Shown here in pieces: positions 1 through 64,000 of a stretch of 64,000 nucleotides of DNA. The stretch is from Parabacteroides sp. FAFU027 (lineage in GTDB: Bacteria > Bacteroidota > Bacteroidia > Bacteroidales > UBA7332). The notes under the pieces were generated by a model. That model was not told where the DNA came from and ran no database searches. It was given only the letters and a program-made list of their open reading frames with translations. The first letter of the stretch is position 1. The number at the start of each line of letters is the position of its first letter. The stretch is taken from positions 186,001-250,000 of the forward strand of contig NZ_JAKZKV010000001.1 of NCBI RefSeq assembly GCF_022808675.1, in the 5' to 3' direction. The position numbers were made by a program, and so were the translations under genes.

Positions 1-387
1 TAATACACGATGTAACACCGACTTTTCGGAAATCCAGACAGCTCCGTTTTCTGCTACTCCGAATTCACCCGGCACAATAGCCAGCTCAATATCGTTCAGG
101 AGGTGAGGGTCTGTTATGGAAGAGGCATTGATATTAGCCCGACTGACACCTTCTACCAACGAGCAGATTTTTTCCAGATCAGGATAATTCGCCTCAATGT
201 GTGTATTAATCTCCTCACCCGGCATCAGCTCGATAGCCAATCCACCCACAAATTGCAGATTCTCCTTAAATTCGGCAATCAGATCACGAGGCTTCCCGTC
301 AAACAATCCGAACTCGGGAAGTGGTGAGGCATCAGGTTTATTCTGCCGGATACGCTGTAATATAGATTCTTTACTACTCATATTCAT
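1..387 (-). CDS. lutC: LutC-like LUD-domain protein, C-terminus cut by the window edge
   Basis: This is the third subunit of the LutABC complex, which oxidises L-lactate to pyruvate in the cytoplasm. Only the first 129 codons lie in the window. The translation has the LUD-domain segments ANINASSITDPH and ELAIVPGEFGVAENGAVW near its visible end, typical of LutC/YkgG. Translation can begin at 387, where the ATG overlaps the lutB stop as ATGA, or two codons later at 381. The overlap suggests translational coupling, so I prefer 387. It is the last visible gene of a lutA-lutB-lutC operon. The assignment rests on the motif and the gene order together. Confidence 0.85.
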   Translation of the reverse strand, partial: MNMSSKESILQRIRQNKPDASPLPEFGLFDGKPRDLIAEFKENLQFVGGLAIELMPGEEINTHIEANYPDLEKICSLVEGVSRANINASSITDPHLLNDIELAIVPGEFGVAENGAVWISEKSVLHRVL

Positions 388-1760
388 TTGTGTTTATACT
401 TTTCCTGTGACAAGTACCATTCGCGGAAACTTTGAGGCGGAGCCTGCGGTACTTCCCGCTTGATTCCCCAGGCATTGAGCTTGCTGTACAGGAGGAAGCG
501 GGGCATAATCTTCACCGCTACCCGCCCCATCTTACCGGTTATGCGATAAAGTGACGGATGAGCAAAAAGAAATCCCATCATCTTCATCGAAATTTTCTTC
601 ACCGCAGGAAAATCACCCTGTTCAGCCACGATCTGCCGCCATTTATAGAGCTGGTGGTGGATGTCAATCTTCACCGGACAGACATCGGAACACGATCCGC
701 AAAGCGTAGACGCAAATGGCATAGCGGAGTGTTTCTTAAGATCGACACCCGGAGAGAGTATCGAGCCGATAGGTCCCGGTATTATGTAACTATAGCTGTG
801 TCCGCCACTGCGACGATAAACCGGACAGGTATTGAGGCATGCTCCGCAACGGATGCAATAGAGCGATTTGCGAAAATCGGCACGTCCCAGCTGTTCGCTA
901 CGTTTGTTATCGACAATGACGACATGCAGTTCCTGACCTTCACGCGGTTTGATAAAATGAGAAGAGAAGGAGGTGATAGGCTGTCCTGTAGCATTTCTTG
1001 CCAACATGCGTAGGAATACGCCCAAATGCTCCTGTTTCGGAATCAGCTTTTCAATCCCCATGCTGGCAATATGTATCGGAGCCAGATGAGCGCCTAAGTC
1101 GGCATTGCCTTCATTGGTACAAACTGTAAATCCTCCGGTATCTGCCACAGCAAAGTTTACTCCGGTCAAAGCGGCATCGGCAGCAAGGAACTTTTCACGG
1201 AGATGCTTGCGGGCTACTTCAGTCAGGTATTTGGGGTCACTTGCTCCTTTTTCTGAATGGAGATATTGATAAAATGTTTCGCCCACATCCTCTTTTTTGA
1301 GGTGAATGGCCGGAAGAACGATGTGGCTGGGTGGCTCATTGCGCAATTGGACGATGCGTTCGCCCAAATCTGTATCAACCACTTCAATGCCATTTTCTAT
1401 AAGGTAGGGATTCAAATGGCACTCTTCAGTGAGCATCGATTTGCTCTTCACCATTTTCTTTACTCCTTTAGAACGGAGAATATTGAGAATGATTTCGTTG
1501 TGTTCGGCAGCATCTTTAGCCCAATGGACTTGTGCGCCGTTCTTTAATGCATTTTCTTCAAACTGGAGCAGGTATGTATCGAGGTTGGCCAGTACATTGG
1601 CCTTGATACCGGACGCTATTTCCCGCAGGGTTTCCCATTCATCCACCTTTTTGGTCTGGATATCCCGTTTCTTGCGGACAAACCACAGCGCCTGGTCGTG
1701 CCAGTCAGTGCGGCCTTCATCCCGGATAAATGCAGATGCTTTATTGGCATGTTCTGACAT
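384..1760 (-). CDS. lutB: LutB-like iron-sulfur lactate utilization protein
   Basis: This is the iron-sulfur subunit of the LutABC lactate oxidation complex (LutB/YkgF family), 458 residues and of normal length. The first 300 residues are the LUD-type domain. Two cysteine clusters follow: CIRCGACLNTCPVYRR near residue 306 and CGSCSDVCPVKIDIHHQL near 355, expected to bind two [4Fe-4S] clusters. The pattern SGGHSYSYIIPGPIGSI between the clusters is characteristic of LutB. The start codon lies 33 bp after the lutA stop and the stop overlaps the lutC start. I see nothing degraded in it. Electron acceptor and physiology are inferred from the family. Confidence 0.93.
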   Translation of the reverse strand: MSEHANKASAFIRDEGRTDWHDQALWFVRKKRDIQTKKVDEWETLREIASGIKANVLANLDTYLLQFEENALKNGAQVHWAKDAAEHNEIILNILRSKGVKKMVKSKSMLTEECHLNPYLIENGIEVVDTDLGERIVQLRNEPPSHIVLPAIHLKKEDVGETFYQYLHSEKGASDPKYLTEVARKHLREKFLAADAALTGVNFAVADTGGFTVCTNEGNADLGAHLAPIHIASMGIEKLIPKQEHLGVFLRMLARNATGQPITSFSSHFIKPREGQELHVVIVDNKRSEQLGRADFRKSLYCIRCGACLNTCPVYRRSGGHSYSYIIPGPIGSILSPGVDLKKHSAMPFASTLCGSCSDVCPVKIDIHHQLYKWRQIVAEQGDFPAVKKISMKMMGFLFAHPSLYRITGKMGRVAVKIMPRFLLYSKLNAWGIKREVPQAPPQSFREWYLSQEKYKHK

Positions 1761-1793
1761 GATAATATGATTTTAGATTTAGCTTCGGTTAAA

Positions 1794-2534
1794 TTAGATA
1801 GTAGCTCCATTGAAAATTTCAGCTAGGTGAAGAACCTTTATCCCCGTCCCCTGCCTGCGTATAACTCCCTCCAGATGCATCAGGCAAGAGACATCTCCAC
1901 CTGTAATGACCTGCGCTCCGTTTCGCTGATGGTCAGCCACGCGGTCTTTTCCCATCTTGGCCGAAACAGCCTCCTCGGAAACACAAAAGGTACCTCCGAA
2001 GCCGCAACATTCATCCGTACGGTCTAATTCAATAAACTCCAGTCCATTGACCATTTCCAGCAATTGGCGTTGTTTGGAAAAATAGGTTACATTCAATTCG
2101 GATGAAGCGCCTAATCTCATCTCACGCAGACCGTGACAACTTTGGTGCAATCCTACTTTATAGGGAAAAGAGACATCCAGCTTTTCAATCTTCAGGACAT
2201 CCAGCAGAAATTCGCTTAAATCATAGATATGCCTGCGCACATGACTTACAGCAACGGTTTGCTCAATGATATTGTAGTGTTCTTTGACGTACCCGACGCA
2301 ACTGGCTGTAGGGCCGACAATATAATCGTAATCTTTGAAATTTTCGACAAAGAGCTGTGCCGTTTTAGCGCTGTCCTTTTCGCAACCGGAATTGCCCATG
2401 GGTTGCCCACAGCAGGTCTGGTTTGTTGGAAATCCGACGTCACAACCCAGTTTTTCGAGGAGTTGCAGGGTCGCAATGCCCACCTGCGGATAAAACTGGT
2501 CGATATAGCAGGGAATAAATAATCCGACTTTCAT
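1794..2534 (-). CDS. lutA: LutA-like (Fe-S)-binding oxidoreductase subunit
   Basis: This is the first subunit of the lactate utilization complex (LutA/YkgE), a 246-residue cytoplasmic protein with two cysteine-rich CCG domains. The visible motifs are TCCGQPMGNSGC near residue 40 and ECCGFGGTFCV near residue 177, with HQSCH between them; these paired CCG motifs resemble those of heterodisulfide reductase and glycolate oxidase subunits. It is the first gene of the lut operon, 33 bp ahead of lutB. I saw no clear TAnnTTTG promoter in the 118 bp upstream, so the operon may use another promoter type or a more distant one. The AldA-like gene just upstream makes the lactate this complex would consume. 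Confidence 0.93.
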   Translation of the reverse strand: MKVGLFIPCYIDQFYPQVGIATLQLLEKLGCDVGFPTNQTCCGQPMGNSGCEKDSAKTAQLFVENFKDYDYIVGPTASCVGYVKEHYNIIEQTVAVSHVRRHIYDLSEFLLDVLKIEKLDVSFPYKVGLHQSCHGLREMRLGASSELNVTYFSKQRQLLEMVNGLEFIELDRTDECCGFGGTFCVSEEAVSAKMGKDRVADHQRNGAQVITGGDVSCLMHLEGVIRRQGTGIKVLHLAEIFNGATI

Positions 2535-2581
2535 GATTTAGAGGTTTGGTGGTTAACTACGGGAATAAATAAAAACAGAAT

Positions 2582-2616
2582 GTCGTACTCGTGGAAACCC
2601 GTTCCACAAGTACGAC
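2582..2616 (-). terminator. Hairpin terminator after the aldehyde dehydrogenase gene
   Basis: A 15-bp stem (arms 2582-2596 and 2602-2616, one G-U type mismatch, 5-nt loop) lies between the dehydrogenase stop and lutA. Read on the minus strand it is followed by ATTCTGTTTTTATT. It would end the dehydrogenase transcript and so separate it from lutABC. Confidence 0.7.
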
Positions 2617-2652
2617 GGTGATCAAAACATTTGAAAACTATACTACTTATTC

Positions 2653-4086
2653 TCAGAACTGAATATAGGCAACATGTGTCTGGAGATACTCCATCAGACC
2701 ATGTTTACCGTCGGCGCCACCAATACCCGATTTACGCCAACCCGCGTGGAAACCCTGCATCGCTTCAAAGTTTTCACGGTTGACATACGTCTCACCAAAC
2801 TTCAGGTCTTTCACTGCCTTCAATGCAGTATTGATGTTTTTAGTAAAAATGGATGAGGTAAGGCCATATTCACAATCGTTAGCCAGGGCAATTGCTTCAT
2901 CGTATTCAGAGAAGGTCAATACAGGAATAACCGGACCAAAGACCTCTTTGCGGACAATTTCCATATCCTGTGTACAACCGGCCAATACGGTAGGTTCGTA
3001 AAAATAGCCGGATGGAGTATCTGCTTTTTTACCACCAGTAAGCACTTGAGCACCTTCTTCTTTGGCTTTCACCACCATAGCATCAATTTTATCCAGCTGG
3101 TTCTTATCAATTTGCGAACTCATATCCGGGGTATGTTTGGCTAAAGGATCGCCATAGGTCACCTCTTGCATAGCTGCCGTAAATTTTTCAAGGAATTTAT
3201 CCAATACGTTTTTATGAACATACACGCGTTCAGCACAGTTACAGACCTGTCCGCTGAAGATGACTCGCGAAGCCACGATACTCTTCACTGCTATATCCAG
3301 ATCCGCATCTTCGAAGACGATGGCCGGTGCTTTACCGCCCAGCTCAAGCGATACTTTGGTCACGTTTTTAGCAGAAGAAGTAATGATTTCCTGACCAGCC
3401 TCCACACTGCCGGTCAATGTAACCATATCGGTCAGCGGACTTTCCACCAGATATTTACCCATCGTCTTGCCACCACCGGTTACGAAGTTGACCACACCAT
3501 CAGGAAGGCCAATACCATCAATCATTTTGGCAAATGCAAGTGTGGTATTCGGAGTAAGACTACTTGGTTTCAATACGATAGTACAACCAGTCAGCAATGA
3601 CGGAGCCACTTTGCGCGCCATCACAAAGAAAGGAAAGTTCCATGGACAAATACCAACCACTACGCCGATTGGTTTGCGGAAAAGGAAAATATTTTCGTTC
3701 GGACGGTCGCTGTTGATAATTTCACCTTCGTAAATGCGTGCCCATCCTGCATAATAATCAAAATAATCAGCAGTAAAATCAACTTCTACCTGAGCCAACG
3801 GAAGAACTTTTGCCTGCTCAGCTACCAGAATCTGAGCCAGTTCAATGCGGTTTTTTCGAATAACTTCTGCCATTTTCTTCAGGTAAGAAGCGCGGTCAGA
3901 GGCAGTTCTTGCAACCCAGGCATCTTGCGCGCCTTTTGCGGCTTGCAGAGCAGTTTCGGCATCACGGTTATCACCTTTCGGCACTCTCGATACGATTTTT
4001 CCTGTAAAAGGATTTTCTACTTCAATCCACTCTCCTGACTGGGAATTCACATATTTCCCGTTAATTAATTGCTGATACTCTTTCAT
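2653..4086 (-). CDS. aldA: Lactaldehyde dehydrogenase (AldA-like)
   Basis: This is a cytoplasmic NAD-dependent aldehyde dehydrogenase of 477 residues, close in length and sequence to Escherichia coli AldA as I remember it. The catalytic cysteine is in SGQVCNCAERVY (about residue 284) and the general-base glutamate in VSLELGGKAPA (about residue 250). NFVTGGGKTMG is the cofactor-binding loop. The C-terminal segment FEAMQGFHAGWRKSGIGGAD is very AldA-like and argues against a generic aldehyde dehydrogenase. AldA turns L-lactaldehyde, made from fucose or rhamnose, into L-lactate. The downstream lutABC genes would oxidise that lactate, so the neighbourhood supports the specific call. Confidence 0.88.
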   Translation of the reverse strand: MKEYQQLINGKYVNSQSGEWIEVENPFTGKIVSRVPKGDNRDAETALQAAKGAQDAWVARTASDRASYLKKMAEVIRKNRIELAQILVAEQAKVLPLAQVEVDFTADYFDYYAGWARIYEGEIINSDRPNENIFLFRKPIGVVVGICPWNFPFFVMARKVAPSLLTGCTIVLKPSSLTPNTTLAFAKMIDGIGLPDGVVNFVTGGGKTMGKYLVESPLTDMVTLTGSVEAGQEIITSSAKNVTKVSLELGGKAPAIVFEDADLDIAVKSIVASRVIFSGQVCNCAERVYVHKNVLDKFLEKFTAAMQEVTYGDPLAKHTPDMSSQIDKNQLDKIDAMVVKAKEEGAQVLTGGKKADTPSGYFYEPTVLAGCTQDMEIVRKEVFGPVIPVLTFSEYDEAIALANDCEYGLTSSIFTKNINTALKAVKDLKFGETYVNRENFEAMQGFHAGWRKSGIGGADGKHGLMEYLQTHVAYIQF

Positions 4087-4220
4087 GGAAATTATAATTT
4101 AAAGGTTTGATTCACAATCTCTCTAAACAATGGCTTTTCGGAGTTTGTTCGGCGTTTTTGAAGAAACATCAAAACACAAATATCAATGCCAAAATTGCAA
4201 TCTAAAAAGATACTCTGAAA

Positions 4221-4254
4221 TTGGTAAAAGATATCGTGGGTTATTTTAACTTTG
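4221..4254 (+). promoter_or_regulatory. Bacteroidota-type promoter for the M13 peptidase
   Basis: The -7 box TAACTTTG at 4247-4254 matches TAnnTTTG exactly, and a weak TTG at 4221-4223 could be the -33 element. The spacing of 23 bp is a little long. Transcription starting near 4260 would leave a leader of about 50 nt before the ATG at 4314. This also argues that the longer reading frame from 4221 is not the real start. Confidence 0.55.
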
Positions 4255-4313
4255 CGGGGAATCAAAAATGTATTCTTTATTTTCAGATATTTATTCAATC
4301 CATAAGAAGTGTC

Positions 4314-6353
4314 ATGAAACTCACCCACTCCATCAAAATGACATTCTCCCTGATGTCATTTCTCTGTGTAGCCATGCTTGGCAATGCTGCACAAAATACA
4401 GATCCGCTGGTAGCGCATATCGATTCAACAATCTCTCCGGGTAGAGATTTCTTCATGTTTGCCAATGGCAAATGGTTTAAACAGAATCCGATTCCGGCCA
4501 GTGAGACATCGAACGGCATTTTCCAGATGATACAGGACACCATCAATGCGCAGATCCACGATGTGTGCGTCTCGTCTGCCCGGATGAAAAACAAAGAACA
4601 GGGAAGTGCACGTCAAAAGATCGGCGACCTTTATATTACCGGCATGGATTCTGTCTCGCTTAACCGCAACGGTATTAATCCGATCAAAGCAGATCTGGCA
4701 CGTATCGACAAGATTGCCTCGCAAAAAGACCTGTTGGCCACCGCAGCCTGGATGCGGACAATCGGAGCCGGAACAATGTACGGTCTTTATGTCGCGCAGG
4801 ATGATAAGATCAGCAGCAAACATGCGGTTTTTATAGCACAGGGAGGATTGAGCCTGCCTGATCGGGAATATTACTTTGCCACGGATAAGCAAGCGGTAAA
4901 AGTTCGTCAGGCTTTCGTCACTTATGCCCGGAAAATGTTTCTGAGAATGGGATATGACGCTAATGGTGCACAATCAGCAGCCAAAGAGATTATGAAACTG
5001 GAAACTGCACTTGCCAAAGTTTCCCGCAAGCTGGAAGATACGCGTGATCCTTTTCGCAACTACAACAAAATGTCTTTCAACAAACTGACAGCAACCAACC
5101 CTGCGCTGGAGTGGCAACTAACTTTCCAGACCGTTGGATTACCTAAAGTGGATAGTGTGATAGTCGGCCAACCGGAATTTGTAAAGGCGCTGAATGGTTA
5201 TTTAAAAAGCTTTCCGCTATCGGTATGGAAATCCTACCTGAAACTGAATCTCATCGGCTCTTATGCTGAATACCTCGATGATAAAACCTTCCGCATTGCC
5301 TTTGATTACAGTTCGGCACTGCGTGGAACTAAAGTGCCCCGCCCCCGCTGGAAACGCGTCACCAATGAAGTGGACGGCTCACTCGGTGATTTGGTCGGAC
5401 AGGTTTATGTAAAGGATTATTTGCCTAAGGGTACCAAAGAAAAATTACTTGAAATAGGTACGGAGATCAAGAAAGTATATGCTGAACGCATCAAAAACCT
5501 GGATTGGATGTCGCCGGAAACTAAGCAAAAAGCCCTTCACAAACTTGATGTGATGATTATGAAAGCCGGTTATCCGGATAAATGGAAGGATATGAGCAAA
5601 CTTGAAATCAACCGTTTTTCCTTTGCTGAGAATATGAAAAGAGTGGCTCAATGGCATTTCAACTACATGTTTTCCAAATATGGGAAACCGGTGGATCGGA
5701 CAGAATGGGATATGCAGCCACAAACCTACAACGCTTACTACAATCCTTCGAACAACGAAATCGTAGTGCCGGGATGCAACATTCTTGTTCCGGGTTTCGA
5801 ACGCAAAATGGCCGATGACGCGATTCTTTATTCCATCATCGGAGGCTCTACTTTCGGTCATGAGATGACTCATGGATTTGACGATCAGGGTGCTAAATAT
5901 GACGCTAACGGAAACCTCACTAACTGGTGGACTCCCCAGGACAGCGCGAAGTTCTTTACCCGGACAAAAATGATCGTTGCGCAATTCAATAAATACGTTG
6001 CCGTGGACACGCTGCATATCAATGGTGAGATGACACAAGGTGAGAATATCGCCGATCTTGGCGGCATTGCGATGGGATACGAAGCCTTTAAGAAAACCGC
6101 CCAATACAAAAGCAACGAGATAATCTCAGGATTCAATCCTGACCAGCGGTTCTTCCTCGGATATGCTATGGCCTGGATGGTGAATGCCCGTCCCGAGTAT
6201 ATCTCCAATCAGGTACGCAGTGATGTCCATTCACCTGCAAGATTCCGTGTAAACGGACCGCTATCAGATATGGATGCTTTCTACTCTACGTTTCATATTC
6301 AAAAAGGAGATGCCATGTGGTTACCGGAAGAACTTCGGGTGAAAATATGGTAA
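4314..6353 (+). CDS. pepO: M13 family zinc metallopeptidase (PepO/neprilysin-like)
   Basis: This exported zinc endopeptidase of 679 residues belongs to family M13. The chosen start opens a signal peptide (MKLTHSIKMTFSLMSFLCVAML, ending near GNAAQ). The N-terminal M13 domain spans roughly residues 40-430. The zinc site is HEMTH (H516, E517, H520), the third ligand is E577 in ENIADLGG, and the C-terminus has the family motif NARPEY followed by VRSDVHSPARFRVNGPLSD. All catalytic elements are intact. The reading frame extends 31 codons upstream, but that extension overlaps the promoter and would bury the signal peptide. In Bacteroidota such enzymes act in the periplasm or as lipoproteins on peptides; no lipobox is visible here. 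Confidence 0.95.
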   Translation: MKLTHSIKMTFSLMSFLCVAMLGNAAQNTDPLVAHIDSTISPGRDFFMFANGKWFKQNPIPASETSNGIFQMIQDTINAQIHDVCVSSARMKNKEQGSARQKIGDLYITGMDSVSLNRNGINPIKADLARIDKIASQKDLLATAAWMRTIGAGTMYGLYVAQDDKISSKHAVFIAQGGLSLPDREYYFATDKQAVKVRQAFVTYARKMFLRMGYDANGAQSAAKEIMKLETALAKVSRKLEDTRDPFRNYNKMSFNKLTATNPALEWQLTFQTVGLPKVDSVIVGQPEFVKALNGYLKSFPLSVWKSYLKLNLIGSYAEYLDDKTFRIAFDYSSALRGTKVPRPRWKRVTNEVDGSLGDLVGQVYVKDYLPKGTKEKLLEIGTEIKKVYAERIKNLDWMSPETKQKALHKLDVMIMKAGYPDKWKDMSKLEINRFSFAENMKRVAQWHFNYMFSKYGKPVDRTEWDMQPQTYNAYYNPSNNEIVVPGCNILVPGFERKMADDAILYSIIGGSTFGHEMTHGFDDQGAKYDANGNLTNWWTPQDSAKFFTRTKMIVAQFNKYVAVDTLHINGEMTQGENIADLGGIAMGYEAFKKTAQYKSNEIISGFNPDQRFFLGYAMAWMVNARPEYISNQVRSDVHSPARFRVNGPLSDMDAFYSTFHIQKGDAMWLPEELRVKIW

Positions 6354-6378
6354 AACGAAGAGACGATATTATTCAATT

Positions 6379-6409
6379 AAGCCCTGTTGATTTATTTTCA
6401 ACGGGGCTT
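6379..6409. terminator. Hairpin between convergent genes
   Basis: AAGCCCTGTTGA at 6379-6390 pairs with TCAACGGGGCTT ending at 6409 (12-bp stem, one G-U). It lies between the stops of the M13 peptidase and the convergent CBM-like gene and could serve both; no long T-run is present. Confidence 0.55.
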
Positions 6410-6473
6410 ATTGCTTGTGCAAAAGTTATAATTCAAAGAATAAGTATCGAAAGAACGAATCTAACTTCTCTAC

Positions 6474-7376
6474 TTATTTCTTGGGAGTCCAAATGGCCTT
6501 CCACAGGAGTACTTCATCATTAGCCGAATAAGATCTGGCAAAACGATCGCCTTTATCCGGATCTTTTTCGATAAACTTCACATCCGGTCCGGAGAGATAT
6601 TTGTACGTCAATGCCTTGTTTGAACGGAATGTGATTGAATAATGCCTTTGATCTTTCTTGTTCATCTTCTTAATTGAATTCCAACCATCCCAACCACCGA
6701 CGATATAGCAACCGTTTGTTCCCTCAGGCACTGTGACAGTATAGGTAATAAAGGCATCAGGAACCGATTTATCATACACAGCCAACCATTTTGCAACTAC
6801 ATCATTAGCGGAGTAGGTTCTTCCATCCACCCAATCACTAGTGGCTGTTATTTCCCCATACCCTTTACAGGGACCGGCAAAATAAACGTACTTCATTAAT
6901 TTATTAGTCAGGATAGTTGTGGTATAATGTGTATCATCCACTTTCTGCATTTCTTTAAAGCTTTTCCAACCATCCCATGCTCCTGAAATATAACAGCATT
7001 TAGTACCCTGAGGTACCGTAACGTGAAATGTAAGGTTTTCATTCCTTATAGATTTATCATACACAGCCACCCATTTTGTAACAATATCTTTTGCAGCATA
7101 GGCCCGGTTATCAATTTCAGTGCCATCTGCTGCTTTTTCAACGTATCCCCAGCCCGGACCGGAGCAATATTTATATTTATGCGAGGTCTTTGCGGTCGGA
7201 ATATTTATTGAGTAGTGTGTATCATCTATCTTTTTCATCATTTGATGCTTCCATCCATTCATTTCACCAGCAATGTAACAGGCATTTGTGCCCATAGGAA
7301 CCGTAACAGAATAAGTAAGCGCGTTTGCCATTATAAAAGCAAACGACACAATCAGGGTCAATATCACTCTTTTCAT
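6474..7376 (-). CDS. Secreted protein with three tandem CBM-like (starch-binding type) domains
   Basis: The 300-residue protein has a signal peptide (MKRVILTLIVSFAFIMANA) followed by three repeats of about 92 residues starting near residues 20, 114 and 208. Each repeat opens with a variant of VPxGTxxCYIxGxxxGW, then a KIDDTHYSI-like strand, KYxSGPG and a closing KWxAVYDKS. The CYI-G-WDGW core resembles the carbohydrate-binding face of CBM20/CBM48 immunoglobulin-like domains. No catalytic domain is present, so it may be a glycan-binding surface or periplasmic protein. It faces the M13 gene and is divergent from the CE2-like esterase gene across a 379-bp gap. The carbohydrate call is a fold-level resemblance only. 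Confidence 0.7.
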   Translation of the reverse strand: MKRVILTLIVSFAFIMANALTYSVTVPMGTNACYIAGEMNGWKHQMMKKIDDTHYSINIPTAKTSHKYKYCSGPGWGYVEKAADGTEIDNRAYAAKDIVTKWVAVYDKSIRNENLTFHVTVPQGTKCCYISGAWDGWKSFKEMQKVDDTHYTTTILTNKLMKYVYFAGPCKGYGEITATSDWVDGRTYSANDVVAKWLAVYDKSVPDAFITYTVTVPEGTNGCYIVGGWDGWNSIKKMNKKDQRHYSITFRSNKALTYKYLSGPDVKFIEKDPDKGDRFARSYSANDEVLLWKAIWTPKK

Positions 7377-7716
7377 GGCTTTGTTTGTTTTTTAGATTTT
7401 AGAGATTTCTCTTAAAGAAGAATAGTTTAAGGATTTGCGTATCTGTCTTAGGCATGAAAAATAAAGGTATGTAACAGCAGATTCGGAAAACATACCGGAG
7501 AGTGTTGTCACAAAGGGCTTAGGTATATACACCAACAATCATAATAAGGCTAACAATATAACAATCGGGGAAAATAAAGAGTTTATTTACTGAATATAAC
7601 CCTTTAAAGTAGAATATTGAAACGGCATACTTTCAATTGGAGCAATTATTTCCTATAATGAGATGGCAGTCACAAATTTGATCAACAAAAAATGCCAGCA
7701 TTTTCACGGAAAGCAA

Positions 7717-7724
7717 TAAATTTG
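7717..7724 (+). promoter_or_regulatory. TAnnTTTG promoter for the CE2-like esterase
   Basis: TAAATTTG is an exact -7 box, 31 bp before the ATG at 7756. No good -33 box is seen. The rest of the 379-bp gap 7377-7755 is AT-rich and holds nothing else I can identify. Confidence 0.55.
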
Positions 7725-7755
7725 CCGCCTTAAATAATAATACTACACATCTACA

Positions 7756-8841
7756 ATGAAAAAGAAACAACTACTGACGCTGCTTCTCTTTGCGTTTGCA
7801 TTGCTGAGTTACGGAACTATTCCGGTTCCTTTCAATCAAAAAAACATCACTTACATGGGGCGAATCGGCATGGAGTCAAACCAGTACGCCGAATTGTATT
7901 GGCCGGGAAGTTCCATCTCGATTAACTTTAAAGGGACTGAAATCAAAGGGACATTTAAAAACGTGAAAGAAGAAACCTACTTCTTCGTAATCGTGGATGG
8001 TGACGATAGCAATCCGGTGAAAATCAAACCTGACACGATTAAATCCACCATTGTTTTGGCGAAGGGCCTGAAGAATAAGAAACACACACTACAGGTTTTC
8101 AAACTCACCAATAACACGACCTTCTCCCGCTTTTACGGTTTTGAACTGGCCGATGGCTCTAAAATTTTGCCTGCTTCTCCCCTGCCTAAAAGAAAAATAG
8201 AATTCTACGGCAACTCTATTACAGCCGGTCACGGAGTGGATGTGAAAGCCGGCAATCCTGATTCAGGAAGTTCAGCCCTGTTTAATAACTACTGGACTTA
8301 TGCTGCCCGCACTGCCCGCCATTATCATTCGCAATACTCTTGCATTGCCCGCAGCGGCATCGGCATCATGGTAAGCTGGTTCCCCGAGATTATGCCTGAG
8401 ATATATGACCGCACCAACCCTGACAATCCTCAAAGCAAATGGGATTTTAGCAAATACACTCCCGATATCGTGGTGATCAACCTCTTCCAGAACGATTCCT
8501 GGATAGTAAAACAGCCCAACAATGCACAGTTTAAGGCTCGATTTGGCACAACGGCACCTGACGAAGCGTTCATCATCAAATCATACCAGGATTTTGTAAA
8601 ATCAATCCGCAGCAAATACCCAAAAGCTTCCATCATTTGTGCTTTAGGTAGCATGGATGCAACCAAAGAAGGCTCGCCATGGCCGGGATACGTGGAAAAA
8701 GCGTCAAAAGGATTGAATGACCCGAAAATATACACCTACTTTTTCCCTTTCAAAAACACGCCGGGACACCCCATTGTCGCTGAACAGAAAGTCATGGCAG
8801 ATGGTCTGATTAAGTTTATCGACGAACACATCAAATGGTAA
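7756..8841 (+). CDS. Secreted CE2-like SGNH carbohydrate esterase
   Basis: This 361-residue exported protein has a signal peptide to about residue 20, a beta-sandwich domain (about 25-140) and an SGNH hydrolase domain. The nucleophile motif is FYGNSITAGHGVD with Ser154, block III is VVINLFQND, and the C-terminal histidine is in TPGHPIVAEQKVMADGL. This two-domain order matches acetyl-esterases of CAZy family CE2. The acidic residue that usually precedes the histidine by three (DxxH) is a threonine here; some CE2 enzymes work with a Ser-His dyad, so this need not mean loss of activity. The probable role is deacetylation of plant or microbial polysaccharide. Substrate is not known. Confidence 0.83.
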   Translation: MKKKQLLTLLLFAFALLSYGTIPVPFNQKNITYMGRIGMESNQYAELYWPGSSISINFKGTEIKGTFKNVKEETYFFVIVDGDDSNPVKIKPDTIKSTIVLAKGLKNKKHTLQVFKLTNNTTFSRFYGFELADGSKILPASPLPKRKIEFYGNSITAGHGVDVKAGNPDSGSSALFNNYWTYAARTARHYHSQYSCIARSGIGIMVSWFPEIMPEIYDRTNPDNPQSKWDFSKYTPDIVVINLFQNDSWIVKQPNNAQFKARFGTTAPDEAFIIKSYQDFVKSIRSKYPKASIICALGSMDATKEGSPWPGYVEKASKGLNDPKIYTYFFPFKNTPGHPIVAEQKVMADGLIKFIDEHIKW

Positions 8842-9093
8842 GATAATCGCTTTCCGGATACATAAAACTAAACGACAAAGATGGGAAATCAACTGCCCTC
8901 TTTGTAGTTTTTTGTTGCCGTACTCAAGGAAACAATTTGTAACCGAAGTGTAATATTTATCCGGTCTATCCTTCTTTTTAACGGTAAAACAGTCCGTCTT
9001 ACCGATAAACATATCCCCGTTTTCCTCACAATCCTGAACTTTACATCGTTAAACAAAGGCAATCCGAGGATTGTCCGATTCAATTTACCCGAG

Positions 9094-10008
9094 ATGGTCA
9101 AGACGATGAAATCAATGATCTGCAAACAACTTTTTCGCAAACCTCTGCTTCTGACAATAATGGCAGGATTGAGTTGCTCCCTTTCCTCCTATGCCGCACA
9201 AAACGATTATTCAGCTTTGATGGATAGCATTGACATCCACAAGCCCAATTATATCAAAGTTTATCACCAAGTAAACAGAAACGAACTCATTCGTCAGATA
9301 AACGAATCTCCGGCATTTGCTCCGGGAAAAGAAAACTACCTTAGTACGGGAGCTCCTATCGAAGACGAATTTGAGAAGGAAAATGCCGACATGAAAGCGC
9401 AGATCGAGCTCCGATACCGGTTCACCAAAGATATTATGCCTTTTCATTCCTATCTCATAATGAACTACCGCCAGACTACTTTCTGGCACATCTTCGACAA
9501 ATCAATGACTCACAATTTCAATCCGTCTATCGGACTGACGAAGATTATCTTTAAAGGAAAACATATTATCGGAAGAGCCTCGTTGATGGCCGAACATGAA
9601 TCGGACGGTAGGGATTCGCTCAACAATCACGGGTGGAACAATGTCTCTCTGACAGGTGAGTATTTTTTCAATCCAAGGTTGCACTTTGAGGGGAAATTAT
9701 GGGCTCCCTTTGGTATCGGTAAGGAAAATTCTGATTTGATGAAGTATCGAGGGTATGGATATGTGGCTATTAGTGCAATGGATCGTTCAAAAATGGTCAG
9801 AGGCTCTCTCCTGCTCAATCCCAGAGGTAAGAATGACGGTGTAAACCTGACTCTGGATCTTAGCTTCAGGCTTTCGCAAAATGACAACCGCTATATATTC
9901 TTCCAATACTACAAAGGCTATGGCGAAGAGCTGCACAATTACAAACAATATCATTCGATTTTACGGGCAGGATTTGCCATCAAGCAGGATTTCGCATCAT
10001 TTTTCTAA
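9094..10008 (+). CDS. pldA: Outer membrane phospholipase A1
   Basis: This is an OMPLA-type phospholipase of 304 residues that would sit as a 12-strand barrel in the outer membrane and hydrolyse mislocalised phospholipids. The catalytic segment EHESDGRDSLNNHGWN, near residue 168, has the His-x-Ser pair and the following conserved Asn. Strand sequences such as YLIMNYRQTTFW and the terminal aromatic residue (FASFF) suit a barrel. A signal peptide follows the start; ATG at 9106 is an alternative start four codons later. The N-terminal 90 residues are longer than in enterobacterial PldA. It stands alone, with its own terminator. Confidence 0.9.
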   Translation: MVKTMKSMICKQLFRKPLLLTIMAGLSCSLSSYAAQNDYSALMDSIDIHKPNYIKVYHQVNRNELIRQINESPAFAPGKENYLSTGAPIEDEFEKENADMKAQIELRYRFTKDIMPFHSYLIMNYRQTTFWHIFDKSMTHNFNPSIGLTKIIFKGKHIIGRASLMAEHESDGRDSLNNHGWNNVSLTGEYFFNPRLHFEGKLWAPFGIGKENSDLMKYRGYGYVAISAMDRSKMVRGSLLLNPRGKNDGVNLTLDLSFRLSQNDNRYIFFQYYKGYGEELHNYKQYHSILRAGFAIKQDFASFF

Positions 10009-10027
10009 TCCATCAGCATAAATCAAA

Positions 10028-10065
10028 ACGAACCATCCGTAATATATGAATGGTTCGTTTTTTAT
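10028..10065 (+). terminator. Rho-independent terminator after pldA
   Basis: ACGAACCAT (10028-10036) pairs with ATGGTTCGT (10050-10058) and runs straight into a T-rich tail. It lies 20 bp past the pldA stop. Confidence 0.85.
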
Positions 10066-10103
10066 TTCATTTCAGAAAAGCATCACGATGCACTAGTAAA
10101 GAA

Positions 10104-10128
10104 AAAGGACGTTCCGTGGAGTGTCCTT
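10104..10128 (-). terminator. Terminator for the HIT gene
   Basis: AAAGGAC (10104-10110) and GTCCTTT (10122-10128) form a hairpin that, on the minus strand, is followed by TTTTTC. It lies 15 bp beyond the HIT stop and faces the pldA terminator. Confidence 0.7.
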
Positions 10129-10142
10129 TCATATTTCAGTGA

Positions 10143-10568
10143 TTATAATCCTGCTTTGATTTTGTCAATCATCTCAGCATATTCCGCATCTGAAAGATAA
10201 GTCTTCTGTGGATTCATTTCGATTACGCCACCGAAGTTATAGCCTCCCTCGTATTTAGGAACAATATGCATGTGCAGGTGAGAAAGTTTGTCAGAGAATG
10301 CACCGTAATTGATTTTAGCAGGATTGTAAGCCGATGCGATAGCTTTAGCTGTCTTAACCACATCACGCATAAAGGCGTTACGCTCTTCATCACTCAGTTC
10401 ATATAGCTCAACGCCGTGATCTTTGTAAACGACATTGCAACGTCCCGGGTGAGACTGTTCTTTGAAAAGAAAAATTTCGGAAACTTCCAGCTCGGCAATT
10501 TTGATCATCAATTCGTCTAGTACCGGCAGTTTTTGGCAGTACAGACATTCTGATACAGGTGTTGGCAT
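10143..10568 (-). CDS. HIT family nucleotide-binding hydrolase
   Basis: This 141-residue cytoplasmic protein belongs to the histidine triad superfamily. The signature HLHMHIVPKY near residue 100 supplies the His-x-His-x-His triad that cleaves nucleoside phosphoramidates or dinucleoside polyphosphates. CLYCQK at residues 8-13 is half of the zinc site found in many HIT proteins. Length and motif are normal. It is a single-gene unit with its own promoter box and terminator. The natural substrate is unknown. Confidence 0.88.
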   Translation of the reverse strand: MPTPVSECLYCQKLPVLDELMIKIAELEVSEIFLFKEQSHPGRCNVVYKDHGVELYELSDEERNAFMRDVVKTAKAIASAYNPAKINYGAFSDKLSHLHMHIVPKYEGGYNFGGVIEMNPQKTYLSDAEYAEMIDKIKAGL

Positions 10569-10609
10569 AATTGGTTTTGTTTTGGTAAATAATTGGTTTT
10601 AGCTGAATG

Positions 10610-10617
10610 CAAAGATA
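10610..10617 (-). promoter_or_regulatory. TAnnTTTG promoter for the HIT gene
   Basis: The minus strand reads TATCTTTG, an exact -7 box, 41 bp upstream of the ATG at 10568. No convincing -33 box was found. Confidence 0.55.
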
Positions 10618-10831
10618 TGTATTTATCAATAAGAAGAGCCTTCCATCTCTTTTATATCCTCAACAGATATCATCAAATATGGTATCCAAAATATCAAAAT
10701 CAGCCCTTCAATCATTCACTCATCAAAGAGCGTAAGGCATCTACCGAAAGTCCGGCTTCAAAATATATGGGTAAATCATACAAAAACATGTCCTATCTTC
10801 CACCCAAAGAATAACGAAAGAGGCTTCTGAC

Positions 10832-10839
10832 TATATTTG
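10832..10839 (+). promoter_or_regulatory. TAnnTTTG promoter for the sialate esterase-like gene
   Basis: TATATTTG lies 66 bp before the ATG at 10906. It overlaps the first codon of a longer reading frame from 10837, which supports the internal start. Confidence 0.55.
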
Positions 10840-10905
10840 TGCGGTTTTTTAATTACCACTATAATCATTCTGGATTATTTATTCACACAAAACATACTAC
10901 TTACT

Positions 10906-12363
10906 ATGAAAATCAAAACACTTCTCACCCCTGCCCTTGCGCTTCTGCTGGCTGCGGGAATCAAGGCCGAAATTACCTTGCCAAAAGTGCTTGGAAGCAA
11001 CATGGTGCTTCAGCGAAACCAATCCGTTCCCGTTTGGGGAAATGCTGATAAAGGCGAAAAAGTCACCGTAAAATTTGCCGGACAAACCAAAACCGCTGTT
11101 AGCGACACGTCCGGTTATTGGAAAGTGATGCTTACACCACTCAAAGCGTCAGAGAAACCTGCATCAATGACGATCAAAGGAAAAAACAAGATCATCCTGA
11201 ATAATATTCTTGTGGGAGATGTATGGTTGTGTTCAGGTCAATCAAATATGGAATACCCCCTGAATAGAAAAACAAAGAAATATCAGGGTCCCAAAGCGAC
11301 TCCCGATGTGGCAGCTGCCGAGCTGAAGAAAACACAACCGGATAATATCCGTTACTTCTACGTGGAAAAGAATTACAAACCCAACGAATATAAAACCAAA
11401 GGCTGGGTAAATGGCAACGACAGCGTCCTTCATAATCTGTCAGCTATCGGATACTTTTTTGCTCAGGAAATACATAAAGAGATCGGTGTACCCATCGGTA
11501 TTATGTCAATATCATGGGGCGGAACCCGCGTGGAACAATGGACACCTTACTGGGCCTACGAACAATCTCCAATCTTTAAAGAACAAGCTTCCAAAAAGGA
11601 TTTTAAGATTGACGGAATGCATCCCGGACAAATGTACAACAGTATGCTGGCACCGGTAATTCCTTTTGCAACCAAAGGAGTACTCTGGTATCAGGGAGAA
11701 TCGAATCTTATGGTACACGATAGCCTGCGCTATTGTGACAAATTTAAACTTATGGTGGACACCTGGCGTAATTTATTTGGCATAAAGAACTGGCCTTTCT
11801 ACTATGTACAGATTGCACCACACTATTATACACATCGAACTAAAGATCGCTTTCCGCATGATGTGGAAACACTGCCCATAACATGGGAAGTACAGTCTCA
11901 ATGTCTCAAAATCCCATCTACAGGTATGGCAGTTACCACTGATCTGGTCGATAGCCTGAAAGATATTCACCCATGGAACAAATGGGATGTGGCCCACCGC
12001 CTTGCATTGATTGCAGCAGCAAAAAGTTATGGAAAAAACATCGAATACTCCGGCCCGGTCTATAAATCAATGCAGGTAATGAATGATAAGATTATCCTGT
12101 CATTCGATCACATTGGCAGCGGGCTGATCAGTAAAGACGGAAAGCCGCTTACCTGGTTCACCATTGCAGGAGAAGATGGTAAGTTTGTACAAGCAGAGGC
12201 AAAAATTGAAAACAATCAGGTAATTGTCTATTCTCAAAATGTTAAATCACCAAAAAATGTCCGCTTCGGATGGCATGAAGAAGCACAATCCAACTTCTTT
12301 AATAAGGAAGGATTGCCGGCATCACCTTTCCGTACTGATGCTCCTACGTGGGAGATGAAATAA
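10906..12363 (+). CDS. Sialate O-acetylesterase-like secreted SGNH hydrolase
   Basis: This is an exported esterase of 485 residues, of the family that removes O-acetyl groups from sialic acid or xylan side chains. The signal peptide is MKIKTLLTPALALLLAAGIKA. A beta-domain follows (LPKVLGSNMVLQRNQSVPVWG, typical of the family). The nucleophile motif is GDVWLCSGQSNMEYP near residue 110, and GVLWYQGESN near 266 is the second conserved block. The C-terminal DIHPWNKWDVAHRLAL carries the catalytic histidine. The reading frame extends 23 codons upstream, but the signal peptide and the promoter favour 10906. Together with the CE2-like gene it gives this region two exported deacetylases. Confidence 0.88.
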   Translation: MKIKTLLTPALALLLAAGIKAEITLPKVLGSNMVLQRNQSVPVWGNADKGEKVTVKFAGQTKTAVSDTSGYWKVMLTPLKASEKPASMTIKGKNKIILNNILVGDVWLCSGQSNMEYPLNRKTKKYQGPKATPDVAAAELKKTQPDNIRYFYVEKNYKPNEYKTKGWVNGNDSVLHNLSAIGYFFAQEIHKEIGVPIGIMSISWGGTRVEQWTPYWAYEQSPIFKEQASKKDFKIDGMHPGQMYNSMLAPVIPFATKGVLWYQGESNLMVHDSLRYCDKFKLMVDTWRNLFGIKNWPFYYVQIAPHYYTHRTKDRFPHDVETLPITWEVQSQCLKIPSTGMAVTTDLVDSLKDIHPWNKWDVAHRLALIAAAKSYGKNIEYSGPVYKSMQVMNDKIILSFDHIGSGLISKDGKPLTWFTIAGEDGKFVQAEAKIENNQVIVYSQNVKSPKNVRFGWHEEAQSNFFNKEGLPASPFRTDAPTWEMK

Positions 12364-12374
12364 GAGAGGGAAAG

Positions 12375-12407
12375 TAAGAGCTGAAATAAAAATGGAATCA
12401 GCTCTTA
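12375..12407 (+). terminator. Hairpin just after the esterase gene
   Basis: TAAGAGCTGA (12375-12384) and TCAGCTCTTA (12398-12407) are perfect complements around a 13-nt loop; flanking GAGGG and CCCTC could extend the stem. There is no T-run, so termination is less certain than at the next hairpin. Confidence 0.45.
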
Positions 12408-12481
12408 CCCTCTACTCTATATTTCACCACAAAGATCCACATTCAATAGCACTGATAATCATATCAATAAATGTGATATCA

Positions 12482-12535
12482 AACAATGGCTATGCTCAAC
12501 CAATCATTGGAGGAGCATAGCCATTGTTGTTTTTA
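12482..12535 (+). terminator. Strong hairpin terminator
   Basis: AACAATGGCTATGCTC (12482-12497) pairs perfectly with GAGCATAGCCATTGTT (12513-12528), a 16-bp stem followed by GTTTTT. It lies 120 bp beyond the esterase stop and precedes the 21-bp repeat array. Confidence 0.75.
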
Positions 12536-12661
12536 AGAAGAAATATTCCAGGAAAATCAAATGTATAATGTATCTCTGAATCCCTTAAAATTCATCATCA
12601 TAATGGATAATCCCATCAGTATAAATGAAAAACCGGTTATTAGGATAGGTTCTTTGGGAAT

Positions 12662-13018
12662 GGAAATGGGAAGTTCAATCATCCGAATTTATAGTCCAAT
12701 AGTGAACATATATTAATCATGTTTGGATATTGATAGTTCGACTTTCGATATTGATAAACCAATTATTAATATAGATTAATCCGGTTTGGATATTGGTTAA
12801 TCCTTTTAAGATATGGAACTTCCAACTTTGAATATAGATTAATTATTATTGCGTAGGACTAATACCTTTTTACTGTAGGATAAACCAACTTTGAAAATAG
12901 ATTAATCAATTATCAATATGTATTAATCGTTTTACGATAATGATAAACCGGGAATGGATATATATAATCCGGGAATCAATAATACAAAATCAGGTTTGGA
13001 AAATGATCAGATAGAAAA
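12662..13018. repeat. Degenerate 21-bp tandem repeat array A (17 units)
   Basis: The segment divides into 17 units totalling 357 bp, which is 17 x 21; only two neighbouring units deviate (22 and 20 bp). Units share a loose consensus GGATATnGATnAATCCnnTTT; examples are GGATATTGATAGTTCGACTT at unit 4 and TAATATAGATTAATCCGGTT at unit 6. No reading frame stays open through it and identity between neighbours is low, so it is not a CRISPR array or a recent slippage product. It fills most of the 852-bp gene-free gap 12364-13215, between the esterase terminator and the terminator of the next minus-strand gene. Confidence 0.85.
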
Positions 13019-13121
13019 GCGGATATATGAAACAGCAGATATCCTGTTTCAATCATAAAGGCAGATATAAAAAGTTGAAGTCTCAAAAGGCTCTTATTCT
13101 CATTATACTATCATGAAAGGC

Positions 13122-13162
13122 TTAAAAAAAACCCTAACAGGTATTCAAAAACTGCCAGGGTT
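13122..13162 (-). terminator. Terminator for the 243-residue unknown gene
   Basis: AACCCT (13130-13135) and AGGGTT (13157-13162) with flanking partial complementarity form a hairpin, and the minus strand then reads eight T residues (13122-13130 region). It lies about 55 bp beyond the stop at 13216. Confidence 0.75.
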
Positions 13163-13215
13163 GGACTATCAAGATGCATTATAATCAAAATTGAAAATCA
13201 AAACAGGTGAAAGGG

Positions 13216-13947
13216 TTATTTGTTAAATGAGATATTACTAACAGCTTTGTATTGTGCAGATCCGGCTCCAAAAGCGGATTTTACATAATTCTTAACCGCC
13301 AAACCCACATCCACCAAACCAATACCGTCTTCATACAAGACCTGATCCCTCTTATTGGTATGAGTATCTACCAGTACGCTGGCAGATGTAATCGCCAGAT
13401 TGGCATTCTTGTACTCCACTGATTTTGCTGAAATCGCTTCAATAGTCAAATCGGGTTCGTTGGGCTTATATTCAGGAATTTCTTTGAGAAAAACAACAAG
13501 ACGGTTAAAGTTTGAGGCTTTCCGGTCATACGCAGCCAAATGTAAAGTATTGGATTTGCTTTCCGGGTCAGTTGCATTTTCTGCTGACTCGGTATTATCA
13601 GGCTTCTCGGAACTCCTCTGAGACCGCAATTCACGTATAATACTCTGGAACTGGTCAACGACCTCATTGGAAGCGCCTGATACCTTTACCGCATTGTTGA
13701 TACGGGTAACATACTTATCAAAACCTCCATAGAGTGTTTTCCTGAAGCTTATCGCATTATTCATCAGGACAGTTGCTGTATGGGTTTCCTCTATACATAC
13801 CCCTCCATCCTCTTTTAACTTTGATAAGTTGGAAATCAACAATACACTCCTCGACGGCTGGTATTTTTCTCCAAATGTCTCCACCCGGGAGATCATTTCT
13901 TCCATGCTGGTCACATTTTGTTCGTGTTTGAATTGTGATGAACGCAT
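13216..13947 (-). CDS. Conserved hypothetical protein, 243 residues
   Basis: I do not recognise this protein. It has no signal peptide or membrane segment and looks cytoplasmic. Residues 1-100 are mostly helical in character, 105-130 is a charged low-complexity linker rich in S, E, D and N, and 140-243 form a second region ending in SAQYKAVSNISFNK. The two-part layout with a flexible linker suggests two helical modules. It is transcribed alone, with a TAnnTTTG promoter about 200 bp upstream and a good terminator downstream. It is divergent from the small exported protein at 14433. Confidence 0.7.
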   Translation of the reverse strand: MRSSQFKHEQNVTSMEEMISRVETFGEKYQPSRSVLLISNLSKLKEDGGVCIEETHTATVLMNNAISFRKTLYGGFDKYVTRINNAVKVSGASNEVVDQFQSIIRELRSQRSSEKPDNTESAENATDPESKSNTLHLAAYDRKASNFNRLVVFLKEIPEYKPNEPDLTIEAISAKSVEYKNANLAITSASVLVDTHTNKRDQVLYEDGIGLVDVGLAVKNYVKSAFGAGSAQYKAVSNISFNK

Positions 13948-14149
13948 AAATTTTACATTTTACAGTAGATAACTTAATTCAATCTATCTCACACTTATTC
14001 GTCGGAACATCTCCATAATTAACGGCAGCTACAATCGCCGCAACCGACTAATAATCAATTCTATTTTCTATTTTCATCTTTCTCTTATTTCGGCCTCCTT
14101 TCTATATTATTATCCAACATAAAACATCGAATAACATTTATTACATTGG

Positions 14150-14178
14150 CAAATGTATTAAAACCCTACAACACACAA
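14150..14178 (-). promoter_or_regulatory. Promoter for the 243-residue unknown gene
   Basis: On the minus strand the -7 box is TACATTTG (14157-14150) and a TTG at 14178-14176 is a fair -33 element, 18 bp away. It would give a leader of about 200 nt. The adjacent AACACAC/GTGTGTT inverted repeat at 14169-14192 could be an operator shared with the divergent gene. Confidence 0.5.
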
Positions 14179-14363
14179 TGATTTAGTGTGTTATATTTTG
14201 TTATACACATTGTTTGAAGTTCATTTTAGCACTAAAACCAATGATAAAAGCTCAATTATTCGTCTTTTTGCTTAATTTAGTTGATAAATATTTTTCAGGA
14301 GTGTTGGTAGTCTGGGGATTTTTTGGGAGATTTGTGGGGAGAAGAAAAATAAATTTATCTTCA

Positions 14364-14396
14364 AAACCTGTCAGGTCTTTAAGACCTGACAGGTTT
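14364..14396. repeat. Perfect palindrome, copy 1 of a four-copy family
   Basis: Two perfect 16-bp arms (14364-14379, 14381-14396) flank a single T. Related palindromes with different arm bases sit at 39874, 50011 and 52262. It lies 37 bp before the ATG at 14433 and could fold into the leader of that gene. Confidence 0.9.
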
Positions 14397-14432
14397 AATA
14401 AAAGAACAAATAACAATAAACCTTACCCCTCC

Positions 14433-14780
14433 ATGAAAAAGAGATTCATATTTGCTATTATGGCTATGACGTTTATGCTGGCCAAAGCCGAAAACAAAGT
14501 ATCTGCCATCACTACGGCTCAAAATGATTCTATCACTGTCAAAAAACCGGCTGACGGCAGCTCATTCGAGAATGCAATTGTAATAACTGAAACCACAGAA
14601 GACAAAGGAGTAGCAGCCGAATATAAATGGATTAAACAGAATTATCCGGATGCCAGCGTAAGAGGACAGGTTTGTTCGGGCAAAAACAAAAGAAAGTATG
14701 ACATCATAGATATCATCACAAAGTCAGGTGAGAAAAAGAGTATCTATTTTGACATCACCAATTTCTATGGTAAATTCTGA
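14433..14780 (+). CDS. Small exported protein, 115 residues, unknown function
   Basis: A signal peptide (MKKRFIFAIMAMTFMLAKA) is followed by about 95 residues with no family I recognise. The mature part has a conserved-looking stretch SSFENAIVITETTEDKGVAAE, then KQNYPDASV and a C-terminal KKYDII-type strand region. The reading frame is open 73 codons further upstream, but that extension runs through the palindrome at 14364 and does not resemble protein, so 14433 is the better start. It is followed after 47 bp by the LprI-like gene in the same direction, and the two may be co-transcribed. Confidence 0.65.
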   Translation: MKKRFIFAIMAMTFMLAKAENKVSAITTAQNDSITVKKPADGSSFENAIVITETTEDKGVAAEYKWIKQNYPDASVRGQVCSGKNKRKYDIIDIITKSGEKKSIYFDITNFYGKF

Positions 14781-14827
14781 ATTGAATAAAGCGGAAAGTA
14801 TTTACTGATTCAGTAAAATCGTCATCT

Positions 14828-15382
14828 ATGAAAAAGACACTATTTCTACTATTCGTATTGTCATTACCCCAACTCTGTAATGCTGCTTCACCCAGGGAAA
14901 TCACAGCTCAGGAATTGGATAAATACAAAACTGAGATTCGTAAAATGGCAGCAGAACTCCGACAGAAACTCACAAAGAGTGATGATTTTGAAGGACTGAA
15001 TAAGGCTATTTGCATTGAGTTTCATACTGACACATTATACATCGAAAGGCTAATGGATAAAAGAATCTCTATAGACTATTCTACTGCCGGGATGATTAAA
15101 GCCGCCTATGATGCCGAAACGGATTATGACAAACTGCTGAATAAGTACTACAAATATATTCTCAAGAGACTAAATCCATCGGATAAAGAGATCTTGAAAG
15201 AAACTCAAAGATGCTGGATACAATACAGAGATTGCGAACGTAAATTTAATAGCACTATTTCAAAAGATGAATACTCTGGCGGAGGAACTATGCAGAGGAT
15301 ATTGGTTACGAACAGAGATCTCGATCTAACCCGGATGCGTGTCTTTGAACTGTACGATTATCTGATACGAATGACAGAATGA
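14828..15382 (+). CDS. Exported LprI-like (DUF1311) protein
   Basis: This 184-residue protein starts with a signal peptide (MKKTLFLLFVLSLPQLCNA). The C-terminal half resembles the lysozyme inhibitor LprI N-terminal domain (DUF1311): LKETQRCWIQYRDCERKFN near residue 122, a GGGTMQ turn and a closing helix DLTRMRVFELYDYL. Two cysteines are near residues 56 and 137. Such domains bind and inhibit lysozyme in some bacteria, but the family is broad, so inhibition is a suggestion only. It belongs to a run of small exported proteins from 14.4 to 18.6 kb, all on the plus strand. Confidence 0.65.
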   Translation: MKKTLFLLFVLSLPQLCNAASPREITAQELDKYKTEIRKMAAELRQKLTKSDDFEGLNKAICIEFHTDTLYIERLMDKRISIDYSTAGMIKAAYDAETDYDKLLNKYYKYILKRLNPSDKEILKETQRCWIQYRDCERKFNSTISKDEYSGGGTMQRILVTNRDLDLTRMRVFELYDYLIRMTE

Positions 15383-15511
15383 CAAAACAATGTGTACTCC
15401 TTATATTTACATACAACAATACGTCTTTATACTTCAGGAGTTTAAGCTGAAACAGCAAGATAAGACTAAATATCATACAAACAAAATAAGCAAACCCACA
15501 GACAATTCTCT

Positions 15512-16321
15512 ATGAAAATGAAAAAAATTCTCATTATCCTATTTATCACTATCGCAATTGTAAACATAACCAAGGCGCAGGATACTCTTTATATCTATAA
15601 AGCAGGTAATGTAATAGATAAACATGCTGTTTCCAATATTGACAGTATTACATTTACAAAGCCGGCAAAATCTACCACTGGTACTTTGACAGATATTGAT
15701 GGAAATATATATCATTGGATTACCCTTGGCAATCAAACCTGGATGGTCGAAAACCTTAAAACCACTAAATACAGAACCGGAGAAAGCATTAGTAATGTGA
15801 CAAATGCGACTTTGTGGTCAAATGCTACATTCGGCGCCTATTGTGCATATGAAAACAACATTACTAATGGCGCTAAATACGGATATCTTTACAACTGGAA
15901 TGCTGTTGTTGATAGTAGAAAAATAGCTCCTGCAGGTTGGCATATTCCAACTGATGCAGAATGGACAATATTAGTAAACTATCTGATTGCGAATGGATAC
16001 AATTATGATGGTACTACAACAGGAAATTATATAGCTAAATCATTAGCTTCCACTACGGATTGGAGTAGTTATTCATCCAATGGAACAGTCGGAGACAATC
16101 TCAGTAAGAATAATAAAACCGGCTTCACGGCTCTTCCTGCAGGATTACGTAATCTTAATGGATCTTTTTCCAGTTTAGGAACCGGAGCCTATTGGTGGAG
16201 TTCTACACCAAATAGCGACAATTCAAACAATTGGGGAAGAGGAATTTGCTTCTATAAAAGTGATTTATTTACCTATGCACCCAAGGATTGTGGTTTATCT
16301 GTGAGGTGTATTAAAGACTAA
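15512..16321 (+). CDS. Exported FISUMP-domain protein
   Basis: A signal peptide (MKMKKILIILFITIAIVNITKA) precedes a short beta region (DTLYIYKAGNVIDKHAV) and then a domain of about 200 residues of the Fibrobacter succinogenes major paralogous (FISUMP) type. Diagnostic pieces are DIDGNIYHWITLGNQTWMVE, GYLYNWNAV, APAGWHIPTDAEWTIL, GFTALPAG, YWWSST and the terminal GLSVRCIKD. The domain has a lectin-like or formylglycine-enzyme-like shape; its function is unknown. The protein is of normal length. It follows the LprI-like gene by 129 bp of AT-rich sequence. Confidence 0.87.
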   Translation: MKMKKILIILFITIAIVNITKAQDTLYIYKAGNVIDKHAVSNIDSITFTKPAKSTTGTLTDIDGNIYHWITLGNQTWMVENLKTTKYRTGESISNVTNATLWSNATFGAYCAYENNITNGAKYGYLYNWNAVVDSRKIAPAGWHIPTDAEWTILVNYLIANGYNYDGTTTGNYIAKSLASTTDWSSYSSNGTVGDNLSKNNKTGFTALPAGLRNLNGSFSSLGTGAYWWSSTPNSDNSNNWGRGICFYKSDLFTYAPKDCGLSVRCIKD

Positions 16322-16376
16322 TTGTTCGCAATGAAACAACAAACTTATCTTCAAACAAACACACAAACATCACATT

Positions 16377-16829
16377 ATGGGATTTATACAAGACTGGATC
16401 TTTGGAAAAGAGATCACATACAATGATAATCGAATTGGGGAATTGACTGCCCGGATAAGAAATAAAAAGAAAACTGATTGCGTCTGGACCGGAACCTATC
16501 TTATTCCGGGACAGAAAGCAGAAACCGTAATCATCCTCGAAGGGGATAGTAACACTCCTTTTTCCAGCCAGATCAAAGGTATCTATGCATTATTAGACAA
16601 TATACAAGATATAAACCATAAGGTAGAAGAATATTGGAGAAACCAACCAATCGTGAAACAATCATTTACGGCAGATTGGATGGACAGATATTATATTGAA
16701 GGAATAAGTCCCTGGGAAATTGAGGATAATAGTTTTGAAATCAGCTATGAGCCTTATGATAAAAATGATTCATCATATATTGCACTGATTTGGAAAGATC
16801 AGGAGATCAGGGAAGTGGAGATAAAATAA
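16377..16829 (+). CDS. Hypothetical protein, 150 residues, cytoplasmic
   Basis: I do not recognise this protein. It lacks a signal peptide and begins MGFIQDWIFGKEITYNDNRIGEL. It is rich in beta-strand and tryptophan segments and ends SYIALIWKDQEIREVEIK, a C-terminus seen in several small Bacteroidota proteins, including some proposed immunity proteins. No toxin gene is next to it, so I do not call it an immunity protein. It starts 55 bp after the FISUMP gene and ends 32 bp before the thioredoxin-like gene. Confidence 0.6.
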   Translation: MGFIQDWIFGKEITYNDNRIGELTARIRNKKKTDCVWTGTYLIPGQKAETVIILEGDSNTPFSSQIKGIYALLDNIQDINHKVEEYWRNQPIVKQSFTADWMDRYYIEGISPWEIEDNSFEISYEPYDKNDSSYIALIWKDQEIREVEIK

Positions 16830-16861
16830 AAACTGACATTTTACCCATAACATTTTGAACT

Positions 16862-17383
16862 ATGAAAAAACGATATGTTAGTAGCATTCTATTAAGTTTG
16901 TTCTGCCTGGTACTGTTTGCACAAACCGATCTGATAAAAACGGGGCAACAAGCGCCTGCTTTCAGCTATAAAACTGAAAGTGGAAAGTTTATGAAATCAG
17001 CTGAACTAAAAGGAAAAGTCGTACTCATCAACTTCTTTGCAACATGGTGCGGCCCCTGCCGGATGGAACTTCCCGTACTACAGGAAAAGATATGGAACAA
17101 ATACAAAGACAATGAAAAGTTCAGACTCATGATAATCGGGCGTCAACATACAGCTGAAGAGATTGCCACATTCAAAAAGAGTAATAAGTATGAAATGCCG
17201 ATGTTTGCCGATCCCGAAAAGAAGATTTACAGTCTGTTTGCGACTCAATACATTCCCCGTAATTATCTTATAGATGGAAACGGCAAAGTGGTTTATTGCT
17301 CTATGGGCTATTCGGAAGAAGAATTTCAGAAACTACTTGAAGAGCTGGATAAACTGATGGCCCCAAATGAATCTAATCTGTAA
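16862..17383 (+). CDS. Exported thioredoxin-like (TlpA/AhpC-TSA type) protein
   Basis: A signal peptide (MKKRYVSSILLSLFCLVLFA) is followed by a thioredoxin-fold domain of about 145 residues. The redox motif is FFATWCGPCRMELP near residue 63, and the cis-proline loop is TQYIPRNYLIDGNGKVVY. This is the usual layout of periplasmic TlpA/ResA-type thiol reductants or chaperones of disulfide exchange. The reducing partner is not evident nearby. It is of normal length for the family. Confidence 0.88.
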   Translation: MKKRYVSSILLSLFCLVLFAQTDLIKTGQQAPAFSYKTESGKFMKSAELKGKVVLINFFATWCGPCRMELPVLQEKIWNKYKDNEKFRLMIIGRQHTAEEIATFKKSNKYEMPMFADPEKKIYSLFATQYIPRNYLIDGNGKVVYCSMGYSEEEFQKLLEELDKLMAPNESNL

Positions 17384-17430
17384 AAAGTAATCTTATAATA
17401 ACATGTTTGCTACTTCAAATCTTTAATCCT

Positions 17431-17721
17431 ATGTCTGGTATATTCTTTATTTCATTTTTGACAGGTCTTATGAAAGGCGCTTTATTAATCGCTGTCGGTC
17501 TATTAATCAGCAGGTATTTCGAAACTTTGCTCGGAGTTATTAGAAGAAAACAAGAACCGGAAGAGACCCCGGACAATTACCAATACCATAAAATGATATC
17601 CCTGATAAAAATCATCGGATATATAATCATGCTGATGGGAGTCATAAACCTTTTATTGGTTATGATCACGTTGATATTTATGAACGGACATGGAATGGGT
17701 AATATGCATCTGAATTTGTAG
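17431..17721 (+). CDS. Small membrane protein, 96 residues
   Basis: Two hydrophobic segments (about residues 5-25 and 58-85) flank a charged loop RRKQEPEETPDNYQYHKM. The C-terminus is glycine- and methionine-rich (NGHGMGNMHLNL). I do not recognise a family. The frame is open eight codons upstream with a TTG, but ATG at 17431 gives the more usual inner-membrane N-terminus. It is 47 bp after the thioredoxin-like gene. Confidence 0.6.
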   Translation: MSGIFFISFLTGLMKGALLIAVGLLISRYFETLLGVIRRKQEPEETPDNYQYHKMISLIKIIGYIIMLMGVINLLLVMITLIFMNGHGMGNMHLNL

Positions 17722-17775
17722 TTTGGCTTCCACGTTCTTATTTCACACATAATGACAACATTAAAATCAGATACA

Positions 17776-18582
17776 ATGAAAAACATCATTATCCTATTGC
17801 TCGCAATGACCTCACAGCTTTGCTACGGACAAACATCTTTCACCGATCAGGAAATCAAACAAAAGACCGATTCTATCCTGCAGGAAGGAACAAAACTTTA
17901 TCAATTCGAACGGGCAGCATGGGTATCTACCGATCTTTTTCATGAACGGGGAGATCTTAAAGAAGTTGCAGTAAACTATCTTGTTTACCAGACAAACGAT
18001 ACCGTACGGACAATTTTCTACGATAAGGCAAAGAAACAATCCGTGATAGAATATTTCTTTTACAAAACATTTGATGCTCCGGTACTAACCCGTAAACATA
18101 TCAGAGAATTGACTTTCAAAGAAAACCAACTAATAGATGCCCGAAACAAGATAATCGAACAAATCATCAAAGAGAAATATCCTGTGGGCGCTCCTCAGGG
18201 ATATACTCTAAACAACCAGATTATTCCCAACGGAAAAGAATTCAAACTCTATTTCGTTACGGGTACTTCCCAAAACAATATCATTCCTTTGGGAAATGAC
18301 TACATCTTCCATGCAGATGAAAGCGCTAAGATTCTTTCATGGAAAAGATTTCATTCGAGATTGCTACCACTACCTTCTAAGGGTGAAGATGGCTCGGCTG
18401 TAAAGGGACTTATTCACAGTCACCTGGTTGCCGAACCATTTATTTCAGCTACGGACATCTGTACCTTTAAGTTGTATGGACAACTTTACGGACTGAAAAA
18501 CTTTTCTGTCTTATCCACTGCCTTGTCAAAAATTTTCACTTTCGATATAGATGAAAATAAGATTGAAGTAAAGAATAGATAA
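17776..18582 (+). CDS. Exported protein with a JAMM-like HxH-x7-S-xx-D motif
   Basis: A signal peptide (MKNIIILLLAMTSQLCYG) begins this 268-residue protein. Near residue 213 it has HSHLVAEPFISATDIC, which fits the JAMM/MPN metal-binding pattern H-x-H-x7-S-x2-D exactly. The preceding region has acidic residues that could supply the upstream glutamate of that motif, but I cannot assign one. The rest, ERAAWVSTDLF and KYPVGAPQGY, does not match a family I know. A periplasmic JAMM-like hydrolase is possible; a structural but inactive relative is equally possible. An upstream ATG at 17752 would add eight residues before the signal peptide and is less likely. Confidence 0.6.
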   Translation: MKNIIILLLAMTSQLCYGQTSFTDQEIKQKTDSILQEGTKLYQFERAAWVSTDLFHERGDLKEVAVNYLVYQTNDTVRTIFYDKAKKQSVIEYFFYKTFDAPVLTRKHIRELTFKENQLIDARNKIIEQIIKEKYPVGAPQGYTLNNQIIPNGKEFKLYFVTGTSQNNIIPLGNDYIFHADESAKILSWKRFHSRLLPLPSKGEDGSAVKGLIHSHLVAEPFISATDICTFKLYGQLYGLKNFSVLSTALSKIFTFDIDENKIEVKNR

Positions 18583-18641
18583 ATCGGACCAATCCTTTAT
18601 TTATCTGAACATTAAACAGAATATTAGAAATCAGCAGAATT

Positions 18642-19608
18642 ATGAATCCCGACTTGCAGAAAAAACTGGAAAATATGTAATGCTTCAACAGCTACTCCAT
18701 TCCAGACCGGAGATTACAAGCAGAAAGGCTCAGATGAAGTATCTTATCTTTGAATTTGACAATGTTATTGAGCTGATCAATGAAATATCCTACAAGAATA
18801 TTGCCAGTATAGCATATAAACAAAGTATCAAATCAAGATTGATTAGTATGACTGTCGATTATTCTCAAAAGATTCAATCATATGCGATAGACCAGCAAAA
18901 AGTATTTTTACAGAGCACAACACTATTCACTGTTGATGCTCTTGATAAATTATCTATAAACGAGCTTCTGACAGCCTCTAATCAACTTTACAATATAATA
19001 GATATACACCTTAATGATCTTGACACCTTCTCATTGAATCAAGAAACTCAAGTTCGATATAAAACAGCAATTCTCTTATGTGAAAAGACGCTTGACAATG
19101 TAAGTTCTTTTTCTGTAGAAGATTATTTTACGGTAGCTGACAGAATCCTCCATAAAATGGAAAAGAGAGTCAAAGATGCTAGAATAGAAGAGCCTGAATT
19201 TCATAAAGAGTTTAGAAAGGTGATTAAATTACATCAAGTACCAATTATCAGACACCAAAAACCAGGATCTTTAGCGAATATATTAGTCAAAGGTTGCGTG
19301 AATGGAAATGTATATGATACCGAAACAGGAAAGGCTATACCAGAGGCCCGTATAACCTTCAAAAATTCGCACATTTAACTCCTGTATTAGAAATAAACAC
19401 TTTAAGAGACGGTTCATTCAACAACAAATGGCTTCAAGTGGGAAAATATGATCTTACAATATCTCATGCTGACTACCGGACTCAGACCTTCTCGTTTTTG
19501 GTAACTAAAGATAAAGATTGTGTTATTACAACATCATTGAAGAAGCCATATAATGATGTGATGCCCGAAAAACAAGAAGTGATCAGATTGCCGGAAAAAG
19601 AGCAGTGA
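18642..19608 (+). pseudogene. Broken gene with a C-terminal carboxypeptidase-regulatory-like domain
   Basis: Three overlapping reading frames look like one former gene. ATG at 18642 gives a 12-codon frame (MNPDLQKKLENM) ending in TAATG, which overlaps the ATG at 18680 of a 232-codon helical frame. That frame stops at 19378 in the middle of a carboxypeptidase-regulatory-like beta domain (GNVYDTETGKAIPEARITF). The same domain continues in the -1 frame from about 19366 (FAHLTPVLEINTLRDGSF, then VGKYDLTISHADYRTQ) to a TGA at 19608. The switch is at a run of five A residues (19361-19365). A single-base indel, a sequencing error or a frameshift signal would all fit; I favour a damaged gene. Confidence 0.65.
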
Positions 19609-19652
19609 TGAAAAAGGAATTTATTATATATGCAACTAAGAACTCCTATCGT

Positions 19653-19660
19653 TATATTTG
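19653..19660 (+). promoter_or_regulatory. TAnnTTTG promoter for the TonB-like/radical SAM operon
   Basis: TATATTTG is an exact -7 box ending 16 bp before the ATG at 19677. The leader would be very short. No other promoter is apparent before the radical SAM gene, because all junctions downstream are 2-3 bp. Confidence 0.6.
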
Positions 19661-19676
19661 AAGTAAATCAATAACC

Positions 19677-20225
19677 ATGGCAAAAAGAATCCAACTACAC
19701 ACATTTCATTTGTTGTTTCGTCTCTTCTCCTTTTTAGCTGATAAATCGGGAGGATGGAGTATGTTTGTAAAGCCGAAATTGGTGATTGGAGCTTTGATTA
19801 TGGGTATAAATGTTGTAGTTGGCAATGCTCAGAATAATATTATAAGTATTGATACTTTTAGCAAGCAAAATAATGATTCTGTTTCAGAGTTATGCTATGA
19901 ACCTATAATATTAGTTGACGAACTCCCTGAATTTCCAGGTGGTTATGATTCTTTATATTCATACATCCAGAAGAAGATAATATATCCTCCTAAGGCAATT
20001 AGTCTGAAAATAGAAGGCATGGTTATATGCACTTTTACGATTGACGAGAAAGGAAAGGTTACAGACATTCAAATTATAAAAGGGATTCACCCTCTTCTTG
20101 ACAATGAAGTAATCAGAATTTTTAAAGAAATGCCTAAGTGGATACCTGGAGGAAAACAAAACAAGCCTGTTCCTGTAAAATTCACCTATCCTATTCGCTT
20201 TACATTACCTGAGAAAAAACATTAA
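19677..20225 (+). CDS. TonB C-terminal-domain protein, tandem paralogue 1
   Basis: This 182-residue protein has an unusual conserved head (MAKRIQLHTFHLLFRLFSFL, then ADKSGGWSMFVKPKLVIG), a hydrophobic stretch near residues 37-50, a short linker and a TonB C-terminal domain. The domain is marked by ELPEFPGGYDSL, KIIYPPKAISLKIEGMV, FTIDEKGKVTDIQIIKG and PVKFTYPIRFTLP. TonB domains transmit proton-motive force to outer membrane receptors, but this protein lacks the long Pro-Lys spacer of true TonB. The first 40 residues are nearly identical in the next two genes while the linkers differ. The head could be an export signal or a recognition leader. Confidence 0.8.
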   Translation: MAKRIQLHTFHLLFRLFSFLADKSGGWSMFVKPKLVIGALIMGINVVVGNAQNNIISIDTFSKQNNDSVSELCYEPIILVDELPEFPGGYDSLYSYIQKKIIYPPKAISLKIEGMVICTFTIDEKGKVTDIQIIKGIHPLLDNEVIRIFKEMPKWIPGGKQNKPVPVKFTYPIRFTLPEKKH

Positions 20226-20227
20226 CC

Positions 20228-20869
20228 ATGGCAAAAAGAATTCAACTACATACCTTTCATCTGCTGTTTCGCCTCTTCTCCTATTTAGCTGATAAACCGG
20301 GAGGATGGAGTATGTTTGTAAAGCCGAAATTGGTGATTGGGTCGCTGATTGTGGGAATAGGATTTACTTCCTGTGATGTAAAAACACGAAATAAACCATC
20401 CTCATCAGAAAAAGATAAACAAGATTCTTTTCAAAAGATGGCTGAACAAAAAAAATCGAATGAAGAATCAACCACAACTTGTTATTTTACTGTAAACTCT
20501 TCTGAAGGCGGGAATATCAATACACCTGTTTTTGATGAGAAAGGCCAATATTATATCGTAGATCAAATGCCTGAATTCACTGGCGGTACAGATGCTTTGC
20601 TCAAGTTTATAAAGAAACATATAATATATCCAAGTTCAGTCATAAAAGAAGGTATTGAAGGAGTGGTAATATGTAGTTTTATTATCAATACTGATGGTTC
20701 AACGAGAAACATTCAAGTTATAAGAGGGCTAAATCCTAAACTTGACAATGAAGCAATTCGTGTTATCAAATTATTCCCCAAATGGAAACCCGGCAAACAA
20801 GGAGGAAAGATTGTCCCTGTGAAATTCACCTTACCTATTCTCTTTACTATACCAGAGAAAAAGAATTAG
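20228..20869 (+). CDS. TonB C-terminal-domain protein, tandem paralogue 2 (possible lipoprotein)
   Basis: This is the second copy, 213 residues, 2 bp after the first. It shares the head MAKRIQLHTFHLLFRLFSYL and FVKPKLVIG. Here the hydrophobic stretch ends VGIGFTSCDVK, and FTSC is a plausible lipobox, so this copy may be lipid-anchored, which the others cannot be by that cysteine. The linker is longer and rich in K, S and E (about residues 55-80) and holds TCYFTVNSSEGG. The TonB domain (QMPEFTGGTDALLKFIKKHI onward) is complete. It could act with the downstream radical SAM enzyme; that is inference from linkage. Confidence 0.8.
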   Translation: MAKRIQLHTFHLLFRLFSYLADKPGGWSMFVKPKLVIGSLIVGIGFTSCDVKTRNKPSSSEKDKQDSFQKMAEQKKSNEESTTTCYFTVNSSEGGNINTPVFDEKGQYYIVDQMPEFTGGTDALLKFIKKHIIYPSSVIKEGIEGVVICSFIINTDGSTRNIQVIRGLNPKLDNEAIRVIKLFPKWKPGKQGGKIVPVKFTLPILFTIPEKKN

Positions 20870-20871
20870 CC

Positions 20872-21465
20872 ATGGCAAAAAGAATTCAACTCCATACCTT
20901 TCATCTGTTGTTTCGCCTCTTCTCCTATTTGGCTGATAAATCGGGAGGGTGGAGTATGTTTGTAAAGCCGAAATTGGTGATTGGGGCCTTGATAATAAGC
21001 TCAGGTTTAACCCCTACTGAAAAAATATTTAGTCAGAAAAATCTGTCTGATAGTAAAACAAAACAGCCAACACAATTAAAAAAGAGAAGTTCTTCTCAAG
21101 CAAAAACTTCAGATTCAACAGCTAAAATGCAAGATATGGAAGAAACTTGCTATATCATTGTTGAAGAAATGCCGGAATTCCCGGGTGGAACAGACTCATT
21201 AATGAAGTTTTTATCCAAAAACATCATCTATCCGAAAGAAGCCATAGAGAAAAAAGTAGAAGGAATGGTCATATGTTCCTTTATCATTAATAAAAGAGGA
21301 CACGTTTCAGACATTCAGATTACAAGAAGCGTTAATCCTTTACTTGACGCTGAAGCTGTAAGAGTAATAAAAATTATGCCCAAATGGAAACCGGGCAAAC
21401 AAGTCGGTAAACCAACTTCAGTAAAATACACCTTACCCATCAGATTTACATTACCCAATAAATAA
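20872..21465 (+). CDS. TonB C-terminal-domain protein, tandem paralogue 3
   Basis: This is the third copy, 197 residues. The true start is the ATG at 20872, shown by the shared head MAKRIQLHTFHLLFRLFSYL; a longer frame from 20782 runs through the end of the previous gene. The head is followed by a K/S/T-rich linker (about residues 55-85), the segment METCYIIVEE-like around residue 95, and a full TonB domain (EMPEFPGGTDSLMKFLSKNI to RFTLPNK). It ends 3 bp before the radical SAM gene, so translation of the two is probably linked. Nucleotide identity among the three heads is very high, which suggests recent duplication or gene conversion. Confidence 0.8.
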   Translation: MAKRIQLHTFHLLFRLFSYLADKSGGWSMFVKPKLVIGALIISSGLTPTEKIFSQKNLSDSKTKQPTQLKKRSSSQAKTSDSTAKMQDMEETCYIIVEEMPEFPGGTDSLMKFLSKNIIYPKEAIEKKVEGMVICSFIINKRGHVSDIQITRSVNPLLDAEAVRVIKIMPKWKPGKQVGKPTSVKYTLPIRFTLPNK

Positions 21466-21468
21466 AAC

Positions 21469-22491
21469 ATGCTCAATCTCCCACATATCGCCTTTGAAAC
21501 AACCGACCGGTGCAATCTCGATTGCGTCTATTGCTACAACATCTGGAAAACGGATGCCGTAGAGCGCACACCGTTCAACTCTTACCAGAAAGCCATTGGT
21601 ACGTTAAAACAGCTTTTCAGCACAACAAATATCCAGTATGTTGCATTTACAGGAGGTGAACCTTTTCTTTCGGAACGCTTTGCCGAGGTGATTCTCTACT
21701 GCCGCATGGAGGGGAAACAGGTCACACTCATCAGCAACGGCACGAAAGGAACAGAAAAAGACTACAAGCGGCTAATCAAACTCGGCGTGGGATTATTTGA
21801 ATTCCCCATCCACTCAGCCCACGCAGAGGTTCATGACCAAATGGTGCAAATAAAAGGAAGCTGGCAAAAGTCTGTTGATTCCACGTTGGCTGTTTTGAAA
21901 AACGGAGGACGCGTTGTTCCGGTGGTGGTCATTACAAAACACAATGTCAACCAACTCGGAGAAACGCTCGAATACATCGCATCGCTCGGTTGCCGCAGAA
22001 TTATGCTTAACCGGTACAACATTGGCGGGAAAGGATGCAATCAGCCGCTTGAAGTTTCGGCCACAGCGGAAGAACTGCGCAACGCTTTTGCCACAGCCAA
22101 TGATAAGGCGGCCGAACTGGACCTGCAACTATCAGCAAACGTCTGCACTCCGGTCTGCCTGCTCAATCCGGCAGATTATCCGCTGATTGCGTTCGGGCAT
22201 TGCTCGTTTGATGTGCTGAGGCGCCCCATCACAGTAGATATAAACGGAAATGTACGCCTTTGCAACCACTCTCCGGTTGTGGCGGGAAACATTTTCGAAA
22301 AAGAGATGGAAGAAATTCTCTTCTCAGACTACACGCGGGAATGGGAAGAGACGGTCCCGGCATTCTGTTCCGACTGCTCCCACTGGACAAAGTGCAAAGG
22401 CGGATGCCGCGCCGCATCGGAGCAGTGCCAACAATCCTTAGCCAAAGAAGACCCGATTATCGAACATTTAGGTATATTAGCATTGAAATAA
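21469..22491 (+). CDS. Radical SAM/SPASM-domain enzyme
   Basis: This 340-residue enzyme has the radical SAM cysteine motif TTDRCNLDCVYCYN (C15, C19, C22), which binds a [4Fe-4S] cluster and S-adenosylmethionine. FTGGEPFLS (about residue 62) and the strand LISNGT are standard barrel elements. The C-terminal SPASM region has cysteines in LCNHSP, FCSDCSHWTKCKGGC and EQCQQ, expected to hold auxiliary clusters. SPASM enzymes usually modify peptides or proteins. No short precursor gene is visible; the three TonB-like proteins immediately upstream are the nearest candidate substrates. Base composition is richer in GC than that of the three upstream genes. Confidence 0.88.
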   Translation: MLNLPHIAFETTDRCNLDCVYCYNIWKTDAVERTPFNSYQKAIGTLKQLFSTTNIQYVAFTGGEPFLSERFAEVILYCRMEGKQVTLISNGTKGTEKDYKRLIKLGVGLFEFPIHSAHAEVHDQMVQIKGSWQKSVDSTLAVLKNGGRVVPVVVITKHNVNQLGETLEYIASLGCRRIMLNRYNIGGKGCNQPLEVSATAEELRNAFATANDKAAELDLQLSANVCTPVCLLNPADYPLIAFGHCSFDVLRRPITVDINGNVRLCNHSPVVAGNIFEKEMEEILFSDYTREWEETVPAFCSDCSHWTKCKGGCRAASEQCQQSLAKEDPIIEHLGILALK

Positions 22492-22515
22492 AAACCTCCA
22501 TGAAACACGTCAATC

Positions 22516-24117
22516 ATGAATAAGTTCCATTTCCTACTAATTTCGTTTTTCTATTTAAGCTCTTCTGTTGTATATGCTCAGGAGAAAGCCCCATCCGGAA
22601 AACGATTTCTCGTTTCCAATGTTGTACAACCAAAGGCAATGCTGGAAACAGAAAGTGTAGTTACCGCATTTGAGGCTAAACTTCATAAGAAAATCAGCTA
22701 CTATCCGACAGAATTCTCCTCTAAACAATTGGTTTATTGTGCCAATAACGGACTTATCGAAACCTTACAGCAATGTTATGACCAACACCGTCCATTAATT
22801 CTTTCACCGGATATTATCTGGTTAGCCATTTGCCAGGGAACCTCCATCCACATTAACCAACATTTCAAAGATTTCGAATCGGTTATCTTCAAGAAAGATA
22901 AACCCAATGAGATTGTAATAAACAATGACAGTCTCGAATTTGGCGAAAAACACTGGCAAAAACTGATCAATGATTTCTCCAGGGAAACACAGAAATATAC
23001 GCAAGATGATTATTACAATTTCTTTGTGCCGGCTTTTTCCACGACTACTGCAATCGAGCAAAGAGCTTATCAAATCACCATGCTTGAAGCGTTCAAAAAA
23101 GCATTTACCTATATCGGTGAAACAGGTTGCGGAATTCCCAATATTACCCTGACCGGATCAAAAAAAGACTGGTTAGCGATATACAACAGGCTAGATCAAT
23201 TGGACAAGATAGGTTTGTCTGAATGGAGAAAAGAGCTTAAACCAATCGTTCAGGAATTTATCAATGTGTATGATGATAAAATCAATATGCAGTTCTGGCA
23301 ATCAATCTACAAATCTGCATCGACTTATGGCGCAGTGTATGTATCCGGATGGATTGTAAAGCTTTACCCTTATATCAAGGAAATTGAGTTGACAAAAGAG
23401 AAAGATTCCACCGGCGAAAAAGCCAAAGCAATTGAAAAAATCCTACCTAATCAGTTTCTCAAGGGAAACAGCTATCGTCTCTCCACCTTACAAACAGATA
23501 ATTTTCCTTCCGGAATTGCGAAGATTGATATTATCTGGAAAAACTATTACAAACAGACCACCGAAACACTCGAAGCCTGTTCCGGATTTATGGGAATCAG
23601 ACAGTATCAGGATAAATCATTGATGCCGGTTATTGCCTGGGCTTTATGTAAGAAAGATGCTCAAATTATTGAAGACCGAGAGCCAACCGCTGACACTCTT
23701 ACGCTTAATATTCCCCACAAAAAGGATTATTGGTCTCCGCTAGTTTGCGACAAACTTGTCACACCGGCACAATACGATATACGAACCTATAAAACTCATC
23801 AGGAAGGAATCGACTATATCCGCAAACGGATTGAAAATGCCATCCTGAACAATAAAGAATTCAAACAGAATAAACTATCAAATATAAAAGTAAAGCTAAT
23901 TATCCTGACCAATGGCGACATTGCCGACGGAAGCATAAAGTGTAATAATAAAATGCTGGCTGACTTTGTACGAAAAGAAATGACCTCCCTACCTGGCAAA
24001 TGGACTCCCGCCCTGGCTTATCCGCAGGACTTCTTTGATGAAGAATTAACTGAGCAGGAGATGAAACTCAAGGTCAGGGTAAATAGCAAAGTGGAATTTA
24101 CATTGTTCATTAATTAA
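22516..24117 (+). CDS. Exported DUF4419 protein
   Basis: A signal peptide (MNKFHFLLISFFYLSSSVVYA) begins this 533-residue protein. The DUF4419 family is recognised by RPLILSPDIIWLAICQGTSI near residue 94, FSTTTAIEQRAYQITMLEAF near 175, GIPNITLTGSKKDWLAIYNR near 213, and SASTYGAVYVSGWIVKLYPY near 275. The last 100 residues, with LSNIKVKLIILTNGDIADGS, look like a separate small beta domain. Function of DUF4419 is not known; eukaryotic and bacterial members exist. The gene begins 24 bp after the radical SAM gene and may belong to the same transcript. Confidence 0.82.
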   Translation: MNKFHFLLISFFYLSSSVVYAQEKAPSGKRFLVSNVVQPKAMLETESVVTAFEAKLHKKISYYPTEFSSKQLVYCANNGLIETLQQCYDQHRPLILSPDIIWLAICQGTSIHINQHFKDFESVIFKKDKPNEIVINNDSLEFGEKHWQKLINDFSRETQKYTQDDYYNFFVPAFSTTTAIEQRAYQITMLEAFKKAFTYIGETGCGIPNITLTGSKKDWLAIYNRLDQLDKIGLSEWRKELKPIVQEFINVYDDKINMQFWQSIYKSASTYGAVYVSGWIVKLYPYIKEIELTKEKDSTGEKAKAIEKILPNQFLKGNSYRLSTLQTDNFPSGIAKIDIIWKNYYKQTTETLEACSGFMGIRQYQDKSLMPVIAWALCKKDAQIIEDREPTADTLTLNIPHKKDYWSPLVCDKLVTPAQYDIRTYKTHQEGIDYIRKRIENAILNNKEFKQNKLSNIKVKLIILTNGDIADGSIKCNNKMLADFVRKEMTSLPGKWTPALAYPQDFFDEELTEQEMKLKVRVNSKVEFTLFIN

Positions 24118-24191
24118 GCAGACAATATCAGAAACTCTTCAGGAGTTATTATAAGATGATTTTCAATCTATACGATAAATAAATCAAAGCT

Positions 24192-24542
24192 ATGAAGACG
24201 AAAGAATACATCCTCTTTTTCCGGATGGACATCACCACTCCGGAAGCTCAGCCTACCGCAGAGCAAATGGCCGTTTACATGGAACAATGGAGCCAATGGA
24301 TAGAAGGCATTGTCGCACAGGACAAGATGGTCAGCGGCAATCACCTTTCACCGGACGGTTTTGTGCTGAAAACGAACGACGCTATCGCGGCCGGGCCTTA
24401 CATTTCAGAGAAACAATCCGTGGCGGGATACATCATCGTTCAAGCCAATGATATGGACGAGGCATTGAGCCTGGCGAAGGATTGCCCTATCCTGCAAGGT
24501 GAAGGCACGAGTGTGGAAGTACGGGAAATCAGCAATACGTGA
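24192..24542 (+). CDS. YciI-like (YCII-related) protein
   Basis: This is a small cytoplasmic protein of 116 residues with the dimeric ferredoxin-like YCII fold. It shows the strand EYILFFRMD, a Q/W-rich helix MEQWSQWIEGIV, GFVLKTNDAIAAGPYISEKQ, and GYIIVQANDMDEALSLAKDCPIL, a helix-strand pair typical of DGPF/YciI proteins. Such proteins have been linked to sigma-factor loci and to halide chemistry, but no general activity is settled. It is 3 bp upstream of the lipoprotein gene, so the two are probably one operon. Their GC content is higher than that of the preceding AT-rich genes. Confidence 0.85.
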   Translation: MKTKEYILFFRMDITTPEAQPTAEQMAVYMEQWSQWIEGIVAQDKMVSGNHLSPDGFVLKTNDAIAAGPYISEKQSVAGYIIVQANDMDEALSLAKDCPILQGEGTSVEVREISNT

Positions 24543-24545
24543 CAG

Positions 24546-25130
24546 ATGATGAAGCATTTTGCAACTGCAATTCTCCTGCTGCTTTCGCTCAGCGCCTGCA
24601 ATGACCAGCGCGAAGCTGCCCACACCGTAAAGGCCATCATCAACGAAACGACTTCGTTGGTAAAACAGGCTACCGACCCGGATAATGATTCGGTAAAAAT
24701 AGTCGGCGACCTGATCCTGAGCGGGAAAAGCATCTGGAACGACAACGAGAAATACATCAAACCGCTGATGGACAGTCTTGCCACCAAGGATTACGCCAAA
24801 AGCGAATATTACTTCAAGGTGTTTGGCAAAATCTGCGAACAGGCTGATGGGTATGTCGGTGAAGAACTGGGAACGTATATCCTGGATTATTTCCAGAAAG
24901 ACCCGCAGAAGTTTCTTCGCCATTCAGCATTGGTTTCTAATGATATAGTGGGGAAAATGGGCTACGAAGCCGGTGTTGAATTAGCCATGAGGGAGGAACA
25001 TCCCGAACAGGCTTTCCAGAAATTGATTAAAACAACCAAAGAACATCTCCCCAACCTGACCGACGACCAAAAGGAGAAACTGAATGAGTTTTTCCGAAAA
25101 ATGAAAGAAGGGATGAAAGCGGGGGAATAA
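24546..25130 (+). CDS. Lipoprotein, 194 residues, unknown function
   Basis: The N-terminus MMKHFATAILLLLSLSACND is a lipoprotein signal with lipobox LSAC. The mature part is largely helical and charged, with a C-terminal helix DQKEKLNEFFRKMKEGMKAGE. I do not recognise a family. The start may be 24546 or the next ATG at 24549. It closes the operon with the YciI-like gene and is followed by a terminator. Confidence 0.7.
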   Translation: MMKHFATAILLLLSLSACNDQREAAHTVKAIINETTSLVKQATDPDNDSVKIVGDLILSGKSIWNDNEKYIKPLMDSLATKDYAKSEYYFKVFGKICEQADGYVGEELGTYILDYFQKDPQKFLRHSALVSNDIVGKMGYEAGVELAMREEHPEQAFQKLIKTTKEHLPNLTDDQKEKLNEFFRKMKEGMKAGE

Positions 25131-25142
25131 TAAGGGTTTTAG

Positions 25143-25175
25143 GAGGCTTTCTGCATCACAGGGAAGCCTCTTCTT
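25143..25175 (+). terminator. Terminator after the lipoprotein gene
   Basis: GAGGCTT (25143-25149) pairs with AAGCCTC (25164-25170), followed by TTCTT. It lies 13 bp beyond the stop. Confidence 0.6.
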
Positions 25176-25193
25176 AATTCCTGAATATTATAC

Positions 25194-25565
25194 CGTTGAA
25201 GATAGGAACCTTTCGATAGAAGATAGACAGCATTTCTCAGAGATAGTTGGCTTACCGCTCAAGTCCGAAGCCTCTTCGCAGAGGATAGTTGCCAGGTCGA
25301 ATGAGATAGATGGCACTCCGAAGAAGTTAGTTGCCTATTTGCATCAGATAGTTACCTTTCCGAATAACATAGAAGCGACCCCGAACCACTTAGAAGCCTT
25401 ATCGTAGAAGATAGAAGCTATCACGAATGAGTTAGTTGCCTTTTCGGGAAGGTAGTTACCTTTCCGAACAACATAGAAGCTGCCCCGAACCACATAGAAA
25501 TCTTATCGAAGAAGATAGAAGCTACCCCGAATGAGTTAGTTGCCTTTTCGGGAGGTAGCTCAACC
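25194..25565. repeat. Degenerate 21-bp tandem repeat array B (about 18 units)
   Basis: Eighteen consecutive units are mostly 21 bp (11 exactly 21; the others 17-24), with loose consensus CGAAnnAnATAGAAGCCTTTT. Units 9-13 (from 25361) recur as units 14-18 with few changes, a recent duplication of about 104 bp. Stop codons occur in most frames. The array fills the gap between the lipoprotein terminator and the rnfA stop, ending only 2 bp before it. Its consensus shares CGAnnnnGATAnA with array A at 12662. Confidence 0.85.
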
Positions 25566-25566
25566 A

Positions 25567-26163
25567 TCACATTCCCCACAACTTCGCCAGCGTCTTATCA
25601 ATACCGGAAAATCCCATAAAAGCCATCGCCAGCATACCGGCCACAATCAGGGCAATGGGAGTTCCTTTCATTCCTTTGGGAATAAGGGTCATTGCGAGCT
25701 GCTCCCGCAATCCGGCAAACAAAACCAACGCCACGCCAAAACCAATCGCGGTGGAAAAGGCAAAGACTACCGACTCCACCAGATTGAGATTCTTCTGAAT
25801 CACCAGAATAGCCACGCCCAGGATGGTGCAATTGGTCGTAATCAGCGGAAGGAAAACACCTAACGCCTGATACAACGGCGGCGAGACCTTCTTCAGGATA
25901 ATCTCTACCATCTGCACCAAAGCCGCAATCACCAGGATAAAGGTGATGGTCTGCATAAAATCAATGCCAAATGCGGTCAACGCACCCTGTATGAGATAGG
26001 TGATAATAGTGGAAAGCGTCATCACAAAAGCCACCGCAGCACTCATGCCGATGGCGGTTTCCACCTTACGGGAGACGCCCAGAAAAGGACAAATTCCCAG
26101 AAACTGCGCCAATACGATGTTATTGACAAAGACAGCTGTGATAAATATGACAATGTAGGACAT
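25567..26163 (-). CDS. rnfA: Rnf electron transport complex subunit RnfA
   Basis: RnfA is an integral membrane subunit of the Rnf complex, which couples ferredoxin:NAD oxidoreduction to ion pumping. The 198 residues hold six hydrophobic helices. [21 protein letters not shown] at the N-terminus and [12 protein letters not shown] in the middle contain the conserved cysteines shared by RnfA and NqrE, which hold a membrane [2Fe-2S] cluster. It is the last gene of the operon, 81 bp after rnfE. The 21-bp repeat array begins right after its stop. Confidence 0.95.
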
Positions 26164-26244
26164 GGACTAAAGAAATTAAATAAATGAAGGCAATGAAAGG
26201 AATTAAAGTAATGAAGAGAGGAGAAAATGCATTACTCCAATACC

Positions 26245-26835
26245 TTATTTACTCCGTTTGATGAAAATATTGAATAATGCGATCAGGAAGCCAAGCACGA
26301 TAAATGCCCCGGGTGCCAGCACAAAAAGCAGCGAACCGAATTTCTCCGGATAAATATTCCAGCCAAAAATCTTACCGGTTCCGAGGAATTCACGCACAGC
26401 CCCCAGAATCGTAAGTGCCATCGTAAAACCAAGCCCGATACCCAACCCGTCAAAAGCGGATTCTGTGGTTGTACTTTTTGCCGCAAAGGATTCAGCACGG
26501 CCAAGCACGATGCAGTTCACCACAATCAGCGGGATAAAAAGGCCCAGGCTGGCATAAAGCGCAGGTACATAGGCCTGCATCAGCAACTGCACCGCCGTTA
26601 CAAAGGTCGCGATAACCACCACATAAGCCGGTATTCGCACCTTATCGGGGATAAGATTTTTCATCATAGCCACCGCCATATTGGAAGCCGTCAGCACAAA
26701 AGCCGTGGCGAGTCCCATACTCATGCCGTTTAGCGCCGACGAGGTCGTTCCCAGCGTTGGACACATCCCCAGCAAGAGCACGAATGTCGGATTCTCCTTA
26801 ATAATTCCGTTGGTTAATATCTTCAGGTAACTCAT
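26245..26835 (-). CDS. rnfE: Rnf electron transport complex subunit RnfE
   Basis: RnfE is the membrane partner of RnfA, 196 residues with about six helices. NPTFVLLLGMCPTLGTTSSA near residue 15 and IVVNCIVLGRAESFA near 107 are the family signatures with the paired cysteines, and GLGFTMALTILGAVREFLGTG near 135 is also typical. It begins 12 bp after rnfG. The topology is inverted relative to RnfA in known complexes. Confidence 0.95.
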   Translation of the reverse strand: MSYLKILTNGIIKENPTFVLLLGMCPTLGTTSSALNGMSMGLATAFVLTASNMAVAMMKNLIPDKVRIPAYVVVIATFVTAVQLLMQAYVPALYASLGLFIPLIVVNCIVLGRAESFAAKSTTTESAFDGLGIGLGFTMALTILGAVREFLGTGKIFGWNIYPEKFGSLLFVLAPGAFIVLGFLIALFNIFIKRSK

Positions 26836-26847
26836 ATCTTCAGTTAA

Positions 26848-27462
26848 TCAATTGGCATTCATTCCGGATTTCACATCATTTCCTGTTGTTGAGTGGTAAG
26901 CCTTGGCCGCTTGGTTCACCGCATCCAGAAAGGCTCGTGAAGAGATGGTTGCCGCAGTTATAGCATCGACCTCTCCCCCATCTTTTTTCACCTTTAGCGG
27001 CGTTTCCGGATTGTGACCTAAGATGGATTGCGAGGATTTGCTTTTGTCGGAAAACCACTGCTGCATTTTCGAACCCAACCCGGGTGTTTCACTGTGCTTC
27101 AACACCACATAGTTTACGACATTTCCCTCTGCATCAAATCCAACCATTAGCCTGATTTTTCCGGAGAAACCTTTATTCGTCACCGCCTCCACAGCGGCAC
27201 CAACCAGCTTTCCGTTCTTTTTTGCCAGAAAAACCGTAAAAGAATCAGCACCTGCTACCGCTACTTTACAGGCTTCGTCCAAAGGTGAATTATCAAAAGC
27301 AGGTACCACTTGCCCTATTGCGTCAATCTGTTTTTGTTTCTCCGAAAAGGCAATCGGCTCCTTCGTCATCTTATAGACCGAAGCCAGGAGTGCGGCCGCC
27401 AATCCGGTAATCATAACCAGCGACAACACCATATTCCGAAATGAAGATTCCAGTTTAGCCAT
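26848..27462 (-). CDS. rnfG: Rnf complex flavoprotein subunit RnfG
   Basis: RnfG has one N-terminal membrane helix (about residues 8-28) and a periplasmic FMN-binding domain, 204 residues in all. The motif for covalent FMN attachment is DAITAATISSRAF near residue 173; many RnfG and NqrC proteins have S/T-G-A-T here, so the glycine is replaced by alanine, while the threonine that carries FMN is kept. GFSGKIRLMVGFDAEGNV and SETPGLGSKM are typical. The gene overlaps rnfD by 8 bp. Confidence 0.93.
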   Translation of the reverse strand: MAKLESSFRNMVLSLVMITGLAAALLASVYKMTKEPIAFSEKQKQIDAIGQVVPAFDNSPLDEACKVAVAGADSFTVFLAKKNGKLVGAAVEAVTNKGFSGKIRLMVGFDAEGNVVNYVVLKHSETPGLGSKMQQWFSDKSKSSQSILGHNPETPLKVKKDGGEVDAITAATISSRAFLDAVNQAAKAYHSTTGNDVKSGMNAN

Positions 27463-28408
27463 GTTTTACCTCCCCGAAACGTGTTGGTTTACAATAGGTA
27501 TTAAGCAAAGGCGTTACCCCGTTCATCAGCAGAATGGCAAAAGAAACCCCTTCCGGATAAGCGCCGTATTGACGAATCAGCATGGTAAGCAGTCCGATAG
27601 AAGCGCCATAAATCAGCATTCCTTTGGATGTCATGGGTGAAGTCACATAATCAGTTGCCATAAATATCGCGCCCAGCATCAAACCGCCAGAGAAAAGGTG
27701 CTGCACCGGATCGCTCCCCATCAGGAAAGCAAAGAGAGCAACCGACGCAAAGATGGAGACCGGAATATGCCAGGTGATAATCTTACGGATCAACAGGAAT
27801 ACGAATCCGGCTAACAGGGCCAATGCACTGATTTCACCAAGACTTCCTCCCATTTTTCCATAAAATAAATCGAGAAAATGGAGTGAATCCGTTGATAGAT
27901 ATCCCTTCAACACAGCTAAATGGGTGGCTCCGGTCTCCACATCCACCGTGGAAAAACGATTGGCAGCATTGGCTATGGGCCAGGTGGTCATTTGAGCCGG
28001 AAATGAAATCAGCAGAAAAACCCTTCCGGCCAATGCGGGATTAAAGAGGTTGTTCCCCAATCCCCCAAACGGCATCTTGGCTACACCGATCGCAAACAGG
28101 GCTCCTAAAACGACTATCCATAATGGTAAATTAGAAGGCAAATTAAAGGCAAGCAACACGCCGGTCAATATCGCCGAACCATCCGAAATGGTCTTTTCTC
28201 CTTTAAGCAAATAGCGCTGTATCAGGTATTCGAATAGCAAACAGGCCGCTACCGAAGTCGCCGTCACCGTAATGGCTCCCAGTCCGAATGCATATACAGC
28301 CACGCAAAAGGCCGGAACCAGGGCAATCAGCACACTGTGCATGTTTTTGGCGACCGAGTCGCCACTGTGGATATGAGGGGATGGGGAAACTATCAATGGT
28401 TGTGTCAT
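27455..28408 (-). CDS. rnfD: Rnf complex membrane flavoprotein RnfD
   Basis: RnfD is a polytopic membrane subunit of 317 residues with covalently bound FMN. The attachment motif is VDVETGATHLAVL near residue 155. GGLGNNLFNPALAGRVFLLISFP near residue 115 and ATDYVTSPMTSKGML near 252 are characteristic. It lies 24 bp after rnfC and overlaps rnfG. Nothing is missing. Confidence 0.95.
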   Translation of the reverse strand: MTQPLIVSPSPHIHSGDSVAKNMHSVLIALVPAFCVAVYAFGLGAITVTATSVAACLLFEYLIQRYLLKGEKTISDGSAILTGVLLAFNLPSNLPLWIVVLGALFAIGVAKMPFGGLGNNLFNPALAGRVFLLISFPAQMTTWPIANAANRFSTVDVETGATHLAVLKGYLSTDSLHFLDLFYGKMGGSLGEISALALLAGFVFLLIRKIITWHIPVSIFASVALFAFLMGSDPVQHLFSGGLMLGAIFMATDYVTSPMTSKGMLIYGASIGLLTMLIRQYGAYPEGVSFAILLMNGVTPLLNTYCKPTRFGEVKHG

Positions 28409-28432
28409 GATTAACTGTCAGTTTGTAGAATA

Positions 28433-29788
28433 TTACTTTTGGGCACGCAATAAAGCGCCTGCTTTTGATTTACCCAGTCGGATAAAATCGACCAAAGGTC
28501 GATTGGCCGGACAAACGTAGGAGCATGTACCGCACTCGATGCAATCCATTACCCGCTCTTTTACTGCCATTTCCCAAAGTTGCAATTCTCCGGCTTTTCC
28601 AAGCAAATAGGGCTCCAGTTCCATCGGACAAGCCTGTACACATTTTGAACAGCGAATGCAGGGTTTCATCTTTACCCGTTGGGCTTCATCGTTAGTCAGA
28701 AGCAAAATCCCCGAACAACCTTTCACGACAGGCACGTCTGCATTTACCACCGCCTTCCCCATCATCGGTCCACCAGCAATGATTTTTCCGGTATTACCGG
28801 GCATTTCCCCAACGGCTTCAATCAGTTGCCGGATAGGAGTCCCAATACGCACCAATTTATTTGAAGGCCGGAGGACCGAACTTCCTGAGATTGTGACCAC
28901 CCGCTCCACCAACGGTTTATTTTTTTGCACCGCTTCGTACACGGCAAAAACCGTGGCAACATTCTGCACCGTAGCGCCTACAGATGCGGGAAGTTCACCA
29001 CTTTTCACTCGACGATTCAGTACAGCTTCAATCAATTGTTTTTCACTTCCCTGCGGATATTGGGTTTGCAGGGCCACCACTTCAATGCCGGAAGAATCCT
29101 TCACCTTCTCCCTGAATAGCCGGATTGCATCTGCCTTGTTATTTTCAATGGCGATAAATGCCTTATTAATTTTCAATGCCTTCATCAGCAATTGAATCCC
29201 GACCAGGATTTCATCCGCCTTTTCCAGCATCAGTTGATGGTCTGCGGTCAGGTAGGGCTCACATTCTACCGCGTTGACCAATAACACTTCAATTGTGGCA
29301 CCGTTCGGCGGAGTTAATTTTACATGAGTCGGAAAGGTAGCTCCTCCCAGGCCAACAATCCCCATTTGCCCGATTTTGGAAATAATATCTTCAGGAGAGT
29401 ATTGAATATCAGTTACCAAAGTATCAGTCCGGTCAATCCCGGATTCCCATTCATCCCCGTCCACATCGATAAAAATTGCAGGGCGACGATACCCGCTGAT
29501 GTCAGTTACTTCATCAATCTTACTCACGACACCGGATACGGAAGAATGAATATTGGCAGAAACAAAACCATTTGCACGGGCAATGAGTGTACCCACCTTC
29601 ACACTGTCTCCCTTTGCAACAATGGGAGACGATGGAATGCCCAGACTTTGAGCAATCGGGATAACGGCTGTTGTCGGGGGATGAAGCAATACTATCGGCT
29701 TTCTTGCCGACAATTTATTTTCAGGAGGATGAATCCCACCTTTTTTAAATGTTCTGTATTTATACTTTTGGAAAAACGATAAGCTCAT
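28433..29788 (-). CDS. rnfC: Rnf complex subunit RnfC (NADH-binding, Fe-S)
   Basis: RnfC is the peripheral subunit that docks NADH and FMN and holds two [4Fe-4S] clusters; 451 residues. The N-terminal PPTTAVIPIAQSLGIPSSPIV region and VGLGGATFPTHVKL (nucleotide/FMN binding) are visible. The clusters are in CIRCSKCVQACPMELEP near residue 375 and CIECGTCSYVCPANRPLVDF near 417. The soluble domain faces the cytoplasm. It follows rnfB by 18 bp. Confidence 0.95.
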   Translation of the reverse strand: MSLSFFQKYKYRTFKKGGIHPPENKLSARKPIVLLHPPTTAVIPIAQSLGIPSSPIVAKGDSVKVGTLIARANGFVSANIHSSVSGVVSKIDEVTDISGYRRPAIFIDVDGDEWESGIDRTDTLVTDIQYSPEDIISKIGQMGIVGLGGATFPTHVKLTPPNGATIEVLLVNAVECEPYLTADHQLMLEKADEILVGIQLLMKALKINKAFIAIENNKADAIRLFREKVKDSSGIEVVALQTQYPQGSEKQLIEAVLNRRVKSGELPASVGATVQNVATVFAVYEAVQKNKPLVERVVTISGSSVLRPSNKLVRIGTPIRQLIEAVGEMPGNTGKIIAGGPMMGKAVVNADVPVVKGCSGILLLTNDEAQRVKMKPCIRCSKCVQACPMELEPYLLGKAGELQLWEMAVKERVMDCIECGTCSYVCPANRPLVDFIRLGKSKAGALLRAQK

Positions 29789-29806
29789 AGTAACATTCGA
29801 TATCGA

Positions 29807-30655
29807 TTATTCTTCTGCCTCAGTTTTCTTTTGGGGCGGAAAGTTCAACTCTGCAATAGCCGAAGTTGGACAAACTTCCACACAAGCACGGCACAACGTA
29901 CATAAATTACAATCTATGTACGCCAGATTATTTGCAATGGTAATTGCGTTATAGCTACAGACTTGCCGGCATTTGGAGCAGGCAATACAGGAAACCGAAC
30001 AGGCTTTACGGGAAATAGCTCCTTTGTCCTTATTTACACAGTTGACAAATATCCGGTGTGATTTCTCCCCTTTTTTCCTGAGTTCGATTATATTTTTCGG
30101 ACAAGCCTTAACACAAGCCCCGCAAGCTGTACATTTATCTTCAACAACTTCTGGCAGGAGTGTTTGTTCATTAATATATATAGCGTCAAACATACACGCT
30201 TTCACACAATCGCCATGCGAAAGACATCCGAATGAACAACCCGTTTCACCACCATAAAGCATCGACTCCACGGCACAGCTTTTAGCGCCATCGTATTGAC
30301 TGGTACGGGGGCGATTGTCGCAGGATCCATTACACCGAACCACCGCAATCATCGGAGCAGTGACTTGCACTTCAAAACCCAGCAAACCTCCAACCCTTGA
30401 CATCAACTCATCACCACCAACCGGACATCTCAGTCCATTTAAAGACGAAGCTTTCACACAGGCTTCGGCAAATCCGTGACAACCGGGATAACCGCATCCA
30501 CCGCAATTGGCCGCCGGAAGGATTTCCTCGAGCAGATTCACCCGTTTATCTTCCACTACCTGAAAGCGATTGGCAACCACATATAATATGATTGCACTTG
30601 TACCCCCGACGATAGCGAGCAAAATTACAGATATAAGGATAATACTCATAAACAA
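29807..30655 (-). CDS. rnfB: Rnf complex ferredoxin-like subunit RnfB
   Basis: RnfB is anchored by one N-terminal helix (residues 3-25) and carries many iron-sulfur clusters, 282 residues. ILPAANCGGCGYPGCHGFAEAC is the cluster domain typical of RnfB. At least three further ferredoxin-type motifs follow: CSFGCLSHGDCVKAC, CTACGACVKACPKN, and CSKCRQVC / CTLCRACVEVCPTSA. It passes electrons from ferredoxin into the complex. It starts 12 bp after the RseC-like gene. Confidence 0.95.
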   Translation of the reverse strand: MFMSIILISVILLAIVGGTSAIILYVVANRFQVVEDKRVNLLEEILPAANCGGCGYPGCHGFAEACVKASSLNGLRCPVGGDELMSRVGGLLGFEVQVTAPMIAVVRCNGSCDNRPRTSQYDGAKSCAVESMLYGGETGCSFGCLSHGDCVKACMFDAIYINEQTLLPEVVEDKCTACGACVKACPKNIIELRKKGEKSHRIFVNCVNKDKGAISRKACSVSCIACSKCRQVCSYNAITIANNLAYIDCNLCTLCRACVEVCPTSAIAELNFPPQKKTEAEE

Positions 30656-30667
30656 TAAACCTACAAT

Positions 30668-31075
30668 TTATATACCGGTCTTTATCCGAAAGACGAATTT
30701 TCGCTTCAGGGTATCCCGCTTCAGATACAAAACCAGATAATATGGGACCAGCATCAAAAGAGACACTGCTCCGGATATTAATTCACTGAAAAAATAGTGT
30801 TGGAAAATAACGAGTGTAAAAATAAGAATTACCAGCGGAATAACGAAGGCATAAACAATGGCCTGCATACCCATTGACACACTTCCTTCCAGTAATACTT
30901 TCTGACCGATGTGAAGATTTTCAGGAGGCAAAGGCAGGTCAAGAATTATTTCCGATTGATCAACAACACTGCAACTACCTTTTGCATGACACCCGGCACA
31001 AGCCGACTGCTTATATAACCGGATGGTAACCTTCGCTTCATTAAGTTCAATAATTGTACCTTCGTGCTGGATCAT
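30668..31075 (-). CDS. rseC: RseC/MucC-like SoxR-reducing system protein
   Basis: This 135-residue membrane protein begins with a cytoplasmic domain containing CAGCHAKGSC near residue 25, the cysteine motif of RseC, followed by two helices (about residues 70-90 and 95-115). RseC is part of the system that keeps SoxR reduced in enterobacteria, and in Bacteroidota it regularly heads the rnf operon, as here. The role in this operon is probably linked to Rnf electron flow. It is the first gene of the transcript. Confidence 0.88.
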   Translation of the reverse strand: MIQHEGTIIELNEAKVTIRLYKQSACAGCHAKGSCSVVDQSEIILDLPLPPENLHIGQKVLLEGSVSMGMQAIVYAFVIPLVILIFTLVIFQHYFFSELISGAVSLLMLVPYYLVLYLKRDTLKRKFVFRIKTGI

Positions 31076-31141
31076 TTTACTGCTTCCTTACTTTTCGAAG
31101 TAAAGATAAATAAAGATAATCAGACCGGATTCCCGGAAAAT

Positions 31142-31165
31142 AAAAAAAGCAACTTTCGTTGCTTT
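31142..31165 (-). terminator. Terminator overlapping the stop of the 55-residue gene
   Basis: AAAGCAAC (31146-31153) pairs with GTTGCTTT (31158-31165) around a 4-nt loop; on the minus strand the following bases are T7. The hairpin begins at the stop codon of the small gene. Confidence 0.8.
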
Positions 31166-31332
31166 TAGTTCAGAAACATATTGACTGTTTTTCCTTTTTC
31201 AGTTTTCTCCACAGTGAAGGTTCGGGCAAATTGCTTTAGCAGATTTAATGTAGATTTTCTCGGATTGTACCGACTTAATTCATTTTGCATTTTGTTTTTA
31301 CTGTGAAATTCAGAAGTGTAAGCTTTCTTCAT
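31165..31332 (-). CDS. Conserved small basic protein, 55 residues
   Basis: The minus strand encodes MKKAYTSEFHSKNKMQNELS, then RYNPRKSTLNLLKQFARTF and TVEKTEKGKTVNMFLN, ended by TAA and at once by a strong terminator. It resembles a small Bacteroidota protein family I remember, with the pattern RPRKSTIxFLKQFAR and a terminal LN. The protein is basic and probably alpha-helical; function unknown. A possible promoter TAAATTTG lies at 31484-31477 on the minus strand, 145 bp upstream. It lies between rseC and spt and is short enough to be missed by usual size cut-offs. Confidence 0.75.
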   Translation of the reverse strand: MKKAYTSEFHSKNKMQNELSRYNPRKSTLNLLKQFARTFTVEKTEKGKTVNMFLN

Positions 31333-31618
31333 AGGCTAATTTAATTATGGTAAGGTAATACAGGTGATTGCAATATCCCTGCTATAATAAACTAACGCAA
31401 CTGTTTGTCATTTAGTATCCAAACCTCCATTATTTGATTTTACAGGTTGAAAATCCGATTAACTAAAGGAGCGTTTCAAATTTAACAACCGCGGTCATCT
31501 TGAAATATCCAGCTGATTTACTTACACATACAACCATTTCAAAACCCTTCATCAACCGGCCCCCTTCTATATTTCAATATAAATTCAGGTGAAAAATCCG
31601 GATTATAATTTTTTTCAC

Positions 31619-31626
31619 TATTTTTG
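31619..31626 (+). promoter_or_regulatory. TAnnTTTG promoter for serine palmitoyltransferase
   Basis: TATTTTTG is an exact -7 box, 77 bp before the ATG at 31703. No strong -33 box. The rest of the gap 31333-31702 is AT-rich and holds only the possible small-gene promoter at 31477. Confidence 0.5.
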
Positions 31627-31702
31627 CCGGTCGAAATTCGAAAGACCTGAGATATTCGGATAAAATAATGAGGAGTTAATAACCCTACCTTATACAAATG
31701 TT

Positions 31703-32887
31703 ATGAAACTAATGCAACAGAAATTGGCCGAGTTCGATGCCCCACAAAAGGCAAAAGCACTTGGTGTTTACCCCTATTTTCGCATGATCGAGAGCGATCA
31801 GGATACGGAAGTAATCATTAACGGTAAAAAGGTATTGATGTTTGGATCAAACAGTTACCTCGGCCTGACCAACCACCCCAAAATTAAGGAAGCTGCTATT
31901 GCTGCTATAAAAAAATATGGAACCGGATGTGCCGGTTCACGTTTTTTGAATGGTACACTGGACATCCACGTTGAGCTGGAAAAACGCTTGGCTAAATTTG
32001 TTGGTAAAGAAGATGCTATCATTTATTCTACCGGATTTCAGGTAAACCTCGGTGTAGTATCGTGTCTTACCGGACGTCAGGACTATATTATCTGGGACGA
32101 ACTTGACCATGCTTCAATCATTGAAGGACGCAGATTGTCATATTCCAATTCAGTTAAGTTCCGTCACAATGACATGGCTTCTCTGGAAAAAGCACTGGCT
32201 AAATGCGATCCTGATAAAGTAAAACTGATCGTTGTTGACGGCGTTTTTAGTATGGAAGGCGACCAGGCTCCATTGACAGAGATTGTACCTCTGGCTAAAA
32301 AATACAATGCCAACCTGATGGTGGACGAAGCCCACAGTTTGGGTGTGTTCGGCAAAAACGGACAAGGATTGTGCCACGCTTCAGGCGTAACTGACGATGT
32401 TGATCTTATCATGGGTACTTTCAGTAAATCGTTTGCTTCTTTAGGTGGATTTATTGCAACAGATGAAATTACAGCCAATTACCTGCGCCACAATTCTCGT
32501 TCATACATCTTCAGTGCAAGTATTACGCCTGCATCGACAGCCGCAGTTAATGCAGCTTTGGATATCATGGAAAGTGAACCGGAGCGCTTCGAGCACCTGT
32601 GGAAACTGACTGATTACGCATTGAAAGGTTTCCGTGCTATCGGTTGCGAAATCGGCCACACTACCACTCCGATTATTCCATTGTTCGTTCGTGACAATGA
32701 AAAAACCTTCCTGGTTACAAAAATGCTGCTTGAAGCGGGCATTTTCGTAAATCCGGTTGTTTCTCCGGCAGTTGCTCCAGACAGCACATTGATTCGCTTC
32801 TCTCTGATGGCAACGCACACATTCGAACAGCTTGACTATGCTATCGAAACCATCCAAAAATGTTTCAAGCAATTAGGCATTATCTAA
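31703..32887 (+). CDS. spt: Serine palmitoyltransferase
   Basis: This 394-residue PLP enzyme condenses serine with a fatty acyl thioester, the first step of sphingolipid synthesis, a trait of Bacteroidota. It is nearly the same length as Bacteroides Spt and shares NGTLDIHVELEKRLAKFVG, ELDHASIIEGRRLS, LIVVDGVFSMEGD, LMVDEAHSLGVFG, and the PLP lysine in MGTFSKSFASLGGF. GSNSYLGLTNHP near residue 49 is typical of the alpha-oxoamine synthase family. The Spt call over the related KBL enzyme (glycine acetyltransferase) rests on overall resemblance to Bacteroides Spt. Transcribed alone, with its own terminator. Confidence 0.9.
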   Translation: MKLMQQKLAEFDAPQKAKALGVYPYFRMIESDQDTEVIINGKKVLMFGSNSYLGLTNHPKIKEAAIAAIKKYGTGCAGSRFLNGTLDIHVELEKRLAKFVGKEDAIIYSTGFQVNLGVVSCLTGRQDYIIWDELDHASIIEGRRLSYSNSVKFRHNDMASLEKALAKCDPDKVKLIVVDGVFSMEGDQAPLTEIVPLAKKYNANLMVDEAHSLGVFGKNGQGLCHASGVTDDVDLIMGTFSKSFASLGGFIATDEITANYLRHNSRSYIFSASITPASTAAVNAALDIMESEPERFEHLWKLTDYALKGFRAIGCEIGHTTTPIIPLFVRDNEKTFLVTKMLLEAGIFVNPVVSPAVAPDSTLIRFSLMATHTFEQLDYAIETIQKCFKQLGII

Positions 32888-32907
32888 TTCCCGAAATATA
32901 TTACTTC

Positions 32908-32947
32908 AAAAGCCCTGCAGATCATTATCTGTGGGGCTTTCTTTTTG
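32908..32947 (+). terminator. Terminator after spt
   Basis: AAAGCCCTGCAGAT and ATCTGTGGGGCTTT form a 14-bp stem with a CATT loop, followed by CTTTTTG. It lies about 20 bp beyond the stop. Confidence 0.85.
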
Positions 32948-33166
32948 TCCGATATTCCGTTTTCACAATAACAACTTTTCATATCCCCTCCCCTTCAACG
33001 CATTTTGTTAAAATGGCATAACCCAAGAAACTATTTAAGGATCAATTATGTTATTGAGGTATGTTGTTTGTTTTATTCACATTTCGCCTTATTTATCAAA
33101 CAGATGAAAGAGTAATTTGCTGATTTTACATTCGAATCAAATAATACTAATCTAAACTTTACGATT

Positions 33167-34549
33167 ATGAAAAAGATTTCTATTCTACTGTTAAGTTTCA
33201 TGTGTAGTATGGTTATGATTGCCCAGAATGCTGACAATCCCTGGGCAATAGAAGGCCAGTTTGGTAAAAGCGAATACCGTGGTGACATCCAGAATCAGTA
33301 TTGGAAATGGGATCCATTCTATGCCCTGGGCGGTATTGGCATAAGTAAATACCTCAACAAGTCATTCGATCTGGGAGGCTATTTTTCATTGGGTAAAATC
33401 GGAGCAGAAGTTGGAACGCGTAAATTTCTTGGTGGACGTTGGGACTTAAACCTACTAGGCAAATACAAATTGAACAACGGCAAAATCCTAAGCGAAAACA
33501 GCATTATTGCCCCCTATTTAGCTGCAGGATTAGGCTATGCTGACTATTACAACGGCTTTGGAGGCAACAGTTCAATCTTCCGTACAGGTGTCAATATGAC
33601 GATTCCGCTGGGAGGCGGCATTAAAGTCAATCTATCCAAAAACGTAGCCCTTCAATACCAATTACTGTTCAACTTCAACGAAAGCGACTGGAACGGAGAT
33701 AAACGTTACGATAATAAGATCGATAACTTCCTGAAACACACCGTAGGAATCGTGATTAGCTTCGGTGGTAAAAAAGACTCAGACAAAGACGGCGTATCAG
33801 ATAAACTCGACGCCTGCCCGGGAACTCCGGCGGGTGTGCAGGTTGATGCCAAAGGTTGCCCAATCGACAGTGACGGCGATGGTGTAGCAGACTATCTGGA
33901 TAAATGTCCGAATACCCCCCCCGGTGCGCAGGTTGATGCCAGCGGTTGTCCGATTGATAGCGACAATGACGGTGTTGCCGATTATCTGGATAAATGCCCG
34001 AATACACCTGCCAATGTAAAAGTTGATGCAAAAGGCTGTCCACTTGACAGCGATGATGATGGTGTGGCTGACTACCAGGATCAATGCCCGAACGAAAAAG
34101 GCAAGGCTTCTACCATGGGTTGTCCTGACAGAGACAATGATGGAGTGGCTGATAAAGATGATAAATGCCCTGATGTTGCCGGCCCTGCAAGCAACGGAGG
34201 TTGCCCGGTAGTTGAAAAACAAGGTATCCCGAATCTGTTATTTGCAACAAACCAATATGCAATTACACCCGAACATCAAACCATCCTGAGCGATGTGGTT
34301 AAAACCCTGAATGCAAACAAAGACTCCAAACTTTTGGTTAACGGTCACGCTGACAGCACAGGACCTGATGAATACAACCAGAAACTTTCCGAAAAAAGAG
34401 CAACCTCTGTAAAAGTTTATCTGGTGAAAAAGAAAATTGCCGCAAAACGTATCTCAACAGCCGGATACGGAGAAACCCAACCGGTCGGTGATAATAACAC
34501 TGAAGAAGGCAAAGCTCAAAACAGAAGAGCTGAGTTGCAACTTAAATAA
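33167..34549 (+). CDS. OmpA-family outer membrane protein with TSP3 repeats (copy 1)
   Basis: This 460-residue protein has a signal peptide (MKKISILLLSFMCSMVMIA), an N-terminal beta-barrel (about 20-205), five thrombospondin type 3 calcium-binding repeats (about 210-345; core DSDGDGVADYLDKCPNTP), and an OmpA C-terminal peptidoglycan-binding domain (NGHADSTGPDEYNQKLSEKR). Such proteins tie the outer membrane to the cell wall. The last two repeats are shortened. The start follows an AT-rich leader with no TAnnTTTG box that I could find. A paralogue follows 219 bp downstream with its own terminator. Confidence 0.93.
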   Translation: MKKISILLLSFMCSMVMIAQNADNPWAIEGQFGKSEYRGDIQNQYWKWDPFYALGGIGISKYLNKSFDLGGYFSLGKIGAEVGTRKFLGGRWDLNLLGKYKLNNGKILSENSIIAPYLAAGLGYADYYNGFGGNSSIFRTGVNMTIPLGGGIKVNLSKNVALQYQLLFNFNESDWNGDKRYDNKIDNFLKHTVGIVISFGGKKDSDKDGVSDKLDACPGTPAGVQVDAKGCPIDSDGDGVADYLDKCPNTPPGAQVDASGCPIDSDNDGVADYLDKCPNTPANVKVDAKGCPLDSDDDGVADYQDQCPNEKGKASTMGCPDRDNDGVADKDDKCPDVAGPASNGGCPVVEKQGIPNLLFATNQYAITPEHQTILSDVVKTLNANKDSKLLVNGHADSTGPDEYNQKLSEKRATSVKVYLVKKKIAAKRISTAGYGETQPVGDNNTEEGKAQNRRAELQLK

Positions 34550-34562
34550 CAAAAACCGATTC

Positions 34563-34594
34563 AAGCCCTGCTCCAAAAAAGCAGGGCTTTTTCT
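34563..34594 (+). terminator. Terminator between the OmpA/TSP3 genes
   Basis: AAGCCCTGC (34563-34571) pairs with GCAGGGCTT (34581-34589) around an A-rich loop, then TTTTCTT. It separates the two paralogues into two transcripts. Confidence 0.85.
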
Positions 34595-34767
34595 TGCTTA
34601 AAACTACATCTCTTATTGTTTTCTCAACACAAAGTCCCTTTGCTTTAAACTTTTTTCATTACCTATCTGTTTACAAGGATAGGTATTTGTGTTTATTCAC
34701 AAATCAAATAAACTTTATTCATTCAAACATTTCATATTTAGTCGTTTAATCAAATAATAGATCAGTT

Positions 34768-36171
34768 ATGAAGAAGATTAGCATTTTATTACTGGGTGTA
34801 TTTTGCTCGATAGCCATTTATGCCCAAAACGCAGACAAAAAGTGGGCCATCGAAGCTCTGTTCGGGAAAAACGAGTACAATGGCGACATTGCCAATGACT
34901 ACTTCAAATGGAACAAAACCTTCTACGGAATGGGAGGATTGGGGCTAAACTTCTATCTGGATAAAAATTTCGATGGAGGTTTTCAGGCTACTTATGGAAA
35001 ATATGGTTCCTGGGTTAACTCAACAAGTAATTTTCTGGGAAAGAAGTTTGACCTTTCCGGATTATTGAGATATAAACTCAATAATGGCTATATCCTGCCG
35101 GAGAATAGCTTCTTTGCCCCGTACCTGACTGCTGGGTTTGGTTATGTGAATTACTCTGGTGGCCCCAAGATTTACGAAAGCAACACTGCGATCATTCCAT
35201 TGGGAGTAGGATTAAAATTCAATTTCTCAAAGACCGTGGCATTACAGTACCAATGGCTCTTCAACTTTAATGCGAGCGACCGTCAGGATTTCAAAATGGA
35301 TAACAAAGACGATAACTTCATGAAACACTCCGTGGGACTCGTAATCAGCTTTGGAGGCAAAAAAGACAAAGACAACGACGGTGTACTTGACAAATATGAT
35401 CTTTGTCCGAACACTCCGCTGGGCGTAAAAGTGGATGCCAAAGGTTGTCCGATTGACAGTGACGGCGATGGTGTAGCTGATTATCTGGATAAATGTCCAA
35501 ACACTCCGGCTGGTGTTAAAGTGGATGCGAATGGTTGTCCGCTAGACAGTGACGGTGACGGTGTACCTGACTATCTGGATAAATGCCCGAATACCCCTGC
35601 CGGTGTACAGGTGGATGCAAATGGGTGCCCGATTGATTCTGACGGAGACGGCGTGGCTGATTATCTGGATAAATGTCCTAATACTCCTGCCGGTGTTCAG
35701 GTTGATGCTAACGGTTGCCCGCTGGACCGTGACGGTGACGGTGTGCCTGATTATCTGGATAAATGCCCGGATGTGAAAGGTACAATTGAAAATAAAGGAT
35801 GTCCGGAAATAAAACAAGAGACCAAAGAGGTATTCAAAAGAGCACTACAGGGTATACAGTTTGCCACCGGTAAAGATGTGATCCTGCCGAAATCATTCCC
35901 GATTCTGGATAATGTCGTTTCCATTATGAAAGAAAATCCGGCTTATCAGCTCGACATTAACGGACACACCGACAATGTTGGTAAACCTGAAGCCAACCAG
36001 ATTCTTTCGGAAAAACGTGCAGCAGCAGTGAAGGCTTACCTGGTACAAAAAGGCATCAGTGCTGATCGTTTGATGTCAGCCGGATTCGGGGATAAACAAC
36101 CGGTTGCTGACAACAAAACGGCTGCGGGAAGACAACAAAACAGACGGGTAGAGTTTAAAGTAAACTTCTAA
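34768..36171 (+). CDS. OmpA-family outer membrane protein with TSP3 repeats (copy 2)
   Basis: This is the paralogue of the preceding gene, 467 residues with the same order: signal peptide (MKKISILLLGVFCSIAIYA), barrel domain to about residue 200, five TSP3 repeats of 30 residues (about 205-355), and an OmpA domain (DINGHTDNVGKPEANQILSE). The repeats are more uniform than in copy 1, and the DNA repeats every 90 bp between 35377 and 35780. The OmpA-domain residues D and R that contact diaminopimelate are present. The even repeats suggest more recent repeat exchange. The two copies differ throughout the barrel. Confidence 0.93.
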   Translation: MKKISILLLGVFCSIAIYAQNADKKWAIEALFGKNEYNGDIANDYFKWNKTFYGMGGLGLNFYLDKNFDGGFQATYGKYGSWVNSTSNFLGKKFDLSGLLRYKLNNGYILPENSFFAPYLTAGFGYVNYSGGPKIYESNTAIIPLGVGLKFNFSKTVALQYQWLFNFNASDRQDFKMDNKDDNFMKHSVGLVISFGGKKDKDNDGVLDKYDLCPNTPLGVKVDAKGCPIDSDGDGVADYLDKCPNTPAGVKVDANGCPLDSDGDGVPDYLDKCPNTPAGVQVDANGCPIDSDGDGVADYLDKCPNTPAGVQVDANGCPLDRDGDGVPDYLDKCPDVKGTIENKGCPEIKQETKEVFKRALQGIQFATGKDVILPKSFPILDNVVSIMKENPAYQLDINGHTDNVGKPEANQILSEKRAAAVKAYLVQKGISADRLMSAGFGDKQPVADNKTAAGRQQNRRVEFKVNF

Positions 36172-36194
36172 AACAAACCTGTTTCAGATAACGG

Positions 36195-36230
36195 AAAAGG
36201 AGGAAATCTTTGCAGGTTTCCTCCTTTTTT
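36195..36230 (+). terminator. Terminator after OmpA/TSP3 copy 2
   Basis: AAAAGGAGGAAA (36195-36206) pairs with TTTCCTCCTTTT (36217-36228) and continues into T residues; 23 bp past the stop. Confidence 0.85.
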
Positions 36231-36313
36231 TATTGAACACCAAGGCGATTAAGTACTGAGTATAATTTAATGTCCTATTTATACCATGCTTCTATAGGAC
36301 TGTCTAGTCTTAT

Positions 36314-36390
36314 CAATCCGGCAAGCGGCATGAAGCCGCTGCCCGGAGCACAGCGCTAGCGTTCAGCGGCTTCATGCCGCTTGACGCGTA
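36314..36390. repeat. GC-rich imperfect palindrome, dispersed copy 1
   Basis: CAATCCGGCAAGCGGC begins an element of about 77 bp with the arms AGCGGCATGAAGCCGCT and AGCGGCTTCATGCCGCT. A related copy starts at 54840 with the same first 16 bases. It sits between the terminator of the OmpA/TSP3 pair and the convergent helicase gene. It looks like a REP-type element. Confidence 0.75.
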
Positions 36391-36464
36391 ATTCTTATTT
36401 CCCAATTCATACGACATCAATTCTCTCCTATCACTTAATGGATAAAATCAAATAAGCTTTCCCC

Positions 36465-39400
36465 TCACCCTAACCAGTCTAGCAATCGTTTATAGATCGG
36501 ATTCTTCTCCAATATCTCCGGATTGCCCAGAATAAAGAGTTGTTTCTTAGCACGAGTGAGCGCTACGTTAAGTTTACGGTCCACCTCTACCCCTTCGTCG
36601 ATGGTGATGTTGGGAAGAAAGGCCAACTGGTGCAGACGGTTTACACAAAACGAATAGATAATCACATCGCGTTGCCCGCCCTGGAAGCGTTCCACCGTAT
36701 CAACAGAGAGGCCTTGCAGTTCGGTGATGCCGGTATTTTGCAATTCACGGCGGATGGCTGCAATCTGACTGCGGTAAGGTGTTATGATCCCCACACTTTC
36801 TCCGCCGTGAAACGGAATATCATTCAACTTATATAAATCATAGACCGACCGGCAAATCTCAGCCGTCAGTTTCGCCTCATTGCTGTTTATCTTAAATGAA
36901 ATATCGGACGAAGAGGTCGTAGTCGGGAAAAAGTGAATCCGTTTCGAAGCCAGCAACTGCGTGAAACTATCCTCCCCCTTCTGTTCGTAAGGCAGATCCT
37001 CCTCTTGATGCGGAGTTGGTACCACGCGAAGTCGGTTATGGTAAAAGGCTTTGTTTGCAAATTCCGCAACCTCTTCATGCATGCGTCCCTGACGGTGAAG
37101 CATGTCAATGCAATGAGTTAAGCCCTTCTCCGTAGCATTGCGGAAGAGCCGCTCAAACAACGCTTCCCGGAAATTCAACAAACCAATCTGCCGCAATGAC
37201 TCTTCTTTCACCTCCGATTCGGAAGGGGACTGCACCACAACAGCCGGTAATTGCTTATGATCGCCAATCAGTACAAACTTCCCGATGGCATTCTCTCCGT
37301 GACGGTCTTTCGCACAGAGCAGCCACAGCAGTTGCGGCTCGATGATCTGGCTCGCTTCGTCCACGATGGCTACGTCGAAACGTTTCAGGCGGAAGAGTCC
37401 GGTACGACCGTTCATCGTGGGCACGGTGGAGACATAGACGCGACAGTTTTGAAGGCGCTGGCGAACTTCGGCTCGATTACGACATTCCGCCAATTGGTTT
37501 TCGAGCAGGCGCGGGTGAAACTCCACTTCACTGGACCAGGCATTTCCTACCCGGATATAATCAATCGACGGCTCAATACACTCCAGGGCACGGCAGATTT
37601 CATCCACCGCCTTGTTGGTATAAGCCATCAGCAGAATGTTTTTATCTGGTTCAGCGTAGAAGGTTTCCACCATCTGCCGGAGTGCACAGGAGGTTTTTCC
37701 GGTACCGGGAGGGCCCAGCAACAGAAAGTAGTCCTTCGCCGCTTTGGCCTTAAGAGCCACCCGCTCGAAATCACTCTCCTCCCCGGTCAGTTTATCCAGA
37801 ACGGATTGGTCTGTTTCCGCCTCCCGTTGCCCTAAAAGCAGGTCGCGGCGCTCTCCTTTTGCTTTGAGGAAGGCTGCAAGGCTTTTGTACATAGCCGTAA
37901 AGCCGACATCCATATAGTCGTGCTCGATGGCGTATTTGCTATTTAACGGTAACACTGACGCATTTTTCTGCGGACAACGCAACTGTAACTCCACGGAACT
38001 ATTATCCATAGCGATGATCGAAGCCTTGATCACCTGACGGTTACAGACGTTATCCTGCGCATTGTTCCGTTCATAAATCAGAACAATGTCGCCCGCACGG
38101 AAATTGGGAAGAAAATCACCTTCATAAGCCGGAATGGAAAGTCGGAGACGATGTATATCGTTACGAATCTCGCTCTTTTCGAGGGTCAGGTCGTGCAGAA
38201 TCTCACCGGACTCAATCTTCTCCTGCAACGAAGCGTTCCAAAGGGTAAAGATGCCGCGATTGGCATCGTAGTCTGAACCGCTGCCGGTCTTGGAGACAAA
38301 CTGTTCCTTGGTGATGAAATTGTAGAGTCTGTGAAAATAGTCCGATTCAAGCTGAGTCAGATTCTTCAGCCGCTTTTCAAACTTGTCAATATCCGGTTGC
38401 AGATAGGTTTCCCAGAATTTCCCAGACATGTTTTTCTCGTTGAGCGTTGTCGCATTCAGAGTCGCGAGGAAACTGCGGGTATAGTCAATCTCGTTTTGAT
38501 GCTGCACTCCGTAATCACAGAGCACGATGCGGTTACGCACCTCCACTGCGGTCTTCACCAGGCTCCAGAAAGGGCGCTCAGGATAGAGCATCGGATATTT
38601 GGAATACATCAGATAGGCCTGCGATTTATGCACATCCACACCCATATTGTAATGGAGGATCGCAAAGTAGAGCATCATCTGCACGTAATGGTTCTCGCGA
38701 TGGGAAAGCGGCGGTGGAAACTCCTTTGCCTTGCCCGACTTTAACTCGATAAAGCAACTGTAATCCTGCATCATCAGGTCGAGACGCCCCTGAAAGCCAA
38801 GCGTCTCACAAAGGAAACCGGGCTCAAGTACCACCTGAGACTTATCTATGCCGTAACTTTTCTGTGGAAAATATTCGTTGACCAGCTTGCTGATATTATC
38901 AAACTGAAGTTTACAATCGGCAAAGAACTGTTTCTCTGCATCCATCTGCTCGATGTCGGGGCAAGTCGTGAAGTCAAACGGATTGCGGTTGAAAATCTCC
39001 TTCATCAATGCTCCGTATTCCACCGTTTCCCCCTCCCCGGCATTGACAAAAGCATCCAGGAAAGCATTTGCCACGTTTCCAAGCAACAGGTATTTATTGT
39101 TTGCAGGCAGCTCAAGGCGTGAATAGATGTAGTTCAGCGGATGCTTGCCGTAATCTTTGAAACATTCAGCCAGCGCACTGATATCCATCAGGTAATCAGG
39201 CTCAAGCACCACCATCTCGGGCAGATAAGCATGATTCTCTTCGTCAAATGCCACATCCACCAAATTGAGAGAAGCGCCATGATGAATCTTTTCGAGCAAC
39301 GCGGCAAAATGCACACTCTCATCAAAGTCAGGTGAAAGCTGTACTTTCATCGGTTCGTCGGGGTCATCATCGGTCCAGGCCAGGAAGGAGTCTTCACCTG

Positions 39401-39851
39401 TTGCCTGTGAGAAGTGGCAGCGGATCTTTGGAATGCGTTCACCCTTGAAGCGACTTTTGAGCGAAAAGTTGATTTTTCCCGTTGGATAAATATCGAAAAG
39501 CGCAACCGGAGTCGGTTCGTTCGATACCTCATAGATCAAATCCGCCAGCAGCTTGATGGCCCACTCCACCTCGCTCACTGTGGTCTTTTGATCGCGATGA
39601 GAAGGATTGGTACGGATACGCAGGGCATTAAGCCCCTGATTGAGCGAAGGCGAAATGCCGTACTTTTTCACCACAAAATCGAGACGCGAAAAGAAGTTGG
39701 CAAAAGACAACTTATCCTCGTGTGTCGCCTGACGGCAAAAGCGGTCAAACAACTGCCGCAACCGCATCAGCTTATCGCCTGGCTTCCGATCGGAAACGTG
39801 GAGGGTTAGCAGCTCGGCATAATATTCCTGTGGTGAAAAGTGGTGTATCAT
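36465..39851 (-). CDS. Dna2-like fusion of PD-(D/E)XK nuclease and SF1 helicase
   Basis: This is an 1128-residue protein for DNA repair or processing. Near residue 365 is a Cas4/RecB-type nuclease core (GRLDLMMQDYSCFIELKSGK), followed by a QMMLYF helix. The SF1 helicase begins near 715 with Walker A LLLGPPGTGKTSCALR, then VAIVDEASQIIEPQLLWLL (Walker B), IGDHKQLPAVV (motif III), VERFQGGQRDVIIYSF (motif V) and LNVALTRAKKQLFILGN (motif VI). The order nuclease then helicase is that of Dna2. The frame is open 41 codons upstream, but the start MIHHFSPQEYYAELL at 39851 is preferred because the upstream part crosses the palindrome at 39874. It stands alone, with no phage-defence neighbours that I recognise. 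Confidence 0.88.
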   Translation of the reverse strand: MIHHFSPQEYYAELLTLHVSDRKPGDKLMRLRQLFDRFCRQATHEDKLSFANFFSRLDFVVKKYGISPSLNQGLNALRIRTNPSHRDQKTTVSEVEWAIKLLADLIYEVSNEPTPVALFDIYPTGKINFSLKSRFKGERIPKIRCHFSQATGEDSFLAWTDDDPDEPMKVQLSPDFDESVHFAALLEKIHHGASLNLVDVAFDEENHAYLPEMVVLEPDYLMDISALAECFKDYGKHPLNYIYSRLELPANNKYLLLGNVANAFLDAFVNAGEGETVEYGALMKEIFNRNPFDFTTCPDIEQMDAEKQFFADCKLQFDNISKLVNEYFPQKSYGIDKSQVVLEPGFLCETLGFQGRLDLMMQDYSCFIELKSGKAKEFPPPLSHRENHYVQMMLYFAILHYNMGVDVHKSQAYLMYSKYPMLYPERPFWSLVKTAVEVRNRIVLCDYGVQHQNEIDYTRSFLATLNATTLNEKNMSGKFWETYLQPDIDKFEKRLKNLTQLESDYFHRLYNFITKEQFVSKTGSGSDYDANRGIFTLWNASLQEKIESGEILHDLTLEKSEIRNDIHRLRLSIPAYEGDFLPNFRAGDIVLIYERNNAQDNVCNRQVIKASIIAMDNSSVELQLRCPQKNASVLPLNSKYAIEHDYMDVGFTAMYKSLAAFLKAKGERRDLLLGQREAETDQSVLDKLTGEESDFERVALKAKAAKDYFLLLGPPGTGKTSCALRQMVETFYAEPDKNILLMAYTNKAVDEICRALECIEPSIDYIRVGNAWSSEVEFHPRLLENQLAECRNRAEVRQRLQNCRVYVSTVPTMNGRTGLFRLKRFDVAIVDEASQIIEPQLLWLLCAKDRHGENAIGKFVLIGDHKQLPAVVVQSPSESEVKEESLRQIGLLNFREALFERLFRNATEKGLTHCIDMLHRQGRMHEEVAEFANKAFYHNRLRVVPTPHQEEDLPYEQKGEDSFTQLLASKRIHFFPTTTSSSDISFKINSNEAKLTAEICRSVYDLYKLNDIPFHGGESVGIITPYRSQIAAIRRELQNTGITELQGLSVDTVERFQGGQRDVIIYSFCVNRLHQLAFLPNITIDEGVEVDRKLNVALTRAKKQLFILGNPEILEKNPIYKRLLDWLG

Positions 39852-39873
39852 AATTATCGTAAACCTCCAACGT

Positions 39874-39906
39874 AAACCTCCAAGGTTTTGAAAACCTTGG
39901 AGGTTT
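39874..39906. repeat. Perfect palindrome, copy 2 of the four-copy family
   Basis: Two perfect 16-bp arms (39874-39889 and 39891-39906) surround one G. The arm core is CCTCCAAGG where copy 1 has CCTGTCAGG; both arms change together. It lies 23 bp upstream of the helicase start, and a half-copy (AAACCTCCAA) sits beside it at 39861. Confidence 0.9.
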
Positions 39907-40213
39907 GTACCATCGGTTTGTTCTATCCTACAAAGGTCGGTAAAATCACCGAGCCGGAAAAGCCGAAATAGCAATCTTTTTGAGAATACGCATATCCGGT
40001 AACTTCAAGAATTTTTGCCCTACTTTTTTCATCTCTTCCAAGAGCCTTTTTTAAGGGTAGAAACAATAAAGAAACGCCCTTTTTGCAGCTACCGGCTCCC
40101 TGCGAACGTCCAAATATCACTCTGATATATTAAAAGTAAAAACGGCCAATTTTTGCAAACAAATCGAGTCCATTTCCTATCCCTCCCTTTTTCTATACCA
40201 TCACCGGAGGATA

Positions 40214-40246
40214 CCTAGAGTGTCCCTAGAGGATCCCTAGAGGATC
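40214..40246. repeat. 11-bp tandem repeat, 3 units (CCTAGAGGATC)
   Basis: CCTAGAGTGTC, CCTAGAGGATC, CCTAGAGGATC follow without gaps, and CGGAGGATA just before could be a decayed fourth unit. It lies in the gene-free region 39975-42470. Confidence 0.85.
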
Positions 40247-40530
40247 AATACCGGGAAAAAGACTCATTTTCGAAATCCGACAGTAGCAAAATGTCAAAAA
40301 CAGTCTGACTGATATTCTGAAATAAAACCCGAAGTGAAATCAGCAAAGTCAAACAAATCTCCCCTCCCATTTAAATACTATCCGGAATCAAAGCAAAAGA
40401 TACTATCCATCCAATCCGGAAAACCATACTTTTAAACTGTTATTTTTTGTGGTATATATCATTACAAATCGACACAAAACGCCCACCCATATCAAAAAAC
40501 GACAACAAACACTTATAAACCATCAATAAG

Positions 40531-40585
40531 AGCAGTATCGGAGGAACATCGGAGCAGTATCGGAGCTAGAACGGAGGAGAAGCGA
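40531..40585. repeat. 11-bp tandem repeat, 5 units (AGCAGTATCGG)
   Basis: Units are AGCAGTATCGG, AGGAACATCGG, AGCAGTATCGG, AGCTAGAACGG and AGGAGAAGCGA. The period is exactly 11. The A/G-rich start and CGG end are most conserved. Confidence 0.85.
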
Positions 40586-40800
40586 AGCTGGCTGCTTTTC
40601 AGGTGAATTCTCTCTGATAGTACAAATACTCTCAAGAGTAAGAACCCAATTTGTTATATGGTCAAGCTCCTTAGGATTGCGAATACAATAAAAGTCGATG
40701 CGCCCTAAACAAAAAATGAATATCCCGATATACACCTAAGCCGTTTGACGAAACTCATATTACGGTGCGCTGCACCTAATGTTGAGTGGTATTATCCATA

Positions 40801-40916
40801 TTCTACAAATATTATGGTGCTCTGCACCAATTATCATCATATAAAGGGACAGAGTCCCGTAATATTTGTAGAAAAATTGAATCCCCGGACAACAAAGGTG
40901 CAGAGCACCATAATAT
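40801..40916. repeat. Nested inverted repeats
   Basis: A perfect 20-bp inverted pair (40809-40828 and 40897-40916) and a 14-bp pair (40801-40814 and 40860-40873) interlock around a small GGGAC/GTCCC hairpin at 40845. A third copy of the GGTGCnCTGCACC core is at 40774. No coding sequence lies inside. It looks like a miniature inverted-repeat element or two overlapping ones. Confidence 0.7.
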
Positions 40917-41233
40917 AAGACTCCGGTTAGATTAATAGGTGATTATACGGATATTCATAAACAAAATGTTTTTTGGTAATAGAAGTTGCGCGTGGATATA
41001 AACAGAAAAAGCGTTCTTTGATGTAGGTAGTATGAATGCTCAATGAGGCCGAACAGTGCCCATTGATGAAAATGAGAAAATAATCGCTTCGCACCATTTA
41101 GCCCTTCTGGTCTGTCCCCATTCATAAAATAAGTGCGAATCCTCAGGATTGTGCAAAACAATCAATTGCAAAAATCAAAAAGAGTCAGGAAAACGTATCT
41201 GTCGCAATGTACACAAGTGTGACATCAGCGGAA

Positions 41234-41501
41234 ATGTATATATCCCATCGGGGATATGTTAAATTTCCACTGGAAATGTGACTATCCCAAACGGGATATC
41301 ATAAATTCATACCGGAAACAGGCTTGTAACATGTGGAGTATCTTAAAATGTCTGAAGAAACAGACGTATCCCACGTTACACAAGCCCGTCATCACTAAAA
41401 ACACACGTATCCCACATGGGATATATGCGTCAACTGCGGAAATTTGTAATATCCCATGTGGGATAAATGGAGTCATCACTGATGATAGGCATATCCCCGA
41501 G
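41234..41501. repeat. Degenerate 42-bp (2 x 21) tandem repeat array C
   Basis: Six units of 42, 42, 42, 41, 41 and 43 bp plus a partial seventh. Each unit has two halves of about 21 bp, GAAATGTGnCTATCCCAnnnG and GGATATnnTnAATTnCnACTG. The CCCAnnnGGG centre makes small palindromes in four units. A short open frame overlaps it but has a repeat-derived sequence and is not a credible gene. Its period links it to arrays A and B. Confidence 0.8.
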
Positions 41502-42274
41502 TAAAATGCAAAAATATCCGGTCGATCAGTTATTTCCCAGATTCAAATTGACTTTTCTATAGATGATGCCGTATTTCTCCTTAAAAGTTTTGGCTCTCAT
41601 ATCGGATATGAAAACGTAAAAAAGCAATGTGTAATCAAGGCGGTTCTGAATTCTATCGGGACTGCCACTACGGTACCGAAAATCCCAAAAGTATATCCGT
41701 CAGGGGCATTGGGAATATTTAGTCGAATGTCCTTTTGTTTTAGTAAGGCAGAAGGCCTTGTTTTTGGCTACGCAGGCCGGAGCCACACGCCGTACATCCT
41801 CATGCGTTTTGTGATTGTTAGTTAACCAGGTTACGCAGGACGGAGGCGTGCCCAAATCCCAGACTGCTTGTAGCTGTCGTATTCAAAAAGCTCAAACACT
41901 AAAATCAATAAAGAATCAAAACAACGCCATCAGGTGTTGCGGTTTTTAACCGCAATTATCTTGTATTGGAATCAACGGTTAAATCAGGCTGATCGGGACT
42001 CTGCTCCCATAAGAAAATGCGATAAATGAAAGGATGCTCCTTTTTTCATCGAATGAACAGTAAAGGACTTAACGCTGACAGATCTATAGACGCTGTCAGG
42101 TTATCGGTATACGATCATTGGGCGGTTAATTAGGCGGACTGGTACTCGCATCCCTCCAACTTCGTCAGCGTGCTTTCACCTAACAGCGTTATTAAAAACA
42201 GCATCACGCCTCACAACCATTATCATTCTGATAGTAAAAACCGGGAAACCCGACTATTTTTATCAAATCACCTA

Positions 42275-42340
42275 TATGTGGACAACTGTGGAGCATATGT
42301 GGAGTTGCTGTTGAGTTGCTGTGGAGGAAGAGCGGAGTTG
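42275..42340. repeat. 11-bp tandem repeat, 6 units (CTGTGGAGTTG)
   Basis: TATGTGGACAA, CTGTGGAGCAT, ATGTGGAGTTG, CTGTTGAGTTG, CTGTGGAGGAA and GAGCGGAGTTG follow in exact 11-bp steps. TGTGGA is also the core of the reverse DnaA box (TGTGGATAA), but no unit is a full match. It ends 130 bp before the recombinase start. The remaining sequence from 41502 to 42274 holds nothing I can identify. Confidence 0.88.
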
Positions 42341-42470
42341 CCCGTTTTAAAAATTAGAGATATGGGGGACAAAATGACAAACACACTGGAGCCAGGGCTA
42401 TTATTTATCCATTAGCCATTCCACCCAATTTTATATTTATTATTTTTGTATACAACCAACCTGACACACC

Positions 42471-44135
42471 ATGAAAGCCAGCAAAATCACCCACCGAAAC
42501 GAAATACGCATCCGGATAGATTTTCCATACAATCAGGAAATAGCGCTCAAATTAAAACGAATACCCGATTGCAAATGGAGCAGAACACTGAATGCCTGGC
42601 ATATTCCTTATACGAAAGAGGCTTTCGAAAGGTTGAAAGAGTTATTTCCGGAAATAGAATATCCCCGGCCAGAACAATCTGATCCTGAAACCCCGAAAAA
42701 CAGTCAGCAAAGGATAACGAAAATAGAAAAATCAGGGGAAATTAATACAAACGCAAACAATCCTCCTCTTAAACCAACTAACACATCCAACACAATCACA
42801 ATTGAACTCTCCGATAAACAAATCAGTATCAAAATGCCCAAAAACGAGGTGGATATCCAATTCATTCGATCATTCAGGTATTTCCGATGGAATAAGAATA
42901 CATTTTGCTGGTTAATCCCCAATTACAGGGATAATATTGACAAACTGAAAGCCTATTTCGGCAATCGAAAGATAGAAATCATTGAACACACATCTTCTAT
43001 CCAGCCATTAAACTCCACACAACCAACGTATAATAAAGACCAAATGCTGGTCATCAGCTCCTTCAGGCGCAAATTACGGATCTATTTCAGCTACAACAAA
43101 GATCTGGCAGCCCGAATCAGACAAATTACACTCAGCAGTTGGAACAGCGATATACGATGTTGGGAACTTCCTTATTCTGAAAAATTTTTGACTGAAATCA
43201 AAGACCTGGCACAACAGAACTCTCTCGAATGGATTTATCGAGAAGAAAACAAAGGCAAAATTATACCACGTAAATCCCGGTTGGATATCAGAAATTACAA
43301 AACCTGCCCGATTGAATACATCGAAAAGCTCAAAGAGCTAAGATACAGCCAACACACGATCAACTCATACACTGACCTGTTCGAAGAGTTTATCAATCAT
43401 TATGAAGCTCATCAACCGGAAAATATCACCGAGCCGATGATCATCGACTTCCTGCGCTATCTGGTAAATGAGCGGAAAATATCCACCTCCTACCAGAACC
43501 AGTCTATCAATGCTATCAAGTTTTACTACGAAAGGGTGCTAGGTGGAAATCGAAAAATCTATATCATCGACCGCCCCCGCGAAGAGAAGTACCTACCCGA
43601 AGTACTTAGTACAGAAGAAGTCACGATGATACTGAATGCCACCGAAAACCTTAAGCATAAAGCCATCCTGATGACTATATATTCTGCCGGACTGCGTATT
43701 AGCGAAGCCATTGACCTGAAGATTAAAGATATCGACAGCCAACGTATGCAGATAAGGGTGGAGCAAGGCAAAGGAAAAAAAGACCGATACACTTTGCTGG
43801 GATATAAGACTTTGGAAATACTGCGAAAATATTTTCTTCAATACAAACCAAAAGTATGGTTGTTTGAAGGTGCGAATGGAGAGCAGTATTCAAGAAGCAG
43901 CATCAAAAAAATTCTCAAAGCAGCTGTAGCTAAAACCAATATTAAAAAGCATGTCACCGTTCACACATTACGACATAGCTTTGCAACACATCTACTTGAA
44001 GCAGGCACGGATCTTCGTTATATACAAAATCTACTTGGTCATGAAAGTAGTAAAACAACAGAAATATATACACACATAACAACTAAAGGGTTTGAGCAAA
44101 TAAAAAGCCCATTAGACCAATTAAACATCACATAA
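42471..44135 (+). CDS. Tyrosine recombinase with three N-terminal HARP-like repeats
   Basis: This 554-residue protein joins a C-terminal tyrosine recombinase (about 285-554) to a long N-terminus. Catalytic residues are R409 (SAGLRISEA), K434 (QGKGKKDRY), H498 and R501 (HTLRHSFATHLLEAG), H524 (LLGHESS) and Y533 (TEIYTHI), all present. Residues 285-365 are the SAM-like core-binding domain. The first 256 residues hold three repeats of about 60 (10-60, 108-166, 190-247), each with strand-helix-W-W-x-(I/L)P: for example RIDFPYNQEIALKLK and WHIPY. They resemble HARP-type beta-alpha domains, probably for DNA binding. I see no IntI-specific insertion between K434 and H498. Directly downstream are two attC-bounded cassettes. 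Confidence 0.85.
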   Translation: MKASKITHRNEIRIRIDFPYNQEIALKLKRIPDCKWSRTLNAWHIPYTKEAFERLKELFPEIEYPRPEQSDPETPKNSQQRITKIEKSGEINTNANNPPLKPTNTSNTITIELSDKQISIKMPKNEVDIQFIRSFRYFRWNKNTFCWLIPNYRDNIDKLKAYFGNRKIEIIEHTSSIQPLNSTQPTYNKDQMLVISSFRRKLRIYFSYNKDLAARIRQITLSSWNSDIRCWELPYSEKFLTEIKDLAQQNSLEWIYREENKGKIIPRKSRLDIRNYKTCPIEYIEKLKELRYSQHTINSYTDLFEEFINHYEAHQPENITEPMIIDFLRYLVNERKISTSYQNQSINAIKFYYERVLGGNRKIYIIDRPREEKYLPEVLSTEEVTMILNATENLKHKAILMTIYSAGLRISEAIDLKIKDIDSQRMQIRVEQGKGKKDRYTLLGYKTLEILRKYFLQYKPKVWLFEGANGEQYSRSSIKKILKAAVAKTNIKKHVTVHTLRHSFATHLLEAGTDLRYIQNLLGHESSKTTEIYTHITTKGFEQIKSPLDQLNIT

Positions 44136-44161
44136 TATTACAATAGATCAAAATACTTTAT

Positions 44162-44169
44162 TACTTTTG
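44162..44169 (+). promoter_or_regulatory. TAnnTTTG box positioned to drive the cassettes
   Basis: TACTTTTG is an exact -7 box, 27 bp after the recombinase stop and 192 bp before the first cassette boundary at 44361/44362. In integrons a promoter (Pc) between the integrase and the cassettes is expected; this is a candidate for it. Confidence 0.45.
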
Positions 44170-44349
44170 AATCCAGAATTTAATAACATAATGACATCAG
44201 ACATAGTATAACGAAATTCCTGTATGAGTACCTATCCCAAAACACCGAATATTCATATATCACTCATCTACAACAACATAGCAAGTTGCACAGCTATTTA
44301 TATGACGGATATATGGGCAATCAGGTGACCATACAGAAAATGAGGTAAC

Positions 44350-44369
44350 TATATATTGGTGTTATGGCC
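44350..44369 (+). other. Candidate attI-like cassette insertion point
   Basis: The sequence TTGGTGTTATGGCC contains a G/TT junction of GTTRRRY form (GTTATGG, last base off). The first nine bases, GTTATGGCC at 44361-44369, are the exact reverse complement of GGCCATAAC at 45890-45898, which opens the first attC-like site. GGTxGTTA is shared with both attC ends. Inferred crossover between 44361 and 44362. Confidence 0.6.
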
Positions 44370-44488
44370 AAGTGTAAAAAAAAGAAAAAACGCATTCTAC
44401 TATTGATACGTTTTGTAAAACTGACATAGAACAGAATTATTTATGGAAGTTCTTTTACGAATTTTCAAATCATTATAAATGAAGAATT

Positions 44489-44950
44489 ATGATAAAACCA
44501 CAAGAATTACGAATTGGGAATTTAGTCAATTATATGGGAAATCAACACACTGTAAATGGTGTTTTTGTTGGACACGTAAATTTTGAGTTTATGCTTGAAG
44601 AAACTGATAATCCTTCATTTCCCTCAAGATACAAGAATATAAATCTAAATAAAATAGAGCCAATTCCACTTACAGAAGATATTCTTTTAAAATATGGTTT
44701 TAAACAATCCAAAGAAGTACATACAACATATGTTCTAAGTTTGGACACATACTTTTTGTCACCGTCAATTAATCTATATGCTTACCTAGACACGCAAGGA
44801 AAAGTATGTGGATTTAGGTTGATACAAGGTCAAAATAGACATGGTAATATGCTATCAGAAATCTTGAGTGTTCACCAGCTACAGAACTTAATTTACACGT
44901 TGGCAGGTCAAGAGATGAACTTAGAACTCTCTCAAATTAAAAACTCATAA
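44489..44950 (+). CDS. Cassette protein of an LRIGNLV-type mobile-element family, 153 residues
   Basis: The N-terminus KPQELRIGNLVNYMGNQHTV, the middle IEPIPLTEDILLKYGFKQS and the C-terminal SVHQLQNLIYTLAGQEM match a small protein family that I remember from Bacteroidota prophages and conjugative elements. Its function is unknown. The strand-rich sequence and lack of signal peptide suggest a cytoplasmic protein. It is the first gene of cassette 1, beginning 127 bp past the cassette boundary; base composition is more AT-rich than the helicase region. Confidence 0.7.
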   Translation: MIKPQELRIGNLVNYMGNQHTVNGVFVGHVNFEFMLEETDNPSFPSRYKNINLNKIEPIPLTEDILLKYGFKQSKEVHTTYVLSLDTYFLSPSINLYAYLDTQGKVCGFRLIQGQNRHGNMLSEILSVHQLQNLIYTLAGQEMNLELSQIKNS

Positions 44951-44964
44951 AACAATGATAATCT

Positions 44965-45897
44965 ATGTTTGAGTATTATAGAGTCGAAAATTTAATTAAT
45001 GAACCTAGTTCATTTTGGCTAAGCCTCTTAGTAGCATTTTTAGGAACAGGTCTTGGCTTTCTTGGAGCTTACTACTTAACAAAAGTAGCTGAAAGAAAAC
45101 AGAACGAGAGAGATAAATATATTAAGCAAGACTTATATAATGACAGACTTGTATATATGTCTCAATTAATAGAAACTTGTGTTGATATTATAAAGAAGCA
45201 AATCGGGAAATTTGAAAAACTGTCAGCTGAAATTGAGAAAGTACCCACTGAACAACATTTATTAGAACTAATAGCTAGTAATGATTTGCTGAGACTACAA
45301 AAGATGGATACAGAAGAGGTTTTTCATGCATATCATTCTATTATACCCGATAGTCAAGAAAAAATAGCAGACTATAAAAATATATATAGTTCGATTGACT
45401 TTCTATACATGGAACTTAAGCAATCAATTGATTCTGTAGACAAACAGGTGAATTTTGTTTATCGAGACCAATTATATATCAAGGATAAAATTGAAAGTTT
45501 ATCTACAGAAATAATAAAATGGATAAAAGATATCGAAGTAAAAGAAGGCAATTATGCTTCATTACCAGAATACCACTTTCTGACTTCTTTTCATGACGTA
45601 TATCAGAAGCTAATTGATGAAAAAGCGCAACTTGGAAAAATAGAATCAAATTTTCTTTTACCTTTTGGAGTAGAATTAGCAAAGACATATAGCAGAGCTC
45701 CTTTCTTTAACGACTTGCATACATTAGCAACTCAAGCTGGAATTAGATTTAACCATGTTCGACTAAATGCTACTGAATTCGCAAAACAACTAAAAGGGAT
45801 TAGAAAGAGAATCGAAACGTCACTTGAAAAACTAGAAAAAATTAACGACAAAATAAAAACGACAACCAGTATAATAAAACAAACACCTAGGCCATAA
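44965..45897 (+). CDS. Membrane-anchored coiled-coil protein in cassette 1
   Basis: This 310-residue protein has one N-terminal membrane segment (SFWLSLLVAFLGTGLGFLGA, about residues 15-38), then a basic ERKQNERDKY stretch and long helical regions (about 40-140 and 270-305) likely to form coiled coils. No enzymatic motif is seen and I do not recognise the family. It begins 14 bp after the previous gene. Its TAA stop lies inside the R'' box (GGCCATAAC) of attC 1, so the coding sequence fills the cassette completely on that side. Confidence 0.75.
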   Translation: MFEYYRVENLINEPSSFWLSLLVAFLGTGLGFLGAYYLTKVAERKQNERDKYIKQDLYNDRLVYMSQLIETCVDIIKKQIGKFEKLSAEIEKVPTEQHLLELIASNDLLRLQKMDTEEVFHAYHSIIPDSQEKIADYKNIYSSIDFLYMELKQSIDSVDKQVNFVYRDQLYIKDKIESLSTEIIKWIKDIEVKEGNYASLPEYHFLTSFHDVYQKLIDEKAQLGKIESNFLLPFGVELAKTYSRAPFFNDLHTLATQAGIRFNHVRLNATEFAKQLKGIRKRIETSLEKLEKINDKIKTTTSIIKQTPRP

Positions 45898-46022
45898 CAC
45901 ACGCCTATGGTCATTGGCTGGCTGACGTGCATTTAGCAGGTTTTGCTCCCGCATTCACTTTGTCGCTGTGCGACAGCGAACGCTCCCGCAAACCGCCAAA
46001 TGCCCATAGCCTCGGTCGTTAG
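45890..46022 (+). other. attC-like recombination site 1
   Basis: This 133-bp imperfect palindrome starts with GGCCATAAC (R'') and ends with GTTAGGG (R'). Between them, CTATGG pairs with CCATAG, GCATTT with AAATGC, and TTTGTCG-type arms close a terminal stem around CTGTG. Unpaired bases in the arms are typical of attC sites that recombine as a folded single strand. About 85 percent of it matches site 2 by eye. Confidence 0.78.
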
Positions 46023-46822
46023 GGGCAGCTTTAAAAAAGAAAATGAAGAACAGAAAACATATTACGACTATTATCATACTTCTTTTTTATCTAACTTCAT
46101 TTGGACAAGAAAAGAAGTCAGACTATTTGCTTGCATTTAAAGACAAGGTTGGAGGAAAAGAATTGTGGGGCTTCAAGACAAGAAAAGGAAAAGTGGTTTT
46201 AAGTCCCAAATATGAACACGTAGAAACTGATACAATGTACCACATTGCATTTGTGACAAAAAAATTCAACTGGATTGTAATTGACCGACAAGGAAAGGAA
46301 ATTCTAACACCGTTTATTTACGACAATGGTCCTGACTATGTTGTTGAAGGACTTTTCAGATACCAAGAAAACAAACGAATTGGATTTGCAAACATGAAAG
46401 GTGAGAAAATAACAAAACAACCCTTTGAATTTGCCTTTCCATTCAGTAGTGGCTTAGCAGCTTTCTGTGTGGGTGGACATATTGAGCGAGTAGACGAAGA
46501 ACACACAATTTGGACTGGAGGACTCTGGGGATTTATCGACAAAACTGGAAAAATTGCGATTGAACCAAAGTTCACAAAAGTACGCGACTTTCAAAAACAG
46601 TATTGTGAAGTTTGGACTAAGGACAAAAAACATGTCTTGATTGACAAAAAAGGAAACATATATAAACTGTTGACAAAATAGAAACAAAAAAGTTGCCCCT
46701 AACACATGCCTATGTTCATTGGCTGGCTGACGTGCATTCCGGCAGTTTTGCTCCCGCATTCACTTTGTCGTTTCACGACAGCGAACGCTCCCGCAAGCCG
46801 CCAATGCCCATAGCCTCGGTCG
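46017..46822 (+). mobile_element. Integron-type gene cassette 2
   Basis: This 806-bp cassette runs from 46017 to the G/TT junction at 46822/46823. The ten bases GTTAGGGGCA that open it (46016-46025) are the exact reverse complement of TGCCCCTAAC at 46694-46703, the R'' box of its own attC 2. It holds a single gene. No further cassette follows, since ACGCCTAAC is not found downstream. Confidence 0.8.
46043..46681 (+). CDS. Exported WG-repeat protein in cassette 2
   Basis: This 212-residue protein has a signal peptide (MKNRKHITTIIILLFYLTSFG) and WG-type beta repeats: KELWGFKTRKGKVVLSPKYE, FNWIVIDRQGKEILTPFIYD, RIGFANMKGEKITKQPF, GLWGFIDKTGKIAIEPKFTK and HVLIDKKGNIYKL. WG repeats form small all-beta modules of unknown binding role. 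The gene begins 27 bp after the cassette boundary and ends 15 bp before the attC, a compact fit. Exported WG proteins are common in Bacteroidota. Confidence 0.85.
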   Translation: MKNRKHITTIIILLFYLTSFGQEKKSDYLLAFKDKVGGKELWGFKTRKGKVVLSPKYEHVETDTMYHIAFVTKKFNWIVIDRQGKEILTPFIYDNGPDYVVEGLFRYQENKRIGFANMKGEKITKQPFEFAFPFSSGLAAFCVGGHIERVDEEHTIWTGGLWGFIDKTGKIAIEPKFTKVRDFQKQYCEVWTKDKKHVLIDKKGNIYKLLTK

Positions 46823-46828
46823 TTAGGC
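46694..46828 (+). other. attC-like recombination site 2
   Basis: The site spans TGCCCCTAAC (R'') to GTTAGGC (R', a perfect GTTRRRY). The arms GCATTCCGGC and GCCGCCAATGC pair, and the terminal stem is TTGTCG/CGACAG with loop TTTCA, where site 1 has CTGTG. Shared CTGGCTGACGTGCATT and CATAGCCTCGGTCGTTAGG blocks identify it as the same class as site 1. Confidence 0.78.
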
Positions 46829-46933
46829 GTAATTACAAATAGGACGCGTATAGAGTCCATTTTCTTCTAAAATCCCTATAATTGCTTCTTACTTAATCAA
46901 AACTTCCACATCTTTGTCGCACAATTAAGTAAT

Positions 46934-47605
46934 ATGGATTATAAAGACAAAGAACTTATTATATTTGACTTTGATGGTACACTTATCAATAGTATACCAG
47001 ACTTAGCTACGGCGATCAATAACATGTTGACGCACTTTAATTTACCCGACATAGAAATCAGACTCATCGCTTCCTTTGTGGGGAATGGAGCTTCTACACT
47101 GGTCAAAAGAGCGCTTAACCTTGCCATGCAGGAGAAGGAACTAACGGATGATTTCTTCGCAGAAGCTTTTGCGTTTTATCTTTCGGCATATAAAGAGGTA
47201 TCGTGTCAGAAAACCTTCACTTATGCCGGAGTATCAGAAACGCTAAACTACCTGGATGAAAAAGGGTATAAGATGGTGATATGCACCAATAAACCGTTTG
47301 ATTACATCGAATCGATACTCGATTTTCTCTCCATTAAACAGTACTTTAAGCTTTGGATTGGCGAAGATTCCATACCTGAGAAAAAACCTCATGCCGCCCC
47401 TTTGCTCTATTTAGCCAACGCGATGAACACGACCATAGAAAAAAGCATCATGGTTGGCGACTCGAAAAATGATATTCTTGCAGCGCAAAATGCGGGGATG
47501 AATAGCATTGGTGTGACGTATGGTTACAACTACAACGAGAATATTGCAGACTATAAACCAGATATAGTTTTAGATCATTTTTCTGACCTACAAAAACTAT
47601 TTTGA
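46934..47605 (+). CDS. gph: HAD phosphatase (phosphoglycolate phosphatase-like)
   Basis: This 223-residue cytoplasmic HAD hydrolase shows motif I FDFDGTLINS (about residue 11), motif II VICTNKP (about 115), a lysine in EDSIPEKKPHAAP (motif III) and motif IV MVGDSKNDILAAQNAG. The helical cap lies at about 16-85. The pattern is that of Gph, which removes phosphate from 2-phosphoglycolate, but HAD specificity is hard to predict. It lies 111 bp outside the last attC and 1 bp before the FAD gene, which suggests a two-gene operon. Confidence 0.85.
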   Translation: MDYKDKELIIFDFDGTLINSIPDLATAINNMLTHFNLPDIEIRLIASFVGNGASTLVKRALNLAMQEKELTDDFFAEAFAFYLSAYKEVSCQKTFTYAGVSETLNYLDEKGYKMVICTNKPFDYIESILDFLSIKQYFKLWIGEDSIPEKKPHAAPLLYLANAMNTTIEKSIMVGDSKNDILAAQNAGMNSIGVTYGYNYNENIADYKPDIVLDHFSDLQKLF

Positions 47606-47606
47606 A

Positions 47607-49040
47607 ATGAGTAAGATATATAAGGTGGGCATTATTGGAGGTGGAATATCAGGTTCTGTTATTGCCTTACAACTTGCCCAAAACGGAGTAGACAATATTT
47701 TATTCGAACAGGGTGAAAGCCTTGTAAACGGGCCTCCATTCTGCCACTTACACGCAGGAGGAAACCTGTACCCCGAAATATCGGTAGAGCAATGTAAACA
47801 GCTCATGCTTCAATCCATCGACATGGCGAAACTATTTCCACAGTCGATTGATGAAAGACCGACCTTTATCAGCGTTCCAAAATCAGAAAACATTGATGTA
47901 AATAAGATTGAGGATAAACTCAAACTCCTGGCAAACTACTATCAAGAGCTGATTAGCGAAGATGCATCAAATGAAGTGTTAGGCAATCCTGCCGACTATT
48001 ACAAATCATATTCGCACGAAGATTTGGTCGCGCTGGCAAAGCAAGCCACGGTACAACATCCCAAATCGCAGGATGAATGGATGGCTAATGCTATTAAATA
48101 CATTGATTACGAAAACCTGAAAATGCCGGTTTTCTTAGTGCAGGAATATGGATGGAACCTTTTTCGATTGGCGGCTCAGGCGCAGTTAGCTCTTTATAAG
48201 GCCGATGCATGCGAGCTACATACGCATACTAAAGTCATAAATATCAATGATGTACGCAACCAGCAACTGGATTACAATTGGGAAATAAGGACGAAGGATG
48301 CAGTCTATAAAGTGAAGTATTTAGTCAATTCATCTGGCTATAAAACTGCTCATGTAGATAAACATATACAGTTAAACTCTAATAGACTGGTTGAATACAA
48401 AGCGGCCTATATATCCAAATGGCATAGTATTCCGGGCTTAATTCCTGAGATGATTTTTCACGGAGAGCGTGGCAGTACGCACGGAATGTTACAGATAACG
48501 CCTTACAATAATGACTATTATCAGATCCATGGCATGACAAAGGATATCACTTTGTTTGACAATGGATTGATACAGTCAAAAAAGGATGGATCACCCGCTG
48601 AATTTGACTCATCTATCAAAAGGAAAATTGCTCGTGAATGGCATCAGAATGAAATCAACACAAGAACTGAATCCGCCATCCGTTATGCAGCCCGATATGT
48701 GCCTTCATTCAAATCGGCTACCGTAGGAGGGCCGCCCTTGCACGGAGCACAGCAGATACCGGGCGATGACCCGAGCCTGAGAGTGGGTGAGGTGAGTTTT
48801 CCAAGTGATTCGTATGCGCGTGCCGAGATTGTAAAAGCCTCTTCTGCCTTAACGGTAGCCAGGCAAATCATTCAAAAGATTCAGGAAGAAAACATTGTTC
48901 CGGTTATGGCAACGAATGCAAAACAAAATGCACTGCTTGACAGCATCTCAAAAACCGAGATTGATCATCTGGCAAGTGAACTGGCCATCCAACGCGGATA
49001 TCCGGGCTCGCTCTCGCAACTACTTATTGAAAGAAAATAA
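47607..49040 (+). CDS. FAD-dependent oxidoreductase
   Basis: This 477-residue protein starts with a Rossmann FAD-binding motif GIIGGGISGSVIALQLAQ and carries a C-terminal half of DAO type. FCHLHAGGNLYPEISVE near residue 48, GYKTAHVDKHI, and VGGPPLHGAQQIPGDDPSLR near 370 are distinctive, but I cannot name the substrate. Malate:quinone oxidoreductase-like enzymes share the general layout, though this is not a clear member. It starts 1 bp after the HAD gene. Confidence 0.75.
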   Translation: MSKIYKVGIIGGGISGSVIALQLAQNGVDNILFEQGESLVNGPPFCHLHAGGNLYPEISVEQCKQLMLQSIDMAKLFPQSIDERPTFISVPKSENIDVNKIEDKLKLLANYYQELISEDASNEVLGNPADYYKSYSHEDLVALAKQATVQHPKSQDEWMANAIKYIDYENLKMPVFLVQEYGWNLFRLAAQAQLALYKADACELHTHTKVININDVRNQQLDYNWEIRTKDAVYKVKYLVNSSGYKTAHVDKHIQLNSNRLVEYKAAYISKWHSIPGLIPEMIFHGERGSTHGMLQITPYNNDYYQIHGMTKDITLFDNGLIQSKKDGSPAEFDSSIKRKIAREWHQNEINTRTESAIRYAARYVPSFKSATVGGPPLHGAQQIPGDDPSLRVGEVSFPSDSYARAEIVKASSALTVARQIIQKIQEENIVPVMATNAKQNALLDSISKTEIDHLASELAIQRGYPGSLSQLLIERK

Positions 49041-49073
49041 CAAACCACAGGGTTAAAACCCGTGTACTACAAC

Positions 49074-49155
49074 ATCGGCCATGCCTACGGCATTTGACAA
49101 TGACAAAACACCGTAGGTGTGGCCGATCCGGTAACGCCGGACTTTAGTCCGGTGA
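49074..49155. repeat. Intergenic hairpins
   Basis: ATCGGCCATGCCTACGG (49074-49090) and CCGTAGGTGTGGCCGAT (49111-49127) pair with two G-U type changes. A second hairpin, GCCGGACT/AGTCCGGT, follows at 49136. They lie in the 244-bp gap after the FAD gene and look like a dispersed palindromic repeat; they might also end its transcript. Confidence 0.6.
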
Positions 49156-49284
49156 TGACAAAAGTAGAACACAAACCGCAGTAGGCTGTTCTACGCATGA
49201 CTCCGGCCTACATCATCAAAAAACTGTCCCCACTCACCTCGCGCCAGGTCCGAAGTACCGCAACTGATAATCTATAATACCTGA

Positions 49285-49905
49285 ATGACATTGAAAGCTC
49301 TGTTGCATAAAATCCCGCTAGCGTTAATATACTCAAGATTATTATTGGGGCCGGTTGTTCTTTTCCTCTCCTTTTATGATTCAATTTTAATCAGAGAGTT
49401 GATTGTAGGAATAATGATTTGGGCAATAGTATCGGATATCTTTGATGGTATAATTGCGAGGTCATTGAACATCTCGAATGAGAAATTGCGAAGGTTAGAT
49501 TCATCAATCGATCAGATATTCTGGATATTTGCATTCGTGGGAGCCTTTATAATATCTCCGCAGTTTTTCAGAGACAATCTGTGGAAACTATCTTTAGTGA
49601 TTGCTTTAGAAGCGCTTACTTATGCAATAAGCTATCTGAGATTCAAAAAGGAAGTAGCGACACATGCAATCCTGTCAAAATTCTGGGCATTAACCATTGT
49701 GGCAACCTTGATCGAAGTAATCCTAAGAAATGGCTCCGGCTTAATATTCAATATTTGCTTTTACCTGGGTGTATTGTCACGTATTGAGATAATAGCCATT
49801 CTACTTATACTCAGAAAGTGGACAAATGACGTTCCATCTGTTTTTCACGCAATAAAGCTCAGAAAAGGAGAGCCAATCAAACGAAACAAGATGTTTAATG
49901 GATAA
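49285..49905 (+). CDS. CDP-alcohol phosphatidyltransferase family membrane protein
   Basis: This 206-residue membrane enzyme of phospholipid synthesis has six hydrophobic segments. The active-site motif D-xx-DG-xx-AR-x8-G-xxx-D-xxx-D is present as DIFDGIIARSLNISNEKLRR, then LDSSID; the aspartates are kept, but the glycine is leucine. Some family members of narrower distribution have this form. Substrate alcohol (glycerol phosphate, inositol or other) is not predictable here. It is a single gene. Confidence 0.82.
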   Translation: MTLKALLHKIPLALIYSRLLLGPVVLFLSFYDSILIRELIVGIMIWAIVSDIFDGIIARSLNISNEKLRRLDSSIDQIFWIFAFVGAFIISPQFFRDNLWKLSLVIALEALTYAISYLRFKKEVATHAILSKFWALTIVATLIEVILRNGSGLIFNICFYLGVLSRIEIIAILLILRKWTNDVPSVFHAIKLRKGEPIKRNKMFNG

Positions 49906-50010
49906 TCTTATTCCATTTATCCATCAAATAGCTTTGTTAGTAATATGCAAAACAAGGGAACATTACTGGAATTGTTTAAATTTGCGGTGTCTGGGGGACA
50001 TACTGAGAGT

Positions 50011-50043
50011 AAACCTAACAGGTTTTCAAAACCTGTTAGGTTT
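50011..50043. repeat. Perfect palindrome, copy 3 of the four-copy family
   Basis: The 16-bp arms 50011-50026 and 50028-50043 surround one C. The core is CCTAACAGG/CCTGTTAGG. It lies 106 bp after the CDP-alcohol gene and could act as a hairpin in its 3-prime end. Confidence 0.9.
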
Positions 50044-50143
50044 GTCCATTTGAACTAGTTACAAAACAGGACATCAGGTAAACGCAGTAAGTGCATGAGC
50101 CAATTTAGTTTATACTAAAGTGTTAATTCAACTCTAGATTACC

Positions 50144-50276
50144 GACCCCTCCCGACCTCCCCAAAATGGGGAGGAGTGGTGCAATCACAACGTTAGCCTG
50201 GTCGAATAGCTAATTAAATGTGCTAATATTCATATATAGAACTGCGTTATAGCCCCCATTTTGGGGGTTGGGGGTC
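50144..50276. repeat. MITE-like element with GC-rich ends
   Basis: The ends GACCCCTCCCGACCTCCCC at 50144 and GGGGGTTGGGGGTC ending at 50276 are imperfect inverted repeats, and each end also contains its own short CCCC-AAAATGGGG hairpin. The 80-bp centre is AT-rich without a gene. Similar elements are common in Bacteroidota genomes as I remember them. Confidence 0.6.
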
Positions 50277-50389
50277 TGAGTGAGAAACTTGCAGCTCTGT
50301 CCCTTTAAGAACAAATAATACAAACTAATTACATTGTCCTACTTATAAGCAAACACTTTATAAAACAACTTCTTCAAAGAAAAAGCAAT

Positions 50390-50968
50390 ATGAATCCAAA
50401 GGTTGATGCATTTTTGAGCAAAACAGACAAGTGGCAGGAAGAGATGGTGAAGCTGAGAAAGATCGCTCTTGACTGTGGACTGACTGAAGAGTTGAAGTGG
50501 GGTGTACCATGCTATACGCACCAGCAGAATAACGTGGTACTCATTCACGGCTTTAAAGAATATTGCGCATTACTGTTTTTCAAGGGAGCCTTACTACAGG
50601 ACACCCACGGGATCCTGATCCAACAAACGACGAATGTGCAGGCGGGCAGACAAATCCGCTTTACCAATATCAGGGAAATCACAGAGCAGGAAGACATTCT
50701 GAAAGCCTATATCTTTCAGGCTATCGAGGTGGAAAAGGCCGGCCTAAAAGTGGAGTTTAAAAAGTCGTCTGAATATAATATTCCGGAAGAGTTTCAAAAG
50801 AGACTGGATGAAATTCCTGCATTGAAGAGTGCGTTTGAGGCGTTGACTCCGGGACGGCAAAGGGCCTATATCCTTTACTTCTCACAACCCAAACAAGCCA
50901 AAACCAGAGAGTCGAGAGTTGAGAAATGTATCCCGATGATCCTGGATGGGAAGGGATTGAATGATTAG
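50390..50968 (+). CDS. YdeI-like protein with DUF1801 fold
   Basis: This 192-residue cytoplasmic protein begins with a DUF1801 (YdhG-like) domain (MNPKVDAFLSKTDKWQ, LKWGVPCYTHQQNNVVLIHG, CALLFFKGALL) and ends with a YdeI/OmdA-type helix region (LTPGRQRAYILYFSQPKQAKTRESRVEKC). The latter motif is diagnostic. The biochemical role is unsettled; YdeI relates to stress survival in some bacteria. It follows 484 bp with palindromic repeats only. Confidence 0.85.
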   Translation: MNPKVDAFLSKTDKWQEEMVKLRKIALDCGLTEELKWGVPCYTHQQNNVVLIHGFKEYCALLFFKGALLQDTHGILIQQTTNVQAGRQIRFTNIREITEQEDILKAYIFQAIEVEKAGLKVEFKKSSEYNIPEEFQKRLDEIPALKSAFEALTPGRQRAYILYFSQPKQAKTRESRVEKCIPMILDGKGLND

Positions 50969-51047
50969 AGACAATAAATGCTTAATCAGCAACCAGACTT
51001 GCTATTTAATAAGATACACCTGAAAAATTATAAGAATCAAAAATCAG

Positions 51048-51569
51048 ATGACAAAGAAAAGGAAAAAGCAAATTCAGATCAGACAAACACTTAGTAAAAA
51101 GAAAGATAAGAGTAAGATCAGGAAGAATATCCGAACTATGGTAATAATTATAGCAGTCTTTACTCTAACTATATTTTCATTCAGTTTCTATGTAGTACAA
51201 AATCACAACTCCATTCGCGAAGTGGTGAATCAAGATCCCAAATCAACAACTTCAAAAGTAACCTATATTTCAGGAGGTAAAGGCGCACACACGGCCACTT
51301 TTGAATTTTATATTGCCGGCATCAAACATTCAGGCTCAACATTTAATACCTATGATGGAGAAATAGGCGATAACATTAGAGTTATGTACTCTGCATCTAA
51401 TCCTGACATCAATATCTATAGTGACGACACTACCCCGGAAACTTTTGTTGATGACGTCTTAATTTATACATTAGAAATTCTGGGAGTGTTTTTAGGTTTT
51501 CTTTGTGTAAGTCTTATGTACCTTAAATTGAAGCATCCGGGTAAAAACATCTGGGAATTAGAAAGCTAG
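51048..51569 (+). CDS. Two-helix membrane protein of DUF3592 type
   Basis: This 173-residue protein has an N-terminal lysine-rich segment, a helix at about 29-51, an extracytoplasmic beta domain (about 60-130: VTYISGGKGAHTATFEFYIAG, SGSTFNTYDGEIGDNIRVMY) and a second helix (140-165). The beta domain with GD-x-I-x-V-x-Y is typical of DUF3592. Function unknown. It is separated by 4 bp from the following HD gene. Confidence 0.6.
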   Translation: MTKKRKKQIQIRQTLSKKKDKSKIRKNIRTMVIIIAVFTLTIFSFSFYVVQNHNSIREVVNQDPKSTTSKVTYISGGKGAHTATFEFYIAGIKHSGSTFNTYDGEIGDNIRVMYSASNPDINIYSDDTTPETFVDDVLIYTLEILGVFLGFLCVSLMYLKLKHPGKNIWELES

Positions 51570-51573
51570 AAAC

Positions 51574-52254
51574 ATGAAGATCACCACCACTCATCAATCA
51601 ATGCTCAAAACCTCCATCATCCAACAAACCATCGCCTACGTCCAGTCAGAACTATCCACCACCGAAGCCGGGCACAACTGGTGGCACATCTACCGGGTGT
51701 GGAAACTAGCCCAACGGATTGCGCAAGGCGAAGAAGCGGATCAGTTCGTGGTGGAGCTCGGCGCTTTACTGCATGACATTGCCGATTCGAAATTTCATAA
51801 CGGGGATGAAGAGATCGGGTCTAGTAAAGCGAGAGAATTCCTGAGTGCGATGGCAGTTGACAAAGAGGTGATTGATCATATAGAGCAGATTATCCGCCAT
51901 ATCTCATTCAAAGGGGGAAACCATGAGCAAACGTTTCATTCCCCGGAGCTAGACATTATCCAGGATGCCGACCGACTGGATGCGATGGGGGCGATTGGCA
52001 TTGCCCGCACATTTAACTACGGTGGACACAAAGGCCGGGATATTTACGATCCTGCCATTCCTCCCAGCTTCAATATGACCAAAGAGGAGTATAAAAACAG
52101 TAACACCCCTACCCTCAACCATTTCTACGAAAAGCTTCTGCTACTCAAAGAGCGGATGAACACCCGAATGGGAAAAGAACTGGCTGAAGAGCGACACCGC
52201 TTTATGGAACTCTATCTGGAGCAGTTTTATAAAGAGTGGGAAGGGGTATTGTAA
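51574..52254 (+). CDS. HD-domain phosphohydrolase (YedJ-like)
   Basis: The protein of 226 residues is an HD superfamily hydrolase. The metal ligands are HNWWHIYRV (H), LGALLHDIADSKFH (HD) and DIIQDADRLDAMGA (D). GGHKGRDIYDP and NHFYEKLLLLKERM are typical of the subfamily to which E. coli YedJ belongs, probably nucleotide phosphohydrolases. An in-frame ATG at 51601 could also be the start, since the first nine residues look unstructured. It is followed by palindrome copy 4. Confidence 0.87.
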   Translation: MKITTTHQSMLKTSIIQQTIAYVQSELSTTEAGHNWWHIYRVWKLAQRIAQGEEADQFVVELGALLHDIADSKFHNGDEEIGSSKAREFLSAMAVDKEVIDHIEQIIRHISFKGGNHEQTFHSPELDIIQDADRLDAMGAIGIARTFNYGGHKGRDIYDPAIPPSFNMTKEEYKNSNTPTLNHFYEKLLLLKERMNTRMGKELAEERHRFMELYLEQFYKEWEGVL

Positions 52255-52261
52255 TCTAAGG

Positions 52262-52298
52262 TTATACCTGACAGGTTTTAAAAACCTGTCAGGTATAA
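52262..52298. repeat. Perfect palindrome, copy 4 of the four-copy family
   Basis: Arms of 18 bp (52262-52279 and 52281-52298) surround one A. The core is CCTGACAGG/CCTGTCAGG. It lies 8 bp beyond the HD gene stop and could serve as its terminator. Confidence 0.9.
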
Positions 52299-52357
52299 AA
52301 CGACTCATTTCTCACAACGCACAAACACACAGTTAACCACCAATAATTCAAAAGATA

Positions 52358-53347
52358 ATGAAAAGCATCAACCAACTGAGACTTATTACAGTTTTCACCG
52401 CATTACTCCTTTGCGGAACAACACAAGGAGAGACTTTGAAGCTTAACCTGAAAAAGGGTGACCAATTCCTGATGCATGGCCGCTTCAACATCACCACTTC
52501 GATCATTGCACCGGATAAGAACATGGAAATGCATGTAAAATTCGCTCCGGATATTTTGTATCGGATTAAAGAACAGACTCCGCAGGGGTACGCGATGGAT
52601 GTTTCGTTTGAAAGACTGCTCATGAATGCCGCAACTCCACTAAAAGAGAAAGACTTCAGCATTGATACCGACGCTATTGCATTCAGCGACTCCCTCAGCA
52701 CAACGACAGGCGATGTTGACCTGAAGAAACAACTGGGTATTATGTTGAAAATGATGATGGGAAAAAGCCTCTCCCTGGACGTTGCCCGGAATGGAAAGAT
52801 ACTAAAAACCGGGAATATTGCAGAAGCAATGCAACCGGCCCTGAATTACATGACCCGCCAACTGGCCAAAATGAAACTACCGGCTGATTCCTTAGAGAAA
52901 ATCAAGGCAAAGCAAAAGAATAACCTCAAACAGGCTGATTTTGCTTCAGGGTTCGAGAAAACGTTCATCGAATTACCGGAGAAACCGCTTAATCCGGGGG
53001 ACACCTGGCAAACGTTCACTCCTTTGCAAGGTGACACATTACATAAAATGACCAACACCTACAAATTACTAGCTATAAATCCGGACGAATACCTGATTGA
53101 AAGCGTTTCGAGCCTGCCGGAAATGCCTTCATCCGGGGCAGGTGGTTTTCTGGCCATGCTGTTCAAGCTGGAAATCGGAGAAAACAAAGCAATATATCAT
53201 CTGGACCGTAAAACAGGATGGATTAAGAGCTTAGATGGTTCGATGACAATTTCCATTACCATCAATAGTAATTCTTCAGACAAGAAGCAAGCCGAAGGTA
53301 AAAGTACCAAAATGTCGATCCGGACCGACTATACAGTCACGATGTAA
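52358..53347 (+). CDS. Exported DUF6263-like protein
   Basis: A signal peptide (MKSINQLRLITVFTALLLCG) starts this 329-residue protein. The mature part is of beta-sandwich character, with LKLNLKKGDQFLMHGRFNIT, FIELPEKPLNPGDTWQ near 208 and IYHLDRKTGWIKSLDGSMTI near 282. These features resemble the DUF6263 family as I remember it. Function is unknown. It is a separate transcription unit between the HD gene and the hydrolase gene. Confidence 0.65.
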   Translation: MKSINQLRLITVFTALLLCGTTQGETLKLNLKKGDQFLMHGRFNITTSIIAPDKNMEMHVKFAPDILYRIKEQTPQGYAMDVSFERLLMNAATPLKEKDFSIDTDAIAFSDSLSTTTGDVDLKKQLGIMLKMMMGKSLSLDVARNGKILKTGNIAEAMQPALNYMTRQLAKMKLPADSLEKIKAKQKNNLKQADFASGFEKTFIELPEKPLNPGDTWQTFTPLQGDTLHKMTNTYKLLAINPDEYLIESVSSLPEMPSSGAGGFLAMLFKLEIGENKAIYHLDRKTGWIKSLDGSMTISITINSNSSDKKQAEGKSTKMSIRTDYTVTM

Positions 53348-53444
53348 GAACAGGTGATTAGCTCACGGTTGAGCTCTTGATCGTAATACCAACAAAATTG
53401 ATTCATCTCCTTATTCCGTTTAACCTTTCAGAAAAACCACCATC

Positions 53445-54758
53445 ATGAACAGAGTACTCCTTTCCCTTCTTGTCTTGCTATTTGGCACATTGATTTCATG
53501 CCGGGGAGTGAATCACTCAAACGAAACAATTAAGGCCATTGAGAAAACGGATTCGTGCCTTACGGATGCTGCCAACAAATATGAGGTGTATATTCCGGCA
53601 AGGACGAAAGAGGAGGAAAAGTTGCCATTACTGGTGATTATTGATGCGCATGGTTCCGGAAAGTTTGCCCTGAATAAATTCAAGCTGGCTGCCGGGAAAT
53701 ATCCGATGATATTAGTCGCTTCCGATTATGTAAAAAACGGTTTTGAAGGGTATGACCGGGCAATACAAACACTGATTAACGATGTACGCAGCAAATATCC
53801 GGTAGGGAAAGCACTGTTCCTGACCGGTTTTTCGGGTGGAGCACGCATGGCATTGGGTTATGCGTTGGGACATCCGGCAGACGGACTGATCCTTTGTGGG
53901 GCTTTGGCCGGACGGAACGAAATCAGCACCCTCTCCTGCCCGATCATCTCCATTTCAGGAACGGATGATTTTAATTTTATGGAGACGGCTCAGTATCTTT
54001 TTCAGGAAGAATCCCTTCCGCATAATCTGAAAATTGAATTGACCAATGCTTCACACAGCTGGCCCGACAGCCTGATACTGGACAATGCAGTGGGGTATCT
54101 GCATTTCGTCACGCCAAATGCAGAATCTGCGAATACGAGGACTCAACTAACAGCCTATAATCAGCAACAACAAACCCGAATTGAATCACTGAAGCAACAG
54201 GGAGATTACCTGAAAGCAGCACTTATCGCCCGAAATATGGCCTCCGTTGAGCTCTTTGACTGGAATAAAACATTTGCCACAACCTATAATTCCCTGAAAA
54301 ACGATGTGGTGTACAGAAATCAGCTCAGCCGTCTCGGAAATTGCCTGAACTACGAAATCGGGATGCGTCAGACTTATGTGGAGGCTTTCAACACCAAAGA
54401 GAGCAACTGGTGGAAAAACGAAATCAATACCGTTGAAGGTAAAATCAAAACCGAACAGGACGCCATGCGTGCAGACATGTACCGGAGAATTAAAGGATTC
54501 TGGGGAATAGTCTGTTACTCGCTGGGGAAACAAGCCATAGCTCAACACAATGCAGACTTACTGAACCGGGTTTTATTCGTTTACCGCACGATAGAACCTG
54601 AAAACTCCGAGATGTATTACTACTCTGCCTTCCCTCCTTTCTGGCAGGGTAACAATGAGGCGACAATTTCCGTTCTTCGAAAAGCGCTCAAAGCCGGATT
54701 TACTGACCTGAACAGGTTGAAAACGGATTTTCCGGAATCAATCAGTTCTAAGCTTTAA
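53445..54758 (+). CDS. Lipoprotein alpha/beta hydrolase
   Basis: This 437-residue protein has a lipoprotein signal (MNRVLLSLLVLLFGTLISCR, lipobox LISC). The hydrolase domain shows LPLLVIIDAHGSGKFAL and the nucleophile motif FLTGFSGGARMALGYALG (GFSGG) near residue 130; histidine is in NASHSWPDS near 200. The C-terminal 200 residues are helical and TPR-like (AALIARNMASVELFDWN, EATISVLRKALKAGF). It looks like a periplasmic esterase or peptidase-like hydrolase with an added protein-binding part; substrate unknown. Confidence 0.75.
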   Translation: MNRVLLSLLVLLFGTLISCRGVNHSNETIKAIEKTDSCLTDAANKYEVYIPARTKEEEKLPLLVIIDAHGSGKFALNKFKLAAGKYPMILVASDYVKNGFEGYDRAIQTLINDVRSKYPVGKALFLTGFSGGARMALGYALGHPADGLILCGALAGRNEISTLSCPIISISGTDDFNFMETAQYLFQEESLPHNLKIELTNASHSWPDSLILDNAVGYLHFVTPNAESANTRTQLTAYNQQQQTRIESLKQQGDYLKAALIARNMASVELFDWNKTFATTYNSLKNDVVYRNQLSRLGNCLNYEIGMRQTYVEAFNTKESNWWKNEINTVEGKIKTEQDAMRADMYRRIKGFWGIVCYSLGKQAIAQHNADLLNRVLFVYRTIEPENSEMYYYSAFPPFWQGNNEATISVLRKALKAGFTDLNRLKTDFPESISSKL

Positions 54759-54839
54759 AGGCTCGTATCAAAAGAATTGTAAGTCTGACTCTCAAGCTCC
54801 ACCGGGCAATCCAAGTTTGTTCGTTTATTTCATTACTGT

Positions 54840-54917
54840 CAATCCGGCAAGCGGCTTTGAGCCGCTGCCCGGTGTGGGGCTCTAGCATTCAGTAGCTATG
54901 AGCCGCTTAAAGTGTAA
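54840..54917. repeat. GC-rich imperfect palindrome, dispersed copy 2
   Basis: CAATCCGGCAAGCGGC begins this copy exactly as at 36314; the second arm AGTAGCTATGAGCCGCTT is partly decayed. It lies in the 388-bp gap between the hydrolase gene and the first duplicated exported-protein gene. Confidence 0.7.
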
Positions 54918-54988
54918 CAAATACCCCCTTAAATTTGAACATTCTTAAATCTTGTCCCAGGTAAAATGGAATCTGAGACAAAAGGAGC

Positions 54989-55052
54989 TTCCATTTCCAC
55001 ACATCCAGCCACATTCCACACCACACAATTCCACAAATTTCCACACTCCACA
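54989..55052. repeat. TTCCACA-rich tract upstream of duplicated gene 1
   Basis: TCCA occurs eight times in about 64 bp, many at 10-11-bp steps (for example 55005, 55016, 55031, 55041). A similar tract precedes paralogue 2 at 56417. It may be a set of protein-binding sites. TTCCACA resembles part of a DnaA box (TTATCCACA), though none is exact. Confidence 0.6.
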
Positions 55053-55088
55053 AAATCATTATTCATAAATATATCAGCGCATTAGCAA

Positions 55089-55105
55089 TTCCGGCACAAT
55101 GATTG
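55089..55105 (+). promoter_or_regulatory. Shared CCGGCAnAATnATTG element before paralogue 1
   Basis: TTCCGGCACAATGATTG is 41 bp before the ATG at 55147. It aligns with the sigma-54 form TGGCACG-N4-TTGC as CGGCACA-ATGA-TTGT, with GG and TTG in register. Related sequences occur at 56509 and 58130. Confidence 0.5.
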
Positions 55106-55146
55106 TCCTTTTCAAAGAGAGTAACAAACCTCTAAAATCAATCATT

Positions 55147-55671
55147 ATGAAACCGCTAAGAATAATAGTAACCGGAATGGCAATCTTCATTGCCTGTGCC
55201 ATGCACGCTCAATTTTCCATCAGTGTAAATATCGGTGCCCGTCCGTCATGGGCTCCCGCTGTAGAAGCGAGTGTACGGTATTATTACCTGCCCGATGTAG
55301 ATGTATATTATGACATTCCCTCGTCTATGTTTATTTATATGGACAATGGAGAATGGATACACAGACGCGAACTTCCCGGACGATTCCGCAACTACGACCT
55401 GCACCATTGCCGCAAAATGGTAATCAACGATTATCGTGGAGATTCCCCATACACCCATTACCGCTATAGTGAAAGATATGCGCCGGGGCGTGATTATGAT
55501 CACAACAATTACGCTCGCTCCGAAAGAGGATATTACCCCGACAACGACCGTCGTACTTATGAAGTTTCTTATAGAGACAATCAACGGTACAGACAAGACG
55601 GCGATGAAAGGGAGGACCACGATCGCGGCAGAGGACACGCTTATGGCAGATATAAAAGCTGGAAGGATTAA
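55147..55671 (+). CDS. Exported His/Tyr/Arg-rich protein, paralogue 1
   Basis: The start MKPLRIIVTGMAIFIACAMHA gives a signal peptide; the frame open from 55099 covers the promoter element and is less likely. The mature protein (about 153 residues) has IGARPSWAPAVEASVRYYYLPDVDVYYD, then a WIHRRELPGRF block and a long polar tail rich in H, R, Y, D and G, ending RGRGHAYGRYKSWKD. The paralogue at 56566 matches in the first 110 residues and at the end. Function unknown; the tail might bind metal or glycans. It is followed by a terminator hairpin also shared with the paralogue. Confidence 0.72.
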   Translation: MKPLRIIVTGMAIFIACAMHAQFSISVNIGARPSWAPAVEASVRYYYLPDVDVYYDIPSSMFIYMDNGEWIHRRELPGRFRNYDLHHCRKMVINDYRGDSPYTHYRYSERYAPGRDYDHNNYARSERGYYPDNDRRTYEVSYRDNQRYRQDGDEREDHDRGRGHAYGRYKSWKD

Positions 55672-55699
55672 AAGCCAGAGCTGTCCTGACTGCTAAAAC

Positions 55700-55720
55700 G
55701 GGGTTGTAAGTTTCGACCCC
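55700..55720 (+). terminator. Hairpin after paralogue 1
   Basis: GGGGTTG (55700-55706) pairs with CGACCCC (55714-55720). The surrounding GCTAAAACGGGGTTGTAA is identical after paralogue 2. Confidence 0.55.
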
Positions 55721-55821
55721 AAAACTTATTCCACACATTTACATTACATACATATCGAAAAATCTGGTGTGGGGTAATTATAATTCGCAAATCACATTAA
55801 ACACCAATATAATAGTCTATT

Positions 55822-56325
55822 ATGAAAAAGTATCTTTTATTATTTGCAGTAATCTCCTTCATTTCAGTATCATCATTCGGCCAGAACTCATTAGCAACGG
55901 GTAGAAGCCAGTTAAATTTCGGTGTAGGTCTCTCTGACTGGGGAGTACCTCTTTACCTGGGATTTGACCATGCCGTCAGCAGTGATGTAACGCTGGGAGG
56001 AGAACTAACTTATCGCTCATATCGCGAATACTGGGATCACTATTATTACGACCATAGTATAACCGGTATTTCAGGAAATGCGAATTACCACTTTAATAAC
56101 GTATTCAACATTCCCCGCAACTGGGATCTCTATGCGGGACTCAACCTCGGATTCTATGTATGGAGTTCACCCGACACATACGACGGATCTCACACCTCCG
56201 GATTAGGACTGGGAGCTCAGATAGGCGGACGCTATTTTATTTCAAAAAAAGTGGGGATTAACCTGGAGTTTGGTGGAGGAAATGCCTTCTCTGAGGGGAA
56301 ATTTGGCCTGACAATCAAGCTATAA
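55822..56325 (+). CDS. Small outer membrane beta-barrel protein
   Basis: This 167-residue protein has a signal peptide (MKKYLLLFAVISFISVSSFG) and eight-strand-barrel features: alternating strands QLNFGVGLSDWGVPLYLGFD, VTLGGELTYRSY, GISGNANYHFN, WDLYAGLNLGFYVW, GLGLGAQIGGRYF and the terminal FGLTIKL. It belongs to the porin-like family common in Bacteroidota. It stands between the two exported paralogues and has a terminator after it. Confidence 0.83.
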   Translation: MKKYLLLFAVISFISVSSFGQNSLATGRSQLNFGVGLSDWGVPLYLGFDHAVSSDVTLGGELTYRSYREYWDHYYYDHSITGISGNANYHFNNVFNIPRNWDLYAGLNLGFYVWSSPDTYDGSHTSGLGLGAQIGGRYFISKKVGINLEFGGGNAFSEGKFGLTIKL

Positions 56326-56344
56326 CATTTCTGTATCTCTATAG

Positions 56345-56394
56345 AGAAAGCTGTGGATAGATCAAATAATGCTGTTCACAGCTTTCTTGTTTTA
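56345..56394 (+). terminator. Terminator after the barrel protein gene
   Basis: AGAAAGCTGTG (56345-56355) pairs with CACAGCTTTCT (56377-56387), then TGTTTTATT. Confidence 0.75.
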
Positions 56395-56412
56395 TTGAAA
56401 AGGGTTGATACA

Positions 56413-56466
56413 CATGTCCACACCTATCCCCATCGCCCTTCTACAGTTTTCCACAACTTTCCACAC
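56413..56466. repeat. TTCCACA-rich tract upstream of duplicated gene 2
   Basis: TGTCCACACC, TATCCCCATC, TTTTCCACAAC and TTTCCACACC follow at about 10-11-bp steps, about 100-150 bp before the ATG at 56566. The tract corresponds to the one at 54989. Confidence 0.55.
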
Positions 56467-56508
56467 CGCACTAAAGGCACACACCTATCATTATCAACCA
56501 GTTAACTA

Positions 56509-56525
56509 TTCCGGCATAATAATTG
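56509..56525 (+). promoter_or_regulatory. Shared CCGGCAnAATnATTG element before paralogue 2
   Basis: TTCCGGCATAATAATTG lies 40 bp before the ATG at 56566, essentially the same distance as in paralogue 1. Confidence 0.5.
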
Positions 56526-56565
56526 AATTTATATCAGTATAAGACATTCTTTAAAAGCGAACATT

Positions 56566-57063
56566 ATGAAACCTTCAAAACTTATAGTAGCCGGATTGGC
56601 AATATTACTTGCCGGTGCAATGAAAGCACAAGTATCTGTCAATGTAAACATTGGTGCCAGGCCGACATGGGGACCTGTTGTTGAACAGGACGTCAGATAT
56701 TACTATCTGCCCGAAGTAGAAGCTTATTACGATATTCCATCAGCCATGTTTATTTATGCTGACAATGGAAGATGGGTACACAGACACCAGCTTCCCGGCA
56801 GATTCAGGGACTACGACCTGTATCGTGGCCGCAAAATCGTAATCAATGATTATCGCGGTAATTCGCCATATATCCATTGCGGATATACCCCAAGAAATAC
56901 TCCTCCGGGACATGCTTATGGCCGTTACTTTCACGGTAACCCAAACAGAGGTTATTATTACAGGGAATATGATCGCCAGCCCCGGGAAGAATTTTACAAG
57001 GAAAAAGGAAATGGTCATGGCAGAGGACATGCGTATGGCAGAAATAAAGAGTGGAAGGATTAA
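56566..57063 (+). CDS. Exported His/Tyr/Arg-rich protein, paralogue 2
   Basis: This 165-residue protein has a signal peptide (MKPSKLIVAGLAILLAGAMKA) and the same plan as the gene at 55147: IGARPTWGPVVEQDVRYYYL, RWVHRHQLPGRFRDYDLYRG, GRKIVINDYRGNSPYIH and the tail GRGHAYGRNKEWKD. The variable tail is shorter and richer in G and P. Upstream tract, promoter-like element and 3-prime hairpin are all shared with copy 1, so the duplication included the whole unit. Confidence 0.72.
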   Translation: MKPSKLIVAGLAILLAGAMKAQVSVNVNIGARPTWGPVVEQDVRYYYLPEVEAYYDIPSAMFIYADNGRWVHRHQLPGRFRDYDLYRGRKIVINDYRGNSPYIHCGYTPRNTPPGHAYGRYFHGNPNRGYYYREYDRQPREEFYKEKGNGHGRGHAYGRNKEWKD

Positions 57064-57090
57064 GAGCCGCCCGGTCATGACAGCTAAAAC

Positions 57091-57111
57091 GGGGTTGTAA
57101 TACTCAACCCC
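57091..57111 (+). terminator. Hairpin after paralogue 2
   Basis: GGGGTTG (57091-57097) pairs perfectly with CAACCCC (57105-57111). Confidence 0.55.
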
Positions 57112-57170
57112 ACATTCTTTAGCCAAAATCAAAAACACCAACCCATTTAAAAGAACAAACAAAAAATATC

Positions 57171-58073
57171 ATGAACCAATTAACTTTTAAACGTATGAAA
57201 ACTTTCAAAATCTACGCAGTGATCGCTGCGCTTGCATTGACCTCTGCTTCTTGTGTCGAAAATTCAGGTAAATACAAATCCATGGTTGCCCAACGGGATT
57301 CGCTGAAACTGGAAAACGAGGCTTTGGATTCAAATTATAATCAAACACTTGCGACAATTAACGATGTTGAAGCCGGTTTTGCAGAGATCAGCAAAAGCGA
57401 AAACCGGATGAAGCTCAATATTAAAGGCACTTCAGAAAATGCGGCATCCAGAAAAGCAATTATCGGTGAACAAATGAATATGATCAAACAGATCATGGAG
57501 CAAAATAAGGCCAGGATTGCCGAACTTCAACGGATTTCAGGCAAAAAAGGAAAAGAGAACAGTACTCTGACTAAAACCATTAAACGTCTGCAAGGCGAAC
57601 TGGCAGAAAAAGATGCGCTGATACAGTCTCTGCAGGAAGAACTTAATCAGAAAAACATCAAGATTGATGAGCTCAACGGCACCGTTAATAATCTGAATAA
57701 CAACGTAGCCGAACTGAATAAAGTCAGTGACCAGCAAAAAGCAACCATCAAAACCCAGGATGACAACATCAATACAGTATGGTATTGCGTGGCTTCTACC
57801 AAAAAGCTGAAAGAAGCACATATCCTTTCCGGAACCGGTCTTTTCCAAAAGAAAAAAGTGATGGACAAGGAGTTTGATCAACAGGCATTTACCCAAGGTG
57901 ATCTGAGAAGCATGACTTCGATCCCGACTAATAGCAAAAAAGTGACCATTCTATCAGCACATCCTAAAAACAGCTATAATCTGGTAGCCGGAGCAAATAA
58001 AACAATCTCAATCGAAATCACCAACCCATCCAGATTCTGGAGCGTATCGAAGTATCTGGTCGTTCAGATCTAA
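57171..58073 (+). CDS. Lipoprotein with a long coiled coil
   Basis: This 300-residue protein begins with a signal that ends in TSASC (either from MNQLTFKR or from the second ATG at 57195, MKTFKIYAVIAALALTSASC, the better lipoprotein start). Residues 40-195 form a heptad-rich coiled coil (LQGELAEKDALIQSLQEELN). The C-terminal domain of about 100 residues includes NTVWYCVASTKKLKEAHILS and SHPKNSY-like beta strands. I do not recognise a named family, although similar proteins occur in Bacteroidota. It lies 108 bp after paralogue 2. Confidence 0.72.
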   Translation: MNQLTFKRMKTFKIYAVIAALALTSASCVENSGKYKSMVAQRDSLKLENEALDSNYNQTLATINDVEAGFAEISKSENRMKLNIKGTSENAASRKAIIGEQMNMIKQIMEQNKARIAELQRISGKKGKENSTLTKTIKRLQGELAEKDALIQSLQEELNQKNIKIDELNGTVNNLNNNVAELNKVSDQQKATIKTQDDNINTVWYCVASTKKLKEAHILSGTGLFQKKKVMDKEFDQQAFTQGDLRSMTSIPTNSKKVTILSAHPKNSYNLVAGANKTISIEITNPSRFWSVSKYLVVQI

Positions 58074-58117
58074 ATTCATTCAAAATATCAGATTTGACAG
58101 ATGATCACAGCATTATT

Positions 58118-58162
58118 ATAACGGGAATAATCCGGTAAATTGATTATTTTTGTTCCCGTTAT
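58118..58162 (+). promoter_or_regulatory. Inverted repeat enclosing the response regulator promoter
   Basis: ATAACGGGAA (58118-58127) and TTCCCGTTAT (58153-58162) form a perfect 10-bp inverted repeat around TAnnTTTG (TATTTTTG at 58145-58152) and the CCGGnA element (58130-58146). The second arm includes the AT of the ATG at 58161. It could be an operator or an RNA hairpin that closes the start codon. Confidence 0.6.
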
Positions 58163-59480
58163 GCAACAGAGAATACTGATCATCGAAGATGACACCACCT
58201 TTGGAACCATGTTGCAAAGGTGGTGTCTTCGTAATGGATACGAGGCTGAGCTATGCTCAAAAGTGTCGGCTGCACAAGAGGTACTAACAAACAAGAAAGT
58301 AAACCTCGTGCTGACGGATCTTCGTCTGCCCGACGGAGACGGAATCCTGCTCCTGCAATGGATTCGGGAGCAAAAGATGACTATGCCCGTTATCGTTATG
58401 ACCAGTTATGCTGAAATACGGAGTGCAGTGGCAGCCATGAAGCTGGGTGCGGAAGATTTCCTTGAAAAACCTATCAATCCTACCGTTCTTAAAGAAAAGA
58501 TCGAGCAGGCTTTGTCAAAGACGCAGGAAAAAGTACGACCAACCCAACCGGTCAAACCGATAGCCAATAATATGGTGATGGGAAAAAGTGCAGGTGCCAG
58601 ACTGATGTATAATCACATCTTGCGTGTAGCCCCTACCCGAATGGCCGTACTGATTCTTGGCGAAAGCGGTACCGGAAAAGAGTATGCCGCACGGATGATT
58701 CACGAAAACAGTACCAGGAAGAATAAACCGTTTATTGCAGTGGATTGCGGGAGTTTATCGCGGGAGCTGGCTCCGAGCGAACTGTTCGGACACCTGAAAG
58801 GCTCATTTACCTCAGCCGTGGAAGATAAAACAGGGGTATTTGTCCAGGCAAACGAAGGAACCGTGTTCCTGGATGAAGTGGGGAATCTGTCGTATGATGT
58901 GCAGGTGCAACTGCTCAGGGCCTTACAGGAGCAAAAAGTTCGTCCGGTAGGCTCAGCCAAGGACATCAAGGTAGATGTACGTATCCTTGCCGCAACCAAT
59001 GAAAACCTCGAAACAGCCATTGCCGAAGGCCGTTTCCGGGAAGATTTATACCATCGTCTGAATGAGTTTTCTGTTTTCGTACCGCCATTGCGGGAACGGA
59101 AAGGTGATATTGAAGTATTTGCTAATGAATTCCTACGGCAAGCCAATGAAGAGTTGGATAAAGCGATTCTGGGATTCACCCCGGAAGCCCTTGCTATGCT
59201 TGAAAAGCACCATTGGAGCGGAAACCTGCGTGAGCTGCGCAATACGGTGCGAAGAGTGGTTCTGTTTGCATCCGGGGAGATGATTACCCCGGAGGACTTT
59301 CCTGCTTTTGCAGCAGCTCCGACGATCGAAGATATGGCCCTGCAACCCGAAAACGAACGGGAACAAATTGAAAACGCGCTCCGGAAAGCGCGCGGCAATA
59401 AAACATTAGCAGCCCAACTGCTTAAAATTGACCGTAAAACGCTCTACAACAAAATGCACCTTTACGGTATTAAACTTTGA
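58161..59480 (+). CDS. NtrC-family response regulator
   Basis: This 439-residue cytoplasmic regulator has a receiver domain (1-120, with D10, D11 and the phosphoacceptor D53 in LVLTDLRLPDGDG), an AAA+ ATPase (about 145-375: Walker A GESGTGKE near 174, Walker B GTVFLDEVGNLS) and a Fis-type DNA-binding domain (REQIENALRKARGNKTLAAQ, to the end). The loop that contacts sigma-54, usually GAFTGA, reads GSFTSA here near residue 214. A longer frame from 58140 adds seven residues, but the receiver motif favours 58161. It converges on the histidine kinase and overlaps it by 11 bp. Confidence 0.88.
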   Translation: MQQRILIIEDDTTFGTMLQRWCLRNGYEAELCSKVSAAQEVLTNKKVNLVLTDLRLPDGDGILLLQWIREQKMTMPVIVMTSYAEIRSAVAAMKLGAEDFLEKPINPTVLKEKIEQALSKTQEKVRPTQPVKPIANNMVMGKSAGARLMYNHILRVAPTRMAVLILGESGTGKEYAARMIHENSTRKNKPFIAVDCGSLSRELAPSELFGHLKGSFTSAVEDKTGVFVQANEGTVFLDEVGNLSYDVQVQLLRALQEQKVRPVGSAKDIKVDVRILAATNENLETAIAEGRFREDLYHRLNEFSVFVPPLRERKGDIEVFANEFLRQANEELDKAILGFTPEALAMLEKHHWSGNLRELRNTVRRVVLFASGEMITPEDFPAFAAAPTIEDMALQPENEREQIENALRKARGNKTLAAQLLKIDRKTLYNKMHLYGIKL

Positions 59481-61647
59481 TGTTCAGGATAACTTCCACA
59501 TCTGCCTGCCAGCCTTCATACACTTCACCCCGACGGGCATCCATGCGACGCAACTCATCGGTCGGATAGCCCAACTGGGCAAACATCGGCAGCATCTTGT
59601 GGCAAATAGATTGGGCTGTCCTGAAGTCGTTTTCCTCAAGGGCAGCTTTCAGCATATCAAAGTTATCCGCCGTCGAAGCCCGGAATATTTCCAGTATTTC
59701 ATCCAAATCATCGCCCCATAGATCATCTTCGACCTTTTCTCCTTCACCAAAAATCTCACGTAATGCATTCAACGTGAAAGGTTTTGCCAGAAATCCGTCA
59801 AAGCCCAGGGAACGCGCCTTTTCGGTCGTATAATCACTGTGCCCCGTCATGACTACTACCGGAACATTGCCGGCAGAAGCCAGAATATCCAACCCGGTGA
59901 TATCGCCCATTTCCATATCGGTGAGGATGATATCAGGCTCCTGCTCTACCACTTTATGTCCCAATTTCAGCAACATATCACGCACCATTTGTGCGACCAC
60001 CGGATCATCTTCATAAATGGCAATCTTCTTCGTTCCGCTTTTGATGACATATTGTACCTGTTCGCAGGGAATCGTCACCTCAACCTTAGTCCCCTCTCCT
60101 ACTTTTGACGTAACCCTGATCGTTCCACCCAGCAGATCGACCAATCCTTTAACCACGAACATACCCAGTCCGGAACCATTCGCCAGGCTATTGTTGCTCT
60201 CTACGCGGGTAAAAGGCTCGTAGATTTCCGCCAGCTTATCTTCGGGAATACCGGCACCGGTATCAGCTACAGTTAGCAGAAGCTGCCCTTCGGAATATTT
60301 CATTTGCAATGATACCTCTCCCTGACGAGTGTATTTGATGGCATTGGAGACCAGATTGATGATAATCTGTTTGATTTTCATTTGGTCTGAATGAATCCGA
60401 ACTTTATCGGATTGTGCACTGAATGCGAGCTTTTTTGCTTCGGCCAGAGGAAGAAACATCTGACTGATCTCCTCATTCATGCCATAAATGGAAAAATCGC
60501 TCTTGCTTACAGTTAATGAGCCCTGTTCAAGACTTGAAAACTCCAGCAGGTTTTCCAGCAATGCCAGAATGTGCCGGGCAGAGCTTTTCATCGACCGGAT
60601 ATCCTCTCCCTGTTGCTGTCGAAGCTCCAGATAACCAAGGATGGAGCCCAGCGGACTTTTAATGTCGTGCGATACCGACAACAAGAGCTTATGCCGGCTT
60701 TCCATCACCTGACGGATTTTGTCGCGTGCCTCTTTGCCCTTGTTTACATCATAAATTATCAGAATAATAAACAATAAGATCAACGCCAGAGCCAATGCCC
60801 CACCAATTCTCGACACGTTATAATTCTTATCAATCTCCTTCTCGCTGCGTGAAATGGCAGTCAATACAGAATCAAAAGTCTGGCGATGTAGTTGCATCAA
60901 CAGAGCCGATATTTGCGTAGAGATTTCCCGGTCAGAGGCAATCAGTTCAGCAACCTTTTGTCCGATCGATTTGATATTTTGCTGGTAACTCAGGTCTGCT
61001 TTCCTTGCCATCCGATCCACTTCTGCCAGAATCTTCTTCGAATCATTGTCGGTAAGACGAACAGTATCGATACGCTGGCGGTTGACAATGGTCATTTTAG
61101 GCTTTACGGGATTGAAGGCCTCCTTTAACCTGCCAAAAAAGCCTTTACGCTTCACGGTATTGTATATCGTGTCCTTTTTATAAGAGATTCGCAGGGTATA
61201 TTCCTGTTTGGGTTTATAGCTGTGGATACGTTCGCTGATGGCCGCCACCGGGATCGGTTGGTTTAACTGCCGGTTGAGCTCTGTGATGTTGGAAGCCTGA
61301 CGGGACAGCAACCCTTTGATCTGTTTCAACTTTGCCTTACCCACAGGCTGCGTCACCGAAAGGGTATCAATCAGCAAGTCAATCCGGTGGATTTGCTTAC
61401 CAAACTTTCGGATGTAAAGGGTATCATTTGTCGAAATAAACAGGCTGACCGACGATTGCGCCTCCCCGACGGTATAGATCAGCTCGTTGGTTAAAGCCAA
61501 TGACCTGTGTTGCGACTCAATTTCCTGCTTCTGTGACTGGATATTGCTCCGCAAATTATACAGATAGAAAAGCATAAATGCAGCTGCAATTCCGACGATG
61601 ATATACAATCCTGCAGCTTTAAACCGTATTTTACTTTCAATGCTCAT
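59470..61647 (-). CDS. Hybrid histidine kinase with receiver and Hpt domains
   Basis: This 725-residue inner-membrane sensor has two membrane helices (about 12-31 and 285-305) around a periplasmic sensor domain, a HisKA domain with the phosphoacceptor in LLSVSHDIKSPLGSILGY (near 325), an ATPase domain (LVSNAIKYT, DTGAGIPEDKL, GSGLGMFVVKGL), a receiver (about 543-660; IILTDMEMGDITGLDIL) and an Hpt-like segment with AQSICHKMLPMFAQLG near 680. It could pass phosphate internally to Hpt and then to the convergent NtrC-type regulator; that pairing is inference. A box TACCTTTG lies just upstream on the minus strand. Confidence 0.9.
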   Translation of the reverse strand: MSIESKIRFKAAGLYIIVGIAAAFMLFYLYNLRSNIQSQKQEIESQHRSLALTNELIYTVGEAQSSVSLFISTNDTLYIRKFGKQIHRIDLLIDTLSVTQPVGKAKLKQIKGLLSRQASNITELNRQLNQPIPVAAISERIHSYKPKQEYTLRISYKKDTIYNTVKRKGFFGRLKEAFNPVKPKMTIVNRQRIDTVRLTDNDSKKILAEVDRMARKADLSYQQNIKSIGQKVAELIASDREISTQISALLMQLHRQTFDSVLTAISRSEKEIDKNYNVSRIGGALALALILLFIILIIYDVNKGKEARDKIRQVMESRHKLLLSVSHDIKSPLGSILGYLELRQQQGEDIRSMKSSARHILALLENLLEFSSLEQGSLTVSKSDFSIYGMNEEISQMFLPLAEAKKLAFSAQSDKVRIHSDQMKIKQIIINLVSNAIKYTRQGEVSLQMKYSEGQLLLTVADTGAGIPEDKLAEIYEPFTRVESNNSLANGSGLGMFVVKGLVDLLGGTIRVTSKVGEGTKVEVTIPCEQVQYVIKSGTKKIAIYEDDPVVAQMVRDMLLKLGHKVVEQEPDIILTDMEMGDITGLDILASAGNVPVVVMTGHSDYTTEKARSLGFDGFLAKPFTLNALREIFGEGEKVEDDLWGDDLDEILEIFRASTADNFDMLKAALEENDFRTAQSICHKMLPMFAQLGYPTDELRRMDARRGEVYEGWQADVEVILNIKV

Positions 61648-61651
61648 ATTA

Positions 61652-61659
61652 CAAAGGTA
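61652..61659 (-). promoter_or_regulatory. TAnnTTTG box immediately before the histidine kinase start
   Basis: The minus strand reads TACCTTTG, ending 4 bp before the ATG at 61647. If used, the transcript would be leaderless or nearly so. Confidence 0.4.
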
Positions 61660-61804
61660 GAGATATTTTTACGACAAATAAAACCGCTTTGTTTTAGAGT
61701 AAATATTAAAGATCAGACTATTTTCCCCTATATTTACTTTTTGAATAGTGAAACGACAAAACCCAAACGGCCTTTGGTTGTTGTAGTTAAAAACCGTCCC
61801 GCTT

Positions 61805-63226
61805 ATGAATGAACCCATGAATATCCTTTCCGCTAAGGAAAAATCGGTAAGAATCAACCTACATTCGCAGTATTACGGAGCCATCGCTGAGATCGGCGGC
61901 GGTCAGGAGACTGCCCGGCATCTCTTTCAGGCCGGAGGAGCATCCAATACCGTGGCCAAAACCATTTCGGCTTATGATAAATCCTTCAGCGACCATTTTT
62001 ACAACCAGGGGACTCCCTCGCGCTATGTGGCCGAAGAGCGTGTCCGGAAAATGATCGAATACGAATACGATGAACTGATCGAAATACTGGACAAGAAGAA
62101 TCCGCAGAAGTTTTTCGCCTTTGCCAATACGGTGGAGACGCTCAACTATACCAAAACCAATCAGGGAAACGGCTGGCTGGGGATTGCCGTGGAAGGAACC
62201 GACCGCTACAAACCCAACAAAATCGTGATTCACGTCAAACTGCACGAAAACGACACGCTGCTTCAGCAATACACGCTCGGATCGTTGGGCATTAACCTGA
62301 TTTACGGAGGCTTGTTTATGTGGGAAGAGCCGCGCAAGGTGCTGCTCTCGTTGCTCGACAACCTCGACACCGACCGTGTGGAGGTCGATTACATCTTCGT
62401 GGATGGGCCCGACCTGCAATGGTGTGACAATCGCCTGCTCAACCTGATGCTGGTAAGCAACAGCATGACACCGGCCATTATGTTTGACCAGTCGGGACGC
62501 GTGCGTCAGCCGGGGGATATGCTCTACAAAAAGAACGTATTGCTGATGCGTGGATTTTTCCGTCCGATCAACAACCTCGCCATCGAGTTTATGGAGGACA
62601 GCCTCAACATCTTCAAAGGCGATGAAGATTACCGCCCCGACAATACCATTGCCTTCTGCGAAATTTCGCTGAAATACCTGATGCAAGGGGAAAAACTTGA
62701 CGACAAAGACTTCCTCGACCGGGTTGACCTCGTAAACATGTCCGGCCACAGCGTCATGGTCTCCAATTTCTACCGTTATTTCAAACTGGTGGATTATTTT
62801 GCCCAGTTCAGGATGAATAAATTGCGAGTAGTCCTCGGATTACCAACGTTCGACAAGATTTTCCACAGTTCACAGTACACAGACCTGCGTGGCGGGCTGC
62901 TCGAAGCAATGGGAAAGCTGTTTCAGGAAAATGTGAAGCTCTACCTCTACCCCTACACCGACATGGAAACCGGCGATGTTATTTATCCCGAAGATAGCCA
63001 CTTCAAAGACGAATACCGCTCGTTGTGGCAATATCTCGTCTCGACACGCAAGGTTCTGATTCTTCAGGGCATTCCGGTCAGCCACCTTAAAATCACGGCA
63101 TCTTATATCTCCAGCCTGATTGAAAATGCTGACGAAAGCCTCCGGGATTATGTACCGGAGAAGATTTTTGAACATATCAAAACGAATCGGCTGTTTGGAT
63201 ATGGGAGGAATATTTCCAGTGAATAG
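61805..63226 (+). CDS. Conserved Bacteroidota protein of unknown function, 473 residues
   Basis: The protein lacks a signal peptide and appears cytoplasmic. It contains HSQYYGAIAEIGGGQETARH near residue 20, LNYTKTNQGNGWLGIAVEGT near 113, IHVKLHENDTLLQQYTLGSL, and LMRGFFRPINNLAIEFMEDS near 250. I recall similar proteins annotated as nicotinate-nucleotide adenylyltransferase or left unnamed, but I see no ATP-binding HxGH motif, so I do not support that name. The gene has high GC relative to neighbours and is divergent from the kinase gene. An ATG at 61817 is a possible second start. Confidence 0.8.
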   Translation: MNEPMNILSAKEKSVRINLHSQYYGAIAEIGGGQETARHLFQAGGASNTVAKTISAYDKSFSDHFYNQGTPSRYVAEERVRKMIEYEYDELIEILDKKNPQKFFAFANTVETLNYTKTNQGNGWLGIAVEGTDRYKPNKIVIHVKLHENDTLLQQYTLGSLGINLIYGGLFMWEEPRKVLLSLLDNLDTDRVEVDYIFVDGPDLQWCDNRLLNLMLVSNSMTPAIMFDQSGRVRQPGDMLYKKNVLLMRGFFRPINNLAIEFMEDSLNIFKGDEDYRPDNTIAFCEISLKYLMQGEKLDDKDFLDRVDLVNMSGHSVMVSNFYRYFKLVDYFAQFRMNKLRVVLGLPTFDKIFHSSQYTDLRGGLLEAMGKLFQENVKLYLYPYTDMETGDVIYPEDSHFKDEYRSLWQYLVSTRKVLILQGIPVSHLKITASYISSLIENADESLRDYVPEKIFEHIKTNRLFGYGRNISSE

Positions 63227-63344
63227 TAACAATCATCCTCAGAAACTGAGTTTCCAGCCCCCGATCAGATCACCCAGGAAACTCAATTTTCAACATAGTT
63301 ATAGATACAAAGGCTTTATAACGAATAGTGTGGGGTACATTACT

Positions 63345-63383
63345 TAGGGGAATATTCCCCTATGCTTCGTGTAATTATTTTTG
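63345..63383 (+). promoter_or_regulatory. 18-bp palindrome next to a TAnnTTTG box with no gene downstream
   Basis: TAGGGGAATATTCCCCTA (63345-63362) is a perfect palindrome, and TATTTTTG at 63376-63383 is an exact -7 box. No reading frame follows on the plus strand before the MITE-like element at 63410. It could be a regulated small RNA promoter or a relic. Confidence 0.45.
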
Positions 63384-63409
63384 TAGAAAGAATTCTTTTC
63401 AAATAATAC

Positions 63410-63543
63410 AGCCACGAATCCACGAATAAAAGTCAGAAACACCAAATGTGTTGATTTTCAAATGAAAATAAAAACTGAACAACACAAATACTTTTCCAAA
63501 ATTGGAAAAGAAAAGATACTTTCTTATTCGTGGATTCGTGGCT
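63410..63543. repeat. MITE-like element with 20-bp perfect terminal inverted repeats
   Basis: AGCCACGAATCCACGAATAA (63410-63429) and its exact complement at 63524-63543 bound 134 bp. Inside is CTTTTCC/GGAAAAG palindrome at 63491-63510. There is no reading frame. The GCCACGAAT end recurs in intergenic repeats of other Bacteroidota as I remember. Confidence 0.75.
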
Positions 63544-63614
63544 TAGAGATTAAGAATATTTCAGACTTAAATACACTACCCATACCATATAAACCGTTAT
63601 AGAGCCGACACAAA

Positions 63615-63649
63615 AAACTCCCGCCTTCATTGCGAAAGCGGGAGTTTTG
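63615..63649 (-). terminator. Terminator for the flavin reductase gene
   Basis: AAAACTCCCGC (63615-63625) pairs with GCGGGAGTTTT (63639-63649); on the minus strand TTTTTTG follows. It lies 19 bp beyond the stop. Confidence 0.8.
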
Positions 63650-63667
63650 TATTGAATAGGCAACCAT

Positions 63668-64000
63668 TTATTTCTTCTTCTGTACCGACCAGCCGAACTT
63701 GCCGATATGCTCGCCCAACCCGTAATAGTGCCCGTGCGAATAGGCCAGCAGTTTGGATTCATAGAGCTTGAACTCTCCGGTCTCAGGATCGATGTATTTG
63801 TCATCGGCCTTCACATTCACCACATCGGCGATAAACATATCGTGGGTACCCAATGCCATCACCTCACGTACACGGCATTCGATGCAGACGGGAGACTCCT
63901 CGATGATGGGTGCATTTACCATTGTCGCCTTACCCGGTGTGAGCTTCATCTCCTCAAACTTGTTGAAATCCTTTCCGGAACGCACGCCCACCCAGTCGGT
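63668..64000 (-). CDS. Flavin reductase family protein, N-terminus beyond the window
   Basis: The C-terminal 110 residues are visible; the frame is open to the window edge and reads TDWVGVRSGKDFNKF at its start. The segments APIIEESPVCIECRV, LGTHDMFIADVV and AYSHGHYYGLGEHIGKFGWS are typical of FMN-binding flavin reductase/flavoredoxin-like proteins. They transfer electrons from NAD(P)H or ferredoxin to flavin; the exact role is open. A GTG-initiated start at 63991 is not believable because the homologous sequence continues upstream. Confidence 0.85.
   Translation of the reverse strand, partial: TDWVGVRSGKDFNKFEEMKLTPGKATMVNAPIIEESPVCIECRVREVMALGTHDMFIADVVNVKADDKYIDPETGEFKLYESKLLAYSHGHYYGLGEHIGKFGWSVQKKK

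Follow-up and report, generated by a model that had tools for sequence, protein, structure and literature searches.

What holds a row of only half-identical DNA units in exact 21-bp register between two genes is the question raised by array A, an intergenic repeat in the 64,000-nucleotide stretch of Parabacteroides sp. FAFU027 DNA that was analysed (the window). Array A is built from about 21 units, each of 21 bp and degenerate, with a consensus of about GGATATTGATAAATCAATTTT; two kinds of unit, GATATTGATAAACC and ATATAGATTAATCC, keep returning in a 63-bp higher-order pattern. The motif is non-palindromic, of the GATAT...AATCC type, and returns every 21 bp, which is about two helical turns. 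The preliminary description had placed 17 x 21 bp of poorly conserved units at 12662-13018. A 21-bp peak above shuffled sequence is present there: the identity at lags of 21, 42 and 63 is 0.509, 0.489 and 0.599, respectively, while 2000 first-order Markov shuffles give 0.30 (z 7.5, 6.8 and 10.2). The 21-bp units and their low identity (~50%) were borne out, however, the coordinates proved too short and the array really spans 12599-13039. When periods of 10-31 were tested on array A, only 14 and 28 stood out besides 21, and the lag-7 signal is weak (0.374; 21 = 3 x 7). A chain fit determined that array A has 21 units and that 20/20 steps are exactly 21 bp. The weak outermost units leave an uncertainty of 1-2 units at the edges, and the array was missed by Tandem Repeats Finder (TRF) because its units are too degenerate.

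Table 1. Positions of array A, its neighbouring genes and array B in the window
Feature	Position	Strand	Basis
SASA-type acetylesterase (PF03629), upstream neighbour	10906..12363	+	Pfam hit 1.2e-17
Array A	12599..13039, core 12703-12996	.	autocorrelation, unit table, chain fit
17 units of the preliminary description, within array A	12662..13018	.	mean pairwise unit identity 0.498 vs 0.299 (sd 0.008) shuffled
243-aa protein, no known family, downstream neighbour	13216..13947	-	no Pfam hit
Array B, second 21-bp intergenic array, unit about GATAGAAGCTACCCCGAATGA	25188..25560	.	repeat scans, chain fit

Array A lies in a convergent gap, in which the SASA gene ends at 12363, 236 bp before the array, and the gene for the 243-aa protein ends at 13216. 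Distant homologues of the 243-aa protein are encoded at other places in this genome and also in relatives. Array B also occupies a convergent gap, its unit differs from that of array A, and it features a 104-bp higher-order repeat; its chain fit includes off-period steps of 19, 20 and 23 bp. The window holds further repeats. Tandem arrays of 11 bp, GAGGATCCCTA, ATCGGAGCAAC and TGTGGAGTTGC, are located at 40207-40246, 40530-40576 and 42274-42326 in one long gap (39974-42471), which also contains an array of 41/42-bp period with the palindrome ATATCCCAnnnGGGATAT at 41164-41500. Related 11-bp arrays are found elsewhere in the genome, several of them in divergent gaps (L074, L013). A long palindrome, AAACCTGTCAGGTCTTTAAGACCTGACAGGTTT, at 14362-14396 has further matches in a sister contig and is probably a dispersed element. 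TRF detected 90-bp tandem repeats at 33833-34092 and 35404-35769, which by sequence resemble coding calcium-binding (thrombospondin type 3-like) repeats.

The earlier reading of array A as non-coding agrees with 7-16 stops per frame in all six frames. As RNA, either strand of the array folds no better than chance (z -0.9 and -0.3), and a comparison with Rfam gave no match for the arrays of the window or of the four loci tested. The proposal that the repeat might produce DNA curvature failed, as the bend predicted for array A with a wedge model equals that of its shuffles (z 0.1). Among 13 arrays for which curvature was predicted, only L082, L011 and L024 are clearly bent. A CRISPR array was also rejected, the units being contiguous, 50% identical and without a constant repeat. 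With no open frame, RNA folding at chance and uncurved DNA, the simplest functional reading of array A is a sequence-specific recognition of its DNA, and a protein bound on one DNA face, as had been suggested, would be compatible with this.

Array A belongs to a class of intergenic DNA arrays that is specific to the lineage. A survey of 851 kb sampled from this genome, in which intergenic DNA was scanned for periods of 8-50 at z >= 6, revealed 47-49 periodic windows, and none were found in five dinucleotide-shuffled sets. The period is 11, 21-23 or 41-44 bp in 45/49 of these windows. Extending the scan to a period of 120 adds periods of 46-47, 63, 76, 83 and 101, and none at 31-32 bp (three turns) or 52-53 bp (five turns) in the 851 kb. 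Merging of neighbouring windows reduced those with periods of 21-23 and 41-44 bp to about 27 arrays, which extrapolates to the order of 150 arrays in the whole genome. Chain fits in 17 arrays, two of which have a period of 23, determined that 187/195 steps are exact. From array to array the units mostly have unrelated sequences, as in GTCCCAAGTAGGAC, CGACTTCAAGTCG, CTGCAAAATGCAG and ATTGTTTGACGAA, and for the unit of array A the genome has one further clear locus (C3:81768-81992). Mostly unrelated sequences at nearly equal spacing suggest that the spacing itself matters, so that the initial idea of spacing conserved over sequence extends to the class. The units are more dyad-symmetric than column-permuted units (combined P 3e-14), and many arrays of the class are palindromic, however, the dyad test on array A itself is negative (P 0.29). 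No clear bias was seen in the orientation of the gaps that hold the arrays.

Some arrays change their palindrome along their length. The 41-bp arrays at L017 (17230-17722) and L018 (9090-9408) feature a palindrome that switches between CTACAnnnTGTAG and CTGCAnnnTGCAG, and at L017 both palindrome arms changed together within one array. The 23-bp array at L075 (7994-8177) goes from TTCCCGAT/ATTGGGAA to AATCACAC/GTGTGATT and is palindromic throughout; its in-array covariation exceeds that of all 200 shuffles.

The sister species (G002; JAUZOF010000089.1, a MAG labelled Bacteroidota bacterium) permits a comparison of 11 arrays with those of the present genome (G000). Five differences in array length are whole units (21, 21, 63, 41 and 46 bp). 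Indels of other sizes number 5 in the arrays (2508 bp) and 58 in the non-coding flanks (2521 bp), a contrast in which some flanks align poorly and of which up to about half may be ascertainment because the arrays were chosen as being in register in G000. A recount on seven well-aligned loci gave 0 indels in 1530 bp of arrays and 26 in 1929 bp of flanks. Substitutions follow the unit columns, with 3.4% change in unit-shared columns, 8.6% in intermediate columns and 13.2% in variable columns (P 3e-13 for 3.4% vs 13.2%), and the 4-fold sites of three neighbouring genes differ by 20-23% between the two species. Homogenisation among units could contribute to the conservation of shared columns and could erase indels. 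Compensatory changes in the dyad arms between species number 4 vs about 1.4 expected, with lower arm rates in controls too, and the arms are not more clearly conserved than inverted repeats in control sequence.

The same gap in the sister species carries array A, with a left flank that is unalignable. The two copies show 5 differences in 294 bases (1.7%), a near-identity that regional recombination may explain because the low divergence does not stop at the array but extends over the 3' part of the gene next to it (13201-13500, 7/300). The gap of array B in the sister species is without such an array and has a 337-aa ORF on the + strand instead. Arrays that adjoin pta and rnpB are absent in a relative of the same genus (G001) and one of the same family (G003), so that they are not needed for those genes. 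These absences and that of array B make individual arrays look young and suggest that they turn over. The class has a limited range: stretches of G001 and G003 contain arrays of comparable period, a single array (23 bp) turned up in 342 kb drawn from nine further families of the order, and none at these periods in 200 kb of E. coli.

A DNA-binding role is the likeliest explanation of the arrays. More specifically, the arrays may be DNA-level platforms of protein sites kept on one face of the helix, a tentative reading to which somewhat less than an even chance is given. In this mechanism a short array-specific site, often a dyad, would repeat at 21 bp (two turns), and in other arrays at 23, 41-44 or 11 bp. 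The double-stranded array would serve as the platform on which a protein, probably dimeric, occupies successive sites on the same face. Whole units would be gained and lost through slippage or unequal exchange, phase-breaking indels would be removed, and binding may affect the neighbouring genes or the nucleoid. The exact spacing at half-identical units, the few phase-breaking indels and the conserved shared columns favour an array of protein sites spaced by two turns, and the dyad enrichment in the units is expected for dimer sites. Selection on helical phase, as it was put forward for array A, is backed for the class by the clustering of periods and the depletion of non-unit indels, but the missing 31-32 and 52-53 bp periods speak against a pure helical-phase rule, as do the 23-bp arrays, which would lose phase if a turn is 10.5 bp. 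Helical phase alone explains neither the missing three-turn class nor the 23-bp arrays, unless longer periods arise by doubling of the two-turn unit. A broader proposal, speculative and rather unlikely, is that the roughly 150 arrays are free to vary in sequence and selected for helical spacing (two turns, doubled to four), with a reader protein or family that would sense spacing and symmetry over sequence.

The main competing explanation, a doubtful one that nevertheless has to be taken seriously, is that the arrays are neutral or nearly neutral minisatellites without a function. Slippage or unequal exchange would favour duplications of ~21 bp, and homogenisation would keep both the register and the shared columns. 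Length changes by whole units, higher-order repeats, many unrelated unit sequences and gap orientations without strong bias are all consistent with this, as are the youth and lineage specificity of the arrays illustrated at pta and rnpB in G001 and G003. However, minisatellite dynamics leave unexplained why unrelated sequences share periods of 21-23, 41-44 and 11 bp, and array A holds its 21-bp step throughout despite a unit identity of only 50%. The change at shared columns is also far below that at 4-fold sites.

An origin of the arrays as REP/BIME- or MITE-like elements, which are mobile or dispersed and non-autonomous, is fairly improbable. Palindromic units would have spread and then been tandemly amplified, possibly by a transposase acting in trans. 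The often palindromic units of the class would suit this origin, as would the second locus of the array A unit and the recurrence of several array units at 2-5 places in the sister genome, and a MITE with 23-nt tandem repeats in Porphyromonas gingivalis (BrickBuilt; PMC4596501) provides a precedent. Against it, none of the 8 Y1 transposase-type genes in the genome has a 21-23 or 41-44 bp array within 1.5 kb, and array A is not palindromic.

Structured RNA, with transcribed arrays whose units fold as tandem hairpins, is very unlikely. On both strands, folding of the arrays at L022, L017, L085 and L075 is far superior to that of their shuffles (z -8 to -13), and a few arrays (L075, L084) show covariation between units, but array A does no better than chance on either strand, the arrays tested have no Rfam match, and separate hairpins are not expected to need exact spacing. 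Least credible is a decayed or recoded gene for a protein of seven-residue repeats (21 bp = 7 codons): the units in frame with the ATG at 12561 read as degenerate heptapeptides (about D-I-D-K-P-I-I) and the most conserved columns of array A are second codon positions (0.72 vs 0.58), yet one frame of array A has up to 16 stops vs 11.7 expected by chance, TAA recurs at a fixed place of the unit in both arrays of its family, and the 23, 41, 43 and 44 bp periods of other arrays keep no frame. An origin through DRT10-type reverse transcriptases, which are described in repeat synthesis (PMC12632851), was dropped because PF00078 finds one reverse transcriptase in the genome and this best matches general reverse transcriptase models.

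If selection keeps spacing and not sequence, the arrays proposed here as phased protein sites would be a natural experiment on how helical phase is recognised in bacterial chromosomes, one that would offer dozens of independent sequence backgrounds within one genome. Even if the arrays are neutral, tandem duplications near 21, 42 and 11 bp would indicate an unexplained preference of slippage or repair. Most periodic DNA repeats were left without an explanation in a survey of 7006 genomes, which reported heptamers as the commonest intergenic tandem repeats (PMC6344855).

No description of this array class was found in the literature searched, which covered few subscription papers, and the nearest systems are BrickBuilt, REP/BIME elements and heptamer arrays. 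As described in their papers, none of these joins unit sequences that change from array to array with a common spacing. BrickBuilt is found at 19 loci with one consensus 23-nt minisatellite unit and carries terminal inverted repeats of the IS5 type. The present arrays are similar in having a tandem unit near two helical turns, many loci per genome and the same phylum, however, they mostly have their own unit, with periods of 11, 21-23 and 41-44, and a single consensus at many loci is not seen for array A, with its one other clear locus. REP/BIME elements of the GTAG/CGTC families are tagged consensus families associated with RAYT transposases (PMC3733652). Both kinds are dispersed intergenic units that are often palindromic and sometimes tandem, but the sequences here vary between arrays and the Y1 genes are unlinked to them: a repeat of 21-23 or 41-44 bp flanks 0/8 Y1_Tnp genes (1.5 kb flanks). 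Array A also differs from a REP-type palindromic unit with a conserved stem in its dyad test and RNA folding, as given above. Intergenic heptamer repeats are exemplified by TAACTGA arrays (PMC4679880). They resemble the present arrays as non-coding tandem repeats, and the weak lag-7 signal of array A is a further likeness, however, the 21-bp units here generally have little 7-bp substructure and occur beside units of 23, 41 and 43 bp. Plasmid iterons and centromere (parC-type) arrays are direct repeats with sites that are spaced by helical turns and cooperatively bound. The present arrays differ in that they lack an adjacent initiator or partition gene, are found by the dozen in the chromosome and have differing sequences; array A shares with iterons the fixed helical-turn spacing of its sites.

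Follow-up and report, generated by a model that had tools for sequence, protein, structure and literature searches.

The locus examined here, in Parabacteroides sp. FAFU027, carries three TonB-like genes (T1, T2 and T3) whose products begin almost identically and which lie directly before a gene for a radical SAM (rSAM) enzyme. The question it raises is whether that enzyme modifies the three proteins and, if so, where. The locus was analysed within a contiguous stretch of 64 000 nucleotides, referred to as the window, and by comparison with other genomes. The comparisons suggest that a Bacteroidales rSAM enzyme and families of exported, often lipid-anchored proteins, sharing an N-terminal head and a C[YH] motif, take part in an uncharacterised protein modification at that motif.

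Organization of the gene cluster

The features of the cluster are listed in Table 1. The original prediction, made from the window alone, had described three TonB-like paralogues with a near-identical head preceding a SPASM rSAM enzyme, and this was confirmed by a shared head of 42 residues and by Pfam matches. The intergenic gaps calculated from the coordinates are 2 bp (T1/T2), 2 bp (T2/T3) and 3 bp (T3/rSAM), as it had given, with the rSAM gene last. It had spoken of genes 'fused in operon' to the rSAM gene; the genes adjoin but are not fused. The FTSC resembling a lipobox in T2 and the LCYE, TCYF and TCYI sequences before the TonB domains were as described. The GC content changes from ~35% in T1–T3 to ~50% in the rSAM gene.

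Table 1. Coordinates of the features of the gene cluster (window positions)
Feature	Position	Strand	Evidence
T1, 182 aa: head, signal-peptide-like segment (VVGNA/Q, slash marking the site), LCYE linker, TonB_C	19677..20225	+	Pfam TonB_C 5.8e-18; CY at residue 73
T1 head, residues 1–42 (putative leader and start of signal segment)	19677..19802	+	Invariant alignment columns
T1 Cys-Tyr codons (putative modification site)	19893..19898	+	Residues 73–74; columns invariant
T2, 213 aa: head, lipobox FTSC, TCYF linker, TonB_C	20228..20869	+	Pfam TonB_C 3.7e-18; CY at residue 85
T2 head, residues 1–42	20228..20353	+	Invariant alignment columns
T2 Cys-Tyr codons (putative modification site)	20480..20485	+	Residues 85–86
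T3, 197 aa: head, signal-like segment, TCYI linker, TonB_C	20872..21465	+	Pfam TonB_C 2.5e-19; CY at residue 93; AlphaFold2 model
T3 head, residues 1–42	20872..20997	+	Invariant alignment columns
T3 Cys-Tyr codons (putative modification site)	21148..21153	+	Residues 93–94
rSAM/SPASM enzyme, 340 aa	21469..22491	+	Pfam Radical_SAM 1e-21, SPASM 8e-7

The gene 5' of T1 (window 18680–19608) has a reading frame broken near 19370 and is intact in the same-genus genome G002 (319 aa, L020 8608–9567); it is either a pseudogene or the product of a sequencing error. Between the rSAM gene and a YCII-domain gene lies a DUF4419 gene (window 22516–24117, Pfam 2e-71), which is no conserved partner, since in G002 the YCII gene is found directly 3' of the rSAM gene.

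The radical SAM/SPASM enzyme

The CxxxCxxC motif of the enzyme (C15, C19 and C22) and its SPASM cysteines (C245-X14-G260-X4-C265 and C300-X2-C303-X5-C309-X3-C313) were kept in all 23 orthologues, and a C226/C230 pair is also conserved; these 3 + 2 + 6 cysteines were kept in 22–23 of the 23. The usual last SPASM cysteine (C320) was present in only eight of them. Judged by this cysteine pattern, the window enzyme is a SPASM-domain radical SAM protein. No NCBIfam model covers the enzyme or its candidate substrates, the best rSAM-model scores being 74–102 bits against cut-offs of at least 180. A sequence search of the PDB with the enzyme returned distant relatives only, of which SkfB was the best (3e-9); viperins, PqqE and YydG were also among the closest. 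The AlphaFold2 model of the enzyme was poor (mean pLDDT 57, with the SPASM part below 50).

A conserved head of two types

Pairwise comparison of residues 1–42 of T1–T3 showed that 2–4 codons differ by amino acid and 6–11 differ silently. This excess of silent over amino-acid changes indicates that selection maintains the protein sequence of the head, rather than the copies simply being fresh. An alignment of ten such proteins, taken from the window and from three further genomes, showed no variation in the Cys and Tyr columns or in much of the head. In an AlphaFold2 model of T3 the head formed a helix (residues 3–23), the TonB_C domain had pLDDT values mostly above 90, and residues 42–94 were of low confidence; the low confidence of this linker, which includes the Cys-Tyr pair, is what a disordered, accessible segment would show.

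A second and commoner head type was identified in many genomes, composed of a transmembrane-like stretch and GKSxxWxxRKMKIG, then another hydrophobic run and, in most cases, a lipobox cysteine, and lastly TCYD or a similar sequence. Both types contain a basic K-x-K-x-x-G, which precedes the second hydrophobic run, and in many cases also KS..W (KSxxW). The profile match between them was weak (hhalign probability 17%, E 0.0014), so that a shared leader is argued mainly from position and pattern, and a common origin of the two types is likely rather than proven. The combination by which RiPP systems are recognised, a conserved leader-like head with an adjoining modifying enzyme, is present.

Pairing of head and enzyme across genomes

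A search with the profile of the window head type, covering 84 980 species genomes, identified six loci, two of them in a relative of the same genus. At the other four (L025, L026, L027 and L028, from a Bacteroidales bin, Paludibacter and two Prevotellaceae bins) an rSAM gene directly follows the head genes, its product being 64–80% identical to that of the window, and the Paludibacter locus contains four consecutive head genes. Within the genus, one head locus of G002 runs into the same rSAM gene at a contig end, and G001 has neither head nor rSAM. The genome that contains the window (G000) has a second head locus, at C1:711k, with no rSAM neighbour. The original prediction had staked itself on the head not occurring mostly apart from an rSAM gene. 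The enzyme gene was next door at six of the eight loci with the window head type, a count that leaves out an exact copy of one G000 locus on C7, and the remaining two loci were in genomes that carry the enzyme. The segments G000:C1:703000–720796 and G000:C7:48204–66001 (L019 and L022; 17.8 kb), which include the second head-TonB pair, are 100% identical and may represent a recent duplication or an assembly artefact.

Orthologues of the rSAM enzyme were then sought in 393 genomes of the order Bacteroidales and in a phylum sample of 395, and were found in 19 of the former and in one more genome, from another class or order, of the latter. At all 22 loci with readable upstream DNA, where the enzymes are 37–80% identical to that of the window, the gene directly upstream encodes a head and C[YH]. 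In each of these genes the head is basic-hydrophobic and is accompanied by a lipobox or signal-like segment, and the motif mostly reads [TSM]CY. Beyond the window and L025–L028, 17 of the 22 enzymes are only 37–52% identical, and one (L072) is from outside the order. With loci treated as independent and at the background rate, the chance of finding C[YH] at 22 of 22 loci has a log10 P of about -21. The commoner head type was present in 13 of the 393 genomes, 12 of which also carry the enzyme (Fisher p = 2.7e-17, a value that overstates independence because the head genomes are related, yet they span several families). The contig of the thirteenth genome, G072, stops just past the head gene, at a point where a further head-like start is present. 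Chance adjacency of head genes and rSAM genes was ruled out by these co-occurrence and recurrence statistics. The view of the head as a leader accompanying the enzyme was thus supported (22/22 upstream genes, 12/13 head genomes); by comparison across genomes, the head behaves like a leader.

Some head-bearing genes are distant from the rSAM gene, in G000 (C1:711k and C5:292k), in G148 (C13) and in G028 (C102), and for these action in trans must be assumed. The G000 gene at C5:292233–292832 (L073 2734–3333, minus strand) encodes an orphan TonB_C protein with an L058-type head and NMCYG, and is likely a further substrate acted on in trans. An orphan array at L105 4853–7317 (G148:C13) comprises at least six short lipoprotein-like members with CY (68–100 aa) and a member of 181 aa ending in NTCYF. 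No rSAM gene of the window family was found in the 14 kb of DNA examined at this array; that of G148 is on another contig.

The C[YH] motif and its payloads

C[YH] was found after residue 45 in 46 of 47 collected substrates, compared with a mean of 5.9 and a maximum of 14 in 2000 shuffles; the sole exception, L052_c, is a late-start call with CY at residue 27. Past residue 45, Tyr or His follows 61 of the 116 substrate cysteines, as opposed to 7–8% in neighbouring proteins of the same stretches, and T, S or M precedes the Cys of the motif in 51 of the 61 cases. Further upstream open reading frames that are without the head, for example the TonB_C lipoprotein L056_b, had no C[YH] motif. L058_a has one cysteine only, that of its CY, which excludes a disulfide within this protein. 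The dipeptide alone is not diagnostic, as three of nine head-less TonB_C proteins of G000 contain C[YH], which lies within MORN-like repeats in two and within the signal peptide in the third. In the former two (C4:25445 and C2:369157) GxCY closes the repeats, just ahead of TonB_C, and these proteins seem to have no connection with the system. The comparison across loci supports the Cys-Tyr pair as the likely target, as had been proposed from the window; that proposal needed adjusting in two respects, since His may take the place of Tyr and the head continues into an export signal.

The segment following the motif is variable. TonB_C is the payload in the window clade, L051, L056 and L058, many other substrates have a beta-rich-looking domain of ~110 residues with only weak Ig-like matches, and no domain follows the motif in L028 (81 aa), L054 (five tandem peptides of 75–81 aa, all with [TS]CH) and L055 (107 aa). 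Scans of the divergent substrates with NCBIfam and Pfam gave no covering family except TonB_C. Judging from these sequences, the TonB domain is dispensable, the payload interchangeable and C[YH] the constant part. The proposal that the enzyme modifies TonB-like proteins is supported by comparison as regards the pairing of head and enzyme and the likely Cys-Tyr target, but TonB is one payload of several and absent from some systems. A second motif at the extreme C-terminus was observed in L041_b and L042_a (NNTCYF and INTCYY) and in L105 6772–7317 (NTCYF), as if the payload could carry the site at either of its ends.

It is very improbable that T1–T3 are ordinary TonB energy transducers with an unrelated rSAM neighbour. 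Their TonB_C domains are clear and the genome has 21 TonB_C matches, but adjacency and co-occurrence hold over divergent genomes and several systems are without a TonB domain. By inspection of the sequences, the lipobox of T2 is at odds with a TonB anchor that stays uncleaved in the inner membrane, and the SPI-like site of T1 also argues against one.

A further possibility, though an unlikely one, is a role for the products as secreted or lipid-anchored peptide natural products, similar to bacteriocin- or signal-like RiPPs, in which the modified segment would be bioactive and the TonB_C or beta domains would act as carriers or targeting parts. The tandem members of 68–100 aa (L054 and L105) resemble RiPP precursor families, as does the difference in copy number between genomes of the same genus. 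Against this, no conserved dedicated transporter, peptidase or immunity gene was found around the pair at the loci examined, and many members are proteins of 170–330 aa. Signal cleavage of the substrates, which like their lipidation was judged by eye from the sequence, may well occur, but in many cases would leave a whole protein as the product.

Modification of the same proteins at the C[YH] motif also has to be weighed against modification elsewhere, for example in the head, with C[YH] as an unmodified metal or cofactor ligand or an interaction site under selection for a different reason. In favour of this, either Tyr or His could bind a metal, and the head, too, is conserved. However, the head would be lost with the signal peptide, at least in members with a lipobox, whereas C[YH] is the sole feature common to all mature parts and is often duplicated, the second C-terminal copy in L041_b and L042_a resembling a repeated core site. 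We regard modification elsewhere as quite improbable, and consider it probable, on the strength of these comparisons, that the enzyme modifies head-bearing proteins at C[YH].

Comparison with known systems

The closest likeness was to the predicted rSAM/lipoprotein pair TIGR04133/TIGR04134 of NCBIfam, in which a SPASM rSAM gene is likewise directly 3' of a gene encoding a basic-hydrophobic head, a lipobox and a variable outer domain. Its partners (L060–L069) have a short Tyr motif past the lipobox, as in the window system, but this is YGxP and not C[YH]. Membership was rejected for both components: the window enzyme scored 53.9 bits with TIGR04133 and that of L110 55.2, against a cut-off of 425, and TIGR04134 had no match to T1–T3 at E values up to 1 and none in G000. 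In a phylogenetic tree the TIGR04133 and window enzyme groups separated on a long branch with support of 1.0, and G035 and G058 carry both systems.

Leader-guided modification in the cytoplasm for a periplasmic enzyme is known from QhpD, which acts on QhpC of quinohemoprotein amine dehydrogenase (PMC7876137). Compared from the published description, the two systems share a cytosolic rSAM enzyme and binding of an N-terminal leader, QhpD forming Cys thioethers in a subunit of the periplasmic enzyme (PMC7876137). QhpC differs in having a 28-residue leader that is cut by QhpE and Cys-Asp/Glu bonds; in the window system the putative leader merges into a signal peptide, and C[YH] is the motif. In the bufferins, which are modified by MNIO enzymes, Sec signal peptides replace leaders and some members are predicted lipoproteins (PMC12452194). 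Bufferins and oxazolins resemble the window system in their Sec signal peptides, the length of some MNIO substrates and the Cys motifs of most (PMC12452194), but are modified by MNIO enzymes with partner proteins and no rSAM. The sactipeptide and ranthipeptide maturases (AlbA, SkfB and PapB) are SPASM rSAM enzymes that use precursor cysteines, and the window enzyme matches their models weakly; it is far below every family cut-off, and its candidate substrates do not take the form of a short peptide in which several cysteines are spaced out.

Novelty was judged against NCBIfam 20.0, Pfam and the open-access literature; in the latter we found no description of the head and C[YH] paired with an rSAM enzyme, and an earlier mention is possible. 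A paper on Bacteroidales RiPP clusters (PMC10352776) makes no mention of lipoproteins, TonB or signal peptides.

Proposed mechanism and implications

We propose that the system has two parts, a single rSAM/SPASM maturase and a group of exported substrates that change fast. The N-terminal head, with its basic K-x-K-x-x-G, frequent KSxxW and hydrophobic parts, would be a recognition leader and export signal combined. The cytosolic SPASM enzyme would bind the head and generate a radical at C[YH] in the disordered segment past the signal region. Most likely the Cys sulfur would then form a bond with the adjacent aromatic residue or with a different residue close by, a SPASM cluster taking the Cys thiol, a role that has been proposed for it in sactipeptide-type enzymes. 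Sec export, cleavage and often lipidation would follow, so that the modified site would be displayed beside the payload, TonB_C in the case of the window. As rSAM enzymes require reducing conditions, modification in the cytosol before export would be the simple reading.

A bond centred on the Cys would be consistent with the invariance of this residue and with its aromatic partner, and a Cys thioether is the leading guess for the candidate modification, albeit a tentative one. SPASM enzymes commonly form thioethers from precursor cysteines (PMC8326336). More doubtful, although possible, is that the enzyme cross-links the adjoining Cys and Tyr, or Cys and His, in lipid-anchored envelope proteins, one maturase thereby placing the same redox- or metal-active site on several unrelated payloads, the TonB-like one included. 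Protein-derived groups of the Cys-Tyr type are otherwise known from metal oxidases.

The short natural substrates (81 aa in L028 and 75–81 aa in L054) open the chemistry to co-expression and mass spectrometry. The findings also suggest that the unexplained TIGR04133/TIGR04134 system has a sister. If the proposal is true, TonB_C proteins that are unlike energy transducers would gain a context, and a major phylum would prove to have an rSAM modification of its envelope proteins that has gone unrecognised, with a testable target of two residues and an unusual leader doubling as an export signal.
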